From NCBI RefSeq assembly GCF_009915765.1, contig NZ_JAABLQ010000001.1, positions 2,604,001 through 2,668,000 on the forward strand: a stretch of DNA of 64,000 bases, read 5' to 3'. The notes under the pieces were generated by a model. It was given only the letters and a program-made list of their open reading frames with translations. It ran no database searches and was not told the DNA's origin. Both the position numbers and the translations under genes were made by a program. The stretch comes from Pannonibacter sp. XCT-53 (GTDB lineage Bacteria > Pseudomonadota > Alphaproteobacteria > Rhizobiales > Stappiaceae). This document shows, piece by piece, positions 1 through 64,000 of this stretch; position 1 is the stretch's first letter; the number at the start of each line of letters is the position of its first letter.

Positions 1-85
1 TCGGGTCCGGATTGGGTCTATATAAACTCACAAAGAGCAAAAGCAGACGAAGGGACGCACAGGTCCCGTTTTCTTTTGCCTCTAT

Positions 86-104
86 TATGCTCATTTTGAG
101 CATA
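86..104 (+). promoter_or_regulatory. Palindromic operator candidate upstream of nadABC
   Basis: A perfect inverted repeat, TATGCTCA-TTT-TGAGCATA, lies 33 bases before the nadA start codon, in an AT-rich patch that stands out from the GC-rich surroundings. Its size and placement suit a repressor site overlapping the promoter. NAD synthesis operons of alphaproteobacteria have been predicted to be controlled by regulators such as NadQ or NrtR. I infer a site of that kind but cannot match it to a consensus here, and no regulator gene is in the window. Confidence 0.55.
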
Positions 105-137
105 TTCGGGTGCCGGTCCAGCAGGGAGTTAGGTCCG

Positions 138-1223
138 ATGGCAACCACGTTGATTTCTTCCGGCTCCACCTGCCAGGTGAAGCCCGCCGCAGACCTCGCG
201 ATCGACCGGCACGGCTCGGTCGCCCGGCCCGTGCTCGCCTATACGGAAGAGGTCGCCCGCGCGACCGCCCCGATCTACGAAAAGGTGAAGCACATCATCC
301 CGGCCATCGAGTGGCCGGCGCTGGCCCCGACGATCCATGCGATCAACACGCTCAAGAAGGAGCGCAACGCCGTCATCCTGGCGCATAACTACATGACGCC
401 GGACATCTTCCACGGCGTTGCCGACGTGGTGGGCGACAGCCTGCAGCTGGCCGTCGAGGCCACGCGCACGGACGCCGACGTGATCGTGCAGTGCGGCGTG
501 CACTTCATGGCCGAAACGTCGAAGATCCTCAATCCGACCAAGACGGTGCTGATCCCGGACATGCGCGCCGGCTGCTCGCTGGCCGAATCGGTGACGGCGG
601 CCGACGTGCGCGCCCTGCGCGAGCGCAACCCCGGCATCCCGATCATCACCTACGTGAACACCTCGGCTGCGGTGAAGGCGGAGTGCGACATCTGCTGCAC
701 CTCGTCCAACGCGGTGCAGGTGGTGGAAAGCCTCGGCGTGCCGAAGGTGTTCCTGATCCCGGACAAGTATCTGGCCGCGAACGTCGCCCGGCAGACCAAG
801 GTCGAGGTGCTGACCTGGGACGGAGCCTGCGAGGTGCACGAGCGCTTCACGGCGCAGGAGCTGCGGGACTATCGCAAGATCGACCCGGACGTGAAGATCA
901 TCGCCCATCCGGAGTGCCCGCCGGAGGTGGTGGACGAGGCCGACTTCGCCGGCTCGACCAAGCACATGATCGACTGGGTGAAGACCAACAGGCCGGCCAA
1001 GGTGATGATGATCACCGAATGCTCCATGGCCGACAACGTGGCGAGCGAGACGCCGGGCGTGGATTACATCCGCCCCTGCAACCTCTGCCCGCACATGAAG
1101 CGGATCACGCTGGCCAAGATCCTCGACGCGTTGATCGAGATGAAGGAAGAAGTGACCGTCGACCCGGCCGTGGCGGCGAAGGCGCGCCTTGCCGTGGAAC
1201 GGATGATCAATCTGAAGATGTGA
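138..1223 (+). CDS. nadA: Quinolinate synthase NadA
   Basis: NadA condenses iminoaspartate with dihydroxyacetone phosphate to quinolinate in de novo NAD synthesis, using an oxygen-sensitive [4Fe-4S] cluster in the cytoplasm. The 361-residue product has the family pattern: HNYMTPDIF near the N-terminus, Cys in VQCGVHF (about residue 119), Cys in [10 protein letters not shown], and the C-terminal [12 protein letters not shown] motif carrying the last cluster ligand. An in-frame ATG exists at 12, but the ATG at 138 follows AGGGAG at a good distance and gives the usual family length; the upstream extension also runs through the palindrome. It is the first gene of nadA-nadB-nadC. Confidence in function is very high. 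Confidence 0.97.
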
Positions 1224-1383
1224 CGCCGGTGGACGGGCGGGGCCGATGGCTCCGCCCGTTCCCGTCTCTGCTCTCCCCTCCGGCCTCCTCCGGGCTGTCG
1301 CGGCCTGCCCTGCACGTTGCCGCCTGCCGCCGGAGCCGCTAGGCTCCTGCCCGGTGTTCCGTCGATCAAGTGAAAGCCCTCCC

Positions 1384-3036
1384 ATGGCAGTTCGTAGCGA
1401 CCAGTTTGTTCCGGCCCAGTCCGCCCGCGGTGTGGACGATGTGGTCATCCTCGGCGGCGGTCTGGCCGGCCTGTTCTGCGCGCTGAAGCTGGCGCCACGG
1501 CCGGTGACGATCATTTCCAATGCCCCGATCGGCGAAGGGGCCTCCTCCGCCTGGGCGCAGGGCGGCATTGCCGCAGCGGTCACGGAGGACGACACGGCCG
1601 AGGCGCACATGGCCGACACGATCGCCGTCGGCGGTGGCCTGTGCCAGGACAAGATCGTCGCCATGATGACGGCGGAGGCCGGCCGGCGGGTGCGCGACCT
1701 GCTGAGCTACGGCGTGCCCTTCGACAAGGACCTCGAAGGCCGGCTTGCGGTCTCCCGCGAGGCGGCCCATTCCGCCAGCCGCGTGGTGCGGGTGCGCGGC
1801 GACATGGCCGGACGTGCCATCATGGACGCCCTGGTCGCGGCCGTGCGGCAGACGCCGTCGATCCGCGTCATCGAGGGCTTCCTGGGTGAAAGCCTGATCA
1901 CCGAGGGCAAGTTCGTGACCGGCGTGATGGCGCGGCGGCGCGGCGGCCTGGAACGCCTTGCCTTCCAGGCGCCGGCGGTGGTGCTCGCCTCCGGCGGCAT
2001 CGGCCATCTCTATGCCGTGACGACCAACCCCGGCGAGGCCAACGGCCATGGCATCGGCATGGCGGCCCGGGCCGGCGCGGTGATCGCCGACGCCGAATTC
2101 GTGCAGTTCCACCCGACCGCGCTCGACGTGGGCCGTGACCCGGCCCCGCTGGCGACCGAGGCGCTGCGCGGCGAAGGGGCAACGCTGATCAATTCCGCCG
2201 GCGAACGCTTCATGCAGGCCGTGCATCCGCTGATGGAACTTGCCCCGCGCGACATTGTTGCCCGCGCGATCTTCCGCGAGCGGGCTGCCGGACGCGGAGC
2301 CTTCCTCGACTGCCGCAGCGCCGTCGGGGCGAGCTTTGCCGACCGGTTCCCGACCGTGCATGCGGCGTGCCTGGCAGCGGGGATCGACCCCGTGACCGAT
2401 CCGATCCCGGTCGCGCCGGCCGAGCATTACCACATGGGCGGCGTGCTGACGGATGCCAACGGACGCACCTCGCTGGACGGCCTGTGGGCCGCCGGGGAAG
2501 TGGCCTCCACCGGCGCCCACGGGGCCAACCGGCTGGCCTCGAACTCGCTGCTGGAGGCGGTCGTCTTCGCCGCGCGCATCGCCGAGGACATCCAGGGCCT
2601 GATGCCGACGCCGCGCACCGCCTATTGGGAAGCATTGGATGACGAACCGGGCCTGCCCAGCCAGCGCAACCAGGAGGAACGCGCGGCGATCTCGATCCTG
2701 CGCCAGACCATGAGCGACCTGGTCGGCGTGGAACGCGACGAGGCGGGCCTGCGGCTTGCGCTTGCCCGGATCGCCGCAGCCGAGACGCGGGTGCAGCGCA
2801 CCTCGATCCGCAACATGATGATTGCCGGCAAGATCGTGGCCGCCGCGGCCCTGCAGCGCAAGGAAAGCCGGGGGGCGCATTTCCGCAAGGATGCGCCCGA
2901 GGCCGATCCCGCCCAGGCCAAGCGCAGCTATCTGACGCTGGATCAGGTGAACGCGGCCGCCGCCGCCGCCACCGCCGCCCACCCCAACGCCCTGACCGGC
3001 GTGACCAGCGCGGTGGCAGCAGGAGAAACGGCATGA
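1384..3036 (+). CDS. nadB: L-aspartate oxidase NadB
   Basis: This flavoprotein oxidises L-aspartate to iminoaspartate, the substrate handed to NadA. The 550-residue protein opens with the FAD dinucleotide motif [13 protein letters not shown], then [24 protein letters not shown], and the active-site segment [12 protein letters not shown] of the succinate dehydrogenase/fumarate reductase flavoprotein family. [20 protein letters not shown] and [13 protein letters not shown] follow, and a helical C-terminal domain ends it. The start was set at ATG 1384 because the open frame upstream has no similarity to the family; no strong Shine-Dalgarno is visible there. The stop overlaps the nadC start by four bases, showing translational coupling. 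Confidence 0.96.
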
Positions 3037-3908
3037 GCGCGCGCCCCCTGCCCGAGCTGCCGCAGCTGATGATCGACGATGCGGTGCATGCGGCGCTGCT
3101 TGAAGACTGGGGCCGGGCCGGCGATGTGACCAGCCAGGCGACCATCGGCCGCGACGTGCGCGCGAGCGCCGTGATTGCCGCCCGCAAGCCCGGCGCACTG
3201 GCCGGCATCCGTCTGGCGCAGGCCGCCTTCCGCCTGACCTCGCCGGAGCTGCGGGTGGAGGTGCTGGTCGAGGACGGGGCGCGGCTTGCCCCCGGGCAGG
3301 TGGTGGCCCGCATCGAGGGGCCGGCACGGGCGCTGCTGTCGGCCGAGCGGGTGGCGCTGAACTATCTGGGTCACCTGTCGGGGATCGCCACGGCGACCGC
3401 CCGGTTTGCCGAGGCCATTGCCCACACGCGGGCGCAGATCGTCTGCACGCGCAAGACGACGCCGGGGCTGCGCGCCTTCGAGAAATATGCCGTGCGCTGC
3501 GGCGGCGGCATGAACCACCGCTTCGGCCTCGATGACGCGATCCTGATCAAGGACAATCACATCGCCGTCGCCGGCGGTGTCACCGCCGCCATCGCCTCGG
3601 CCAAGGCCTTCGCCGGCCATCTGGTGAAGATCGAGGTGGAGGTGGACACGCTGGAGCAGCTGAAGGAGGCCATCCCCGCCGGGCCTGACGTCATCATGCT
3701 CGACAACATGGGGCCGGAGCGCCTTGCGGACGCGGTGGCACTCGTGCGGGCGGCCGTCGGTGACCGGATCCGGCTGGAGGCGTCAGGCGGCATCGATCTG
3801 GACACGGTCCGGGCGGTGGCGGAAACGGGGGTGGACCTCATTTCCTCCGGCTGGATCACCCATTCCGCGCCGGTGCTCGACCTCGGCCTCGACATCGGGA
3901 TCGGCTGA
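3033..3908 (+). CDS. nadC: Nicotinate-nucleotide pyrophosphorylase (carboxylating) NadC
   Basis: NadC, a quinolinate phosphoribosyltransferase, turns quinolinate and PRPP into nicotinate mononucleotide, CO2 and pyrophosphate, completing the pathway supplied by the two upstream genes. The 291-residue length is standard. Visible family segments are [13 protein letters not shown], the [17 protein letters not shown] active-site stretch with its Arg/Lys pair, [20 protein letters not shown], and near the C-terminus [12 protein letters not shown] and [11 protein letters not shown]. The ATG overlaps the nadB stop (ATGA). Only 17 bases separate its stop from the convergent hupE-like gene, so no intrinsic terminator fits between them. 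Confidence 0.97.
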
Positions 3909-3925
3909 TCCCGCCGCGCGCGGCC

Positions 3926-4519
3926 TCAGCCTGCCAGGATACCGAGCCCGACCACGGCGACGACCGCGCCCAGCGCCCGCGACACACGCAGCCCGGTCTG
4001 GCTTCCGGCGCCGAGCAGCGTGCCGATGGCCCAGCCGAGCAGCAGGCCGCCGGCATGCAGCAGCGCGGTCGCCAGCACGAAGCCGGCCGCATAGCCCAGT
4101 TCGCCGGCCGAGCCGATCTCGCCGCCATGGGCATGACCGTGGAACAGGGCGAAGACCGCGACAAGTGCCGCCCCCGGCCCGACCGGAAGGCGGACCGCCA
4201 TGGCGACCAGCAGCCCGAGACCGACGACAGAGGCCGCGATCACGGGCTCGACGAAGGGCAGCGGCAGGCCGGCCACCGCCAGGCCGAAGCCAAGGACCAT
4301 GGTCGCGACAAAGGCCGCAGGCACCAGCAGCAGCGCGCGGCCCCCCAGCGTGAAGGCCCAGAGGCCGACAGCCACCATCACCAGAACATGATCAAGCCCG
4401 AAGACCGGATGGGTGAAGCCGGCGGCAAAGGAGCCATGCGCCACCGGATCGAGGTGCGCGTGGGCCGGAAGCGCCGGAAGCAGGATGACGGAGGCGGTGA
4501 GCAGCAGGCGCTGGAACAT
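3926..4519 (-). CDS. HupE/UreJ family membrane protein (probable nickel/cobalt permease)
   Basis: This 197-residue protein has an N-terminal signal-like hydrophobic segment ending in AHAHL, followed by about six transmembrane segments. Its loops carry the HupE/UreJ signatures HPVFGLDHVLVM (the HX5DH motif) and the histidine-rich FHGHAHGGE. Proteins of this family import Ni2+ or Co2+ for hydrogenase, urease or cobalamin enzymes. No hydrogenase, urease or cobalamin gene is in the window, so the metal is not indicated by context. I looked for a B12 box in the 288-base upstream region and found none. The gene is convergent with nadC and appears monocistronic. Confidence 0.85.
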   Translation of the reverse strand: MFQRLLLTASVILLPALPAHAHLDPVAHGSFAAGFTHPVFGLDHVLVMVAVGLWAFTLGGRALLLVPAAFVATMVLGFGLAVAGLPLPFVEPVIAASVVGLGLLVAMAVRLPVGPGAALVAVFALFHGHAHGGEIGSAGELGYAAGFVLATALLHAGGLLLGWAIGTLLGAGSQTGLRVSRALGAVVAVVGLGILAG

Positions 4520-4743
4520 GGACTATCCTTCCGCGAAAGCAGATGCAGGCCCGAACAGGGACCGATGCGAGTGTTTCTGCTTCGGGAGGATCCGCCAAGC
4601 CCAAAGGAGCGGCATCGGCTGTCGGGTCTGGCACAGTCGCGCGCTGTGACGTCGGCCGGCCCGGGCGACGCCCGGCAACCTACATTGGCAAGGCTCGGGC
4701 TGTGCCTTAGGCCGGCAGCGCAGCCGCAGGCCGCCGGCCGGGG

Positions 4744-4774
4744 GGCCGGAGGGCGGGATGCCCGCCGTCCGGCC
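4744..4774 (-). terminator. GC-rich hairpin downstream of the DEAD-box helicase gene
   Basis: An inverted repeat of 7 bp (GGCCGGA/TCCGGCC), one G-G mismatch and 6 bp (GGCGGG/CCCGCC) closes on an ATG loop. It starts 33 bases after the helicase stop on the minus strand. No U-tract follows, so it may act as a Rho-assisted terminator or a 3'-end stabiliser. The rest of the 4520-4807 gap is GC-rich and holds nothing else I recognise. Confidence 0.45.
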
Positions 4775-4807
4775 TTCGGAAACGGCAGCTGTCTGCCTCA
4801 AAAATGG

Positions 4808-6274
4808 TCAGCCGTTGCGGCGGGCGCCGTCTCGCTGGCCACGCGCCTGAACCTCGGCAGCAAGCTGGGCCGGCCCGCCGACCTGCGGCTTGCGCGGGCC
4901 CTGGCCGCTGCGGGCCGCAGGCTTGGCACCCGCCGGCTGCTGACCCCGGCCGTGCGACTGCGACCGGGCGGGCTTGGCGGTTGCCTCGCCGCTCCGGCGG
5001 TCATCCCCGTGAGACGGGGTGTTGCGCGAGGGACCGTTGCGCGACTGGCCGTTGCGGCCCTGACCCTGCCGCTGGCCCTGGGACTGGCCCTGGGACTGGC
5101 CCTGACGGCCACGGGCCGGACGCGGGGCGGCGTTGCGGCCCTCGGGCGGCGCCTCGCCACTGGCGACCGGGATCCGGATGCCGGTCAGCTTCTCGATGTC
5201 GCGCAGCTGGGTGATCTCGTCCGGGGCACAGAAGGCGATGGCATCGCCATCGGCTCCGGCGCGGGCCGTGCGGCCGATGCGGTGGACATAGCTTTCCGGC
5301 ACATCCGGCAAATCGAAGTTGTAGACATGGCTGACGCCCGGGATGTCGATGCCGCGGGCGGCCACGTCGGTGGCAACAAGGATGCGGGTCTCGCCCGTCT
5401 TCAGTTCCTTGATGGCGCGGTCACGCTGGTTCTGGCTCTTGTTGCCATGGATGGCATTGGCCTTGAGGCCGGCGGCCACGAGCTTGCGGACGACCTTGTC
5501 GGCGCCATGCTTGGTGCGGGCAAAGACCAGCGACAGGTCTTCCGGCCGCTCGCTGAGGCAGGCGATCAGCTTGTCGATCTTCTCGGCCTGCGAGAGGAAG
5601 TGCACGCACTGGGTGACCTTGTCGGCGGTGCGACCGGCAGGCGCGACCTCGACGCGGATCGGATCGTTCAGGTAGGAGCGCGACAGGTCCTCGATCTGCT
5701 TCGGCATGGTGGCCGAGAACAGCAGCGTCTGGCGCTTCTTCGGGATCAGCGTGGCGATGCGGCGCAGGGCGTGGATGAAGCCGAGATCCAGCATCTGGTC
5801 GGCCTCGTCGAGCACCAGATATTCCACCATGTCGAGACGCAGGGCGTTGCGCTCGATCAGGTCGATCAGGCGGCCGGGGGTCGCCACGAGAATGTCGCAG
5901 CCACGCGCCATGCGCTTGATCTGCGGGCCCATGGAGACACCGCCCATGATGGTGGTGACCTGGAGCGGCGAGCCCTTGACGAAGGTGACGAGGTTCTGGG
6001 CGATCTGGTTCACCAGCTCGCGGGTCGGGGCGAGGATCAGCGCCCGGGTGGCGCGGGGCGCGGCGGCCGCCGGATGCGCCAGCAGGCGCTCCACCAGCGG
6101 CAGCCCGAAGGCGGCGGTCTTGCCGGTGCCGGTCTGGGCCAGGCCCATCAGGTCGTTGCCGGCCAGCACATGCGGGATGGCGGCCTGCTGGATCGGGGTC
6201 GGGGTGGTGTAGCCGGCCGCAGTGATCGCCTTGAGGAGGGAAGACGACAGGCCAAGGGTAGAGAATTCGGTCAA
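4808..6274 (-). CDS. DEAD-box ATP-dependent RNA helicase (RhlE-like)
   Basis: A cytoplasmic RNA helicase likely to remodel rRNA or mRNA. All core motifs are present: Q motif with TPTPIQQAAI, motif I AQTGTGKTA, Ia PTRELVNQ, II DEAD, III SAT, V ARGIDIPGV and VI HRIGRTARAG. About 110 residues of basic, low-complexity tail follow, including QGQSQGQSQGQRQGQ and RNGQSRNGPSRN repeats typical of RNA-binding extensions in RhlE/DeaD relatives. No ATG fits: the conserved N-terminus (TEFSTLGLS) begins at a TTG preceded by AAGGA at proper spacing, so a TTG start at 6274 (488 residues) is chosen. A 446-base gap upstream may be a long 5' leader. Confidence 0.92.
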   Translation of the reverse strand: MTEFSTLGLSSSLLKAITAAGYTTPTPIQQAAIPHVLAGNDLMGLAQTGTGKTAAFGLPLVERLLAHPAAAAPRATRALILAPTRELVNQIAQNLVTFVKGSPLQVTTIMGGVSMGPQIKRMARGCDILVATPGRLIDLIERNALRLDMVEYLVLDEADQMLDLGFIHALRRIATLIPKKRQTLLFSATMPKQIEDLSRSYLNDPIRVEVAPAGRTADKVTQCVHFLSQAEKIDKLIACLSERPEDLSLVFARTKHGADKVVRKLVAAGLKANAIHGNKSQNQRDRAIKELKTGETRILVATDVAARGIDIPGVSHVYNFDLPDVPESYVHRIGRTARAGADGDAIAFCAPDEITQLRDIEKLTGIRIPVASGEAPPEGRNAAPRPARGRQGQSQGQSQGQRQGQGRNGQSRNGPSRNTPSHGDDRRSGEATAKPARSQSHGRGQQPAGAKPAARSGQGPRKPQVGGPAQLAAEVQARGQRDGARRNG

Positions 6275-6720
6275 GAAATGTCCTTCACAGGCAGCGCGGC
6301 GCCTCTGGCCCGCGCGCGGTGACGGCCGGCGCCCGCTAGGGACCGGCTTCAGGCGGTTGCGGTCCCTGCCCTGCGTCGCGAGCCTCATTGCCCGCCGACC
6401 AGCAAGAACCGTCAGAACCCCGCGTGACATGGGAACTTGGAGAAAAAGACGCCGGACCGTTGGTCCCGTGCGAGCCGCGATCCCTGTTCCCGCTGTCTCC
6501 GTTGCCTGGCGACACAGCGACCGGGCGGTCGTCTGGACACGGGCGTCAGCCCCGACGCGGCACATGCAGGCCGCGATGCCCTGCAGGAGCGAGGGCGGGC
6601 GCGTGGAGAGGGAACGGGTCGCTCACGCGGCGACCGGATCACATCTGCCTGCTGTATCTGCCTTGTGCGCTGCAATGTCAAGCACGGCCTGCAGGGCGTC
6701 AGCCCGGAGGTCGCGGCCGC
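6275..6720. other. 446-base gap between helicase and chorismate mutase genes
   Basis: No credible gene is visible on either strand. The segment is the upstream region of the minus-strand helicase and the 3' flank of chorismate mutase. At 6338-6367 a perfect 8-bp inverted repeat (AGGGACCG/CGGTCCCT) with a 14-base loop lies about 65 bases before the helicase start. Long structured leaders are common on cold-shock RNA helicase genes; linking this hairpin to such control is inference. No clear promoter was found. Confidence 0.4.
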
Positions 6721-7068
6721 CTAGTCCTGCGGCGGCGTCAGGGAGAGGCCGGTGCGGGCGGAAATCGTGCGCTGCTCGTAGGCGACGTTCCAGTCGATCA
6801 GCACCCGCCAGACCGTTTCGGCCTGCTCCGGCTCGAGGCCGAGGGCAGCCGCGCGGGCACGGATGTCGGCCAGCATGGTGTCGATGCGGTGCTGGTCGTA
6901 GGCCTCGTCCGGATGCTGCTTGATCTCCGCCATGCGGCGGACGTAGGTCTGCCGCTCGGCAAAGAGGGCGACCAGCGCACGGTCGAGCCGGTCGATCTCG
7001 TGCCGGATGTGCGCCTTCTCCGTGCAATCGGCGGCACTGCGCAGGCGCTGGTCCCGAATGTCCGTCAC
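6721..7068 (-). CDS. Chorismate mutase, AroQ fold
   Basis: A stand-alone chorismate mutase that converts chorismate to prephenate for phenylalanine and tyrosine synthesis. The 115-residue all-helical protein has the AroQ layout: IRHEIDRLDRALVALFAER in helix 1, then AEIKQHP, and a downstream basic/acidic helix including DQHRIDTML and EQAETVWRVLIDWN. It lacks a signal peptide, so it is cytoplasmic. The start is GTG at 7068, preceded by AAGGGG. Its stop lies beyond the helicase upstream region, and the radical SAM gene is 88 bases upstream on the same strand, so co-transcription is possible. Confidence 0.88.
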   Translation of the reverse strand: MTDIRDQRLRSAADCTEKAHIRHEIDRLDRALVALFAERQTYVRRMAEIKQHPDEAYDQHRIDTMLADIRARAAALGLEPEQAETVWRVLIDWNVAYEQRTISARTGLSLTPPQD

Positions 7069-7156
7069 GTGAGCCCCTTCCTCCTCGATGATCTCGCAGG
7101 TGCGGTAGCCGCCCGCCCGGCTGACGTCAAGCGCCGGATCGTCGCAACGGCAGGTC

Positions 7157-8281
7157 TCAGAACAGCGACAGCTGCACGCCGCCGGTCTGGGGCGCGGTGA
7201 ACAGCTCCGTGGTGAGCTTGCGCCGGCGCTGGTTGAGACCGAGGCGACGGGCGGTCAGGGCGAAGCGCTGGCCGATCTGCTGGGCATAGGGCCCCTGCCC
7301 CTTCATCCGCTGTCCCCATTCGGCGTCGTAATCCTTGCCGCCGCGCATGGAGCGCAGGATGTTCATGACATGGCGGTAGCGGTCCGGCCGGTTGCGCAGC
7401 AGCCAGTCGCGGAAGAGTTCCGAAACTTCCAGCGGCAGGCGCAGCAGCACATAGCCGGCCTCGGTGGCCCCGTTGCCGGCTGCCGCCTCCAGGATCGCCT
7501 CGATCTCGCTGTCGGTGAGGGCCGGAATGATCGGGGCCATCATGACGGAGACCGGAACGCCCGCCTCGGACAGTCCCTTGATCGCGGCCAGGCGACGGTG
7601 CGGCGCGCTGGCGCGGGGCTCCAGCGTGCGGGCGATGTCGCGGTCAAGCGAGGTGATCGACAGGGCGACCTTGGCCAGCCCCTTCTCCGCCATGCGGGCA
7701 AGGATGTCCACATCCCGCAGGACAAGCGCGGACTTGGTGACGATGCCGACCGGATGCCCGGTGCGCTCCAGCACCTCGAGGATCTCGCGCATCAGCCGGT
7801 AGCGGCGCTCGATCGGCTGGTAGGGATCGGTGTTGGTGCCGATGGCGATGGTGCGGGGCTGGTAGCCGGGGCGGCCCAGCTCGCGCTCCAGCAGCTCGGC
7901 CGCATTGGGCTTGGCAAAGAGCCGGGTCTCGAAATCGAGCCCCGGCGACAGGCCCATGAAGGCATGGGACGGGCGGGCGAAACAGTAGACGCAGCCATGC
8001 TCGCAGCCGCGATAGGGGTTGATCGACCGGTCGAAGGAAATGTCCGGCGAGGTGTTGCGGGTGATGATGCTGCGGGCCTTTTCCTCCTGCACGGTGGTCT
8101 TGAGCGGCGGCAGGTCATCCAGCGTCTCCCAGCCGTCGTCGAAGGCCTCGCGCTGCTCGCGCTCGAAGCGGCCGGAGCGGTTGAGACCGGCACCGCGGCC
8201 CCGCCGCAGATCCTCCGCCACGCGCGCGCCGGCCAGTGCCGTGTCGCTGCTGACCTGATCGATCAGGGTAATTGCCGCCAT
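7157..8281 (-). CDS. PA0069-family radical SAM protein (SPL-like), with C-terminal clamp-binding motif
   Basis: The 374-residue protein carries CEHGCVYC, the CxxxCxxC motif that binds the radical-SAM [4Fe-4S] cluster, within NPYRGCEHGCVYCFARPSH. IAIGTNTDPYQPIE follows, and the TIM-barrel core resembles spore photoproduct lyase relatives. The PA0069 family has no settled function. Two features suggest DNA repair: the extreme C-terminus reads GVQLSLF, a canonical sliding-clamp binding pentapeptide (QLxLF), and a GTTC-N7-GTTC LexA-type box lies 29 bases before the ATG. The gene is divergent from the glycosyltransferase at 8396. Family assignment is confident; the repair role is inference. Confidence 0.9.
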   Translation of the reverse strand: MAAITLIDQVSSDTALAGARVAEDLRRGRGAGLNRSGRFEREQREAFDDGWETLDDLPPLKTTVQEEKARSIITRNTSPDISFDRSINPYRGCEHGCVYCFARPSHAFMGLSPGLDFETRLFAKPNAAELLERELGRPGYQPRTIAIGTNTDPYQPIERRYRLMREILEVLERTGHPVGIVTKSALVLRDVDILARMAEKGLAKVALSITSLDRDIARTLEPRASAPHRRLAAIKGLSEAGVPVSVMMAPIIPALTDSEIEAILEAAAGNGATEAGYVLLRLPLEVSELFRDWLLRNRPDRYRHVMNILRSMRGGKDYDAEWGQRMKGQGPYAQQIGQRFALTARRLGLNQRRRKLTTELFTAPQTGGVQLSLF

Positions 8282-8309
8282 GGGTCCGCGTTCCTCGACT
8301 CGCCAATGA

Positions 8310-8324
8310 GAACATTACCGGAAC
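8310..8324 (-). promoter_or_regulatory. LexA (SOS) box candidate
   Basis: On the minus strand the sequence is GTTCCGGTAATGTTC, an exact match to the direct-repeat operator GTTC-N7-GTTC known for alphaproteobacterial LexA. It ends 29 bases before the radical SAM ATG, where a repressor would cover the -10 region (TAATGT occurs within it). It is also 72 bases upstream of the divergent glycosyltransferase. No other such box was noticed in intergenic DNA of this window. Confidence 0.7.
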
Positions 8325-8395
8325 ATTAGCCGAAAACGCAGACGCGGCAAGGGCCTCCCTCGCCTTGTCCGCCAAAAGCCGCTAGAACGCTCCCC

Positions 8396-9073
8396 ATGAT
8401 CAGTGTCGTCATCTCCAGTCTCGACAACGAGGAAGGCCTCGCGCACAGCCTGACCGCCCTGGTGCCGGCGGCGGCCGAGGGTATCGTCCGGGAAGTGGTG
8501 GTGATGGATGGCGGCTCGCGCGACGGCAGCGTGACCGTGGCCGACGCAGCCGGATGCGAGCTGCATGTGCTCCTGGCGGGCGAAGGCCGTCGCTACGCCG
8601 AAGGCGCGGCCCGCGCTGCCAAATCTCCCTGGCTCCTGTTCCTGCCGGCCGGCAGCGTTCTGGAAGCCGGCTGGCACACGGACGCAGCCTCCTTCGTCGA
8701 ACGGGCCGAACGCAGCGGACAGGCGGACCGATGCGCCGCCGCCTTCCATCTGAGGCGCGATGATTTCGGGCTGTCCGCCCGGCTGAGCGAAACGGCGGCC
8801 ACCCTGTCGACGCGGCTGTTCGGCATGCCCTGCAACGAACAGGGCCTGCTCGTCTCCCGCCGGCTCTATGTGGCGCTTGGCGGACACCGCGACCTGGCCG
8901 GACTGGCCGATCTGGACATTGCGCGGCGCATCGGACGCAGCCGCCTGGTGCTGCTGCGCAGCGCCGCAATTGCGCCGCAGCGGCCCAACCATGGCCCGCG
9001 CCAGACCCTGGCCCGCCTGGCGGTGACCGCCCTGCGGCTGCCGCCGAGACTTGCCGCCGGCCTGCACGGCTGA
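8396..9073 (+). CDS. Family 2-like glycosyltransferase
   Basis: A 225-residue cytoplasmic protein with a GT-A fold start: ISVVISSLDNEEGLAHSL, then VVVMDGGSRDGSV (the nucleotide-sugar binding DxG segment), and KSPWLLFLPAGSVLE where family 2 enzymes bind metal and donor. It is shorter than most family 2 transferases and lacks membrane segments. Acceptor and donor are unknown. No Shine-Dalgarno is seen before ATG 8396; a TAGAAC -10-like hexamer about eight bases upstream allows a leaderless transcript. It is divergent from the radical SAM gene and shares its promoter region, including the LexA-type box. Confidence 0.75.
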   Translation: MISVVISSLDNEEGLAHSLTALVPAAAEGIVREVVVMDGGSRDGSVTVADAAGCELHVLLAGEGRRYAEGAARAAKSPWLLFLPAGSVLEAGWHTDAASFVERAERSGQADRCAAAFHLRRDDFGLSARLSETAATLSTRLFGMPCNEQGLLVSRRLYVALGGHRDLAGLADLDIARRIGRSRLVLLRSAAIAPQRPNHGPRQTLARLAVTALRLPPRLAAGLHG

Positions 9074-9241
9074 GGCGGCATCCGCTCGGCGCCCGCTGCA
9101 CGGCCGATCGAGGCCCGCCGGACGTGCAGGGCTTTCAGGGCTGGCGGGGCTTGTGGGACTTGCCGGTCACCGGATGGGGCTCTGCTGTCCCGGGGGATGA
9201 TCCGGTCCTCCGGCGTCCCGCCGGTCAGTCCGCATCCATCT

Positions 9242-9274
9242 GGTCAGCCGGCGTCTGTCGGGTCAGCCGGCGTC
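9242..9274. repeat. 14-bp direct repeat at the 3' end of the AraC gene
   Basis: GGTCAGCCGGCGTC occurs at 9242-9255 and again at 9261-9274. The second copy spans the AraC-family gene's stop codon and last codons, so the first looks like a small local duplication of the gene end. No function is implied. Confidence 0.6.
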
Positions 9275-10294
9275 GATCCGGCGGCTGCGCAGGGTCTCGG
9301 CAGGCGTTTCCCCGAACAGATCCCGATAGGCCCCTGCCGCCCGGCCCGGATGTCCGAGACCGCAGGCCTGCATCAGGGCGGTGATGTTGGCCGTGCCGTC
9401 CGCCCGGCCACGCGCTGCCATCAGATGCTGGCGCAGCAGGCTGAGCCGGCGCTCCTGCAATGCCTGGGAAATGGTCTGTCCGCGTTCGGCCTGGAAGGCG
9501 AGCTGCAGGGCCCGCAGGCTGTAGCCGCAGGCCCGCGCCAGCGCGGCAAAGTCGATGGTCTCGCCCAGATGCGCGTCGATGTAGTCCAGCGCCCGGGCGA
9601 CCTTGCGGCCGGCGCCGGACCCGTGCTGCGCGGCGGTGCAGAGCGTGTCGCGGGCCGAGCCGGCATGGGTCCAGAGCAAGGCATGCGCAATGGACCAGCC
9701 GAGCCGGTTGAGCGCCTCGTCGCCGGCCGGATCCCCCGGCAAGGCGTGGTCGGCCAGCCGGGCAAGCGCAAGGATCTGGGCCCCCAGGGTGCGCCCCGGT
9801 TCGCTGTCGAGCCGCAGTTGCGGGTCGAAGACGATGTCCTGCGGCCCCTCGCCGGTGAGCGCGGCGAACATGTCCTCCAGCGCCGCCCGTTCCAGCTTCA
9901 GGATGATCTGGCCGCAGCTGGCCTTCCAGCGCATCAGGCTCGGCCGGGTGGGCGAGAGGACCGAGGCGGCCCGCGCGGCCCCGGTGGTGACGAGATGGCT
10001 GCCGATGCGGACCTCGGCCCCGCTGGTCAGCGGGATCTGGACGAGGAAGAACCGCTCCAGGCAGCCCGGGTCGATCTCCACCTCGCCACCATAGGCGACA
10101 TAGTTGATGGAGCCGCCAGCGAAGATGCGGCTGTTGTGGCAGGCAAAGAAATCGCGGCCGTGATCGCGCGGCTGCAGCCGGTGGGAGCAGAAGATCCGCC
10201 CGACCTCCTCCGCCGCCTGGTCCACGTCGCGCGTTGCCACCCGGGCATGGCCCGACAGCGGCATCTGGATGGCTTGCATCTGCATGGCTTGCAC
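9263..10294 (-). CDS. AraC-family transcriptional regulator
   Basis: A 343-residue regulator with an N-terminal AraC-binding-like sensor region (including FAGGSINYVAYGGEVEIDPG and FFLVQIPLTSGAEVRIG) and a C-terminal double helix-turn-helix domain. The first helix pair is ALDYIDAHLGETIDFAALARACGYSLRAL; the second ends in the signature segment AGAYRDLFGETPAETLRSRR. This layout is typical of regulators of aromatic or other catabolic genes. It is transcribed away from the cupin/monooxygenase pair, its likely targets. The start is uncertain because three Met codons occur within the first eleven residues, in a stretch with a repeated ATGGCTTGCA on the opposite strand. The effector is unknown. Confidence 0.88.
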   Translation of the reverse strand: MQAMQMQAIQMPLSGHARVATRDVDQAAEEVGRIFCSHRLQPRDHGRDFFACHNSRIFAGGSINYVAYGGEVEIDPGCLERFFLVQIPLTSGAEVRIGSHLVTTGAARAASVLSPTRPSLMRWKASCGQIILKLERAALEDMFAALTGEGPQDIVFDPQLRLDSEPGRTLGAQILALARLADHALPGDPAGDEALNRLGWSIAHALLWTHAGSARDTLCTAAQHGSGAGRKVARALDYIDAHLGETIDFAALARACGYSLRALQLAFQAERGQTISQALQERRLSLLRQHLMAARGRADGTANITALMQACGLGHPGRAAGAYRDLFGETPAETLRSRRIDAG

Positions 10295-10593
10295 CAGCGT
10301 TCCCCCGGACCGTCCCCTCGGCGTTTTCGCTCATTTCCGGACCGGTTGACGGGAAGGCTAGCACCGCCAAGCCGGCGAAGCAAAGCGGCAGGGGACGGAT
10401 TTTCGCCGAGCGCATGCAGCCTTTCGCCCAGCGGATAGACCTGAGCCGCCCCGACGGCGTCTCGTAGGGACAGGACGGAGACAGGCCCCCGGACCGCAAG
10501 GCCCGACCACAAGCGCCGCCCGTCCTGCGAGAGGACACAGCCAGCACCCGCAGGCCCACAGCGCCCGGACGGGCAAGGACGGAGAGGACCAGC
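10295..10593. promoter_or_regulatory. Divergent control region between araC-type and cupin genes
   Basis: This 299-base region must hold promoters for both the regulator and the cupin gene. TTTTCGC occurs at 10324 and 10400 in the same orientation, and a related CTTTCGCC near 10424. Direct half-sites of this kind suit AraC-family binding, but the spacing is irregular and I could not confirm a site. No gene is evident in it. Confidence 0.3.
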
Positions 10594-11094
10594 ATGAAGA
10601 CCGCCATCCCGAACATGGTTCAGGTGAACACCGACCCCGGCATCACCCGCGCCGGCACCGGCCAGCATGAGGTCGAATGGAGCATTCTCGGCCACACCTA
10701 CTGGATGAAGACGGAAGGCGAGACCTGTTTCTCGTTCGAGACGCTGGATCCGCCGGGAACCTTCGTGCCGCCGCATGTCCACCCGACGCAGGACGAGTTC
10801 ATCTTCGTGCTGGAGGGGCGCTTCGACCTCTATCTCGGCGGGGAACACCACGTGGCGCAGACCGGCGACCTGGTGCGGATGCCGATGGGCATCGCGCATG
10901 GCTACTACAACCTCACCGACAGGCCGAACCGGGCGCTGTTCTGGGTGTCGCCCGCCCGTCGCCTGCGCGAGCTGTTCGACAACCTGCACAATCTGGGTGA
11001 CCCGGCCGAAGTGGTGCGCCAGTCGGCGCTGCGGGAGGTGAATTTCCTGCGGCCGGAGGACATGGCCTTCGATCCGCTGACGCTGAAGATCTGA
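10594..11094 (+). CDS. Cupin-domain protein
   Basis: A 166-residue single-cupin protein. The metal-binding pattern is clear: PPHVHPTQDEFIFVLEG (His, His, Glu of cupin motif 1), followed by GDLVRMPMGIAHGYYNLTD, which supplies the motif 2 His. GGAGAGGA precedes the ATG. Stand-alone cupins of this size may be dioxygenases, isomerases or ligand sensors; the sequence does not tell which. It is followed after 180 bases by a flavin monooxygenase and faces an AraC regulator, suggesting a small inducible module that handles one substrate. Confidence 0.82.
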   Translation: MKTAIPNMVQVNTDPGITRAGTGQHEVEWSILGHTYWMKTEGETCFSFETLDPPGTFVPPHVHPTQDEFIFVLEGRFDLYLGGEHHVAQTGDLVRMPMGIAHGYYNLTDRPNRALFWVSPARRLRELFDNLHNLGDPAEVVRQSALREVNFLRPEDMAFDPLTLKI

Positions 11095-11274
11095 CGCCCG
11101 ACACGGCCAACCGCGCGTTCCGGGTTCCGGCAGGCCCCACCGCCTGCCGGAGCGGACCGGCGCGGGCAGCACGACCCCGGCCTGCCCTCCGGCGTCCCAT
11201 CCGCCGCCCTGTCTGACCGGCCCCTGCCCGCGCCGTCCCCGACCCCGACCCGGGCGGCGAAGGAGAGTTCATTC

Positions 11275-12813
11275 ATGACCAAACGCAAGCAGGTCTGCGT
11301 CATCGGCGCAGGCGTGAGCGGTCTTGCGGCCGCCCATGCCTTCAAGGACCAGGGACACGACGTCACCGTGCTGGAGCGCAGCCACGAGCTGGGCGGGGTC
11401 TGGGCGCCGCACCGCTCCTATCCCGGCATCCGCACCCAGAGCCCGAAGGATCTCTACCGCTACACCGATGCGGCGATGCCGGAGACCTACCCCGAATGGC
11501 CCTCCGGGGCCCAGGTGCACGGCTATCTGGAGAGCTACGCCCGGGACAAGGGCCTCCTGCCCCTGATCCGCTTCAACACCCGCGTCACCGGCCTGGTGCG
11601 GCGCGGGCAGGACACCGGTGCAGGCATCCCGGCAGGTGGCGCGACGGCAGACCCGAGAGCGGGGGGCTGGTGGGTGGAGACCGACGGCGCCGCGGGACCG
11701 GAGCGCACCGGCTACGACTTCGTCTGTGTCGCCAGCGGGGTCTTCAGCGAGCGCAACGAGCTGACCCACCCGGGCATGGAGGCCTTCCGCGACGGCGGCG
11801 GCACGATCCTGCATTCGAGCGAGTACACCGATCCGGCGCTGGTCCGCGGCCGCAAGGTCGTGATCCTCGGCTTCTCGAAATCGGCCACCGACGTGGCGGT
11901 GAACGCGGTGCAGCAAGGCGCGGCCTCGGTCACGGTCGTCTATCTGGAGCCGGTCTGGCGCGTGCCCTACCATTTCGCCGGGCTGATCAACTTCAAGCGG
12001 ATCCTCTATTGCCGCGCGTCGGAGGCGATGTTCCCCGGCTGGGACATGTCGTGGGGGGAGAAGCTGCGCCACGCCCTGACCAAGCCGCTGGTGTGGGCCA
12101 ACTGGCGGGCGCTGGAGAGCCTGCTGACCCTGCAGTTCGGCCTGAAGCAGCTCGGCATGCGGCCCAGCCAGCCGATCGAAAACGGCATCTCCTGCGGCCT
12201 GTCACTGGCCACGGAAGGGTTCTTCCCGATGCTGAAGGACGGGCGGATCAAGGCGATCCAGGGCACCATCGCCAGCTACAGCCAGGGCGGGATCACCCTG
12301 TCGACGGGCGACAGGCTGGATGCCGACGTGGCGATCCTGGCCGTCGGCTGGAAGATCGGCGTGCCGTTCCTGCCCGAGGACGTGCGCCGCACGCTGACGA
12401 CCCCGGACGGACAGTTCCGGCTCTACCGTCTGGCGGTGAACCCGGACGTGCCGGACCTCGGCTTCGTCGGCTTCAACTCGTCCTTCGCCACCGTGCTGAC
12501 CAGCGACGTGGCGGCCCGCTGGCTGGTGCGATATGCCGACGGCCAGCTGGCGCGGCAGCCGTCGAAGGCGGAGATGAGCGGCTGGATCGACCGGCACCTG
12601 GACTGGCGCCGCAGCGTCCGGCCGGCGGCCCGGGTCTATGGCGGCCTGTGCTCGGCGCCCTATCACTTCCGCTATCTCGACGACCTGCTCGCCGACATGG
12701 GGGCGGCACGGCGACGGCGGGCAAACCCGCTGGCGGAGACCTTCCTGCCGCCGGATGCGGATGCCTATCGCAGCCACCTCTCCAGCGTGCCGGCCTACCG
12801 GCTGGAGGGCTGA
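11275..12813 (+). CDS. Flavin-containing monooxygenase (FAD/NADPH)
   Basis: A 512-residue protein of the FMO/Baeyer-Villiger-like group. It begins with a Rossmann FAD motif (CVIGAGVSGLAAAHAF) and ELGGVWAPHRSYPGIRTQSPKDLYR. A second nucleotide motif, VVILGFSKSATDVA, would bind NADPH. The C-terminal half has DVAILAVGWKIGVPFLP and VGFNSSFATVLTSDVAARW. There is no signal peptide. The start follows GAAGGAGAG. Likely an oxygenation step on a small organic substrate, paired with the upstream cupin; the substrate is unknown. The 11095-11274 spacer is GC-rich without a visible terminator, so the two genes may share a transcript. Confidence 0.85.
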   Translation: MTKRKQVCVIGAGVSGLAAAHAFKDQGHDVTVLERSHELGGVWAPHRSYPGIRTQSPKDLYRYTDAAMPETYPEWPSGAQVHGYLESYARDKGLLPLIRFNTRVTGLVRRGQDTGAGIPAGGATADPRAGGWWVETDGAAGPERTGYDFVCVASGVFSERNELTHPGMEAFRDGGGTILHSSEYTDPALVRGRKVVILGFSKSATDVAVNAVQQGAASVTVVYLEPVWRVPYHFAGLINFKRILYCRASEAMFPGWDMSWGEKLRHALTKPLVWANWRALESLLTLQFGLKQLGMRPSQPIENGISCGLSLATEGFFPMLKDGRIKAIQGTIASYSQGGITLSTGDRLDADVAILAVGWKIGVPFLPEDVRRTLTTPDGQFRLYRLAVNPDVPDLGFVGFNSSFATVLTSDVAARWLVRYADGQLARQPSKAEMSGWIDRHLDWRRSVRPAARVYGGLCSAPYHFRYLDDLLADMGAARRRRANPLAETFLPPDADAYRSHLSSVPAYRLEG

Positions 12814-12826
12814 GCCCCGGACGGCG

Positions 12827-13384
12827 TCAGGCCTGACGCAGCTTGCCGCGCTTCAGATGTTCATCGAGGCGCGGCATGATCTCGACGAAATTGCAGGGCA
12901 TGTGGCGGTAGTCGAGCTGCCACTTGAGGATGCCGTCCCAGGCATCCTTGCAGGCTCCCGGCGAGCCCGGCAGCACGAAGATGTAGGTCGCCCCCGCAAC
13001 CCCGCCCGTCGCGCGGGACTGGATCGTCGAGGTGCCGATCTTGTCGTAGGAAATGCGGTGGAACACCTCGGAGAAACCGTCCATCCGCTTCTCGAACAGG
13101 GGCTCGATCGCCTCGGGGGTCACATCGCGGCCAGTGAAGCCCGTGCCCCCCGTCGAGATGATGACGTCAACGCCGTCCGCCGCGATCCAAGCGCGCACGA
13201 TGGCCCGGATCTCCTCCACCTCGTCGCGGACGATGCGGCGGTCGGCCAGATGATGCCCGGCGCCGGTGAGCCGCTCGACCAGCGTCGCGCCGGACCGGTC
13301 GCCGTCAAGGTCGCGCGTGTCGGACACGGTGAGCACGGCGATGTTGAGAGGGACAAAGGGACGGCTGTCATCAAGGCGATTCAT
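12827..13384 (-). CDS. moaB: Molybdopterin adenylyltransferase-like protein MoaB
   Basis: MoaB/MogA proteins adenylylate molybdopterin before molybdenum insertion. The 185-residue product shows the MoCF-domain motifs NIAVLTVSDTR, VIISTGGTGFTGRDVTPEAI (the nucleotide-binding TGGTG loop), GGVAGATYIFVLPGSPGA and the C-terminal helix. The start at 13384 follows GGAG and removes a 36-residue unrelated extension. No other molybdenum cofactor gene is nearby, so it stands alone, convergent with the monooxygenase gene. Confidence 0.93.
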   Translation of the reverse strand: MNRLDDSRPFVPLNIAVLTVSDTRDLDGDRSGATLVERLTGAGHHLADRRIVRDEVEEIRAIVRAWIAADGVDVIISTGGTGFTGRDVTPEAIEPLFEKRMDGFSEVFHRISYDKIGTSTIQSRATGGVAGATYIFVLPGSPGACKDAWDGILKWQLDYRHMPCNFVEIMPRLDEHLKRGKLRQA

Positions 13385-13509
13385 GGGCAGGCTCCGGCGG
13401 TGTCGTGGTCCCAGAGATAGGCCAGCCAGCCGGCCGGCGCCAGTGGCCGCAAGACGGGGCGCGGGAGACGCGGGCCGCAAGCTTCGGACCAAAAATCGAT
13501 CATTCCTTT

Positions 13510-13539
13510 CGCAAAACAGGCCGTTCCGGAATTTTTGCG
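13510..13539. promoter_or_regulatory. Inverted repeat upstream of the aminotransferase
   Basis: CGCAAAA (13510-13516) and TTTTGCG (13533-13539) form a 7-bp inverted repeat around a TTCCGGAA palindrome, in the AT-richer part of the moaB/aminotransferase divergent region. It could be an operator for either gene. No specific regulator can be named. Confidence 0.3.
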
Positions 13540-13646
13540 TCTTTTAGGTCAGCAATATTGACGCTTCCTTGCGCCTGTGGTTCTGTCTCCCATCCTGCGC
13601 CGGGCCCGCCGGCGCGCAGAAGAAACAGACCGGACAGAGACTTCTC

Positions 13647-14870
13647 ATGCTGGATTGGGAGCATATCTTCGCCACCCGCGCGACCCGCATGCGCGCATCC
13701 GAAATCCGCGAGCTCCTGAAGCTCCTCGACCGGCCGGAGATCATCTCCTTCGCCGGCGGCATCCCGGATCCGGCGCTGTTTCCCAAGGAGGTCTTCGCCG
13801 CCGCCTACACCCGCGTCCTGACCGGACCGGCTGCCGGCACCGCGCTGCAATATGCGGTGAGCGAGGGCAATCTGGCGCTGCGCACCTGGCTGGCCGGCTA
13901 CATGGCAAGCCTTGGCGTCGCCTGCGATGCGTCCAACATCATCATCACCTCCGGCTCGCAGCAGGCGCTGGACTATATCGGCAAGCTGTTCCTGTCGCCG
14001 GGCGACACGGCGCTCGTGAACTGGCCGACCTATCTTGGCGCGCTGCAGGCCTTCAACGCCTATGAGCCGCGCTATGACCGGCTGATCCCGCTGGGCAACC
14101 GTCCGGCGGAGGACTTCGCCACCGCCGCAAGGGACGCCGGCGGCGCGGTGAAATTCGCCTATGCCTCGGCCGACTTCGCCAACCCGACCGGCGAGACGCT
14201 GGACCGGGCGACGCGCGAGAAGATCCTCGACCTCGCCGACACGCTGGACATTGCCGTCATCGAGGATGCGGCCTACCAGTCGCTGCGCTATGACGGCGAG
14301 GCGATCCCGCCGATGCTGGCGCTGGACATCGCCCGCAAGGGACACATCAACGACACCCGGGTGCTCTACTGCGGTTCCTTCTCCAAGACCCTGTCGCCGG
14401 GCCTGCGCGTGGGCTGGATCTGCGCCGCCGCCCCGGTGATCTCGAAGATCGTGCTGCTGAAACAGGCCGCCGACCTCAACACCTCCACCATCAACCAGAT
14501 GGTGCTGGCCGATGTGGCCGAGACCTATTTCGACACCCAGGTGGCGACGATCAAGGCGGCCTATCGCGCCCGCCGCGATGCCATGCTGAAGGCGCTCGAC
14601 ACGCATCTGCCGGCCGGCTGCAGCTGGTCGAAGCCGGACGGCGGCATGTTCGTCTGGGTGACCGTGCCGGAAGGCCTCGACGGCGCGACGCTGCTGGCCC
14701 GCTCGCTGGAAACGGTGAAGGTGGCCTTCGTTCCCGGCAAGGCGTTCTTTGCCGACGGGTCGGGCGGCAACACCCTGCGCCTCAGCTTCTCCTGCGCCAA
14801 CGAGGCACAGATCGAGGAAGGCATCTCCCGCCTCGGCAAGCTGCTGACGGAAGCCATCGCCGGGCTTTGA
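13647..14870 (+). CDS. PLP-dependent fold-type I aminotransferase (LysN/2-aminoadipate transaminase-like)
   Basis: A 407-residue class I/II aminotransferase. Visible motifs are ISFAGGIPDPALFP and LQYAVSEGNLALRTWLAGYM near the N-terminus, ITSGSQQALDYIGKLF for cofactor phosphate binding, NPTGETLDRATREKIL, VIEDAAYQSLRYDG (Asp and Tyr), and YCGSFSKTLSPGLRVGW with the PLP-binding Lys. This subgroup includes 2-aminoadipate transaminases and broad-specificity aromatic or branched-chain enzymes, so the substrate is not settled. The start at 13647 removes 26 residues outside the conserved fold. It appears monocistronic. Confidence 0.87.
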   Translation: MLDWEHIFATRATRMRASEIRELLKLLDRPEIISFAGGIPDPALFPKEVFAAAYTRVLTGPAAGTALQYAVSEGNLALRTWLAGYMASLGVACDASNIIITSGSQQALDYIGKLFLSPGDTALVNWPTYLGALQAFNAYEPRYDRLIPLGNRPAEDFATAARDAGGAVKFAYASADFANPTGETLDRATREKILDLADTLDIAVIEDAAYQSLRYDGEAIPPMLALDIARKGHINDTRVLYCGSFSKTLSPGLRVGWICAAAPVISKIVLLKQAADLNTSTINQMVLADVAETYFDTQVATIKAAYRARRDAMLKALDTHLPAGCSWSKPDGGMFVWVTVPEGLDGATLLARSLETVKVAFVPGKAFFADGSGGNTLRLSFSCANEAQIEEGISRLGKLLTEAIAGL

Positions 14871-14915
14871 GAGCCCGCAGGTCCTGGCCATTTGACAGGG
14901 TGCAGCCCCACAGAC

Positions 14916-14953
14916 GTCATCCCGGGACTTCGCAGCGCGGCGCCCGGGACGAC
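14916..14953. repeat. Intergenic palindromic element, GTCATCCCGGG type
   Basis: Arms GTCATCCCGGG and CCCGGGACGAC pair over 11 bp with one mismatch around a 16-base centre. The same GTCATYCCGG end sequence recurs at 29896 and, inverted, at 30075-30084. This suggests a dispersed palindromic repeat family in the genome. It lies in the gap between aminotransferase and ceramidase-like genes. Confidence 0.55.
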
Positions 14954-15060
14954 CATGAGGCGTGTCAGCCACGACTGCCAGGGCTTGTCCCGGCCCTCGC
15001 CCGTGCTCATCTGCCCGTCATGACGGCGTGCGACAACCGCCGGACAGGAGGGCGCAAGCG

Positions 15061-15714
15061 ATGAACTGGACCGAGAGCCTTGATCAGTATTGCGAGCGGC
15101 TTGATGCCTCGTTCTGGGCCGAGCCGATCAACGCGGTCACCAATGCGGCCTTTCTCGTGGCGGCAGCGCTGGCGCTGCGGATCTGGCTGCGGCAGACACC
15201 GCGCGACTGGAGCGCGCTGGCGCTGATCCTGGTGGTGGCAGCCACCGGGATCGGGTCCTTCCTGTTTCACACCTTCGCGAACCGCTGGTCGCTGCTCAGC
15301 GACGTGATCCCGATCGCGATCTTCATCCATCTCTATCTGTTCCTGGCCCTGCGCCGGTTCCTCACCGCCCCGGTCATTGTCGCCGGCGGAACGACGGCGC
15401 TGTTTCTCGTCGCATCGCCCTTCATCGGCCGGCTGGCCGCGCCGCTGGTCGGATCATCGGCCGGGTACCTGCCGGCGCTGGCGGCGATCTTCGTGGTCGG
15501 CGCGTTGTGCCTCCGGCGCAGCCGGGAGACGGCGCTCGGCCTGTTTGTCACGGGCGGCGTCTTTGCCCTGTCGCTGACCTTCCGCACGCTCGACGGCCCG
15601 CTCTGCGGCCTGCTGCCCTTCGGCACGCATTTCCTCTGGCACCTGCTCAACGCGACCGTGCTGTTCCTGCTGCTGGCGCTCTACCTCAAGGCAGGTGCGG
15701 CGTTAAGGCGTTGA
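15061..15714 (+). CDS. Ceramidase-fold (CREST superfamily) integral membrane hydrolase
   Basis: A 217-residue protein with about seven transmembrane segments. It has the pattern of alkaline ceramidase-like membrane hydrolases: an N-terminal CERLDASFWAEPINAVTNAAF region (Glu and Asn), GIGSFLFHTFANRWSLLSDVIPI (candidate zinc His and Asp), and GTHFLWHLLNATVLF (HxxxH) in the last helix. GGAGG lies upstream of ATG 15061. Bacterial members are poorly characterised; amide hydrolysis of a lipid in the inner membrane is the likely activity. The substrate is unknown and no sphingolipid genes are nearby. Confidence 0.82.
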   Translation: MNWTESLDQYCERLDASFWAEPINAVTNAAFLVAAALALRIWLRQTPRDWSALALILVVAATGIGSFLFHTFANRWSLLSDVIPIAIFIHLYLFLALRRFLTAPVIVAGGTTALFLVASPFIGRLAAPLVGSSAGYLPALAAIFVVGALCLRRSRETALGLFVTGGVFALSLTFRTLDGPLCGLLPFGTHFLWHLLNATVLFLLLALYLKAGAALRR

Positions 15715-15859
15715 GCACAATCCGGTTCTGGACGGAGAGCCGGTTCCGTTTGAACGCCCGCCGTTCTAGTGTCAAAAGGGAAGCGAACCGGGTGCCAGCG
15801 CGCCAAGGCACCGGCGGGAGCAGGACAGGCAGGGCGGACCTGCCGCAACGAGAGGCATC

Positions 15860-18163
15860 ATGAGCGATACCAAGAAGGCCGGTTCCGACCTGACCGAGGC
15901 CGCACTCTATTTCCATTCGCATCCGCGTCCGGGCAAGCTCGAGATCAAGCCGACCAAGCCGCTGGGCAACCAGCGCGACCTGGCGCTGGCCTATTCCCCG
16001 GGTGTGGCCGCGCCCTGCCTTGAAATCGCCCGCGACCCCTCGACGGCTGCGCTCTACACCTCCCGCGCCAACCTGGTGGCGGTCATCTCCAACGGCACCG
16101 CCGTGCTGGGCCTCGGCGCCATCGGGCCGCTGGCGTCCAAGCCGGTGATGGAGGGCAAGGCCGTCCTGTTCAAGAAATTCGCCGGTATCGACGTGTTCGA
16201 CATCGAGGTGGACGAGCTGGACGTGGACCGGTTCGTGGACGCGGTTGCCGCGCTCGAGCCGACCTTCGGCGGCATCAACCTGGAAGACATCAAGGCGCCC
16301 GAGTGCTTCCAGATCGAGGCCAAGCTGCGCGAGCGGATGAACATTCCGGTGTTCCACGACGACCAGCACGGCACGGCGATCATCGTCGGGGCGGCGGTGA
16401 AGAATGCGCTGGAGCTGGCCGGCAAGCCGATCGGCACCGTCAAGGTGGTGGCCTCCGGTGCAGGCGCGGCCGCGCTCGCCTGCCTCAACCTGCTGGTGTC
16501 GCTCGGCGTGAAGCGCGAGAACGTCTGGGTGTCCGACATCGAGGGCGTGGTCTACGAGGGCCGCGAGGCGCTGATGGACCCGTGGAAGTCGGTCTACGCC
16601 CAGAAGACCGACAAGCGCACGCTCGGCGAGATCATCGAGGGCGCCGATGTGTTCCTCGGCCTGTCGGCTGCCGGCGTGCTGAAGCCGGAGATGGTGGCCA
16701 GGATGGCGCCGCGCCCGCTGATCCTGGCGCTCGCCAACCCCAATCCGGAAATCCTGCCCGAGGATGCGCTCAGCGTCCGCGACGACGTGATGATGTGCAC
16801 CGGCCGTTCGGACTATCCGAACCAGGTCAACAACGTGCTCTGCTTCCCCTACATCTTCCGCGGCGCGCTGGACGTGGGCGCGACGACGATCAACGAGGAG
16901 ATGAAGCACGCCGCCGTGGCCGCCATCGCCGGCCTTGCCAAGGAAGAGCCCTCGGACGTGGCGGCGCGGGCCTATGGCGGCGTCAGCGAGACCTTCGGGG
17001 CGAAGTATCTGATCCCCTCCCCCTTCGACCAGCGCCTGATCCTGCGCATTGCCCCGGCGGTTGCCCGCGCGGCGATGGAGACCGGCGTGGCGACGCGGCC
17101 GATCAGCGACTTTGCCGCCTATCAGGATGTCCTGAACCGCTTCGTGTTCCGCTCCGGCCTGGTGATGAAGCCGATCATCCAGGCGGCCATCCGCGAGCCG
17201 AAGCGCATCATCTATGCCGAAGGCGAGGATGAGCGCGTGCTGCGCGCGGCGCAGGTGCTGATCGAGGACAAGGTGGCCGTGCCGATCCTCGTCGGCCGAC
17301 CGGACGTGCTGAAGAGCCGCTGCGAACGCTTCGGCCTGAAGATCCGCCCCGGCGTGGACTTCGAGTTCGTCAACCCGCAGGACGACCCGCGCTACCGCGA
17401 CTATGTCGACGAGTACTTCGCCTGCGTCGGCCGCAAGGGGGTCCCGCTCGACGCGGCGCGCACGATCGTGCGCACCAATTCCACCGTCATTGCCGCGCTT
17501 GCCGTCCGGCGCGGCGAGGCCGATGCCACGATCTGCGGCCTTGAAGGACGCTACATCCGCCATCTGCGGGACATCCGGCAGATCATCGGCCTGCGGGACG
17601 GTGTCCAGGACCTGTCGGCCCTGTCGTTGCTGATCAACGACCGTGGCGCGCTGTTCCTGACCGACACGTTCGTGACCGTGGATCCGTCGGCCAAGGAGAT
17701 TGCGGAGATGACGACGCTGGCGGCGGAGGAGATCCGCCGGTTCGGCATCGAGCCCAAGGCCGCGCTGCTGGCCGCCTCCAACTTCGGTTCGCGGGAACTG
17801 GCCTCGGCCGAAAAGATGCGGGCGGCGCTCGAACTGCTCTGGGCACAGCATCCGGAGCTGGAGGTGGACGGCGAGATGCATGGCGATTCGGCCCTGTCGG
17901 CGGCCCTGCGCCAGCGGGTGATGCCGCACAGCCGGCTGAAGACCGAGGCGAACCTGCTGGTGTTCCCGACACTCGATTCGGCCAACATCGCGCTCAACCT
18001 TTTGAAGGTGGCGACCGACGCGCTGCATGTCGGGCCCATCCTGCTCGGCACCGCCAAGCCGGCACATATCCTGACGCCGTCTGTGACCTCGCGCGGCGTG
18101 GTCAACATGTCGGCACTGTCGGTGGTGGAAGCGCAGAAGAAGACCCAGAGCGAGGTTGACTGA
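15860..18163 (+). CDS. maeB: NADP-dependent malic enzyme with phosphotransacetylase-like domain
   Basis: This 767-residue two-domain enzyme decarboxylates malate to pyruvate with NADP reduction, linking the TCA cycle to gluconeogenesis and NADPH supply. The malic domain (about 1-430) shows [54 protein letters not shown] and the nucleotide-binding [14 protein letters not shown]. The C-terminal 330 residues resemble phosphate acetyltransferase ([39 protein letters not shown]-like segment), known to be regulatory rather than catalytic in such fusions. Length is normal for alphaproteobacterial MaeB. It is followed by a short GC-rich hairpin. Confidence 0.96.
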
Positions 18164-18184
18164 CACAGGCCTCTCCGCCCGGCT

Positions 18185-18199
18185 CTCCCCGGTGGGGAG
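18185..18199 (+). terminator. Short hairpin after maeB
   Basis: CTCCCC-GGT-GGGGAG forms a 6-bp stem 21 bases after the maeB stop. It lacks a U-tract, so intrinsic termination is uncertain. It sits beside the larger C/G-tract repeat block. Confidence 0.35.
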
Positions 18200-18261
18200 G
18201 GTTGGGGGGAGGGCAACGTCTCGTTTCAACACGGGCTCCTGTTAAATGGGGCAGGCTGTTT

Positions 18262-18327
18262 ACCCCCCTCTGCCCCCTGCCGGGGGCATCTCCCCCTCAA
18301 GGGGGGCTGGGGGGGGTGGGAGAGGGG
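18262..18327. repeat. C/G-tract palindromic intergenic repeat
   Basis: Two adjacent hairpins, TGCCCCC/GGGGGCA and CCCCC-TCAA-GGGGG, lie within a block of C-runs followed by G-runs. Elements of this look (CCCCTCTGCC...GGGCATCTCCCC) are common dispersed repeats in Rhizobiales intergenic DNA. That family link is from memory of the pattern. It separates maeB and rnhB, and the 18164-18421 gap holds no gene. Confidence 0.55.
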
Positions 18328-18421
18328 TTGAGACCATGCCAAGTGAGCTTTTTTTGCTGGCAGCGTGCGACAAGGCCGGCTTTGATCGCTGTGACCGCAG
18401 GGTTGTGCCGGAAACCATCGC

Positions 18422-19072
18422 ATGAAAACTCCAAGCCTCTTTGACCTGCCCTTTGGGGACGCGCCGGATGCGACGGCGGAAGCGCGGATGGCGGGGCGGC
18501 TGGACGGGTTGCTTGCCGGGGTGGACGAGGCCGGGCGCGGGCCGTGGGCCGGGCCGGTGGTGACGGCAGCGGTGATCCTTGATTACACGCGCCTTCCCGA
18601 GGGGCTAAACGATTCCAAGAAGCTCACCGAGGCGAAGCGCGAGGCGCTGTTCGAGGAGATTTGCGCCCGGGCCCTTGTGAGCTTTGCCAGTGCGTCTGCC
18701 GCAACCATCGACCGGCTCAACATCCGGGCGGCCACGCTGGCCGCCATGCGGCGGTCCGTGCAGGGGCTGGCCTGGCGGCCGCGGCATGTGGTGGTCGACG
18801 GGCGCGATGTGCCGCCGGGGCTCGGGGTCGACGGGCAGGCCCTGATCAAGGGCGATTCCCGCTGTCTTGCCGTTGCAGCGGCCTCGATCGTCGCCAAGGT
18901 GATCCGGGACCGGATGATGGTCGCCGCCGAGGCTACCTATCCGGGCTATGGCTTTGCCATCCACAAGGGCTACGGGGTGCCGGCGCATGCGGCCGCGCTG
19001 CGGCAGCTTGGTCCCTGCCCCCTGCATCGCCGGTCGTTCAAGCCGATCGCAGCGCTCGGGGGCGGGGACTGA
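18422..19072 (+). CDS. rnhB: Ribonuclease HII
   Basis: RNase HII cleaves RNA in RNA-DNA hybrids and single ribonucleotides in DNA. The 216-residue protein begins with the catalytic motif GVDEAGRGPWAGPVV (Asp-Glu), followed by LNDSKKLTEAKRE, VVVDGRDVPPG (Asp) and AAASIVAKVIRDRMM, then the C-terminal GYGFAIHKGYGVPAH and RRSFKPIA. RNase HI (rnhA) is also in the window at 45976, so both types are present. It is convergent with the ATP synthase operon, with a shared hairpin between. Confidence 0.95.
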   Translation: MKTPSLFDLPFGDAPDATAEARMAGRLDGLLAGVDEAGRGPWAGPVVTAAVILDYTRLPEGLNDSKKLTEAKREALFEEICARALVSFASASAATIDRLNIRAATLAAMRRSVQGLAWRPRHVVVDGRDVPPGLGVDGQALIKGDSRCLAVAAASIVAKVIRDRMMVAAEATYPGYGFAIHKGYGVPAHAAALRQLGPCPLHRRSFKPIAALGGGD

Positions 19073-19159
19073 CGGAACCGGTCCGGAAGCGGGGCGAGGG
19101 TCAGGTGCAGGTCGCCGACCGGGAAAGCCGACCGGGCTGCGGGCCGGACGCCGGACAGC

Positions 19160-19187
19160 AAAAAGGCGGCCCCAGGGACCGCCTTTT
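19160..19187 (-). terminator. Intrinsic terminator of the F0 ATP synthase operon
   Basis: On the minus strand GGCGGTCCC pairs with GGGGCCGCC (one G-U pair) and is followed by TTTTT, 25 bases after the atpF stop. On the plus strand the same hairpin is followed by TTTT, so it may also end rnhB transcripts. Confidence 0.8.
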
Positions 19188-19211
19188 CAAAAGTCTCGGC
19201 ACGTTCGGATC

Positions 19212-19694
19212 TCAGTTGAGACCGGCCTTCACCTGCTCGATGCCCTTGACGACCAGCGTGTCGGCAACCTTGTCCGTCACATTGGCCTTCAGCAGCTTCT
19301 CGGCGGCGGAGACGGCCAGATCGGCGGCCTTGGCCTTGACCTCGGCAATCGCCTGGCTCTCGGCCTGGGCAATCTTCTCCTCGGCCAGCTTGCTGCGGCG
19401 GGCAATCATCTCTTCCAGCGCGCGGGTGGTTTCCGCGGTCAGCTGTTCGGCTTCGGCACGGGCCTCGGCAACGATGGCCTCGGCTTCGGCCTCGGCTTCA
19501 TGCCGGCGACGCTGGTAGTCAGACAGGAGCGCCTGCGCCTCGTCGCGCAGACGACGGGCGTCCTCGAGCTCGCGACGGATGTTGTCCGCCCGCTTGTCGA
19601 GGGCTCCCAGCACCATCTTGTGAACCCCGAGCTTGCCCAGAAGGGCGAAGAACAGGAAGAGGGCAACAAGGGCCCAGAAGGATGAGTCCATCAT
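19212..19694 (-). CDS. atpF: F0F1 ATP synthase subunit B
   Basis: Subunit b of the peripheral stalk, 160 residues. One N-terminal transmembrane helix (FWALVALFLFFALLG) is followed by a long charged coiled coil rich in Ala, Glu and Arg (RRRHEAEAEAEAIVAEARAE). It connects F0 to F1 at the membrane. The first of two adjacent ATG codons, at 19694, is preceded by GAGGAG. It is the last gene of atpI-atpB-atpE-B'-B, the usual alphaproteobacterial split in which F1 genes lie elsewhere. Confidence 0.94.
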   Translation of the reverse strand: MMDSSFWALVALFLFFALLGKLGVHKMVLGALDKRADNIRRELEDARRLRDEAQALLSDYQRRRHEAEAEAEAIVAEARAEAEQLTAETTRALEEMIARRSKLAEEKIAQAESQAIAEVKAKAADLAVSAAEKLLKANVTDKVADTLVVKGIEQVKAGLN

Positions 19695-19707
19695 GGTCCG
19701 GTGCTCC

Positions 19708-20262
19708 TCAGTTCATCGCGGTCTTGACGGCCTGGTCGACATCGGCACGCGACGGCGTGACACCGATCAGGGTCTCGACCAGCACGGCGGACGTCTCGCT
19801 GGCGATTTCACCCACCTGCGACAGCGCCTGGGCCTTGATCTGGCCAATACGGGCTTCGGCTTCTTCCAGCTTGGCGGCAATCCCCTGCTCGGCCGTGTCA
19901 CGGCGTGCAGCGGTCTCGGCCTTGAGCTTGTCACGGGTCTCGCCGGCGATGGTGCGCGCACGGGCCCGTGCGTCGGTCAGCGCCTTCTGATAGTCCGCGC
20001 TGGCCTCGTCGGATTCCCGCTTGAGGCGTTCGGCTTCGGCGAGGTCGCCTGCGATCCGGTCCCGACGATCCTCAAGGATGCCGGCAATCCGGGGCACAGC
20101 AACGTTCTTCATGATCCAGTAGAAGACGATGAAGCTGATTGCCAGCCAGAAGAGCTGCGAGACGAAGTGGGTCGGATCGAACGGCGGAAAAGCCGCGCTG
20201 TGCGCCGCGGCGTGGGCATCCACAACCTGCTGACCCGGGATTGGTTCGGCTTGACCTGCCAT
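19708..20262 (-). CDS. atpF2: F0F1 ATP synthase subunit B'
   Basis: The diverged second b subunit (b') typical of photosynthetic bacteria and alphaproteobacteria. The 184 residues comprise an N-terminal Ala/His/Pro-rich extension, one transmembrane helix (VSQLFWLAISFIVFYWIM) and a coiled coil (KLEEAEARIGQIKAQAL). A GTG at 20274 extends the frame, but ATG 20262 has GGAGG five bases upstream and is chosen. It likely forms a b/b' heterodimer stalk with the product of the next gene, 13 bases downstream. Confidence 0.94.
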   Translation of the reverse strand: MAGQAEPIPGQQVVDAHAAAHSAAFPPFDPTHFVSQLFWLAISFIVFYWIMKNVAVPRIAGILEDRRDRIAGDLAEAERLKRESDEASADYQKALTDARARARTIAGETRDKLKAETAARRDTAEQGIAAKLEEAEARIGQIKAQALSQVGEIASETSAVLVETLIGVTPSRADVDQAVKTAMN

Positions 20263-20343
20263 TATCGCCTCCACGTATCGAAGCGGCGGCGCACGGGCGC
20301 CGCCGTCGATCTATTCTGTTTCCAATTCGCCGGTATCGGCGGA

Positions 20344-20571
20344 TCAGACTGCGAACAGGAGCAGCAGGGCGATCAGCAGCGAGAAGATGCCCAGAGCTTC
20401 GGTCACGGCGAAGCCGAACACCAGACGGCCGAACTGGCCATCAGCGGCGGACGGGTTGCGCAGTGCGCCCGACAGGTAGTTCGAGAAGATGTTGCCGAGA
20501 GCGAGGGCCACGAGGCCCATGCCCAGAGCTGCGATACCAGCGCCAATGAACTTTGCGGCTTCTGCTTCCAT
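20344..20571 (-). CDS. atpE: F0F1 ATP synthase subunit C
   Basis: The 75-residue c-ring proteolipid. Two transmembrane helices flank the polar loop GALRNPSAA. The proton-binding Glu lies in the second helix ([13 protein letters not shown]), with [17 protein letters not shown] as the Gly-rich first helix. GGAG lies upstream of the ATG. Its position between atpB and B' is standard. Confidence 0.96.
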
Positions 20572-20638
20572 GACAAGTACTCCTAGTTGACGGTTGTCAG
20601 CTTGTTCAGGCGGCCAAGGGCCACGTGATCGGGTAGGC

Positions 20639-21388
20639 TTAGTGGGACGGATGGAGGGCGTCGTTCAGGTACATGCAGGTCAGCAGCGTGAACACATACG
20701 CCTGCAGGAACGAGACGAGGAACTCCAGGGCCGTCAACGCCACCGTCATTCCGAGCGGAAGGACGGCACCAAAGACACCTGCCGTCCCCGCAGCACTGAG
20801 CGTGACCACGAACCCGGCAAAGACCTTCAGGGTGATGTGACCAGCCAGCATGTTCGCGAAGAGACGAACGGAGAGGCTGATCGGGCGAGACAGGAAAGAG
20901 ATGACTTCGATCGGCGCCACGATCGGCACCAGGATCTTCGGCACGCCAGCCGGCACGAACAGATGCAGGAAATGCATCCCGTGCTTGGCGAAGCCGTAGA
21001 TCGTCACGGTGAGGATGACCAGCATCGCCAGCGCGAAGGTGACGATGATCTGGCTGGTGACCGTGAAGAAATAGGGGAACATGCCGAGCAGGTTGGCGAT
21101 CAGCACGAACATGAACAGGGTGAAGACGAGCGGGAAGAAGCGCATGCCCTCGTTGCCGGCACCCTGCCGCAACATTCCGGCCACGAACTCGTAACTGAGC
21201 TCCGCCATCGACTGCCAGCGCGCCGGAACGAGGCCGCGGCTGGAGGAGGAGAAGATCAGGAACGCGGAGGCCGCGAGAACCGTCACTATCATGAACAGCG
21301 ACGCGTTGGTGAAGGACAGATCGATGCCGCCGACTTCGAGCGGGACGAGCGTCTTGATGTGGAACTGACTGATCGGATCGTTCGCCAC
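20639..21388 (-). CDS. atpB: F0F1 ATP synthase subunit A
   Basis: The 249-residue proton-channel subunit. The essential Arg is visible in [14 protein letters not shown], facing the c-ring Glu. Other conserved segments are [15 protein letters not shown] and the C-terminal [20 protein letters not shown]. Five to six membrane segments are predicted. It follows atpI after 78 bases and precedes atpE. Confidence 0.96.
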
Positions 21389-21466
21389 CGGTCTACCTTC
21401 GTCGTTAATCGTTCACGTGCGCAGTCTTGCGCGGGCTCTTAGTCTTCGCGCAGGGAACGCGTCAAG

Positions 21467-21889
21467 TCACTTGTCGCCGGAATCCCTGTCAGCACCCCGG
21501 CTTTCGACCTTTTTCTGCGCCGCTTCGCGGCTGTAGGGCTGCCCCTGCTCGGCGACCTGACCGGTCGCGCGCAGAACATTCAGCACGCCAGCAGCAAAGC
21601 CCAGGAGAAGGAAGACAATCAGCCCGAATGGCGATGTCCCCACCCAGTGGTCCAGCAGCCACCCCATCATCCCGCCGGCGGCGATGCCGGCCATGAACTC
21701 CGACGAGAGCTTCATGGCCTGCGCCATTCCGGCAGTCGATCCGCTCGCCTGCTTCGCCGCGACCTTTTCGTCGGCGCGGCGTCGTTCGTCGAGCAGTCGG
21801 GTCAGCTTGTCCCGTCGCGCAGACAGGTCAGCTTCCGAAGGGGTCCCTCCGGCGCCATCGTCCCCACCCTGTTGTGACGTCTGGTTCAT
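21467..21889 (-). CDS. atpI: AtpI / F0F1 ATP synthase assembly protein
   Basis: The 140-residue first gene of the F0 operon. A charged N-terminal region precedes two membrane helices, with the AtpI-type segment SSEFMAGIAAGGMMGWLLDHWVG and GLIVFLLLGFAAGVLNV. AtpI helps assemble the c-ring and may act in Mg2+ supply. A good sigma70-type promoter lies just upstream. Confidence 0.9.
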   Translation of the reverse strand: MNQTSQQGGDDGAGGTPSEADLSARRDKLTRLLDERRRADEKVAAKQASGSTAGMAQAMKLSSEFMAGIAAGGMMGWLLDHWVGTSPFGLIVFLLLGFAAGVLNVLRATGQVAEQGQPYSREAAQKKVESRGADRDSGDK

Positions 21890-21946
21890 GTCGCCCTACA
21901 TCCAACAAGGGTTTCGCGGCTCCCGAGACCCCCTTAAGCCGCGCGC

Positions 21947-21975
21947 ACAATAGTCGGCACCCGCCGGACTGTCAA
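21947..21975 (-). promoter_or_regulatory. Sigma70-type promoter of the atp F0 operon
   Basis: On the minus strand TTGACA is followed after exactly 17 bases by TATTGT, about 60 bases before the atpI ATG. This is the strongest housekeeping-type promoter match noticed in the window. Confidence 0.75.
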
Positions 21976-22092
21976 GGACGAGCGAAGTTTGCGTAACCGC
22001 ATGAATTCTAAATGGATTTAGCCTTTGTGACACACAGATGCACGAAGTGTCGCGGGGGCAGCGGGCAGAGTTTCGGCCCTGCCAAGTCCGTA

Positions 22093-25000
22093 TTATCCCG
22101 CATCGCGGAATCGCTCGGCTGTCTCGAGGTCGACGGAGACCAGCTGGGACACCCCGCGTTCGGCCATGGTGACGCCGAACAGGCGGTTCATCCGTGCCAT
22201 GGTGATCGGATTGTGGGTGATGACGACAAAGCGCGTCTCGGTGCGCCGGGCCATCTCCTCGAGCAGGTCGCAGTAGCGCTCCACGTTGGCGTCATCGAGG
22301 GGCGCGTCGACCTCGTCGAGCACGCAGATCGGCGCCGGATTGGTGAGAAACACGGCAAAGATCAGCGCCATGGCCGTCAGCGCCTGCTCGCCGCCGGAGA
22401 GAAGCGTCATCGTCTGGGGCTTCTTGCCCGGGGGGCGGGCGACGATCTCGAGGCCGGCCTCGAGCGGATCGTCGCTGTCGACGAGCTGCAGCTCGGCCGT
22501 GCCGCCGCCGAAGAGATGGGTGAACAGGCGCTGGAAATGGCCGTTCACGATCTCGAACGAGGCGAGCAGGCGTTCGCGGGCCTCGCGGTTGATGTTGGAA
22601 ATTCCGGTGCGCAGGCGCTTGATCGCCTCGATAAGGTCATCCCGCTCGCCGGCGAGCGTGTTGCGCTGGCTGTCGATGTCGGCCAGCTCGTCCTCCGCGC
22701 GCAAATTGACGCCGCCGAGGCGCTCGCGTTCGGCCTTCAGCCGGTCGAGCTTGCGCTCCAGGGCCTCAAGGTCGGGCAGAGGCGCCCCGTCGGCAAGGCC
22801 GGCGAGCTCGGGGAGCTGCTCGAGCGGGGCACCCAGCGCGTCGTCGATGCGCTGGATGACTTCCTGGACGCGCTGCCGCGCGGCCTCCAGCCGCTCCTCG
22901 GCGCGGATGCCGGCCTCGCGCGCCCGCGCCAGCTGCTCCAGCGCCTCGCGCGCCTGGCGGTCCACCTCGGACTGGGCCGATTCGGCGCGCACCAGCTCGT
23001 CGTCGGCCGCCCGACGTGCCTCTTCCGCCTTGCCGAGCGCGGTCAGCACCTCGCGCCGACGCATCTCGATGTCCTCGGGCGCCTCGATCAGCTCCTGACG
23101 CTCGTCCTCCGCCTCGACCTGACGCTGGCGCAGGACCTCGATCTGGCTGGCCGCGTTGCGGGCCCTGCCCTTCCAGCTCTCCATCTCGCGGGCGATCGCC
23201 TCCAGACGGCGATCGCGCAACTGGCGTTCGCGGGCGAGCCCGTCGGCCAGCACGCGCGCCTCCGACAGGGCGGCCCGGGCCTCCGCGATCTCGCCCTGCA
23301 GCTGGCGGATGGTCCCGGCGTGTTCGTCGGCCTCGGGCAGCTGTTCCAGCCGCTCGACCGCCTCGGCCAGACGCTCGCGTGCTTCCTCGGCCTCCTCGGC
23401 CAGACGCCGGGCGAGATCCTCCGCGCCCTGGAGACGCAGGGCGAGCTGCGACACGGCCCGTTCCGCCGCCAGAAGCGCCTCACGGGCCTCGGCGGCTGCC
23501 CTCTGGCGGTCACGCAGGCGCTGGCGAGCCTCCTGCTCGGCGTCACCGGCCAGGCGCACCTGCCGGCCGGAGGCCTCGAGCCGGTCACGCGCCTCGGCAA
23601 GGGCCGTCCGGGCCGTGCGGATCTCCTCGCCGAGCGCGGCGAGACGGTTCTTCTGCGCAAGCCGCTGGGCGGCCGGCGTCGGGGCATCGGCTGCGACCAC
23701 CAGACCGTCCCAGCGCCAGAGATGCCCCTCTCGCGAGACGAGCCGCTGACCAGGCTTCAGGCTGGCGGCCAGCGCCGCCCCGCGCGCCGCCGGAACCAGT
23801 CCGATCTGGGCGAGACGGCGGGCAAGCGCCGGCGGCGCCTGGACGTGACGGGCGAGCGGTTCGACCCCGTCCGGCAGGACGGGATCTGCGGCCGCAGGCG
23901 CGACCCCGGCCCAGCGCACGGGCGCGGCCGGATCAAGCGAGGCCTCGAGGTCATCGCCCAGCGCCGCGCCGAGCGCGGTCTCGAAGCCGGGCTCTGCCGC
24001 CAGTGCGTCCACGACGGGCGCGAAGGTGCCGGCGACGGTGGCCAGCACGCTTTCGAGCGTGCGGGCCTCGGTCTCGAGACGCGAGACGAGCCGCTCGGCC
24101 TCGGCCAGCGGCGTGCGGGCAGCCTGCTCCGCCTCGCGGGCCATGCGGGTGCGGGTCTCGGCCGCTTCCACGGTCTCTTCGGCGGCGAGCACGGCCGCCT
24201 CGGCCTCCTCCAGCCTGTCGGCGCAGTCGGCGACGCCGTCGGCGGCGTCCATCTCGGCGCGCAGGGCCGACCGGACCCGGGCAGCGTCGGCGGCCTGCGA
24301 GGCGAGCCGGTCGGCCCGCTGGCGCGCTTCGTCAACGGCGCGGGCAAACTGCTGCCGCTGCGCGGCCACCTCGGCAGCGGCCCGGTTGGCGACCGAGAGG
24401 CGGTCTTCCAGCCGCTCGAGCGTCTCGCTGGCCGCAGCCACCCGCTCCCCGGCCATCTCGGCCCGCTCGGCCGCGGTCTCGTTGTCCTCGACCAGCTCGG
24501 CGCGTTCCTCCGCCAGCCGCTCGAGCACCTCGGCATTCTCGCTGACGAGCTGCTCCTCGCGGGCGATGTCGCCGGCGAGCTGGACGAGGCGACGGTCGAG
24601 GTCGACCAGCTTCTCGCGCACGCGCCGGTCCTCGGCGTCCAGCTCGTTGCGGGCGATGACCAGCCGCTGCAGCGCCGCTCCGGCGCGGGCGGCGGCGTCG
24701 CGGATCTCCGGCAAGCGATGCGCGGCGACAGCCTGGGTCCTGGCCGCTTCGCCCTGGGCTTCCGCGGCGCGGATGACATCGGCGCGGCAGGCCGCATGCA
24801 GCCGGTCGGCCTCCTCCAGCGCCGAGCGGGCCTCGGTCAGACGCAGGAACAGGATGCCGGCCTCGGCAGCGCGGATCTCGGAGGACAGGTTGCGGTAGCG
24901 GGCGGCCTGGCGCGACTGGCGGCGCAGGTTCTCGATCTGGCTGTCGATCTGGACCAGCACGTCTTCCAGCCGCTCGAGGTTCTGCTCGGCCGCGCGCAGC

Positions 25001-25548
25001 CGGATCTCGGCCTCGTGCCGACGGCTGTGCAGGCCGGAAATGCCGGCGGCCTCCTCGAGGATCTGGCGGCGGGACGTCGGCTTGGCGGAGATGAGCTCGC
25101 CGATCTGCCCCTGCCGCACCATGGCCGGCGAGCGGGCGCCGGTGGAGGCATCGGCAAACAGCAGCTGCACGTCACGGGCCCGCACGTCCCGGGAATTGAT
25201 GCGGTAGACCGAGCCGGCCTCCCGCTCGATGCGGCGACTGACCTCGAGCAGGTCGCTGTCGTTGAAGCCCGGCGGGGCGCGGCGGTCGGAATTGTCGAGG
25301 GTGAGGATCACCTCGGCCGTGTTGCGGGCCGGACGGTTGAGCGATCCGGAGAAGATGACGTCGTCCATGCCGGACGCACGCATGTTCTTGTAGGAGTTCT
25401 CGCCCATGACCCAGCGCAGGGCCTCGACGAGATTGGACTTGCCGCAGCCGTTGGGGCCGACCACGCCGGTGAGCCCGTCGCCGATGACGAATTCCATCGG
25501 CTCGACAAAGGACTTGAAGCCGACAACGCGCAGCTTGTTGAACTTCAC
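22093..25548 (-). CDS. smc: Chromosome segregation protein SMC
   Basis: SMC is the ATPase of bacterial condensin. The 1151-residue protein has the Walker A motif GPNGCGKSNLVEALRW near residue 35, an R-loop/Q-loop region (NSYKNMRASGMDDVIF), a long coiled coil, and a hinge at about 500-650 (FAPVVDALAAEPGFETAL and following). A second coiled coil leads to the C-terminal head with signature LLSGGEQALTAMAL and Walker B CVLDEVDAPLDD. The coiled coil is extremely rich in Arg, Glu and Ala. It starts with MKFNKLRVVGFKSF, typical of the family. The DsbA-like gene is 159 bases upstream on the same strand; scpA/scpB are not in the window. Confidence 0.97.
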   Translation of the reverse strand: MKFNKLRVVGFKSFVEPMEFVIGDGLTGVVGPNGCGKSNLVEALRWVMGENSYKNMRASGMDDVIFSGSLNRPARNTAEVILTLDNSDRRAPPGFNDSDLLEVSRRIEREAGSVYRINSRDVRARDVQLLFADASTGARSPAMVRQGQIGELISAKPTSRRQILEEAAGISGLHSRRHEAEIRLRAAEQNLERLEDVLVQIDSQIENLRRQSRQAARYRNLSSEIRAAEAGILFLRLTEARSALEEADRLHAACRADVIRAAEAQGEAARTQAVAAHRLPEIRDAAARAGAALQRLVIARNELDAEDRRVREKLVDLDRRLVQLAGDIAREEQLVSENAEVLERLAEERAELVEDNETAAERAEMAGERVAAASETLERLEDRLSVANRAAAEVAAQRQQFARAVDEARQRADRLASQAADAARVRSALRAEMDAADGVADCADRLEEAEAAVLAAEETVEAAETRTRMAREAEQAARTPLAEAERLVSRLETEARTLESVLATVAGTFAPVVDALAAEPGFETALGAALGDDLEASLDPAAPVRWAGVAPAAADPVLPDGVEPLARHVQAPPALARRLAQIGLVPAARGAALAASLKPGQRLVSREGHLWRWDGLVVAADAPTPAAQRLAQKNRLAALGEEIRTARTALAEARDRLEASGRQVRLAGDAEQEARQRLRDRQRAAAEAREALLAAERAVSQLALRLQGAEDLARRLAEEAEEARERLAEAVERLEQLPEADEHAGTIRQLQGEIAEARAALSEARVLADGLARERQLRDRRLEAIAREMESWKGRARNAASQIEVLRQRQVEAEDERQELIEAPEDIEMRRREVLTALGKAEEARRAADDELVRAESAQSEVDRQAREALEQLARAREAGIRAEERLEAARQRVQEVIQRIDDALGAPLEQLPELAGLADGAPLPDLEALERKLDRLKAERERLGGVNLRAEDELADIDSQRNTLAGERDDLIEAIKRLRTGISNINREARERLLASFEIVNGHFQRLFTHLFGGGTAELQLVDSDDPLEAGLEIVARPPGKKPQTMTLLSGGEQALTAMALIFAVFLTNPAPICVLDEVDAPLDDANVERYCDLLEEMARRTETRFVVITHNPITMARMNRLFGVTMAERGVSQLVSVDLETAERFRDAG

Positions 25549-25676
25549 GGGCGGCCCTCCCGAAGCGGACGGCCGGCGGCGACTGCCGGGAGGTGGGCCG
25601 GAAGGTGGGCCGGAAACGGCCAGACGCGATGGATGAAGGCCCGAAGCGGACAGGTCGGGCCGGCATGCGCCGGCAT

Positions 25677-25698
25677 CCGGCGGGCCGCAGCCCGCCGG
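25677..25698 (-). terminator. Hairpin between dsbA-like gene and smc
   Basis: CCGGCGGGC-CGCA-GCCCGCCGG is a perfect 9-bp stem beginning nine bases after the stop of the DsbA-like gene. There is no U-tract. It may terminate or stabilise that mRNA ahead of smc. Nearby, GGTGGGCCGGAA is repeated twice in tandem. Confidence 0.45.
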
Positions 25699-25707
25699 CA
25701 GGTCAGG

Positions 25708-26349
25708 TCAGAGGTACTTGTCGATGATCTTCGACATTTCCTCAAAGCTGAGGGCCCCGCTTGCCTTTTCGCCGTTGATGAAGAAGGTCGGCGTGGAGTC
25801 CACCTTGAACTCGGCACCCGCCTTGTCGCGTACGGCGTTGACTCCGTCCAGCAGCGACTGGTTTGTCAAGCAGGCTTCAAAGGACTCCTGTGTGAATCCG
25901 AGCTGCTTGGAATAGTTCAGCATGGCATTGTAGGGGTCGTTGGTGAAGGCCCAAGCGCGCTGATCGGCGAAGAGGGCGTCGACGACGTCGAAGTATTTCT
26001 CGGCCGGAGCGCAGCGCGCCAGCATGAAGCCGGCAGCCGAGACGGGATCCAGCGGAAACTCGCGGAAGATGATGCGCACCTTGCCGGTGTCGACATACTG
26101 CTTCTTGATTTCGGGCAGCGTGTTCTTGTGGAAATTGGCGCAGTGGCCGCAGGTCATCGAGGCGTATTCGATGATGGTGACCGGCGCGTCTTCCTTGCCG
26201 ATCGACTTGTCGCCGAGGGGACCGGCTTCCATCAGCTTGGCGACGTCGAAGGTCTCGGCATGGGCGCCGAGCGGAAACGTCAGGGTCAGCATGGAGCCAA
26301 GGCCGAGGGCCATGGTGCTGGCCAGAAGGTGTCTGCGGGTCAAATTCAC
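25708..26349 (-). CDS. Periplasmic DsbA-family thiol oxidoreductase
   Basis: A 213-residue thioredoxin-fold protein with an N-terminal export signal that contains TRRHLL, so Tat or Sec export is possible, ending near AHAE. The redox motif is CGHC in EYASMTCGHCANFH, and the cis-Pro loop is VDSTPTFFING. Between them lies the helical insert of DsbA/DsbG-type proteins. It probably oxidises or isomerises cysteines in exported proteins. The gene lies between dciA and smc on the same strand, an arrangement I recall as common in Rhizobiales. Confidence 0.9.
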   Translation of the reverse strand: MNLTRRHLLASTMALGLGSMLTLTFPLGAHAETFDVAKLMEAGPLGDKSIGKEDAPVTIIEYASMTCGHCANFHKNTLPEIKKQYVDTGKVRIIFREFPLDPVSAAGFMLARCAPAEKYFDVVDALFADQRAWAFTNDPYNAMLNYSKQLGFTQESFEACLTNQSLLDGVNAVRDKAGAEFKVDSTPTFFINGEKASGALSFEEMSKIIDKYL

Positions 26350-26524
26350 GGGCGTGGTCCTGCCTTGCCAAGAAAAACGATGTGCGTTGCTGTGTGCCCG
26401 CTTGTCGCGGTGACGTCAACCGGACACGGGAATTGTGGCGGCAGTGGGAACGGCGGGGCTGCGGCATGGTTTCGCGCAAGGCCGTCCGGACCGGCAACGC
26501 AGGCCACGGGCAGCGCCCGGGTCG

Positions 26525-27043
26525 TTACGCCCTGCGGTTGCGCGCGATCACCTGCGAGCCCAGCTTTTCCAAGGCCTTGCGCAGACCTTCATGCTCGACG
26601 CCGGCCAGCTTGCGATCGAGTTCCGCCTGCTCGTCCCCCGTCAGGGGACGGATCTCCGGCCGCCGGCGGCGGACGGGAACGGTCACGGGCTTTTGAACGA
26701 TGCGGATGCGACCGATGGCTGCCCAGCCGAAATAGGCATTGATGCGGGCGATCACCTGCGGCAGCTCGTGGGTCAGCATGAGCGCGGTCGCCCCGTCCGT
26801 GTTGACCACGAGGGTGGCCGGCTCGGGCAAGGCTTCGCCGTCCCGCTCGACCGGGCGTGGCCACAACAGCCGCTCCGGCCGGACCCGCTCGCCATAGCGC
26901 TCGCCGACGATGTCGGGCCACGAGGCCACGAGATCCGCCGTGGCAAAACCCCGCTTGCGGAACGCGGGCTGCATGGCCTTGCCGATCAGATCCGCCAGCG
27001 GCCGCGAGGCACCTCCGGATGGACCCCGATTGTCCCAGTTCAT
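26525..27043 (-). CDS. dciA: DciA family protein (DUF721), replicative helicase loader
   Basis: The 172-residue protein has the DUF721/DciA N-terminal domain: PLADLIGKAMQPAFRKRGFATADLVASWPDIVGE, followed by an RPERLLWP and TLVVNTDGATALMLTHELPQVIARINAYFG segment. DciA loads DnaB helicase in bacteria lacking DnaC/DnaI. A basic RRRRPEIRP stretch and helical C-terminus complete it. The start at 27043 follows AAGGA and drops 13 unconserved residues. It is divergent from mutY. Confidence 0.88.
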   Translation of the reverse strand: MNWDNRGPSGGASRPLADLIGKAMQPAFRKRGFATADLVASWPDIVGERYGERVRPERLLWPRPVERDGEALPEPATLVVNTDGATALMLTHELPQVIARINAYFGWAAIGRIRIVQKPVTVPVRRRRPEIRPLTGDEQAELDRKLAGVEHEGLRKALEKLGSQVIARNRRA

Positions 27044-27252
27044 CTGTGCCGATCCTTGCCGCCGGCTGCAGGCCAAGAGCACCTGCCGTCGCGGGCGACA
27101 GGTGTCAGCGTCCGTTGCATTTTGGACAAAATCAAGACAGGCGTGTCCCGGGCGCCCGATCCACAGGCCGGCGCACGCTTATCCCCAGGCTGTCCCCCGC
27201 CGGCAAGCCGGAAAGGCTTGATTTCGCAGGGGCCAGCGCCACCCTAGCCGCC

Positions 27253-36772: not shown

Positions 36773-37570
36773 ATGGGACTGTTCCGGACGCTCGCCAACA
36801 AGGCCCTGCAGCCGTTCAACTACATGCTGGTCAAGGCAGGAGACCAGGACCGCATCGCCAGCGGCACCGGCTACAAGTACGCGACCCGCCTGAACGCGCG
36901 GCTGCTGCCGCAGCTGGGGTACACCGTCCGGCGCGGCGCCTTTGCCGGCGCGCGCATCCTCAACCCCCGGGCAGCCGGCCCGAGCCCGGAACATGCCTGC
37001 AAGGTGCTTGGCCAGTATGAGCTGGAACTCCATCCGGCCCTGCTGGCCGGTCTGGCGCGCCGGCCCGGCGCCTTCATCAACGTCGGCATGGCGGACGGCT
37101 ATTACATCGCCTGCCTCAAGCATCTGGCCACTGCCCTGCCCGCCATCGGCTACGAGATCAACCCGGCCAGCACGGCGCTGGCCGAGGTGACGCTGGAGGG
37201 GATCGCGGGTGTGGAGATGCGCGGCGGCGTCACCGCCGAAAGCCTGACGGCTGACCTTGCCCGCCACCCGGACGCGCTGCTGCTGGTCGACATCGAAGGC
37301 TACGAGCGGGTGCTGCTCGACATCCCGGCCGGAGAGATGGCCCGGGCAAGCCTTGTGATCGAGCTGCATGACGACCTGGAGCCAAACATCACGGACCGCC
37401 TCACGCGGCACCTGGCGGCCACGCATGAGGTGACGATCCTCCGGCAGCAGGGGCGAGATCCGTTTGCGCTGGAGGAGCTGGACGCGCTGCCCAGCCACGA
37501 GAAGTTCCTGCTGCTGTGCGAATTCCGCGGCCCGGTGCAGACCTGGCTGCAGGCCGTGCCCAAGAGCTGA
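36773..37570 (+). CDS. FkbM-like SAM-dependent methyltransferase
   Basis: A 265-residue protein with a Rossmann-type methyltransferase core: FINVGMADGYYIACLKH (SAM-binding motif I with G-x-A-D-G), IGYEINPASTALAE (motif II acidic residue) and LLLVDIEGYERVLLDIP, the D-x-E-G-x-E motif characteristic of FkbM-type enzymes. The N-terminal 90 residues are unlike known domains I can name. An ATG at 36743 is also in frame; 36773 is chosen because GAGGGA lies nine bases before it. Substrate unknown, possibly a sugar or surface molecule. Confidence 0.7.
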   Translation: MGLFRTLANKALQPFNYMLVKAGDQDRIASGTGYKYATRLNARLLPQLGYTVRRGAFAGARILNPRAAGPSPEHACKVLGQYELELHPALLAGLARRPGAFINVGMADGYYIACLKHLATALPAIGYEINPASTALAEVTLEGIAGVEMRGGVTAESLTADLARHPDALLLVDIEGYERVLLDIPAGEMARASLVIELHDDLEPNITDRLTRHLAATHEVTILRQQGRDPFALEELDALPSHEKFLLLCEFRGPVQTWLQAVPKS

Positions 37571-37631
37571 ACGCGGACGCGGCCCATGACGGACAAGGCC
37601 ACCGGATAGAGGCCTCCCCCAGAAAAGGCCC

Positions 37632-37666
37632 AAAAAAAGGCCCCGGAGAGAGATCCCTCCGGGGCC
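37632..37666 (-). terminator. Intrinsic terminator of the gcv operon
   Basis: On the minus strand GGCCCCGGAG-(8 bases)-CTCCGGGGCC is followed by seven T residues, 23 bases after the gcvPB stop. Strong Rho-independent terminator. Confidence 0.9.
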
Positions 37667-37688
37667 TTGCAGCAAGCTCGGGCGACGC

Positions 37689-39281
37689 TTACTCGGCGGC
37701 GGCCGGGGTGACCATGGCCGGGACCGGGTCCTGATAGGTCAGGATCGGCGCACGGGCGGCACGGGTCTCGTCGAGGCGGCGGCGCGGGGCAAGGTAAGGC
37801 GCGCCGGTGAAGCGCTCCGTCTCGCCGCGCTTGGCCGACATGACGAGGTCACGCAGCGTGGCAACGAACAGGTCGAGGGCCGCCCGGCTTTCGGACTCGG
37901 TCGGCTCGATCAGCATCGCGCCATGCACCACCAGCGGGAAGTACATGGTCATCGGGTGATAGCCCTCGTCGATCATCGCCTTGGCGAAGTCGAGCGTGGT
38001 GACGCCGGTGTCCTTCAGGAAGCTGTCGTCGAACAGCACTTCGTGCATGCAGGGGCGCACGCCGAACGGCAGGGTCATCAGGTCCTGCAGGCCGACGCGG
38101 ACATAGTTCGCGTTCAGCACCGCATCTTCCGACGCCTGGCGCAGGCCGTCCGAGCCGTGGCTCAGCATGTAGGCCAGCGCGCGCACGAACATGCCCATCT
38201 GGCCGTGGAAGGCGGTCATGCGGCCAAACGGCTTCTCGCCGTCCTTGAGACCGGCTTCCGTCTCGACCATTTCCAGACCCGAGGCCGACTTGCGCACGAA
38301 GGGCAGCGGGGCGAACGGGGCGAGACGATCCGACAGGACCACCGGACCGGAGCCCGGGCCACCGCCGCCATGCGGGGTGGAGAAGGTCTTGTGCAGGTTG
38401 ATGTGCATCGCGTCGATGCCAAGATCCCCCGGACGGGCCTTGCCGACGATGGCGTTGAAGTTGGCGCCGTCGCAGTAGAAATAGGCGTTGGCCTCGTGGA
38501 TCGCGGCGGCGATTTCCATGATGTCGCGCTCGAACAGCCCGCAGGTGTTCGGGTTGGTCAGCATGATCGCGGCGATGTTGCCGGCGTTGTCGGCAATGGC
38601 CTTCTTCACCGAGGCAAGATCGACGGTGCCGTCTTCCTTGGCGTCGATGGTGACGACCTTGAAGCCGAGCAGCGCGGCCGTGGCCGGGTTGGTGCCATGG
38701 GCGCTTTCGGGAACCAGCACGATCTTCGGATCACGGCCGGCGGCGATATGCGCGGCCTTGATCGCCATCATGCCGCACTGTTCGCCATGCGCGCCGGCCT
38801 TCGGGCTCATGGCGACGGCGGAGGTGCCGGTCAGTTCCATCAGCCAGTCGCCCAGCTCCGAGATCAGCTCGACGGCACCCTTGACGGTGGACAGCGGCTG
38901 CAGCGGGTGGATGTCACCGAAGCCCGGCACGCGCGCCATCTTCTCGTTGAGGCGCGGGTTGTGCTTCATGGTGCAGGAGCCGAGCGGATAGAGGCCGGCG
39001 TCGATGGCGTAGTTGTTGCGCGACAGGCGCACGTAGTGACGCATCGTCTCCGGCTCGGACAGGCCCGGCAGGCCGATGCCCGACTTGCGCGCATGGGCGC
39101 CAAGCTCGGCCTCGAAGGCTTCCGGCTCGTCCAGATCGACGCCGGTCACATCCAGGCGGCCGATCTCGAACAGCAGCGGCTCTTCCATGTCGAGCGCGCG
39201 GTTGCCGGTGAAGGTCTTGGGACGGAATGCGGATCCGGCATCGCCGGCGGCCGTCGGACGGCCCTGATTGTTCATGCTCAT
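37689..39281 (-). CDS. gcvPB: Glycine dehydrogenase (decarboxylating) subunit 2
   Basis: The PLP-binding half of the glycine cleavage P-protein (530 residues). The cofactor Lys lies in [19 protein letters not shown]. Other conserved parts are [50 protein letters not shown] and [12 protein letters not shown]-like sequence. Together with GcvPA it decarboxylates glycine and loads the aminomethyl group onto GcvH. The start overlaps the gcvPA stop by four bases, matching the need for equal amounts of the two subunits. About 20-40 residues of N-terminal extension precede the conserved [14 protein letters not shown]. Confidence 0.95.
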
Positions 39282-40624
39282 GCCAGCACCTCCTTGAGGG
39301 CGGCTGCAAAGGCAGCCCGGTCTTCGTCGGTGTTGATTTCGGTCGAGGCGACCACGAGAAGGTTGGCAAGGTCCGCCTTGCCCGGCTCCAGGCGCGACAC
39401 CGGCAGGCCGGCGATGATGCCACGGGCCGCAAGTGCCTCGACAACGTCATGCGCCGGCTTCGGCAGCCTGACGGTGAACTCGTTGAAATAGGCCTTGTTG
39501 AGGACTTCGACGCCGGCAATGGCCGAGAGCTGCTTCTTCAGCTTCACCGCATTGGCGTGGTTGATCCGGGCCAGACGCGTCAGGCCGGCTTCGCCGAGCA
39601 GCGTCATGTGGATCGTGAAGGCCAGCGCGCAGAGGCCGGAGTTGGTGCAGATGTTCGACGTCGCCTTCTCGCGGCGGATGTGCTGCTCGCGGGTGGAGAG
39701 GGTGAGCACGAAGCCGCGCTTGCCTTCCGCATCCACGGTCTCGCCGCACAGACGCCCCGGCATCTGCCGCATGTACTTCTGCTTCGTGGCGAAGAGGCCG
39801 ACGTAGGGACCGCCGAAGTTGAGGCCGTTGCCGATGGACTGGCCTTCGCCGACGACGATGTCCGCGCCCTGCGCCCCCGGCGACTCGATCAGGCCGAGCG
39901 AGACGACTTCCGTGAAGACGGCGATCAGCAGCGCGCCATGGGCCTGCGCCTTTTCGGCAATCGGCTTCAGGTCGATGATCTGGCCGTAGAAGGACGGCGA
40001 CTGCACGACGACGCAGGAGGTCTCGCCATCGATGGCGGCGAGGATGTCCTCGGTGCCCGTCGGGTCGGCCGGCAGGGACACGACCTTGTCGCCGGAGAGG
40101 TTCGACAGGCCCTCGACCACGGCGCGGTACTGCGGATGCAGGCCGCCGGAGATCACCGCCTTGTTGCGGCGGGTGACGCGGTGGGCCATCAGCACGGCCT
40201 CGCCGGTGCCGGTCGAGCCGTCATACATCGAGGCGTTGGCGACTTCCATGCCGGTGAGGCGGGCAACCTGGGTCTGGAACTCGAACAGGTACTGCAGCGT
40301 GCCCTGCGTGATTTCCGGCTGATACGGCGTGTAGGAGGTCAGGAACTCCGAGCGCTGGATCAGGTGATCAACGGTTGCCGGCACGTGGTGGCGGTAGGCG
40401 CCGGCCCCCACGAAGAAGGGCACCGAGCCGGCAGCGACGTTCTTGCCCGCCAGGCGGTTGAGGTGACGCTCCACCTCGATCTCCGACTTGCGCGTCGGCA
40501 GGTTGACAAGCCCCTTCAGCCGGGCGGCCTCGGGAATGTCGGCAAAGAGGTCATCGATGGAAGACACGCCGACCCGGGCCAGCATGTCGGCGCGGTCGGT
40601 GTCGGAAAGCGGCAGATAACGCAT
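39278..40624 (-). CDS. gcvPA: Glycine dehydrogenase (decarboxylating) subunit 1
   Basis: The N-terminal half of the split P-protein (448 residues), without its own PLP lysine. It begins [20 protein letters not shown] and contains [59 protein letters not shown] and [21 protein letters not shown], all typical of this subunit. It pairs with GcvPB. Many alphaproteobacteria have one fused GcvP, so the split form is a lineage marker. The OsmC-like gene lies 77 bases upstream. Confidence 0.95.
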
Positions 40625-40701
40625 CGTCTGGTGCGTCCTTCTTCGGCGTTACGGGAGCATGCTGGAGACGCAGGGACGGCACAGGCGGCCGCCCCGGGCG
40701 G

Positions 40702-41187
40702 TCAGGGTGCAATGAGGCGCAGGGGTTCCGGCGCCACGACAACGTCGCATTTCACCGAGTTGGCGATGAAACACACCTCATGCGCCTTGTCGTGCAGGTC
40801 GGTCAGCCAGGTTGGATCGGGCAGCTCGGCCGCGCGAAGGGTGAGCAACGGGCGCAGGGTCACCTTGGTGATGGCCATGCGACCGGGAGCGATCCGCTCC
40901 ATCAGCCCTTCGGCCTGGTCCTCGTAGGCGTCGATCAGGAGACCTCCCCGACGGGCAAGGTCGAGGAAGGTCAGCATGTGACACGAGGACAGGGCAGCGA
41001 CGAGTGCCTCTTCCGGGTCGACCGCCGCTGGCACCGAATAGGGCAGCGGCACGACATGGGGCGAGGAGGAGGCCGGCACATCCACGCCGCCGTCAAAGCG
41101 CCAGAGGTGACCGCGGGAGTATTTTCCCGGCTTGAAGTCACCTTCCATGCGCCAGTAGACGCCAGCCTTGTAGATGTGACCGCCCAT
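40702..41187 (-). CDS. OsmC family protein within the gcv operon
   Basis: A 161-residue OsmC/Ohr-fold protein. The two conserved cysteines are visible in VAALSSCHMLTFLDLARR and NSVKCDVVV, so a thiol peroxidase activity on organic peroxides is possible. It starts four bases after the gcvH stop and ends 77 bases before gcvPA, all on one strand, so it should be co-transcribed and riboswitch-controlled. ATG 41187 begins the conserved sequence; a longer frame overlaps gcvH. Why a peroxidase-like gene sits inside a glycine cleavage operon is unknown. Confidence 0.85.
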   Translation of the reverse strand: MGGHIYKAGVYWRMEGDFKPGKYSRGHLWRFDGGVDVPASSSPHVVPLPYSVPAAVDPEEALVAALSSCHMLTFLDLARRGGLLIDAYEDQAEGLMERIAPGRMAITKVTLRPLLTLRAAELPDPTWLTDLHDKAHEVCFIANSVKCDVVVAPEPLRLIAP

Positions 41188-41191
41188 GGGT

Positions 41192-41563
41192 TTACAGCGT
41201 CTCCACGTAAGCCTTGTAGGACGCTGCATCCATCAGACCGGCCAACTGACCCTTGTCGGCGATCTTGAGCTTGACGAACCAGGCGCCCCCTTCGGGATCC
41301 TCGTTCACATTGGCCGGGCTGTCCACCAGCGCCGCGTTGGTCTCGATCACTTCGCCGTCGATCGGGGCATAAACCTCGCTGGCAGCCTTCACCGACTCCA
41401 CCACGGCGGCCTCGTCGCCCTGCTTCAGCGCCTTGCCGGTGTCCGGCAGCTCGACATAGACGACATCGCCCAGCTGGCTCTGGGCGTAGTCGGTGATGCC
41501 GACGGTGGCGACGTCGCCGTCAACGGCAATCCACTCGTGGTCCTTGGAGTAGTAGGTGGTCAT
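41192..41563 (-). CDS. gcvH: Glycine cleavage system H protein
   Basis: The 123-residue lipoyl carrier protein that shuttles the aminomethyl intermediate among P, T and L proteins. The lipoylated Lys is in [32 protein letters not shown] and GAWFVKLKI are other family marks. It follows gcvT after 39 bases. Confidence 0.96.
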
Positions 41564-41602
41564 TTCGTCAGTCTCCGGAAGTTATGCGGTACGGATCGGG
41601 GG

Positions 41603-42766
41603 TCACGCCCTGGCGGCGCGGACATAGCGGTGGGGAACGATCGGCATCTCGACGACGGTCGCCTCAAGCTCCTTGCCGCGCACGACAAGGGCGAGCTTCG
41701 TGCCCGGGGCCGCATGGGCCGCCGCGACATAGCCCATGGCAACGGGCACGCTAGCCGTCGGGCCAAAGCCGCCGGAGGTGACGATGCCGACGGTGTCGCC
41801 GCCGGGAACCTTGATCTCGGCGCCTTCGCGGGCCGGGGCGCGGCCGTCGAGCCGCAGGCCGACGCGCTTGCGGGCCGGGCCGTCAGCCAGCTCGCGCCGG
41901 ATCCGGGCAGCACCGGGGAAGCCGCCTTCCTCGCGGCGGCGCTTCTGCAGGATGAAGGTGATGTCGCCCTCGACCGGCGAGGTGGTCTCGTCGAGATCAT
42001 GGCCGTAAAGGCACAGGCCGGCCTCGAGGCGCAGGCTGTCGCGGGCACCAAGACCGATCGGCTTGACGCGCTCATCGGCCAGGAGCGCGCGGGTGATCGC
42101 CTCGGCCTTGTCGGCCGGAACGGACATCTCGACGCCGTCCTCGCCGGTGTAGCCGGAGCGGGACACGTGGCAGCGGATGCCGTCGAAGTCCATCCAGTCC
42201 GCGGTCATGAAGGCAAGCTCGGCCGCCTTCGGCGCATGGGCGGCCACGGCGGCCACGGCCTCGGGGCCCTGCACCGCGATCAGCGCCCGGTCCTCGATCA
42301 GCTCGAGGCGGACATTGGCCGGAAGGGCGGCGCGGATCAGCGGGTAGTCGACGTCCTTGCGCGAGGCGTTGACGACAAGGAACAGGCGCCCGTCATCGGC
42401 GGCCGCGACGGGACGGGTCACCATGAGGTCATCGACGATGCCGCCATCGGCATTCAGAAGGACGGTGTAGCGCTGCTTGCCGCGGCCCAGTTCTACCATG
42501 CTGGAGGGAACCAGCGCTTCCAGCGCACGGGCCGTGGTCTCGTGGTCCGGCCCGATCAGCCAGGCCTGGCCCATGTGCGACACGTCAAACAGACCGGCGG
42601 CCGCACGGGTGTGCTGGTGCTCGGTCATGATGCCGGTGGGGTACTGGACGGGCATGTCGTAGCCCGCAAAGGGCACCATGCGCGCACCAAGCTCGACATG
42701 CAGGTCGTAAAGGGGGGTGCGCTTGAGATCCGCCGCGTCGGCGGCGTGGGAATCGGTCGTGCCCAT
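41603..42766 (-). CDS. gcvT: Glycine cleavage system T protein (aminomethyltransferase)
   Basis: A 387-residue tetrahydrofolate-dependent aminomethyltransferase that releases ammonia and forms methylene-THF. Visible motifs: VPFAGYDMPVQYPTGI, LFDVSHMGQ, and SRSGYTGEDGVEMSVP, followed by LGARDSLRLEAGLCLYGHDL. The C-terminal barrel includes VGIVTSGGFGPT and VAMGYV. A TTG directly precedes it in frame, but ATG 42766 with GAGGA upstream is the likely start. It is the first gene after the glycine riboswitch. Confidence 0.95.
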   Translation of the reverse strand: MGTTDSHAADAADLKRTPLYDLHVELGARMVPFAGYDMPVQYPTGIMTEHQHTRAAAGLFDVSHMGQAWLIGPDHETTARALEALVPSSMVELGRGKQRYTVLLNADGGIVDDLMVTRPVAAADDGRLFLVVNASRKDVDYPLIRAALPANVRLELIEDRALIAVQGPEAVAAVAAHAPKAAELAFMTADWMDFDGIRCHVSRSGYTGEDGVEMSVPADKAEAITRALLADERVKPIGLGARDSLRLEAGLCLYGHDLDETTSPVEGDITFILQKRRREEGGFPGAARIRRELADGPARKRVGLRLDGRAPAREGAEIKVPGGDTVGIVTSGGFGPTASVPVAMGYVAAAHAAPGTKLALVVRGKELEATVVEMPIVPHRYVRAARA

Positions 42767-42821
42767 CAAAGGTCCTCGTCGTCAGTGGCGCCGGGACGGA
42801 CCGCAAGCGACCCATCCGCAA

Positions 42822-43060
42822 CCCCCTCTGTCCGAGAACCTGAGAGATTTCCCGACCACGCCCGGGTCTAGTTCCAGGGCGGCGCCGGTTACTCCTTCGG
42901 TGAGCGATCCGGCACGAGCCAGCGCGCTGCTTTCCAGAGCGTCGAAGCGAAGCGGTCCTTTTGCCTGAGAGTTTCCGGGGCGGTTGCTCCTTCGGCGCTG
43001 GTGCCCGCGACCGCCGTCATGCCTGACAGCGCCCCCTCGACCAGCCTCTCCCGCTGTCGC
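42822..43060 (-). promoter_or_regulatory. Tandem glycine riboswitch
   Basis: On the minus strand two copies of the glycine aptamer core follow each other. The first runs from GCGGGAGAG through CGAAGGAGCAACCG and AAACTCTCAGGCAAAAGGAC to a CTCTGGAAAG linker. The second has CACCGAAGGAGTAACCGG and AAATCTCTCAGG to GGACAGAGG. This is the two-aptamer gcvT RNA arrangement that turns on glycine cleavage when glycine is high. It ends 55 bases before the gcvT ATG. No strong U-tract terminator is evident, so control may be at translation. Confidence 0.93.
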
Positions 43061-43118
43061 TTTTTTCAGGGGCATCACAGCCCCTCACCGACTCGTCACG
43101 ACCCGAGACGGCGCGCGG

Positions 43119-43147
43119 ATTGTCTGATTCCGCCTTGCAGTTGTCAA
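43119..43147 (-). promoter_or_regulatory. Promoter of the gcv operon
   Basis: TTGACA and GACAAT on the minus strand are separated by 17 bases, about 60 bases upstream of the riboswitch. This predicts a leader of roughly 340 bases before gcvT. Confidence 0.65.
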
Positions 43148-43211
43148 TACGCGCCGCCCGGCATGGTTTCTTTGCCGGAAAAGCGCGGAATTCCGCCGGA
43201 ACCCGCCCGGC

Positions 43212-43844
43212 TCAGCGCCGTGCGCCCGGCTTCTGCGGGCTCTCGTCGAAGCCGAAGACCAGACGCAGACCGGGTTCGCCCGGCACGACGAAGGACTCAT
43301 CGACCAGCGTCCACAGCTCGGCCGGCGCACCGCTGCCGACCGTGACGGGGATCGAGAACATCTGCGTCTGCAGCGGGGCGTCCGTCTCCGACCCGCGCAG
43401 CAGCGACACGCGCACCGGCAGCACGATCTCGCCCCCCGGCCAGACCGGTCCCGGCGTGACGCGGCCCGACAGCCCGATCTTGACCATCACCTGATCGCCG
43501 ACGCGGCGGCAGTCGCGCGCCCAGTTCTCGATGTTGGCCTGGTAGAGCAGATGGCGGGGATCGTCCTGCTTGCCCTTCTCGTATTTCGTGATCAGGAAGG
43601 TTTCGGAGCGCAGCTGGAGCCGCGGGCAGTTCGGCTGCTGCTCGAAGGTGCGCGGATCGACCTGGATCGGCCCCTGCCCCGTGGTGACGATGCTGGTGAC
43701 GACGCTGCCCGAGCCGGAGGACGGCGTGGTCGGCGCGGTGTCGTCACCCGTCAGGCCGCAGCCGGCCAGAAGCCCCGCCACCGCAAGGACGGCTGCCAGG
43801 CGGCGCGGCGACGGACGGACGGCGGGGCTCTTGGCGTTCAGCAT
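43212..43844 (-). CDS. Putative exported lipoprotein
   Basis: A 210-residue protein with an N-terminal signal ending in a lipobox, LLAGC, near residue 29. Acylation would attach it to the inner or outer membrane. A Thr/Ser/Gly-rich linker follows, then a beta-rich domain with [38 protein letters not shown] and [20 protein letters not shown]. Two internal Cys (NCP, DCR) may pair. A GTG at 43856 is an alternative start. Similar lipoproteins are widespread in Hyphomicrobiales but I know of no defined function. Confidence 0.75.
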
Positions 43845-43946
43845 GCGATTGTCCACTCGTTCACGAAAGAAATCGGCCCGTGTCTATATCAGGTCACCCG
43901 AAGCTTGGCGAGCGCCGCCGGAGGCAGGCCGGACGTTCGGTTTCAC

Positions 43947-43975
43947 TTGACAGTCCCGGGGTGCATCACTCTATT
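43947..43975 (+). promoter_or_regulatory. Promoter of ispH
   Basis: TTGACA, a 17-base spacer and TCTATT predict transcription from about 43982. An ATG lies exactly there, but the ATG at 44006 has a Shine-Dalgarno and is preferred. Confidence 0.6.
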
Positions 43976-44005
43976 GCGCCCATGAGCCACGCTCAAGGAT
44001 CCGTC

Positions 44006-45007
44006 ATGACAGAGCAGACTGGGGCCCTTCCGGCCCTGGCAGTGAAACTGTGCGCGCCGCGCGGCTTCTGCGCCGGCGTCGACCGTGCCATCCAGATCGT
44101 CGAACTGGCGCTCGCCAAATATGGCGCGCCGGTCTACGTGCGGCACGAGATCGTGCACAACCGCTTCGTGGTCGACGGGCTCAAGGCCAAGGGGGCCGTG
44201 TTTGTCGAGGAACTCGACGAGATCCCCGCCGGCCACCGCGAGCGTCCGGTGATCTTTTCCGCCCATGGCGTGCCGAAGTCCGTGCCGGAAGACGCGCGCG
44301 GCCGGAACATGTTCTATCTCGATGCCACCTGCCCGCTGGTTTCCAAGGTGCACAAGGAAGCCGAGATCCATTTCCGCCGGGACCGCGAGATCCTGCTGAT
44401 CGGTCATGCCGGTCATCCGGAGGTGATCGGCACCATGGGCCAGCTGCCGGAGGGCACGGTCTCGCTGATCGAGACCGAGGACGATGCCCGCAGCTTCCAG
44501 CCAAAGACCGGCCGCCGGCTCGCCTTCATCACCCAGACGACCCTGTCGGTGGACGACACCAAGGGCATCGTCGAGGTGCTGCGCGACCGCTTCCCCGACA
44601 TCGTCGCCCCGCACAAGGAAGACATCTGCTACGCCACCACGAACCGCCAGGACGCGGTGAAGGTGGTGGCCCCGATGGTGGACGCCATGATCGTGGTGGG
44701 GGCGCCGAATTCCTCCAACTCGCAGCGCCTGCGGGAAGTCGCCGAGCGCGCGGGCTGCCCGCGCGCCGTGCTGGTGCAGCGCGCCTCCGAGCTGGACTGG
44801 GCCGATTTCGCCGGCATCCGCAGCCTCGGCCTGACCGCCGGCGCCTCCGCGCCCGAGACGCTGGTCGAGGAAATCATCGCCGCCTTCGCGGAACGCTTCA
44901 CCGTTTCGGTGGAGGAGGTGCGCACGGCGGAAGAAACCATAGCCTTCAACCTGCCGCGTGAGCTTCGCCTGATGGCGGAGGCCCAGAGCGCCAGCGTCGC
45001 CGAGTAG
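44006..45007 (+). CDS. ispH: 4-hydroxy-3-methylbut-2-enyl diphosphate reductase IspH
   Basis: The last enzyme of the MEP isoprenoid pathway, producing IPP and DMAPP by means of an iron-sulfur cluster. The 333-residue protein has the three ligand cysteines in [28 protein letters not shown] and [14 protein letters not shown], plus [17 protein letters not shown] and [14 protein letters not shown] 44006 follows AAGGA; another ATG at 43982 is in frame. It is the first gene of ispH-thrB-rnhA-dagK. Confidence 0.96.
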
Positions 45008-45013
45008 CCCGCC

Positions 45014-45979
45014 ATGGCCGTCTATACCGAAGTAGCCGACGAAGACCTCGCCGCCTTTGTCGCCCGATACGGCATTGGCCGTCTCCTGTCCTACAAGGGC
45101 ATTGCCGAGGGCGTGGAGAACTCGAACTTCCTGGTCCACACCGAGGCGGGGCATTTCATCCTGACGCTCTACGAGAAGCGGGTGAACCCGGCCGACCTGC
45201 CGTTCTTCATCGGGCTGATGCAGCATCTGGCCGAGAAGGGCATCAACTGCCCGCAGCCGCTCGAGGCTGAAGACGGGTCGATGCTCGGGACCCTCGCCGG
45301 CCGGCCGGCCGCCATGGTCACATTCCTCGACGGCATGTGGGTGCGCCGGCCGCGGCTGGAACATTGCGCGGCGCTCGGCCAGGCGCTGGCGGAGCTGCAT
45401 CTGGCCGGCCGTGACTTTGGCATGACGCGCAAGAACGCGCTGGATGTCAGCGGCTGGCGTCCGCTCTATGCGGGCTGCGAGGCGGAGGCCGACACCGTGG
45501 TGCCGGGGCTTTCGACCGAGCTGGCGCAGGAGCTGACCTTCCTGGAAGCCAACTGGCCGAAGGGCCTGCCCGGCGGCGTCATCCATGCCGATCTCTTCCC
45601 CGACAACGTGTTCTTCCTCGGCACCGAGCTGTCGGGGCTGATCGACTTCTATTTCGCCTGCACCGATGCCCTCGCCTATGACGTGGTGATCTGCATCAAT
45701 GCCTGGTGCTTCGAGGCCGACGGCGCGTTCAATGTCACCAAGGCGCGCGCGCTGCTCAATGCCTATCGCAAGGTCCGGCCCTTCACGGAAGCCGAGTTTG
45801 CAGCGCTTCCGGTGCTCGCGCGCGGCGCGGCGCTGCGCTTCCTGCTCACCCGCCTCTATGACTGGCTGCGCGTGCCGCCGGGGGCGCTGGTGACGCCGAA
45901 GGATCCGACCGAGTATCTGAAGAAGCTGCGCTTCCATCGCAGCGCCACGTCCGCCCGCGACTATGGTCTCGACGGATGA
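45014..45979 (+). CDS. thrB: Homoserine kinase (ThrB, APH-like type)
   Basis: A 321-residue kinase of the aminoglycoside-phosphotransferase fold used as homoserine kinase in alphaproteobacteria. [16 protein letters not shown] lies at the N-terminus. The catalytic loop [16 protein letters not shown] (HxD....N) and [16 protein letters not shown] with the metal Asp follow. It phosphorylates homoserine before threonine synthase (thrC, at 52533 in this window). Its stop overlaps rnhA by four bases. Confidence 0.94.
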
Positions 45980-46452
45980 GCGACGACCAGCGCGTCACGA
46001 TCTACACCGACGGGGCCTGCTCGGGGAACCCGGGGCCGGGCGGCTGGGGCGCCATCCTGCGCTTCGGTCCGCATGAACGCGAGCTGTCGGGCGGCGAAGC
46101 CGACACCACCAACAACCGCATGGAGCTGACGGCGGCAATCGAGGCGCTGAACGCGCTGAAGCGCCCGTGCCGCATCGACCTCTACACCGACAGTGTCTAT
46201 GTGCGCGACGGCATCACCAAGTGGATGTTCAACTGGAAGCGCAACAACTGGCGCACCGCCGACAAGAAGCCCGTCAAGAACGCGGAGCTGTGGCAGGCGC
46301 TGGACGAGGCCCAGCGGCGGCACGAGATCTCCTGGCACTGGGTGAAGGGCCACGCCGGCCACCCGGAGAACGAGAGGGCTGACGAGCTGGCCCGGCTGGG
46401 CATGAAGCCGTTCCAGCGCGGCCGCGGAGGCCCGCCGGAGACCGCCGCATGA
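45976..46452 (+). CDS. rnhA: Ribonuclease HI
   Basis: A 158-residue RNase H1 that degrades RNA in RNA-DNA hybrids. The four catalytic acids are visible: Asp in [18 protein letters not shown], Glu in [13 protein letters not shown], Asp in [13 protein letters not shown] and Asp in [23 protein letters not shown] supplies the mobile His. It overlaps both neighbours by four bases, indicating a tight operon. Confidence 0.97.
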
Positions 46453-47423
46453 TGGCCCTGCGCAAGCCCGACCCCACCGCCAGCAAGGACGACGGCGCGG
46501 GCGGCGCGCGCGAGGCGGGCGATGCCTTCCAGCCCGGCACCGCGGCCGAGGCCGTGCGGCGCGTCCTGATTGTCGCCAACCCCACCTCCGGCGGCTTCCG
46601 GGCGGCCCGGCTGGACGCGATCTGCGACCGCCTCGGCCGCAGCGGCCACAGCGTGTCGCTGCACCTGACGCGGCGCGCCGGCGAGATCGGCGAGATTGCG
46701 GCCAACCCGGGTCTGACCGTCGGGGTGCTGGCCGTTGCCGGCGGCGACGGATCCGTCAACGAGGCCATCACCGGCTTCCAGTCGAACCGCACGCCGCCGG
46801 ATCTGGCGGTGATCCCCTCCGGCACGGCCAATGTGCTGGCCGCGGAGCTGGGGCTGCCGCGCAAGCCCGAGGCGATCGCCGGGATGATCGCGCGCCGGCG
46901 CACGGCGCCGCTGCACTACGGTCTTGCCAATGGCCGTCCCTTCGTCCTGATGGCCTCCGCCGGCGTCGACGCGGAGGTGGTGCATGCCGTACCGCTGGCG
47001 CTGAAGCGCCGCTTCGGCAAGCTTGCCTATGCCATGGTCGGCATCGAGGTGGCGCTGTCCCGCAAGGGCGAGGACCTGACCGTCATCGCCGATGGCGAGA
47101 CGATCCGCTGCCGGCTGGCGGTGGCGACCAAGAGCCGCTGCTACGGCGGGCCTTTCGTCATCTGCCGCGCGGCATCGGTCACGGAGCCCGGCCTGCATCT
47201 GGTCACGCTGGAACGGGACACGGCACTGTCGGCGCTGCGCTACGTGGTCGCCCTAGCGCTCGGACGGCTGGACCGGGCGCGCGGCGTCAGGGTCCTGAAG
47301 GCGGAGCACATCACGATCTCGGCTGACCGGCGGGTGCCGGCACAGGTCGACGGCGACCCCTTCGGCGTGACGCCGCTGACGATCGAGCCGGCCGCAGTTC
47401 CCGTGCGGATCATCATTCCCTAA
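46449..47423 (+). CDS. Diacylglycerol kinase family lipid kinase
   Basis: A 324-residue protein with the DAGK catalytic domain: [20 protein letters not shown] and the nucleotide loop [15 protein letters not shown] (GGDG followed by Ser), then [17 protein letters not shown] and the C-terminal beta-sandwich ([19 protein letters not shown]). The first 35 residues are a charged, low-complexity extension. Substrates in this family include diacylglycerol, sphingoid bases and other lipids; the window does not decide. Last gene of the ispH operon. Confidence 0.88.
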
Positions 47424-47513
47424 ATCTGGCCCTGAATCTGGCCCTGAGCCCGGATCCGGTCGCGGAGGTGTCCGACGGAGCAGGGCGACCTGCCGCACTG
47501 GTTGGCCAGCCGG

Positions 47514-50450
47514 TCAGGCCGGTTGCGCCTCGTAGGTCTTGCGGATGTAGGCGGTGGCCTCGTCGGCGGACATCGCCTCGCCGAAGAAATAACCCTGAGC
47601 ATATTCGCAGCCGAGCTGCAGCAGCTCGAGCGCGTCCGACTCGCCCTCCGCCCCTTCCGCGACAACGGCCATTCCCAGATCGTGCCCGAGCGCCACGATC
47701 GAGCGCAGGATCACCGGCCGGGCGCTGCGCCCGTTCGGACGGACGAAGGACTGGTCGATCTTGATCGTGTCGAAGGGGAACCGCTGCAGGTAGCTCAGCG
47801 AGGAATAGCCGGTGCCGAAATCATCCAGCGACAGGCCGGCGCCAAGCGCGCGCAGCCGCTCCAGCACCTTGGCCGAATACTCGGGATTGGCCATGACGAT
47901 GGATTCAGTCAGCTCCAGCTTCAGCGTGCCGGGCGCGATGCGCGAGCGCGACAGGATCGCCTTCACCTCGTTGATGAGGTCGTGGCGCAGCAGCTGCCGC
48001 GAGGAGATGTTGACCGAGACGAAGAGCGGGGCCGGCGTGCGGATCTTGTCCTGCCACTCGGCCAGCTGACGCGCGCTGCGCGTCAGCACGTAGAGCCCCA
48101 GCTCGTTGATCAGGCCGGACTGCTCGGCGATGGGGATGAACTCGCTCGGCGCGATCTGGCCGCGCTTGGGGTGCTTCCAGCGCGACAGGACCTCGAACCC
48201 GGCCACCGACTGGTCGGCAAGGCGGACGATGGGCTGGTAGTAGACGTCCAGCTCGCCGTCCTTGATCGCCTTGCGCAGGTCGCCCTCCAGGTCGATCACG
48301 TTGCGGCCAAGCGGACGCAGGATCGGGCGGAACACTTCCTGCCGGTCGCCGCCGAGGCGCTTGGCATGGTTGAGCGCGATCTCCGCGTCGGTCACCAGTT
48401 CCTCGGCCGTCTGCTTGCCGCCGTCATGCAGCGCAAAGCCGATGGAACAGGTGAGGAAGACCTCGCGGTCGCCGTAGGTGATCGGCGCGCGGACGGCCTT
48501 GCGCAGGGCATCGGCAACCTGGGCAATGCGGTCAGCCTCCTGCTCGGACAGCAGGATCAGCCCGTACTGGTCACCGTTCAGGCGCGCCAGCGCATCCTGC
48601 GGCTGGATCAGGCGGTCCAGACGGCGGGCGATGGTCAGCAGGATGGAATCGCCGGCCGACAGGCCGATGCCGTCGTTGATCTGCTTGAACCGGTCAAGAT
48701 TGAGGATGAGCACGGAGGGCTTGATCGCACCGTCGGCGCGCGCGCGGGCCAGCGCCGCATTGAGCCGGTCCATGAACAGCTCCCGGTTGGCGAGACCGGT
48801 CAGGTTGTCATGCACCGCGTCATGCAGCAGGCGTTCCTCGGCGGTCTTCTGCTCGGTGATGTCGAGCAGCGTGCCGACGCAGCGGATGACCTCCGCATCC
48901 GACCCGAGGATGGGCCGGGCACGCAGGCGGAACCAGCGGAAATGACCGTCCTCGGAGCGCAGGCGGAAATCCTGCTGCACCTTGCCCCGGCGCTGGTCGA
49001 TGACCGCGTCCAGCGTGGCACGGAAGCGGTCGCGGTCCTGCGGGTGCAGCACGTCGAGCCAGTCGCGGGCCGGCCCGTCGAGCGTGCCGTGACGCAGGCC
49101 GAGAAGATCCTCGACCTCATGGCCGGTGTAGATGCGGTCCCGGTCGATGTCCCAGTCCCAGATGATGTCCCCTGCCCCGGTGAGCGCGAGGGCGCGCCGC
49201 TCCACATCCGAGATGAGGCCCTGGACGATGGCACCGCCGGCAAAGGCATGCTGCATCACCGTGAAGCCGATCAGCAGGACGACAAGCACGAGGCCGCCGC
49301 CGAGCGCCGGCTGCACGATGTCGTTGGCGATGACGCCGGTGACCGTCATGGCCGAGCCGACGAGCCAGATCGTGAGCAGGAACCAGGTCGGGATCAGCAT
49401 GATCGCCCGGTCATAGCCCTGCAGCGCCAGCACCAGGACGGTGGCGAAGCCGATGATGCCGATCATCCCGAGCGCCAGGCGGGCGATGCCGGCCGCAATC
49501 GAGGGATCCCACACCGCCACGCCGAGCAGCCCGAGCAGCAGGGTCAGCGTGCCGAGCGCCAGGTGGGAGTAGCGGATGTGCCAGCGGTTGAGGTTCAGAT
49601 AGGCGTAGAGAAAGATGATGAGACTGGCCGCCAGCATCACCTCGGCCGAGGCGCGGTAGAGCTGGTCCTCGCCCTGTGTCAGGTTGAAGACCCGGCTCCA
49701 GAAGCCGAAGTCGATGCAGAGATAGGCCAGCACCGCCCAGGCAAGGGCGGCGGTCGCCGGGAACATCACCGTGCCCTTGACCACGAAGAGAATGGTCAGG
49801 AACAGCGCCAGAAGCCCGGAAATGCCGAGGATGATGCCGCGATACAGGGTATAGGCGTTGACCGTCTCCTCGTAGGCGTCAGGCTCCCAGAGGCGGATCT
49901 GCGGCAGTTCGGGCGTGGTCAGCTCGACGACGAAGGTGACGATGGCGCCGGGGTCGAGGGTGACGAGGAAGACATCCGCCTCGAGACTTTTCTGCCGCTC
50001 CGGGGCGATGCCCTGGCTGGGCGTGATCGAGGCCACCCGGGACTTGCCGAGATCAGGCCAGAAGATCCGCGAGCCGACCAGCTGGTAGAACGGGGCGACG
50101 ATGAGGCGGTCGATCTGCTCGTCGGAGGTGTTGGTCAGCGAGAAGACGGCCCAGTCGCTGTTGATCCCGTCGCGCGAGACCACCTCGATGCGCCGGACGA
50201 TGCCGTCGGCGCCCGGCGCGGTGGAGACCTGCAGGCGCGGGCCAGCCCCCGGATACATGTCGATCGCGTTGGTCAGCTCCAGCGCCTCGACGTCGAGCGG
50301 CACCGGAATCGGCTCGAGCGCATGCGCACGCCCGCCCAGGAAGAGCGCCAGCACAAGCACCAGGAACGCGGCGGCGTGACGAAGCCTGCGGCTTGCCAGC
50401 ACAAGATCGGAAACGGGCATGGCTGGAAGAACTACCGGGTTGGCACCCAT
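47514..50450 (-). CDS. Membrane-bound PAS-GGDEF-EAL protein with 7TM sensor
   Basis: A 978-residue signalling protein. A signal-like segment and a periplasmic beta domain (about 40-175, 7TMR-DISMED2-like) precede seven transmembrane helices (about 190-400). A PAS domain follows (IIWDWDIDRDRIYTGHEVEDLLG), then GGDEF and EAL domains. The GGDEF catalytic loop reads LNGDQYGL, so the cyclase is probably inactive. The EAL domain keeps EVLSRW, VNISSRQL, LELTES, DDFGTGYSSL, KIDQSFV and EGAE, so c-di-GMP phosphodiesterase activity is likely. The start is uncertain (second Met at 50420). The GNAT gene ends two bases upstream, so they are co-transcribed. Confidence 0.9.
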   Translation of the reverse strand: MGANPVVLPAMPVSDLVLASRRLRHAAAFLVLVLALFLGGRAHALEPIPVPLDVEALELTNAIDMYPGAGPRLQVSTAPGADGIVRRIEVVSRDGINSDWAVFSLTNTSDEQIDRLIVAPFYQLVGSRIFWPDLGKSRVASITPSQGIAPERQKSLEADVFLVTLDPGAIVTFVVELTTPELPQIRLWEPDAYEETVNAYTLYRGIILGISGLLALFLTILFVVKGTVMFPATAALAWAVLAYLCIDFGFWSRVFNLTQGEDQLYRASAEVMLAASLIIFLYAYLNLNRWHIRYSHLALGTLTLLLGLLGVAVWDPSIAAGIARLALGMIGIIGFATVLVLALQGYDRAIMLIPTWFLLTIWLVGSAMTVTGVIANDIVQPALGGGLVLVVLLIGFTVMQHAFAGGAIVQGLISDVERRALALTGAGDIIWDWDIDRDRIYTGHEVEDLLGLRHGTLDGPARDWLDVLHPQDRDRFRATLDAVIDQRRGKVQQDFRLRSEDGHFRWFRLRARPILGSDAEVIRCVGTLLDITEQKTAEERLLHDAVHDNLTGLANRELFMDRLNAALARARADGAIKPSVLILNLDRFKQINDGIGLSAGDSILLTIARRLDRLIQPQDALARLNGDQYGLILLSEQEADRIAQVADALRKAVRAPITYGDREVFLTCSIGFALHDGGKQTAEELVTDAEIALNHAKRLGGDRQEVFRPILRPLGRNVIDLEGDLRKAIKDGELDVYYQPIVRLADQSVAGFEVLSRWKHPKRGQIAPSEFIPIAEQSGLINELGLYVLTRSARQLAEWQDKIRTPAPLFVSVNISSRQLLRHDLINEVKAILSRSRIAPGTLKLELTESIVMANPEYSAKVLERLRALGAGLSLDDFGTGYSSLSYLQRFPFDTIKIDQSFVRPNGRSARPVILRSIVALGHDLGMAVVAEGAEGESDALELLQLGCEYAQGYFFGEAMSADEATAYIRKTYEAQPA

Positions 50451-50451
50451 G

Positions 50452-51090
50452 TCACAAGGGGTCTTTCACGACGCCGCTGGTCCATTGTGGAGAGAACGCG
50501 CCTGTGACCAGCGGATCATCGGCGAGGCGGGCAAAGAGCAGATGGTCCTGCCACTCGCCGTTGATGTGAAGATAGCGCCGCGCATAGCCTTCCTGGACGA
50601 AGCCGCTGCGCTGCAGCAGCCGGATGGACGGCGCGTTCGTGGGAAGGCACGCCGCCTCGATCCGGTGCAGCCGCAAGACATCGAAACAGAATGGCATGAT
50701 CAAGGCGACCGCCCGGCCCATGTGGCCTTTTCCCGCGAAGGGGGCGCCCATCCAGTAGCCGAGCGAGCAGGCCTGCGACACGCCGCGCCGGATGTTGGAC
50801 AGGGTGGCACCGCCGAGCAGCCGGTCATCGGCGGCCGAGAAGAGGAAGAAGGGATAGCTGCGCCCCTCGCGCCGTTCGCCCGCATAGCGCCGAAGCCTGC
50901 GGCGGAAGGCCGAACGGGTCAGGTCATCGACCGGCCAGATCGGCTCCCACGGGGTCAGGAAGGACCGGCTCGCCTCGCGCAGCTCCGCCCACTGCCGGTA
51001 GTCCGCCATCACGGGCGGACGCAGGTAGACGGTCTCGCCCTTCAGCAGCGGCTCGGCTTCCGACACACCGAAGGAACGCAGCAGGGGCAT
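50452..51090 (-). CDS. GNAT N-acetyltransferase (RimJ-like)
   Basis: A 212-residue acetyltransferase of the RimJ/RimL type. It begins with VYLRPPVMADYRQWAELREASRSFL and carries ACSLGYWMGAPFAGKGHMGRAVALI (acetyl-CoA binding loop) and RIEAACLPTNAPSIRLLQRSGFVQEGYARRY. RimJ acetylates ribosomal protein N-termini; other targets are possible. It is linked to the M16 protease gene 18 bases upstream and the c-di-GMP protein downstream. Confidence 0.88.
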   Translation of the reverse strand: MPLLRSFGVSEAEPLLKGETVYLRPPVMADYRQWAELREASRSFLTPWEPIWPVDDLTRSAFRRRLRRYAGERREGRSYPFFLFSAADDRLLGGATLSNIRRGVSQACSLGYWMGAPFAGKGHMGRAVALIMPFCFDVLRLHRIEAACLPTNAPSIRLLQRSGFVQEGYARRYLHINGEWQDHLLFARLADDPLVTGAFSPQWTSGVVKDPL

Positions 51091-51108
51091 GGGCGCTCCC
51101 GGCCGTCG

Positions 51109-52395
51109 TCAGGCCGACGCGAGCTGGCGGACCGGCTTGCCCAGCCGCGCCGTCACCTCGTCGAGCCCCATCATGGCGCCGACGGGACCAAGCCCGGTCA
51201 GGGTCGGCGTCGAATTGACGAAGGTCGCCAGCGCCAGCTCACGCACGCTGTCGGCCGTCACGGCCTCGATGCGGGCGGTGATGTCCTCAAGCGTCAGCGT
51301 GCGGCCATGGATCAGCATCTGGCGCGCGATCTGGCCGGCTCGGGCCGCCGGGCTTTCGAGCGCCATCATCAGGCCGGCGCGGATCTGGGCGCGGGCACGC
51401 GCGACCTCGGCTTCCGTGATGTCGACGCAGGCGCGCTCCAGCTCCCCGACCAGGACCGGCATCAGCTCGGCAATGTCGGCCTCGCCGGTTGCGGCATGGA
51501 CACCGAACAGCCCGGTGTCGTGGAAGGCCCAGTGGAAGGCATAGATGGCGTAGCAGAGGCCCCGGCTTTCACGGACCTCCTGGAACAGCCGCGAGGACAT
51601 GCCGCCGCCGAGAACGGAGGCAAGGATCTGCGCGGCGTAATAGTCCCGCGACTTGTAGGGCTGGCCGGGGAAGCCGATCAGGATCTGCGCTTCCATCAGG
51701 TCCTTGACCACCCGGCCCTCGCCGCCGTGATAGGCGGCCAGCTCGACATCGGCGGCCGGACTGGCGCCGAGACCGCCGAACTGGTCATGCGCGCGGCGGA
51801 CGATGTCGTCGTGATCCACGGCACCGGCGGCCGCCAGCACCATCTCGGGTCCACGGTAGCGCTCGGCGAGATACTGCTCGAGCGAGGCGCGTGTGAAGCT
51901 CGTCACGCTGTCCGGCGTGCCCAGGATCGGACGGCCGATGGCCTGGGACGGCCAGGCCGTCGACTGGAACAGGTCGAAGGCCTGATCATCGGGGCTGTCC
52001 TGCGCCGCGCCGATCTCCTGCAGGATGACGTGCTGCTCGCGCTCCAGCTCCTCCGGATCGAACACCGAGTTCTGCAGGATGTCGGCCAGCAGGTCGACGG
52101 CGAGCGGCACATCCTCGGCCAGAACGCGGGCGTAATAGTTGGTGTGCTCGACACTGGTGGCCGCGTTGAGCTCGCCGCCGACGGCCTCGATCTCCTCGGC
52201 GATGGAGCGGGCCGTGCGGGTGCGCGTGCCCTTGAAGGCCATGTGTTCCAGAAGATGGGTGATGCCGTTCTGGTCCGGGGTCTCGGCGCGGGACCCCGTG
52301 CGGACCCAGACCCCGAGCGCGGCGGTCCGCAGATGCGGCATGCGGTCGGTGATGACGGTCAGGCCGTTGTCGAGCCGGGTAATCTGTACGTCCAT
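51109..52395 (-). CDS. M16 family zinc metalloprotease
   Basis: A 428-residue processing-peptidase-like protein. The inverted zinc motif HxxEH is in GITHLLEHMAFKG, and the distal Glu is in EIEAVGGELNAATSVEHTNYY, so it is the catalytic member rather than an inactive partner. The C-terminal half shows GGGMSSRLFQEVRESRGLCY. GGGAGG precedes ATG 52395; the frame extends 39 residues further without conservation. Alphaproteobacterial M16 enzymes of this type are relatives of the mitochondrial processing peptidase. thrC lies 137 bases upstream. Confidence 0.93.
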   Translation of the reverse strand: MDVQITRLDNGLTVITDRMPHLRTAALGVWVRTGSRAETPDQNGITHLLEHMAFKGTRTRTARSIAEEIEAVGGELNAATSVEHTNYYARVLAEDVPLAVDLLADILQNSVFDPEELEREQHVILQEIGAAQDSPDDQAFDLFQSTAWPSQAIGRPILGTPDSVTSFTRASLEQYLAERYRGPEMVLAAAGAVDHDDIVRRAHDQFGGLGASPAADVELAAYHGGEGRVVKDLMEAQILIGFPGQPYKSRDYYAAQILASVLGGGMSSRLFQEVRESRGLCYAIYAFHWAFHDTGLFGVHAATGEADIAELMPVLVGELERACVDITEAEVARARAQIRAGLMMALESPAARAGQIARQMLIHGRTLTLEDITARIEAVTADSVRELALATFVNSTPTLTGLGPVGAMMGLDEVTARLGKPVRQLASA

Positions 52396-52532
52396 CCTGG
52401 TCCTCCCGGCGAGGCGCGCGTCAGGTCCGGCCACGGGCCGGGACCGGACGCACGGTCCCCGTCTTGTCGTTCCGGTCGGCCGGCCTTGCCGGCACGCCCG
52501 TCCTGGCGGCACGCAAGGGTGCCGCCCCCCCT

Positions 52533-53939
52533 TCAGGCGAGGCTCTTCACCGCGCGGGCGGTGGCCTCGATATGCTGTTCGACCGCCTTCTGGTCGGCGG
52601 CGAGGACCGTCTGCCGCTCCGCCGCCGTCATCATCGGCTGCAGCCGGTCCGGCAGGTCCGGATGAAGGCCGGATGCCGCCTGGACGGCCGCCGGGAACTT
52701 GGCCGGATGCGCCGTGCCCAGCACGATCATCGGCACGGTGCCATCATCGAGCTGTCCAGCCACATGCGCGCCGATGGCGGTGTGCGGATCGAGCAGATAG
52801 CCGGTGTCGCGCAGCGTGCCGGAAATCGTTGCCGCCGTCTCGGCCTCGTTGCACCGACCGCCGGCAAAGTGTCTCAGGATGTCGGCGAGCGGACCCGGTG
52901 CGATGGAGAAGCTGCCCGACTGGGCGAGCGAGGCCATCATGGCGCGGACGGCGGCGCCATCGCGGCCGTGAACCTCGGCGAGCAGCCGCTCGAAGTTCGA
53001 GGACACCTGAATGTCCATCGACGGGGAAATGGTGGCGGCCACACCGCGCGTCTCGTAGCGCCCGGTCTCGAGCGTGCGCACGAGAATGTCGTTGACGTTG
53101 GTGGCAACGATCAGCCGGTGCACCGGCAGTCCCATGCGCATCGCCGCATAGCCGGCAAAGATGTCGCCGAAGTTGCCCGTCGGAACGGTGAAGGAGACCG
53201 GCCGGTAAGGCGCACCGAGGGCCACGCCGGCGACGAAATAGTAGACGATCTGGGCGAGGATGCGGGCCCAGTTGATCGAGTTGACGCCCGACAGGCCGAC
53301 CCGGTCGCGGAAGGCGAAGTTGTTGAACATGCCCTTCACGATGGCCTGGCAGTCATCGAAGTTGCCCTTCAGCGCGAGGGCGTGGACGTTGGCCTCGGTC
53401 GGCGTCGTCATCTGCCGGCGCTGGACGTCGGACACGCGGCCATCAGGGAAGAGGATGAAGACATCCGTGCGCTCGCGGCCGCGGAACGCCTCGATGGCCG
53501 CGCCGCCGGTGTCGCCGGAGGTGGCACCGACGATCGTCGCCCGCTCGCCGCGCTCGGCGAGGACGTGATCCATCAGCCGGCCCAGAAGCTGCATGGCAAC
53601 GTCCTTGAAGGCCAGCGTCGGGCCGTGGAACAGCTCCAGCACGAAGCGGTTCGGGGCGATCTGGACCAGCGGCGTCACGGCGCTGTGGCGGAAGCTCGCA
53701 TAGGCCTCGTCGATCATCCGCTTGAGATCGGCCTCGCGGATCGCGCTGCCAACGAAGGGACGGATCACCGCAAGGGCAACGTCGGCATAGGGCTTGCCGG
53801 CAAAGCCGGCAATGGTGGCGGCGTCGAAGACCGGCCAGCTCTCGGGCAGATACAGGCCGCCATCGCGGGCGAGGCCCTGCAGCAGGACATCCTGAAACTC
53901 GAGGACGGGTGCTTCGCCACGCGTACTGATGTATTTCAC
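52533..53939 (-). CDS. thrC: Threonine synthase
   Basis: ThrC converts O-phosphohomoserine to threonine with PLP. The 468-residue protein begins MKYISTRGEAPVLEFQDVLLQGLARDGGLY-like sequence typical of the family. The PLP Lys is in GPTLAFKDVAMQLLGRL, with GATSGDTGGAAIEAF and VPTGNFGDIFAGY as phosphate-binding loops. It works with thrB at 45014. A seven-codon ORF (MTRDPAR) overlaps the thrC start; it has no threonine codon run, so leader control is not supported. Confidence 0.96.
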   Translation of the reverse strand: MKYISTRGEAPVLEFQDVLLQGLARDGGLYLPESWPVFDAATIAGFAGKPYADVALAVIRPFVGSAIREADLKRMIDEAYASFRHSAVTPLVQIAPNRFVLELFHGPTLAFKDVAMQLLGRLMDHVLAERGERATIVGATSGDTGGAAIEAFRGRERTDVFILFPDGRVSDVQRRQMTTPTEANVHALALKGNFDDCQAIVKGMFNNFAFRDRVGLSGVNSINWARILAQIVYYFVAGVALGAPYRPVSFTVPTGNFGDIFAGYAAMRMGLPVHRLIVATNVNDILVRTLETGRYETRGVAATISPSMDIQVSSNFERLLAEVHGRDGAAVRAMMASLAQSGSFSIAPGPLADILRHFAGGRCNEAETAATISGTLRDTGYLLDPHTAIGAHVAGQLDDGTVPMIVLGTAHPAKFPAAVQAASGLHPDLPDRLQPMMTAAERQTVLAADQKAVEQHIEATARAVKSLA

Positions 53940-54104
53940 CGGGCCGGATCCCTTGTCATCTTGCTGTCACCGGTCCCGGTCAGCCTGCAGGCGGCCGGGA
54001 CACTTCCCTGGTAGCGACCCTTAAAATAGATCGGAAAGCGGCGCAAACGCCAATTGCGGCCGGCAGCGCTGCCGTGTGGCCGGCAGCGGGGCAGCGGGCG
54101 GCCC

Positions 54105-54725
54105 TCAGGCATGGCCGGCGTCGGTAGAGAGCATGGCGGGATCGACGCCGATCCGCCACAGCGCCCGTTCCCATTTCGAGGCCTGGTCGTGGTCGAAGAT
54201 CAGCTCCGGATCGGCAGGGCCGGTCAGCCAGCCATTGGCCTGGATCTCCTGCTCGAGCTGCCCGGGCGCCCAGCCGGCATAGCCGAGGGCGAGCATGGCA
54301 CGCGCAGGGCCGCGGCCCTCGGCCAGCGCCCGCAGGATTTCCAGCGTGGCGGTGAGGCAGACACCGTCCTGGATCGGCAGCGTGGCACTTTCGATCAGGA
54401 AGTCGTCGGAATGCAGCACGAAGCCGCGCTCTGTCTCCACGGGTCCGCCGCGGTGGACATGCATTGCCCGCAGGCGATGCGGCAGGTGGATCGCATCCAC
54501 GTCGGACACGATGCGCAGCTGGGTCAGGAGGTCGGCCATCGACAGGTGCGGCGTCGGCTGGTTCAGCACGAGCCCCATCGCGCCCTCCGAGGAATGGGCA
54601 CAGACATAGATCACGGAGTGGGCAAAGCGCCCGTCGGCCATATGCGGCATGGCGATGAGAAAGTTCCCGTCCAGCCACTGCTGCTGCAGCTTTTGACCCA
54701 TCATCTCCTCACCCTGCGGGTTCAT
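54105..54725 (-). CDS. YqgE/AlgH family protein
   Basis: A 206-residue DUF179 protein. Conserved parts are [38 protein letters not shown] (family signature), [17 protein letters not shown] and [22 protein letters not shown]. Function is unsettled; it is cytoplasmic. Two starts are plausible: ATG 54725, with no Shine-Dalgarno but positioned as a leaderless start after a promoter, or ATG 54701, with GAGGAG too close. It is divergent from the DsbD-like gene. Confidence 0.9.
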
Positions 54726-54733
54726 GGAATCGA

Positions 54734-54762
54734 AGCTTAGACGCAGAAGCCCCCTTTGTTAA
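54734..54762 (-). promoter_or_regulatory. Promoter for a possibly leaderless yqgE transcript
   Basis: TTAACA, a 17-base spacer and TAAGCT lie eight bases before ATG 54725, placing transcription start within one or two bases of the start codon. Confidence 0.4.
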
Positions 54763-54824
54763 CGACCATCTTCGCAGGTGCGACAGGGGAAGGCCAATGC
54801 TCACGGCAAAATGAGAGGACGGTG

Positions 54825-55823
54825 ATGGAGGCGACCGGCGACGGACGCGGGAAAATCGGGTATGTCATCCGCATGATCCGGTTCCAGTCGTCATGGTCAC
54901 GTCGTCCGTTCCTGTCTTTCGTCCTCGCGGCCGCGCTGGCTGCCCTGCCCGGTCTCGCCATTGGTCTCGGCATTGGGCTCGTCCCTGGTCCGGCGCGGGC
55001 CGGGGTGGGTGCGTGGGTGACGTTTGAAGGCGGCATGGTGCGGCTGGTCAGCGCCGGCCCCCTGACGGACGGGACTTACGGCGCCGGGCTGGAATTTGCC
55101 CTCGAGCCCGGCTGGCATACCTACTGGATGCATCCGGGCGAGGCCGGCATTCCGCCGGAGCTGGACGCCCGTCCGTCGTCCAACATCGCCATGGTCGCGG
55201 TGCAGTTTCCCTATCCCGAACGCTATGATGACGGCTTCAGCCAGTCGAACATCTACAAGGACGGCGTGCTGCTGCCGCTGGTCGTGACGCCGCAGGATCC
55301 GGCCCGGCCGGTCGATCTTGACCTGACTGTCACGTTCGGCATCTGCAAGGAGATCTGCATTCCGGGCGAGGCGCGGGTGGCACTGGCGCTGGAGCCGGCG
55401 GCTCAGCCGGATCCGGCGAGCGCGCGGGCGATTGCCCGGGCGCTGGCGGATGTGCCCGGCGCGCCGGGCCCCGACAGCCCGCAGGTCTCTCGCCTGTTCC
55501 TGCGCAAGGACGCGCAGAAGGAGAAGCTGGACATCAGCCTGGCCCTGCCGGCCGGGCTGACGCTCGACGACGTGAGCGTGTTCGTGGCAGCACCGGACGC
55601 GCTGTCGCTCGGCGTGCCGCGACGCCGGCAGCCGGACTGGAAGAAGGCAACGGGCGACTGGGTGCTCGCCCTGTCCGGCCTGCCCAAGAGCCGGACCGAA
55701 GTGACGCTGAGCTTCGTGCTCGTGGCGGGGGGCAAGGCGGTGACCCAGACGGTCCGCCTCAACCGGGACACGGGCGTGGCTGTTGCCGTCGACGCGCCGC
55801 CGAGCCTTGCTGCCACCCGGTAG
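54825..55823 (+). CDS. Periplasmic DsbD N-terminal-domain protein
   Basis: A 332-residue exported protein. After a charged N-terminus a long hydrophobic signal (about residues 27-55) ends at GPARA. The mature part resembles the periplasmic alpha domain of DsbD: GLEFALEPGWHTYWMHPGEAG, FPYPERYDDGFSQSNIYKDGVLLPL and FGICKEICIPGEA with two cysteines three apart. The electron-transfer membrane and thioredoxin domains of full DsbD are absent, so another protein must supply electrons. GAGAGGA precedes ATG 54825; ATG 54873 is an alternative. A peroxiredoxin follows. Confidence 0.85.
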   Translation: MEATGDGRGKIGYVIRMIRFQSSWSRRPFLSFVLAAALAALPGLAIGLGIGLVPGPARAGVGAWVTFEGGMVRLVSAGPLTDGTYGAGLEFALEPGWHTYWMHPGEAGIPPELDARPSSNIAMVAVQFPYPERYDDGFSQSNIYKDGVLLPLVVTPQDPARPVDLDLTVTFGICKEICIPGEARVALALEPAAQPDPASARAIARALADVPGAPGPDSPQVSRLFLRKDAQKEKLDISLALPAGLTLDDVSVFVAAPDALSLGVPRRRQPDWKKATGDWVLALSGLPKSRTEVTLSFVLVAGGKAVTQTVRLNRDTGVAVAVDAPPSLAATR

Positions 55824-55935
55824 AAAAACGAAAGGTCGGGGCTCGACGGCGCGAGCGTCTCACTCTATCTCGGAGGTGGCACCGGGGCCGTCAGGCACCG
55901 CTGTCGACGAGCTTTCCCGACGCGGAGTTTTCAGG

Positions 55936-56421
55936 ATGAGCATCAGCATTGGCGACCGTCTTCCGGACGGCGTATTCAAGGTCATTGGCGCAGACGGCCC
56001 GGTCGAAATGAACGCTGCCGAGATCTTTTCGGGCAAGACGGTCGTTCTGTTCGGCGTCCCCGGCGCGTTCACCCCGACCTGCCACATGAACCACCTGCCC
56101 GGCTTCGTCGAGCACCATGATGCGTTCAAGGCCAAGGGTGTGGACACCATCGCCGTCGTGTCGGTGAACGACATGTTCGTCATGGATGCCTGGAAGAAGG
56201 CGACCGGCGCCGGCGACAAGATCGTCTTCCTCGCCGACGGCAGCGCGAATTACGTCAAGGCGCTTGGCCTGGAACTGGACGCAACGGGCTTCGGCATGGG
56301 CATCCGCTCCAAGCGCTTCGCCCTTCTCGCCAAGGATGGCGTCGTCACCCAGCTGAACGTCGAGGACGCTCCGGGTCAGGCGACCGTGTCGGGCGCGGCA
56401 GCACTGCTCGAGACGCTCTGA
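55936..56421 (+). CDS. Peroxiredoxin (Prx5/AhpE-like)
   Basis: A 161-residue thiol peroxidase of the Prx5 subfamily. The peroxidatic Cys is in GVPGAFTPTCHMNHLPGF, with the conserved Pro-Thr-Cys arrangement. VVSVNDMFVMDAWKKATGAG and RSKRFALLAKDGVV are further family segments. It should reduce H2O2 or alkyl peroxides with glutathione, glutaredoxin or thioredoxin. GGAG lies upstream of ATG 55936. It follows the DsbD-like gene by 112 bases. Confidence 0.94.
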   Translation: MSISIGDRLPDGVFKVIGADGPVEMNAAEIFSGKTVVLFGVPGAFTPTCHMNHLPGFVEHHDAFKAKGVDTIAVVSVNDMFVMDAWKKATGAGDKIVFLADGSANYVKALGLELDATGFGMGIRSKRFALLAKDGVVTQLNVEDAPGQATVSGAAALLETL

Positions 56422-56524
56422 TCCCGCGTCAGCCGCCGTTCGAGATCATGATCAGCCGGGGGCCTCGCGCCTCCGGCTTTTTTGTCCGGGCGCGCCGTGA
56501 CCGCAGCCGCCGGAGCCCTGGAGG

Positions 56525-57331
56525 TCAGGCCTCCGGCTTCTTCGGGTCCGGACGGCGCAGCACCGACCAGGCATAGGCGATGTAAACGCCGACCAGGGTC
56601 GCCGCCAGCCCGAACCAGGTGAGCGCATAGCCGAGGTGGTCATTCTTGAACCGGACCACCGTCTCGCCGGCTTGCGGCAAGCCCGAGGCAGGCGTGAAGG
56701 CGGCATCCGCGTCGATGACGAAGGGTGCCGTCGGACCGGTTGCCCCGAGGGCCGATGCCATGGCCGCCGGGTCGCGGGCGAACCAGATGCGCCTTGCGAG
56801 ATCCGGCGCCGGCGTGGTCATGTTCGGCGTCTCGCCAAGACGCAGGATACCGGTCAGGGTGACAGGCCCGGCGGGCACCGCACTGCCGGGGCGGCTGTCC
56901 GGCGCGACGAACCGGTCGGGGACAAAGCCCCGGTTCACCATCACGATCCAGCCGTCGTCGGTGCGGAAGGGGGCGTGGACGAAGTAGCCGGGCCCGCCGT
57001 AATGGCCCTTCGGGCTGGTGAGGGCGTTGTAGTAATAGGCCTCGCCCGGCAGGAATGCGCCCGTCACCCGGACGCGGAGGTAGTCCCCGATCGGCGCAGC
57101 GCCGGTGGCCCAGCGGTCCGGGCCCGGAGCCGCGACCGGGTCCAGCGTGAGGTTCTGCTCGACCTGCCGGATCAGCCCCTCCTTCCAGGCCAGGCGGTTG
57201 AGCTGCCAGAGCCCGAGGTTGAGCAGGATGGCGAGGGCAGCGAGCCCGAGGAGCGTCGGCAGCAGGAGGCGCCGCATCGCACCGGACGCCGCCGGCTGGG
57301 GATCGCTCGGGCGCTTCGTCGTCTGCGTCAT
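56525..57331 (-). CDS. SURF1 family cytochrome oxidase biogenesis protein
   Basis: A 268-residue protein with one transmembrane helix at each end (LLLPTLLGLAALAILLNLGLWQLNRL; YALTWFGLAATLVGVYIAYAW). The central periplasmic domain carries family marks GAFLPGEAYYYNA, GYFVHAPFRTDDGWIVMVNRGFVP and the C-terminal NDHLGYALTWFGLA. SURF1 assists heme a insertion into subunit I. It starts six bases after the DUF983 gene ends, at the 3' end of the cox cluster. Confidence 0.93.
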   Translation of the reverse strand: MTQTTKRPSDPQPAASGAMRRLLLPTLLGLAALAILLNLGLWQLNRLAWKEGLIRQVEQNLTLDPVAAPGPDRWATGAAPIGDYLRVRVTGAFLPGEAYYYNALTSPKGHYGGPGYFVHAPFRTDDGWIVMVNRGFVPDRFVAPDSRPGSAVPAGPVTLTGILRLGETPNMTTPAPDLARRIWFARDPAAMASALGATGPTAPFVIDADAAFTPASGLPQAGETVVRFKNDHLGYALTWFGLAATLVGVYIAYAWSVLRRPDPKKPEA

Positions 57332-57337
57332 GGACTA

Positions 57338-57724
57338 TCACTCTTCCTGATCATCAAGCCGGCCTTCGGCGGCATTGTTGCGGTACTGCAGCGCGATCAT
57401 CAGCCCCTTGAGCGGTCGCAGCACCGCAAGGGCAAGCGCCGACGTCAAGGGCAGCCAGAGCACCAGATGCAGCCAGATAGGCGGGGTAAAGGCGAGTTCA
57501 ACCCACAGCACGAGGCCGACGATCACGAAGCCGACGAGCATGATGACAAAGACGGCCGGGCCGTCGCCGCTGTCGGCAAAGCCGAGGTCGAGGCCGCAGG
57601 CCGCGCAGTCCGGCCGTGTCGTCAGGAATCCTGCAAACAGCCGCCCCTCGCCGCAGCGGGGACAGCGGCCGGCCAGTCCGCAGCGAAACGGATCCTGCGG
57701 CGCATGATGAGCCTGGTCCGGCAT
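57338..57724 (-). CDS. DUF983 family protein
   Basis: A 128-residue protein with a zinc-ribbon-like N-terminus (RCPRCGEGRLFAGFL and DCAACGLDL, two CxxC pairs) and two membrane helices. It is a regular member of alphaproteobacterial cox clusters but its role in oxidase assembly is not defined. ATG 57724 is preceded by GGAG. It is separated from coxC by a strong hairpin. Confidence 0.9.
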   Translation of the reverse strand: MPDQAHHAPQDPFRCGLAGRCPRCGEGRLFAGFLTTRPDCAACGLDLGFADSGDGPAVFVIMLVGFVIVGLVLWVELAFTPPIWLHLVLWLPLTSALALAVLRPLKGLMIALQYRNNAAEGRLDDQEE

Positions 57725-57752
57725 GGCGGTCTCCTGCCTGGGTACGAACGAC

Positions 57753-57784
57753 AAGGCCCGGTCCGGGGATCCGGACCGGGCCTT
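57753..57784 (-). terminator. Long hairpin between coxC and DUF983
   Basis: AAGGCCCGGTCCGG and CCGGACCGGGCCTT form a perfect 14-bp stem with a GGAT/ATCC loop, 25 bases after the coxC stop. Only a short T stretch follows on the minus strand. It could terminate part of the transcripts or protect the 3' end of the upstream message. Confidence 0.65.
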
Positions 57785-57809
57785 GCAAGGATAGACGGAT
57801 TACCCGACC

Positions 57810-58685
57810 TCAGCCGTGCGGCACAACACCCCAGGCGCCCCAGATGTAGATGGTGGCGAAGAGGAAGAGCCAGACCACGTCGACGAAGTGCCAGTACCAG
57901 GCAGCCGCCTCGAAGCCGAAGTGCTTCTGCGGGCTCATCTGGCCAGCCAGCGCGCGCGCCAGGCAGACGGCGAGGAAGACGGTGCCGACGAAGACGTGGA
58001 AGCCGTGGAAGCCGGTCGCCATGTAGAAGGTCGCGCCGTAGATGTTGCCGGCGAACTCGAAGGTGGCGTGGGTGTATTCGTAGATCTGGCAGATCGTGAA
58101 GAGCACGCCGAGGGCAACGGTGAGGATCAGGCCCCACTTCAGGCCGTTGCGGTCATTCTCCAGCAGCGCATGGTGCGCCCAGGTCACGGTGGTGCCCGAC
58201 AGGAGCAGGATCAGGGTGTTCAGCAGCGGCAGGTGCCACGGGTCGAACACCTCGATGCCCTGCGGCGGCCAGACGCCGCCGGTCGCCTCGACGCGCTGGT
58301 ACTGGATCGCTTCGTCCACGAACAGCGAGGCGTCGAAGAAGGCCCAGAACCAGGCCACGAAGAACATCACCTCGGAGGCGATGAACAGGATCATGCCGTA
58401 GCGCAGGTGCAGGTTCACGACGCGGGTGTGATGGCCCTGCAGCGACTCGCGAATGGTGTCACGCCACCAGCCGTACATGACATAGAGCACGATCAGCAGG
58501 CCGATGATGAACAGGCCGCTGCCGGCCAGGTTCACGCCGAACACCTCGAACTCACGGCCGGTGGTGTACCGCATCAGGCCGATGCCGCCGATTGCCATGA
58601 AGAAGGCGCCGACGGACGCCAGGAACGGCCACGGACTGGGATCGACCAGGTGGTAATCGTGGTTCTTGCTATGTGCCTCAGCCAT
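57810..58685 (-). CDS. coxC: Cytochrome c oxidase subunit III
   Basis: A 291-residue membrane protein with seven helices. [21 protein letters not shown] opens it, and [18 protein letters not shown] contains the conserved Glu near the lipid pocket. [26 protein letters not shown] and the C-terminal [14 protein letters not shown] and [19 protein letters not shown] are family hallmarks. ATG 58685 is preceded by GGGGAG. Subunit III stabilises the oxidase core. Confidence 0.97.
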
Positions 58686-58743
58686 GGGCGTGCTCCCCAA
58701 AGTTCCAAATTCTGCGTAAGTCACCGGCGCAGGCGCCAGGTGC

Positions 58744-59358
58744 TCAAAGTCTGTTGGGCGCGGCCGCGTCGTCGGACTTGGCTGCGACCGGTTTGACCGG
58801 CGTCTCCGCCGGATAGAAGGTGTAGGACAGGGTGATCTCGGTCACGTGCTTGAGTTCCGGATCCTTGTCCATCGCCGGGTCGACGAAGAAAACGACCGGC
58901 ATGTTCACGCTTTCACCGGGCGCCAGCGGCTGCTCGGTGAAACAGAAGCATTCCAGCTTGTTGAAATAGACGGCCGCCTCGAACGGGGTCACGTTGAACA
59001 CCGAGGTGCCGACCGACGGCGCGGGGCCGGCGTTGCGGGCGACATAGGCCATCTGGCCGGTTTCGCCCATCTTCATGGTGACCGCGCGGTGCTCGGGGGC
59101 GAATTCCCAGCCGAGACCCGGCGTGACGTTGCCGTCGAAGCGCACGGTGATCTTGCGCTCGATGATGGTGTCCGGGGCTTCCTCGGCGCGCTGCGTGGTG
59201 CCGCCGAGGCCGGTCACGCGGCACAGCAGGTCGTAGAGCGGGACTGCGGCATAGGACATGCCGACCATGCCGAAGAACACGCCCGCGCAGATCGTCGCTA
59301 CGCGGCGATTGCGGCGAGACATGTCGGCTTCGGGACTGCTGTTCTGCGTGTCGGTCAC
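58744..59358 (-). CDS. ctaG: Cytochrome c oxidase assembly protein CtaG (Cox11)
   Basis: A 204-residue copper chaperone for CuB of subunit I. One N-terminal transmembrane helix is followed by a periplasmic immunoglobulin-like domain with the copper motif CFCF in [28 protein letters not shown] and [13 protein letters not shown] are also conserved. The start is GTG at 59358 with GGAG six bases upstream. It lies between a small membrane ORF and coxC. Confidence 0.95.
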
Positions 59359-59367
59359 GGATAACTC

Positions 59368-59523
59368 CTAGAGCGGACGGTTGAGAACGTTGGCGCCGAG
59401 GCGCACGACGGTGACCCAGTAGATGAGCCCGACCATGGCGGCGAGCGCGATCCCGATCGCCAGCGAGCGGGCGCGGCGCAACCGCTTCTGCTCCGGGGTC
59501 AGGCGGATGCCTTCTTCACTCAT
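59368..59523 (-). CDS. Small membrane protein of the cox cluster (CoxF-like)
   Basis: A 51-residue ORF between ctaB and ctaG. It starts at ATG 59523, one base after the ctaB stop, and ends nine bases before the ctaG start, so it sits in a tight operon. The sequence has a charged N-terminus (MSEEGIRLTPEQKRLRRARS) and one hydrophobic helix (LAIGIALAAMVGLIYWVTVV), predicting a single-pass protein. Small genes at this place are known as coxF or hypothetical in Rhizobiales. Function unknown. Confidence 0.8.
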   Translation of the reverse strand: MSEEGIRLTPEQKRLRRARSLAIGIALAAMVGLIYWVTVVRLGANVLNRPL

Positions 59524-59524
59524 G

Positions 59525-60463
59525 TCACATCATCCGGGTCACGAGGCTCTCACCCAGGAGAAGGGCGAAGAGCAGGAACAGATACAGGATCGAGAAGCTG
59601 AACAGGCGCACCGCCGCCTTGCGCGCGGCATCCCCCTCGCGGAGGCGGTAGACCCGCCAGGCGAGGCCGAGGAACCCGGCGCCGAGCGCGGTGGCGACGA
59701 CGCCGTACACCGGACCGGCAAAGCCGAGCGGCCAGGGGCTGATGGCAAGCGGCACCAGCACCAGCGAATAGAGCAGGATCTGGGTGCGGGTCGCATCCTC
59801 GCCGGCCACGACGGGCAGCATCGGCACGCCGGCCTGACGGTAATCGTTGCTCTTGAACAGCGCGAGGGCCCAGAAATGCGGCGGCGTCCACATGAAGATG
59901 ATCAGGAACAGGATGACGCTCTCGAGGCTCACGCTGCCCGTGACGGAGGCCCAGCCAATCATCGGAGGAAAGGCGCCGGCGGCGCCGCCGATGACGATGT
60001 TCTGCGGCGTCGAGCGCTTCAGCCACATCGTGTAGATGACGGCATAGAAGAAGATGGTGAAGGCCAGGAACGCGCCGGCAAACCAGTTGACCAGCAGGCC
60101 CAGCATCACGACCGAGCCGATCGACAGCGTCATGCCGAAGGCCAGGGCCTCGTCCGGCGTGATCTTGCCGGCGGGAATCGGCCGCTTTGCGGTGCGGCTC
60201 ATGATCCGGTCGATGTCGGCGTCATACCACATGTTCAGCGCGCCGGAGGCTCCTGCCCCGATGGCGATGCACAGCAGCGCGACGCCGGCGACCACCGGAT
60301 GGAGGCTGCCGGGGGCGAGCATCATGCCGACGAAGGCGGTGAAGATCACGAGCGACATGACGCGCGGCTTGAGCAGCGCAACGTAGTCGCCGACGGAGCC
60401 CATGCCACCCTGCCAGGTGACCGGATCGTCAATCATCGTGTCTGGGCGCTCGACGAGCGACAT
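59525..60463 (-). CDS. ctaB: Protoheme IX farnesyltransferase (heme O synthase)
   Basis: A 312-residue UbiA-type prenyltransferase that makes heme O, the precursor of heme A for the oxidase. The polyprenyl-diphosphate site is [21 protein letters not shown], and the second acidic region is [17 protein letters not shown]. About eight transmembrane helices are expected. ATG 60463 is preceded by AAAGGG; the upstream frame extension is not conserved. Confidence 0.95.
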
Positions 60464-60560
60464 CAGCCAAACCCTTTGAAACTTGCGCCCGGTCCTGCCG
60501 GGGATCCCTGGTCCGGGGTCTGTCACGTCCCGAAGGACGGTGCCCCGTTGTTGGTCAAGT

Positions 60561-60585
60561 GGCCACCGCGCGGAGCGCGGTGGCC
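60561..60585 (-). terminator. Hairpin between coxA and ctaB
   Basis: GGCCACCGCG-(5 bases)-CGCGGTGGCC is a perfect 10-bp stem starting 22 bases after the coxA stop. No U-tract follows. Within an operon it may stabilise coxA mRNA or attenuate ctaB. Confidence 0.55.
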
Positions 60586-60607
60586 GATCTCTGCGTTCGA
60601 GCGCCGC

Positions 60608-62302
<1,695 letters not shown>

Positions 62303-62316
62303 CGATGTTCGTTGCC

Positions 62317-63243
62317 TCAGCGGGCAGTCACGGCTGCCGGTGCACCGGCGTCGGCAACCTTGCGCTCGGCGGCCAGGGCCGCCATCAGCTGCTTGTTGGC
62401 GTCGTCAAGATCGGTCTTGGCGGCTGCCGCCCAGGTGTCGAACTGCTCCTGGGTCACGACGCGGATCGTGATCGGCATGAAGGCGTGATCCTTGCCGCAG
62501 AGCTCCGAGCACTGGCCGTAGAACACGCCCGTCTTCTCCGAGCGGAACCAGGTCTCGTTCAGGCGACCCGGCACGGCGTCGATCTTGACGCCGAAGGCCG
62601 GCATGGCGAAGGCGTGGATCACGTCGGCGGCGGTAACCTGGACGCGGACGGTCTTGCCGACCGGAACCACGACGTCATAGTCGGTCGCCAGGAGCCGCGG
62701 GACCTCGTCGATCGACACGCCGCGCGCCTGCGCAACGGCCGCACGCTCGTCGTCCTTGACCATCAGGCTGTCGAAGCTGATGCCGGCGAGCGCCTCGTCG
62801 GTGTACTCGTAGCCCCAGTACCACTGGTAGCCGGTCGCCTTGATGGTCATGTCGAAGGGCGGGATCTCCAGCTGCTTGTACAGCAGGCGGAAGGACGGAA
62901 CCGCGATCACCACCAGGATGAGGATCGGGACCACGGTCCAGACGACCTCGATCAGGGTGTTGTGCGACGTGCGCGACGGGGTCGGGTTGGCGCGCGCATT
63001 GAAGCGGACCATCACGATCACCAGCAGGGCGAGCACGAACAGCGTGATCACCGTGATGATGACGAGCGTCATGTTGTTGAACCAGTGGATGTCGTCCATC
63101 ACGCTGGAGGCCGAGGCCTGGAACCCGAGTTGCCACGGCGACATGGCACCTGCTGCATCTTGAGCCATCACCGATCCGGCCGTTGCGGCCAGACCTGCGG
63201 CGCCCGCGGCGGCCGCCATGAGACGCTTGAAGATTGCCTTCAC
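62317..63243 (-). CDS. coxB: Cytochrome c oxidase subunit II
   Basis: A 308-residue protein with a signal peptide ending near SVMAQ, two transmembrane helices, and a periplasmic cupredoxin domain. The CuA ligands are in the stretch VIHAFAMPAFG and in GQCSELCGKDHAFM (two Cys, His, Met). GYQWYWGYEY is the aromatic electron-entry region. A GTG at 63243, preceded by GGGAG, is chosen as start; another GTG lies two codons upstream. It is the first gene of the cox cluster. Confidence 0.96.
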   Translation of the reverse strand: MKAIFKRLMAAAAGAAGLAATAGSVMAQDAAGAMSPWQLGFQASASSVMDDIHWFNNMTLVIITVITLFVLALLVIVMVRFNARANPTPSRTSHNTLIEVVWTVVPILILVVIAVPSFRLLYKQLEIPPFDMTIKATGYQWYWGYEYTDEALAGISFDSLMVKDDERAAVAQARGVSIDEVPRLLATDYDVVVPVGKTVRVQVTAADVIHAFAMPAFGVKIDAVPGRLNETWFRSEKTGVFYGQCSELCGKDHAFMPITIRVVTQEQFDTWAAAAKTDLDDANKQLMAALAAERKVADAGAPAAVTAR

Positions 63244-63656
63244 GTCCACGCTCCCTTCCCTAGTCCGCCGTCGGCGGATCTCGCTCACATCGTCCCTGCG
63301 TCAGCGGCGGTCACGCCCGCTTCGGCAAACCCTGCGGGGCCAGCGCCTGGATCCAGGCGGAAAACCCCGCTCGAAACACCGGTGGAAGACCCACCAGACA
63401 AATCCGAAGGGACACGTTCACCGGCTCCTCTCGCCCGCATCGCCCTTGCGGGGCTTGGCGGGGGAAGCCGGTCTGCGCGTCCTGTTGCGTGCGATATTAC
63501 GCACAAACCCGAATATACCGCGATGTGCCTGCGTTGACAGCGACGTTCTGACGCAGGCCCCTTGCAGCACCCCGAGGCAGCGCACAGAAACCACAAGAAT
63601 CCTTGTCCTGCAACGGGTTTGTCGGCGTCGTTCGGTCGCGCTCCCCGACAGTTTGG

Positions 63657-63670
63657 TTGATCCTCGTCAA
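63657..63670. promoter_or_regulatory. FNR/FixK-type box 1
   Basis: TTGATCCTCGTCAA matches the FNR/FixK consensus TTGAT-N4-ATCAA at nine of ten defined positions. It lies about 211 bases before the exported-protein start and 414 bases upstream of coxB. Confidence 0.65.
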
Positions 63671-63679
63671 TTCTGCCGT

Positions 63680-63693
63680 TTGATCCTGGTCAA
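63680..63693. promoter_or_regulatory. FNR/FixK-type box 2
   Basis: TTGATCCTGGTCAA repeats the same motif with its centre 23 bp from that of box 1, about two helical turns, so two dimers could bind on nearly the same face. Confidence 0.65.
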
Positions 63694-63880
63694 GGTGCCG
63701 ACCGCGGCAACAGGCCATCCGTCCCCTTTTGCGCGGCGGCCTTAATCCTGCCCGGAAAGGCAGGGAAGAAGCTGAAAGCGGACTGGAACGAGGGCGCTGC
63801 CTGCGGCTATCCTTGCAGCCAGATGCATTCCTGATTCGAGCGCGGGCCGAGGCCCAGAACATCCGTCCGGAGGACATTCC

Positions 63881-64000
63881 TTGCCCAGCACTTATGCCCG
63901 CTCCCTTCCCCTGGTGGCCCGGATGCTTGCCGGCCTTGCCATCGGCGTGGCCGGTCTGGCCGGTGCCGTCCCGGCCCTCGCGCAGGGCGAGGTCAAGGCC
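63881..64000 (+). CDS. N-terminal fragment of an exported protein (possibly IalB-like), cut by the window edge
   Basis: Forty codons are visible before the window ends. A TTG start at 63881 is preceded by GGAGGA at ideal spacing. The translation begins MPSTYARSLPLVARMLAG and continues as a hydrophobic signal sequence ending PALAQ, after which the mature protein starts GEVKA. Exported invasion-associated-locus-B-like proteins with this kind of start often neighbour coxB in Rhizobiales, but too little is present to confirm. It is transcribed away from coxB. Confidence 0.6.
   Translation, partial: MPSTYARSLPLVARMLAGLAIGVAGLAGAVPALAQGEVKA

Follow-up and report, generated by a model that had tools for sequence, protein, structure and literature searches.

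A PA0069-family radical SAM gene in the window (the whole 64,000-nucleotide stretch of Pannonibacter sp. XCT-53 DNA analysed here) probably encodes an SOS-induced enzyme that is brought to the beta clamp and acts on damaged DNA. The preliminary description had proposed such an SOS-controlled, clamp-recruited DNA repair enzyme, and the reading is now supported, as a prediction, by conservation of both the LexA box in front of the gene and the motif at the end of its product. We consider the finding real and, for a prediction made from sequence, well supported; its new part is the apparent docking on the clamp by a radical SAM family, a feature that seems conserved in at least two phyla.

Results

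The gene and its upstream box

The family assignment made in the preliminary description was confirmed by the NCBIfam model NF033668 (rSAM_PA0069), which matched the protein along its entire profile (1–348 of 348), scoring 573.5 bits where 360 are required; the Pfam Radical_SAM model matched as well. With 243.6 bits, the protein missed the cut-off of 430 of NF038135, the model of the Rv2578c family. The coordinates first given for gene and box proved correct: an exact GTTC-N7-GTTC box precedes the ATG, GAGGAA stands a short way 5′ of that codon, and the translation ends in the GVQLSLF that had been described (...GGVQLSLF-stop). A phmmer search of PDB sequences with the window protein found no relative, and the 15 phage records with a match held distant relatives alone, each covering less than 80% of the query. 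The features of the locus are collected in Table 1.

Table 1. Features at and near the radical SAM locus, in window coordinates.
Feature	Position	Strand	Basis or remarks
PA0069-family (NF033668) radical SAM gene	7157..8281	-	ORF, ATG at 8281, 374 aa
CxxxCxxC radical SAM [4Fe-4S] motif (C93, C97, C100)	7982..8005	-	Alignment columns
Predicted LexA operator GTTCCGGTAATGTTC (GTTC-N7-GTTC)	8310..8324	-	28 bp between box and ATG; conservation in orthologues
Beta-clamp-type pentapeptide QLSLF, residues 370-374	7160..7174	-	Translation and 160-sequence alignment
Predicted flexible C-terminal tail, residues 354-374	7160..7222	-	pLDDT <50; SPL fold match ends at 353
Divergent glycosyltransferase-like gene	8396..9073	+	TIGR04283, 87.9 bits, below cut-off of 182
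MoaB-type molybdenum cofactor biosynthesis gene, ordinary	12827-13492	-	TIGR02667, 264 bits

Chance predicts 1.16 exact GTTC-N7-GTTC matches for the window, and at least one turned up in 68 of 100 shuffles; the box is the sole match observed there. The whole genome holds 114 such matches against 76 for a backwards control; we therefore rejected any significance for the single box taken alone. What lifts it above chance is its conservation upstream of the orthologues, described below. That GTTC-N7-GTTC is the operator of this genome is likely, judging from the same pattern upstream of its lexA (box at C1:1483348, LexA domain from 1483413), its recA (box at 611824, RecA domain from 612009) and its imuB region (box at C2:119356, imuB frame from 120009), and from the Caulobacter SOS box, published as GTTC-N7-GTTC (PMC9578287).

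Conservation of the operator under lineage-specific forms

The gene was matched in 60 of the 61 genomes of the taxonomic family and scored over the cut-off in 92 of 190 genomes of the class. We searched for boxes between −460 and −150 relative to the CxxxCxxC codons, took expectations from shuffles and ran reversed patterns as controls. For the family, we read the loci of the 30 genomes that scored highest among the 60 matched, and for the class all 91 matches over the cut-off other than our own, with one locus with short upstream DNA (L151) left out of the box count; twelve later order-level loci (L299–L302 and L310–L318, minus other groups) stand outside the class counts. Among other Pseudomonadota, we read 47 of the roughly 60 genomes over the cut-off (40, then seven more), the lowest-scoring ones being left out. 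For Actinobacteria, we used the best 80 of 593 confirmed candidates, picked by similarity to a Nonomuraea protein, 77 of which had a readable frame.

Exact GTTC-N7-GTTC boxes were present upstream of all 30 best-scoring family orthologues (0.18 expected, none with the reversed control) and at 77 of 90 class loci (0.74 expected, one with the reversed control), and one further class locus, L061, has an exact box further out, at −532. The other two groups carry operators of different form: CTGT-N8-ACAG in 22 of the first 40 other Pseudomonadota (0.12 expected, reversed control 0) and in all seven gammaproteobacteria added later, which makes 29 of 47, and GAAC-N4-GTTC in 48 of the 77 best-scoring Actinobacteria (0.14 expected, reversed control 0). 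Each operator type is nearly exclusive to its own lineage and almost missing from the other groups. Because the same kind of gene has been kept under differing, lineage-specific operators, the evidence for LexA control of the gene family is strong, and the box, whose conservation in orthologues had been put forward as a check, is indeed kept across the class and replaced by the local operator elsewhere. We infer that LexA represses the window gene itself.

No exact CTGT-N8-ACAG was found within −460 to −150 in 18 of the 47 other Pseudomonadota, one of which has a box at −544, and in these 18 the tail of the protein is mostly of a weaker form, for example QGxLF. A QGxLF tail without a CTGT-N8-ACAG box was seen at L154, L157, L158, L161, L164, L168, L170–L172 and L178, as if SOS control had been lost or changed there and a weaker clamp motif kept.

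A conserved beta-clamp-type tail

A tail motif was scored where the last 15 residues contained Q-[LMIFV]-x-[LFIM]-[FLIM] or a six-residue variant, and a weaker form where they contained Qxx[LM][FL]. The motif was found in all 30 best-scoring family proteins (none weaker; 0.89 expected from shuffles) and in 85 of 90 class proteins (three more weaker; 1.3 expected), after one locus with its tail cut off (L150) had been dropped; it is missing from L140 and L143. Thus, the C-terminal pentapeptide, like the box, passed the conservation check that the preliminary description had suggested, and it extends to other Pseudomonadota, with 20 of the first 40 (20 more weaker; 0.75 expected) and all seven further gammaproteobacteria (27 of 47, again with 20 more weaker), and to Actinobacteria, with 43 of the 77 best-scoring (20 more weaker; 0.15 expected), where two loci with the motif more than 15 residues from the end (L228, L260) were scored as misses. 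By comparison, 327 other long ORFs in these loci, taken mechanically and with gene status unverified, yielded two matches, both of them tails of the gene itself. The DinB and ImuB frames of the Pannonibacter genome yielded no tail usable for comparison.

In an alignment of 160 sequences, Q370 is conserved at 98%, L373 at 95% and F374 at 66%, with L in most of the others, and position 372 is usually occupied by S, A or D. The stretch of five residues that precedes the motif varies and is partly gapped. This Q-x-x-L-[F/L] pattern with S, A or D at the third position agrees with the clamp consensus QL[S/D]LF, in which positions 1, 4 and 5 weigh most (PMC3919608), and its placement resembles that in transposases, where the clamp motif is mostly C-terminal (PMC4549789). 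Orthologues include variants such as QLTLGL, QLSLGF and QMALDL, a six-residue shape that clamp motifs can take, and in some sequences residues continue past the motif (QLSLFEMAS, QLSLFADA, QADLFETAA).

Both tail patterns failed in 14 of the 77 Actinobacteria, ten of which end in LF without Q in place, so that the motif appears to decay in this phylum. At L235, L236, L238, L243, L244, L249, L250, L262 and L266, the leading Q is gone and the tail ends in xTLF or xLF, which looks like a clamp motif cut down to its final positions; several of these loci retain an exact LexA-type box. Among distant relatives, the Gemmatirosa protein ends in QLSLGI and that of Acetoanaerobium in QLSFF. The clostridial relatives L285 and L286 have the tails QLSFF and QLGF, from which the motif may reach into the Bacillota. 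The relatives from Priestia, Paenibacillus, Runella and haloarchaea have a C-terminus without a clamp-type motif, and in the haloarchaeal plasmid relatives (the distant plasmid relatives being 12 hand-picked records) no PCNA motif was recognisable there either.

Fold, cysteines and relation to spore photoproduct lyase

AlphaFold, given the window protein along with 37 relatives from Actinobacteria, produced a model with a mostly well-predicted core. Residues 354–374 have a pLDDT below 50 and are predicted to be disordered, so that the QL[S/D]LF-type motif lies inside a segment predicted to be flexible, a feature of beta-clamp clients. The top fold matches in the PDB were six entries of spore photoproduct lyase (SPL, SplB), with Z of 17.8–18.9 over 261–271 aligned residues and rmsd of 3.1–3.7, followed by lipoyl synthase (Z 15.3) and, more widely, by viperin, the peptide maturases SkfB and SuiB and the tRNA enzymes MiaB and TYW1. 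The SPL match spans model residues 52–353 and stops there; the tail is therefore an addition to the SPL fold. In sequence, SPL was found weakly by profile search (E 0.0066–0.026), neither SPL model (TIGR04070, TIGR03886) matched the window protein at E 0.001 in the NCBIfam scan, and the hhalign alignment of PA0069 with SPL-type proteins was unreliable. The kinship thus rests on fold.

The cysteines set the two apart. C93, C97 and C100 are the only ones in the window protein and are Cys in 160 of 160 relatives, and a search of these for a fourth conserved cysteine gave 57 of 160 as the best other column; in 50 Actinobacterial relatives, too, the cluster cysteines are invariant and the next best column reaches 36 of 50. 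SPL has a further cysteine (C140, of which mutants are named in the titles of its PDB entries), and SPL-type proteins of the same order carry a further Cys within FEASCYTDPLGIEHL-like stretches. The extra Cys of SPL is its hydrogen donor. Given this role and no conserved cysteine outside the cluster motif, SPL chemistry is unlikely, and we rejected it as the main reading. Of the relatedness to SPL claimed at the outset, the kinship in fold therefore stands, but neither an SPL family model nor an SPL-type extra cysteine goes with it.

The two families also differ in the signals examined here. SPL-family genes occur in just five of 249 genomes of the order, one of them as a weak match (19.8 bits), and the seven SPL-family proteins sampled from the order had neither tail motif (0/7) nor LexA box (0/7), an eighth candidate, weak at 19.8 bits, having been omitted as off-target. 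The PA0069 copies in the same four genomes had the motif in four of four cases and the box in three of four.

Genomic context

The intergenic region 8282–8395, with the LexA box, is common to the radical SAM gene and the divergent glycosyltransferase-like gene; 22 of 30 own-family loci, that of the window among them, have a homologue of the latter close by. LexA might control both genes, which makes them candidates for co-regulation. A glycosyltransferase gene is likewise divergent on Sinorhizobium meliloti pSymB. In the 190 class genomes, the radical SAM gene and ImuB occur together in 73, the gene only in 19, ImuB only in 12 and neither in 86, with genome size uncontrolled; this co-occurrence is strong, yet carries no weight for the mechanism.

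Discussion

The proposed enzyme and its alternatives

The course of events that we propose would begin with DNA damage, which would lead to LexA cleavage and induction of the enzyme. Its folded SPL-like core would bind the [4Fe-4S] cluster and SAM, the flexible tail ending in QLxLF would dock it on the DNA-bound beta clamp, and it would work on DNA lesions at replication forks, in their wake or where repair synthesis takes place. The conserved signals suggest induction and docking of the window protein, although a short motif, however well kept, is no proof of binding; that the enzyme acts on DNA, and on which lesions, we infer. The chemistry would more likely be another radical reaction, one acting on crosslinks or bulky lesions, than an SPL-like reversal of dimers via a cysteine, non-SPL chemistry being probable because an extra conserved cysteine is lacking.

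LexA control combined with clamp docking is typical of enzymes acting on DNA. This general knowledge, together with a DNA repair enzyme as nearest fold, counts against an otherwise similar proposal, in which the clamp-docked protein would modify not a DNA lesion but, during SOS, a nucleotide or a protein of the replisome; viperin, SkfB, SuiB, MiaB and TYW1 among the fold neighbours speak for such a substrate, and we regard it as unlikely. The tail itself might be a structural or degradation signal that merely resembles a clamp motif, as its position at the extreme C-terminus in most sequences and its decay to xLF tails in some Actinobacteria would allow. Several sequences, however, extend past the motif, longer clamp-like variants occur, the third position is free, the preceding linker is variable and the tail is predicted to be disordered, all of which make a signal of this other kind distinctly improbable.

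The literature, in naming the gene splB and using the phrase 'photoreactivation is under SOS regulation', points to an SOS-controlled photolyase of SPL type that reverses thymine dimers through the SPL cysteine chemistry, and PMC3323433 describes splB of alpha- and beta-proteobacteria as a predicted photolyase. The lead of the six SPL entries over lipoyl synthase among the fold matches agrees with it. The protein and its 160 relatives, however, conserve just the three cluster cysteines, where the SPL-type proteins of the order have a further one, no NCBIfam SPL model is reached and SPL-family genes are rare in the order, and we hold a photolyase to be very unlikely.

Known systems

PA0069 itself presumably belongs to the LexA regulon of P. 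aeruginosa. LexA control of genes of this kind, variously named splB, COG1533 or radical SAM protein, is already in print. It was predicted for the 'splB' of alpha- and beta-proteobacteria cited above (PMC3323433), which is probably the PA0069 gene, since SPL-family genes occur in so few genomes of the order, and further sources place SplB in LexA networks of Bacteroidetes (PMC8565304), link SplB-like proteins to SOS operons (PMC3765255), list a radical SAM protein both for the Balneolaeota and for the core SOS regulon that Gram-positive bacteria share (PMC7739468) and report that in Streptomyces venezuelae LexA binds a radical SAM gene which mitomycin induces (PMC9380542). The last, vnz_31145, probably belongs to the Rv2578c family (NF038135), the sister family of PA0069. 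The Actinobacterial loci often have GAAC-N4-GTTC operators and clamp-type tails; the NF038135 scan covered three Actinobacterial proteins, two of which were over the cut-off that the window protein misses. The clamp-docking half of the finding looks new: in the open-access literature, judged mostly from listings, we found nothing tying a bacterial SplB-like or radical SAM protein to the beta clamp, and C-terminal clamp clients such as DinB and transposases are polymerases or transposases, not radical SAM enzymes.

The nearest parallel is archaeal. Archaeal SplB-like genes adjoin nreB, which likewise ties an SplB-like enzyme to the sliding clamp, and the Nre proteins next to them carry a PCNA motif at the C-terminus, plain in NreA and less clear-cut in NreB; mitomycin repair needs NreA and its PCNA motif, and crosslink repair is that author's speculation (PMC4929162). 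There, the clamp motif sits on the separate Nre protein, whereas in the window it sits on the radical SAM protein itself. In view of this SplB-like/Nre/PCNA parallel, lesions of the crosslink type are an attractive, though unproven, substrate. We would go further only tentatively, to a scheme that is possible but on balance doubtful, in which the proteins of the PA0069 and Rv2578c families belong to a single bacterial repair pathway, ancient and recruited to the clamp, held under SOS control through changes of LexA operator and removing crosslinks or bulky lesions at forks by a non-SPL radical reaction, with the archaeal pairing as its counterpart and the clamp motif there on the partner.

If the proposed reading is true, a widespread SOS gene of no known role would gain a site at which its product acts, namely the sliding clamp. 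As far as searches of the open-access literature show, no radical SAM enzyme would have been predicted to be a client of the beta clamp before this one. It would also put in question the label 'SOS-regulated photolyases' for such genes. Should the substrates be crosslinks, the SOS response would gain a direct-reversal route in many Pseudomonadota and Actinobacteria.
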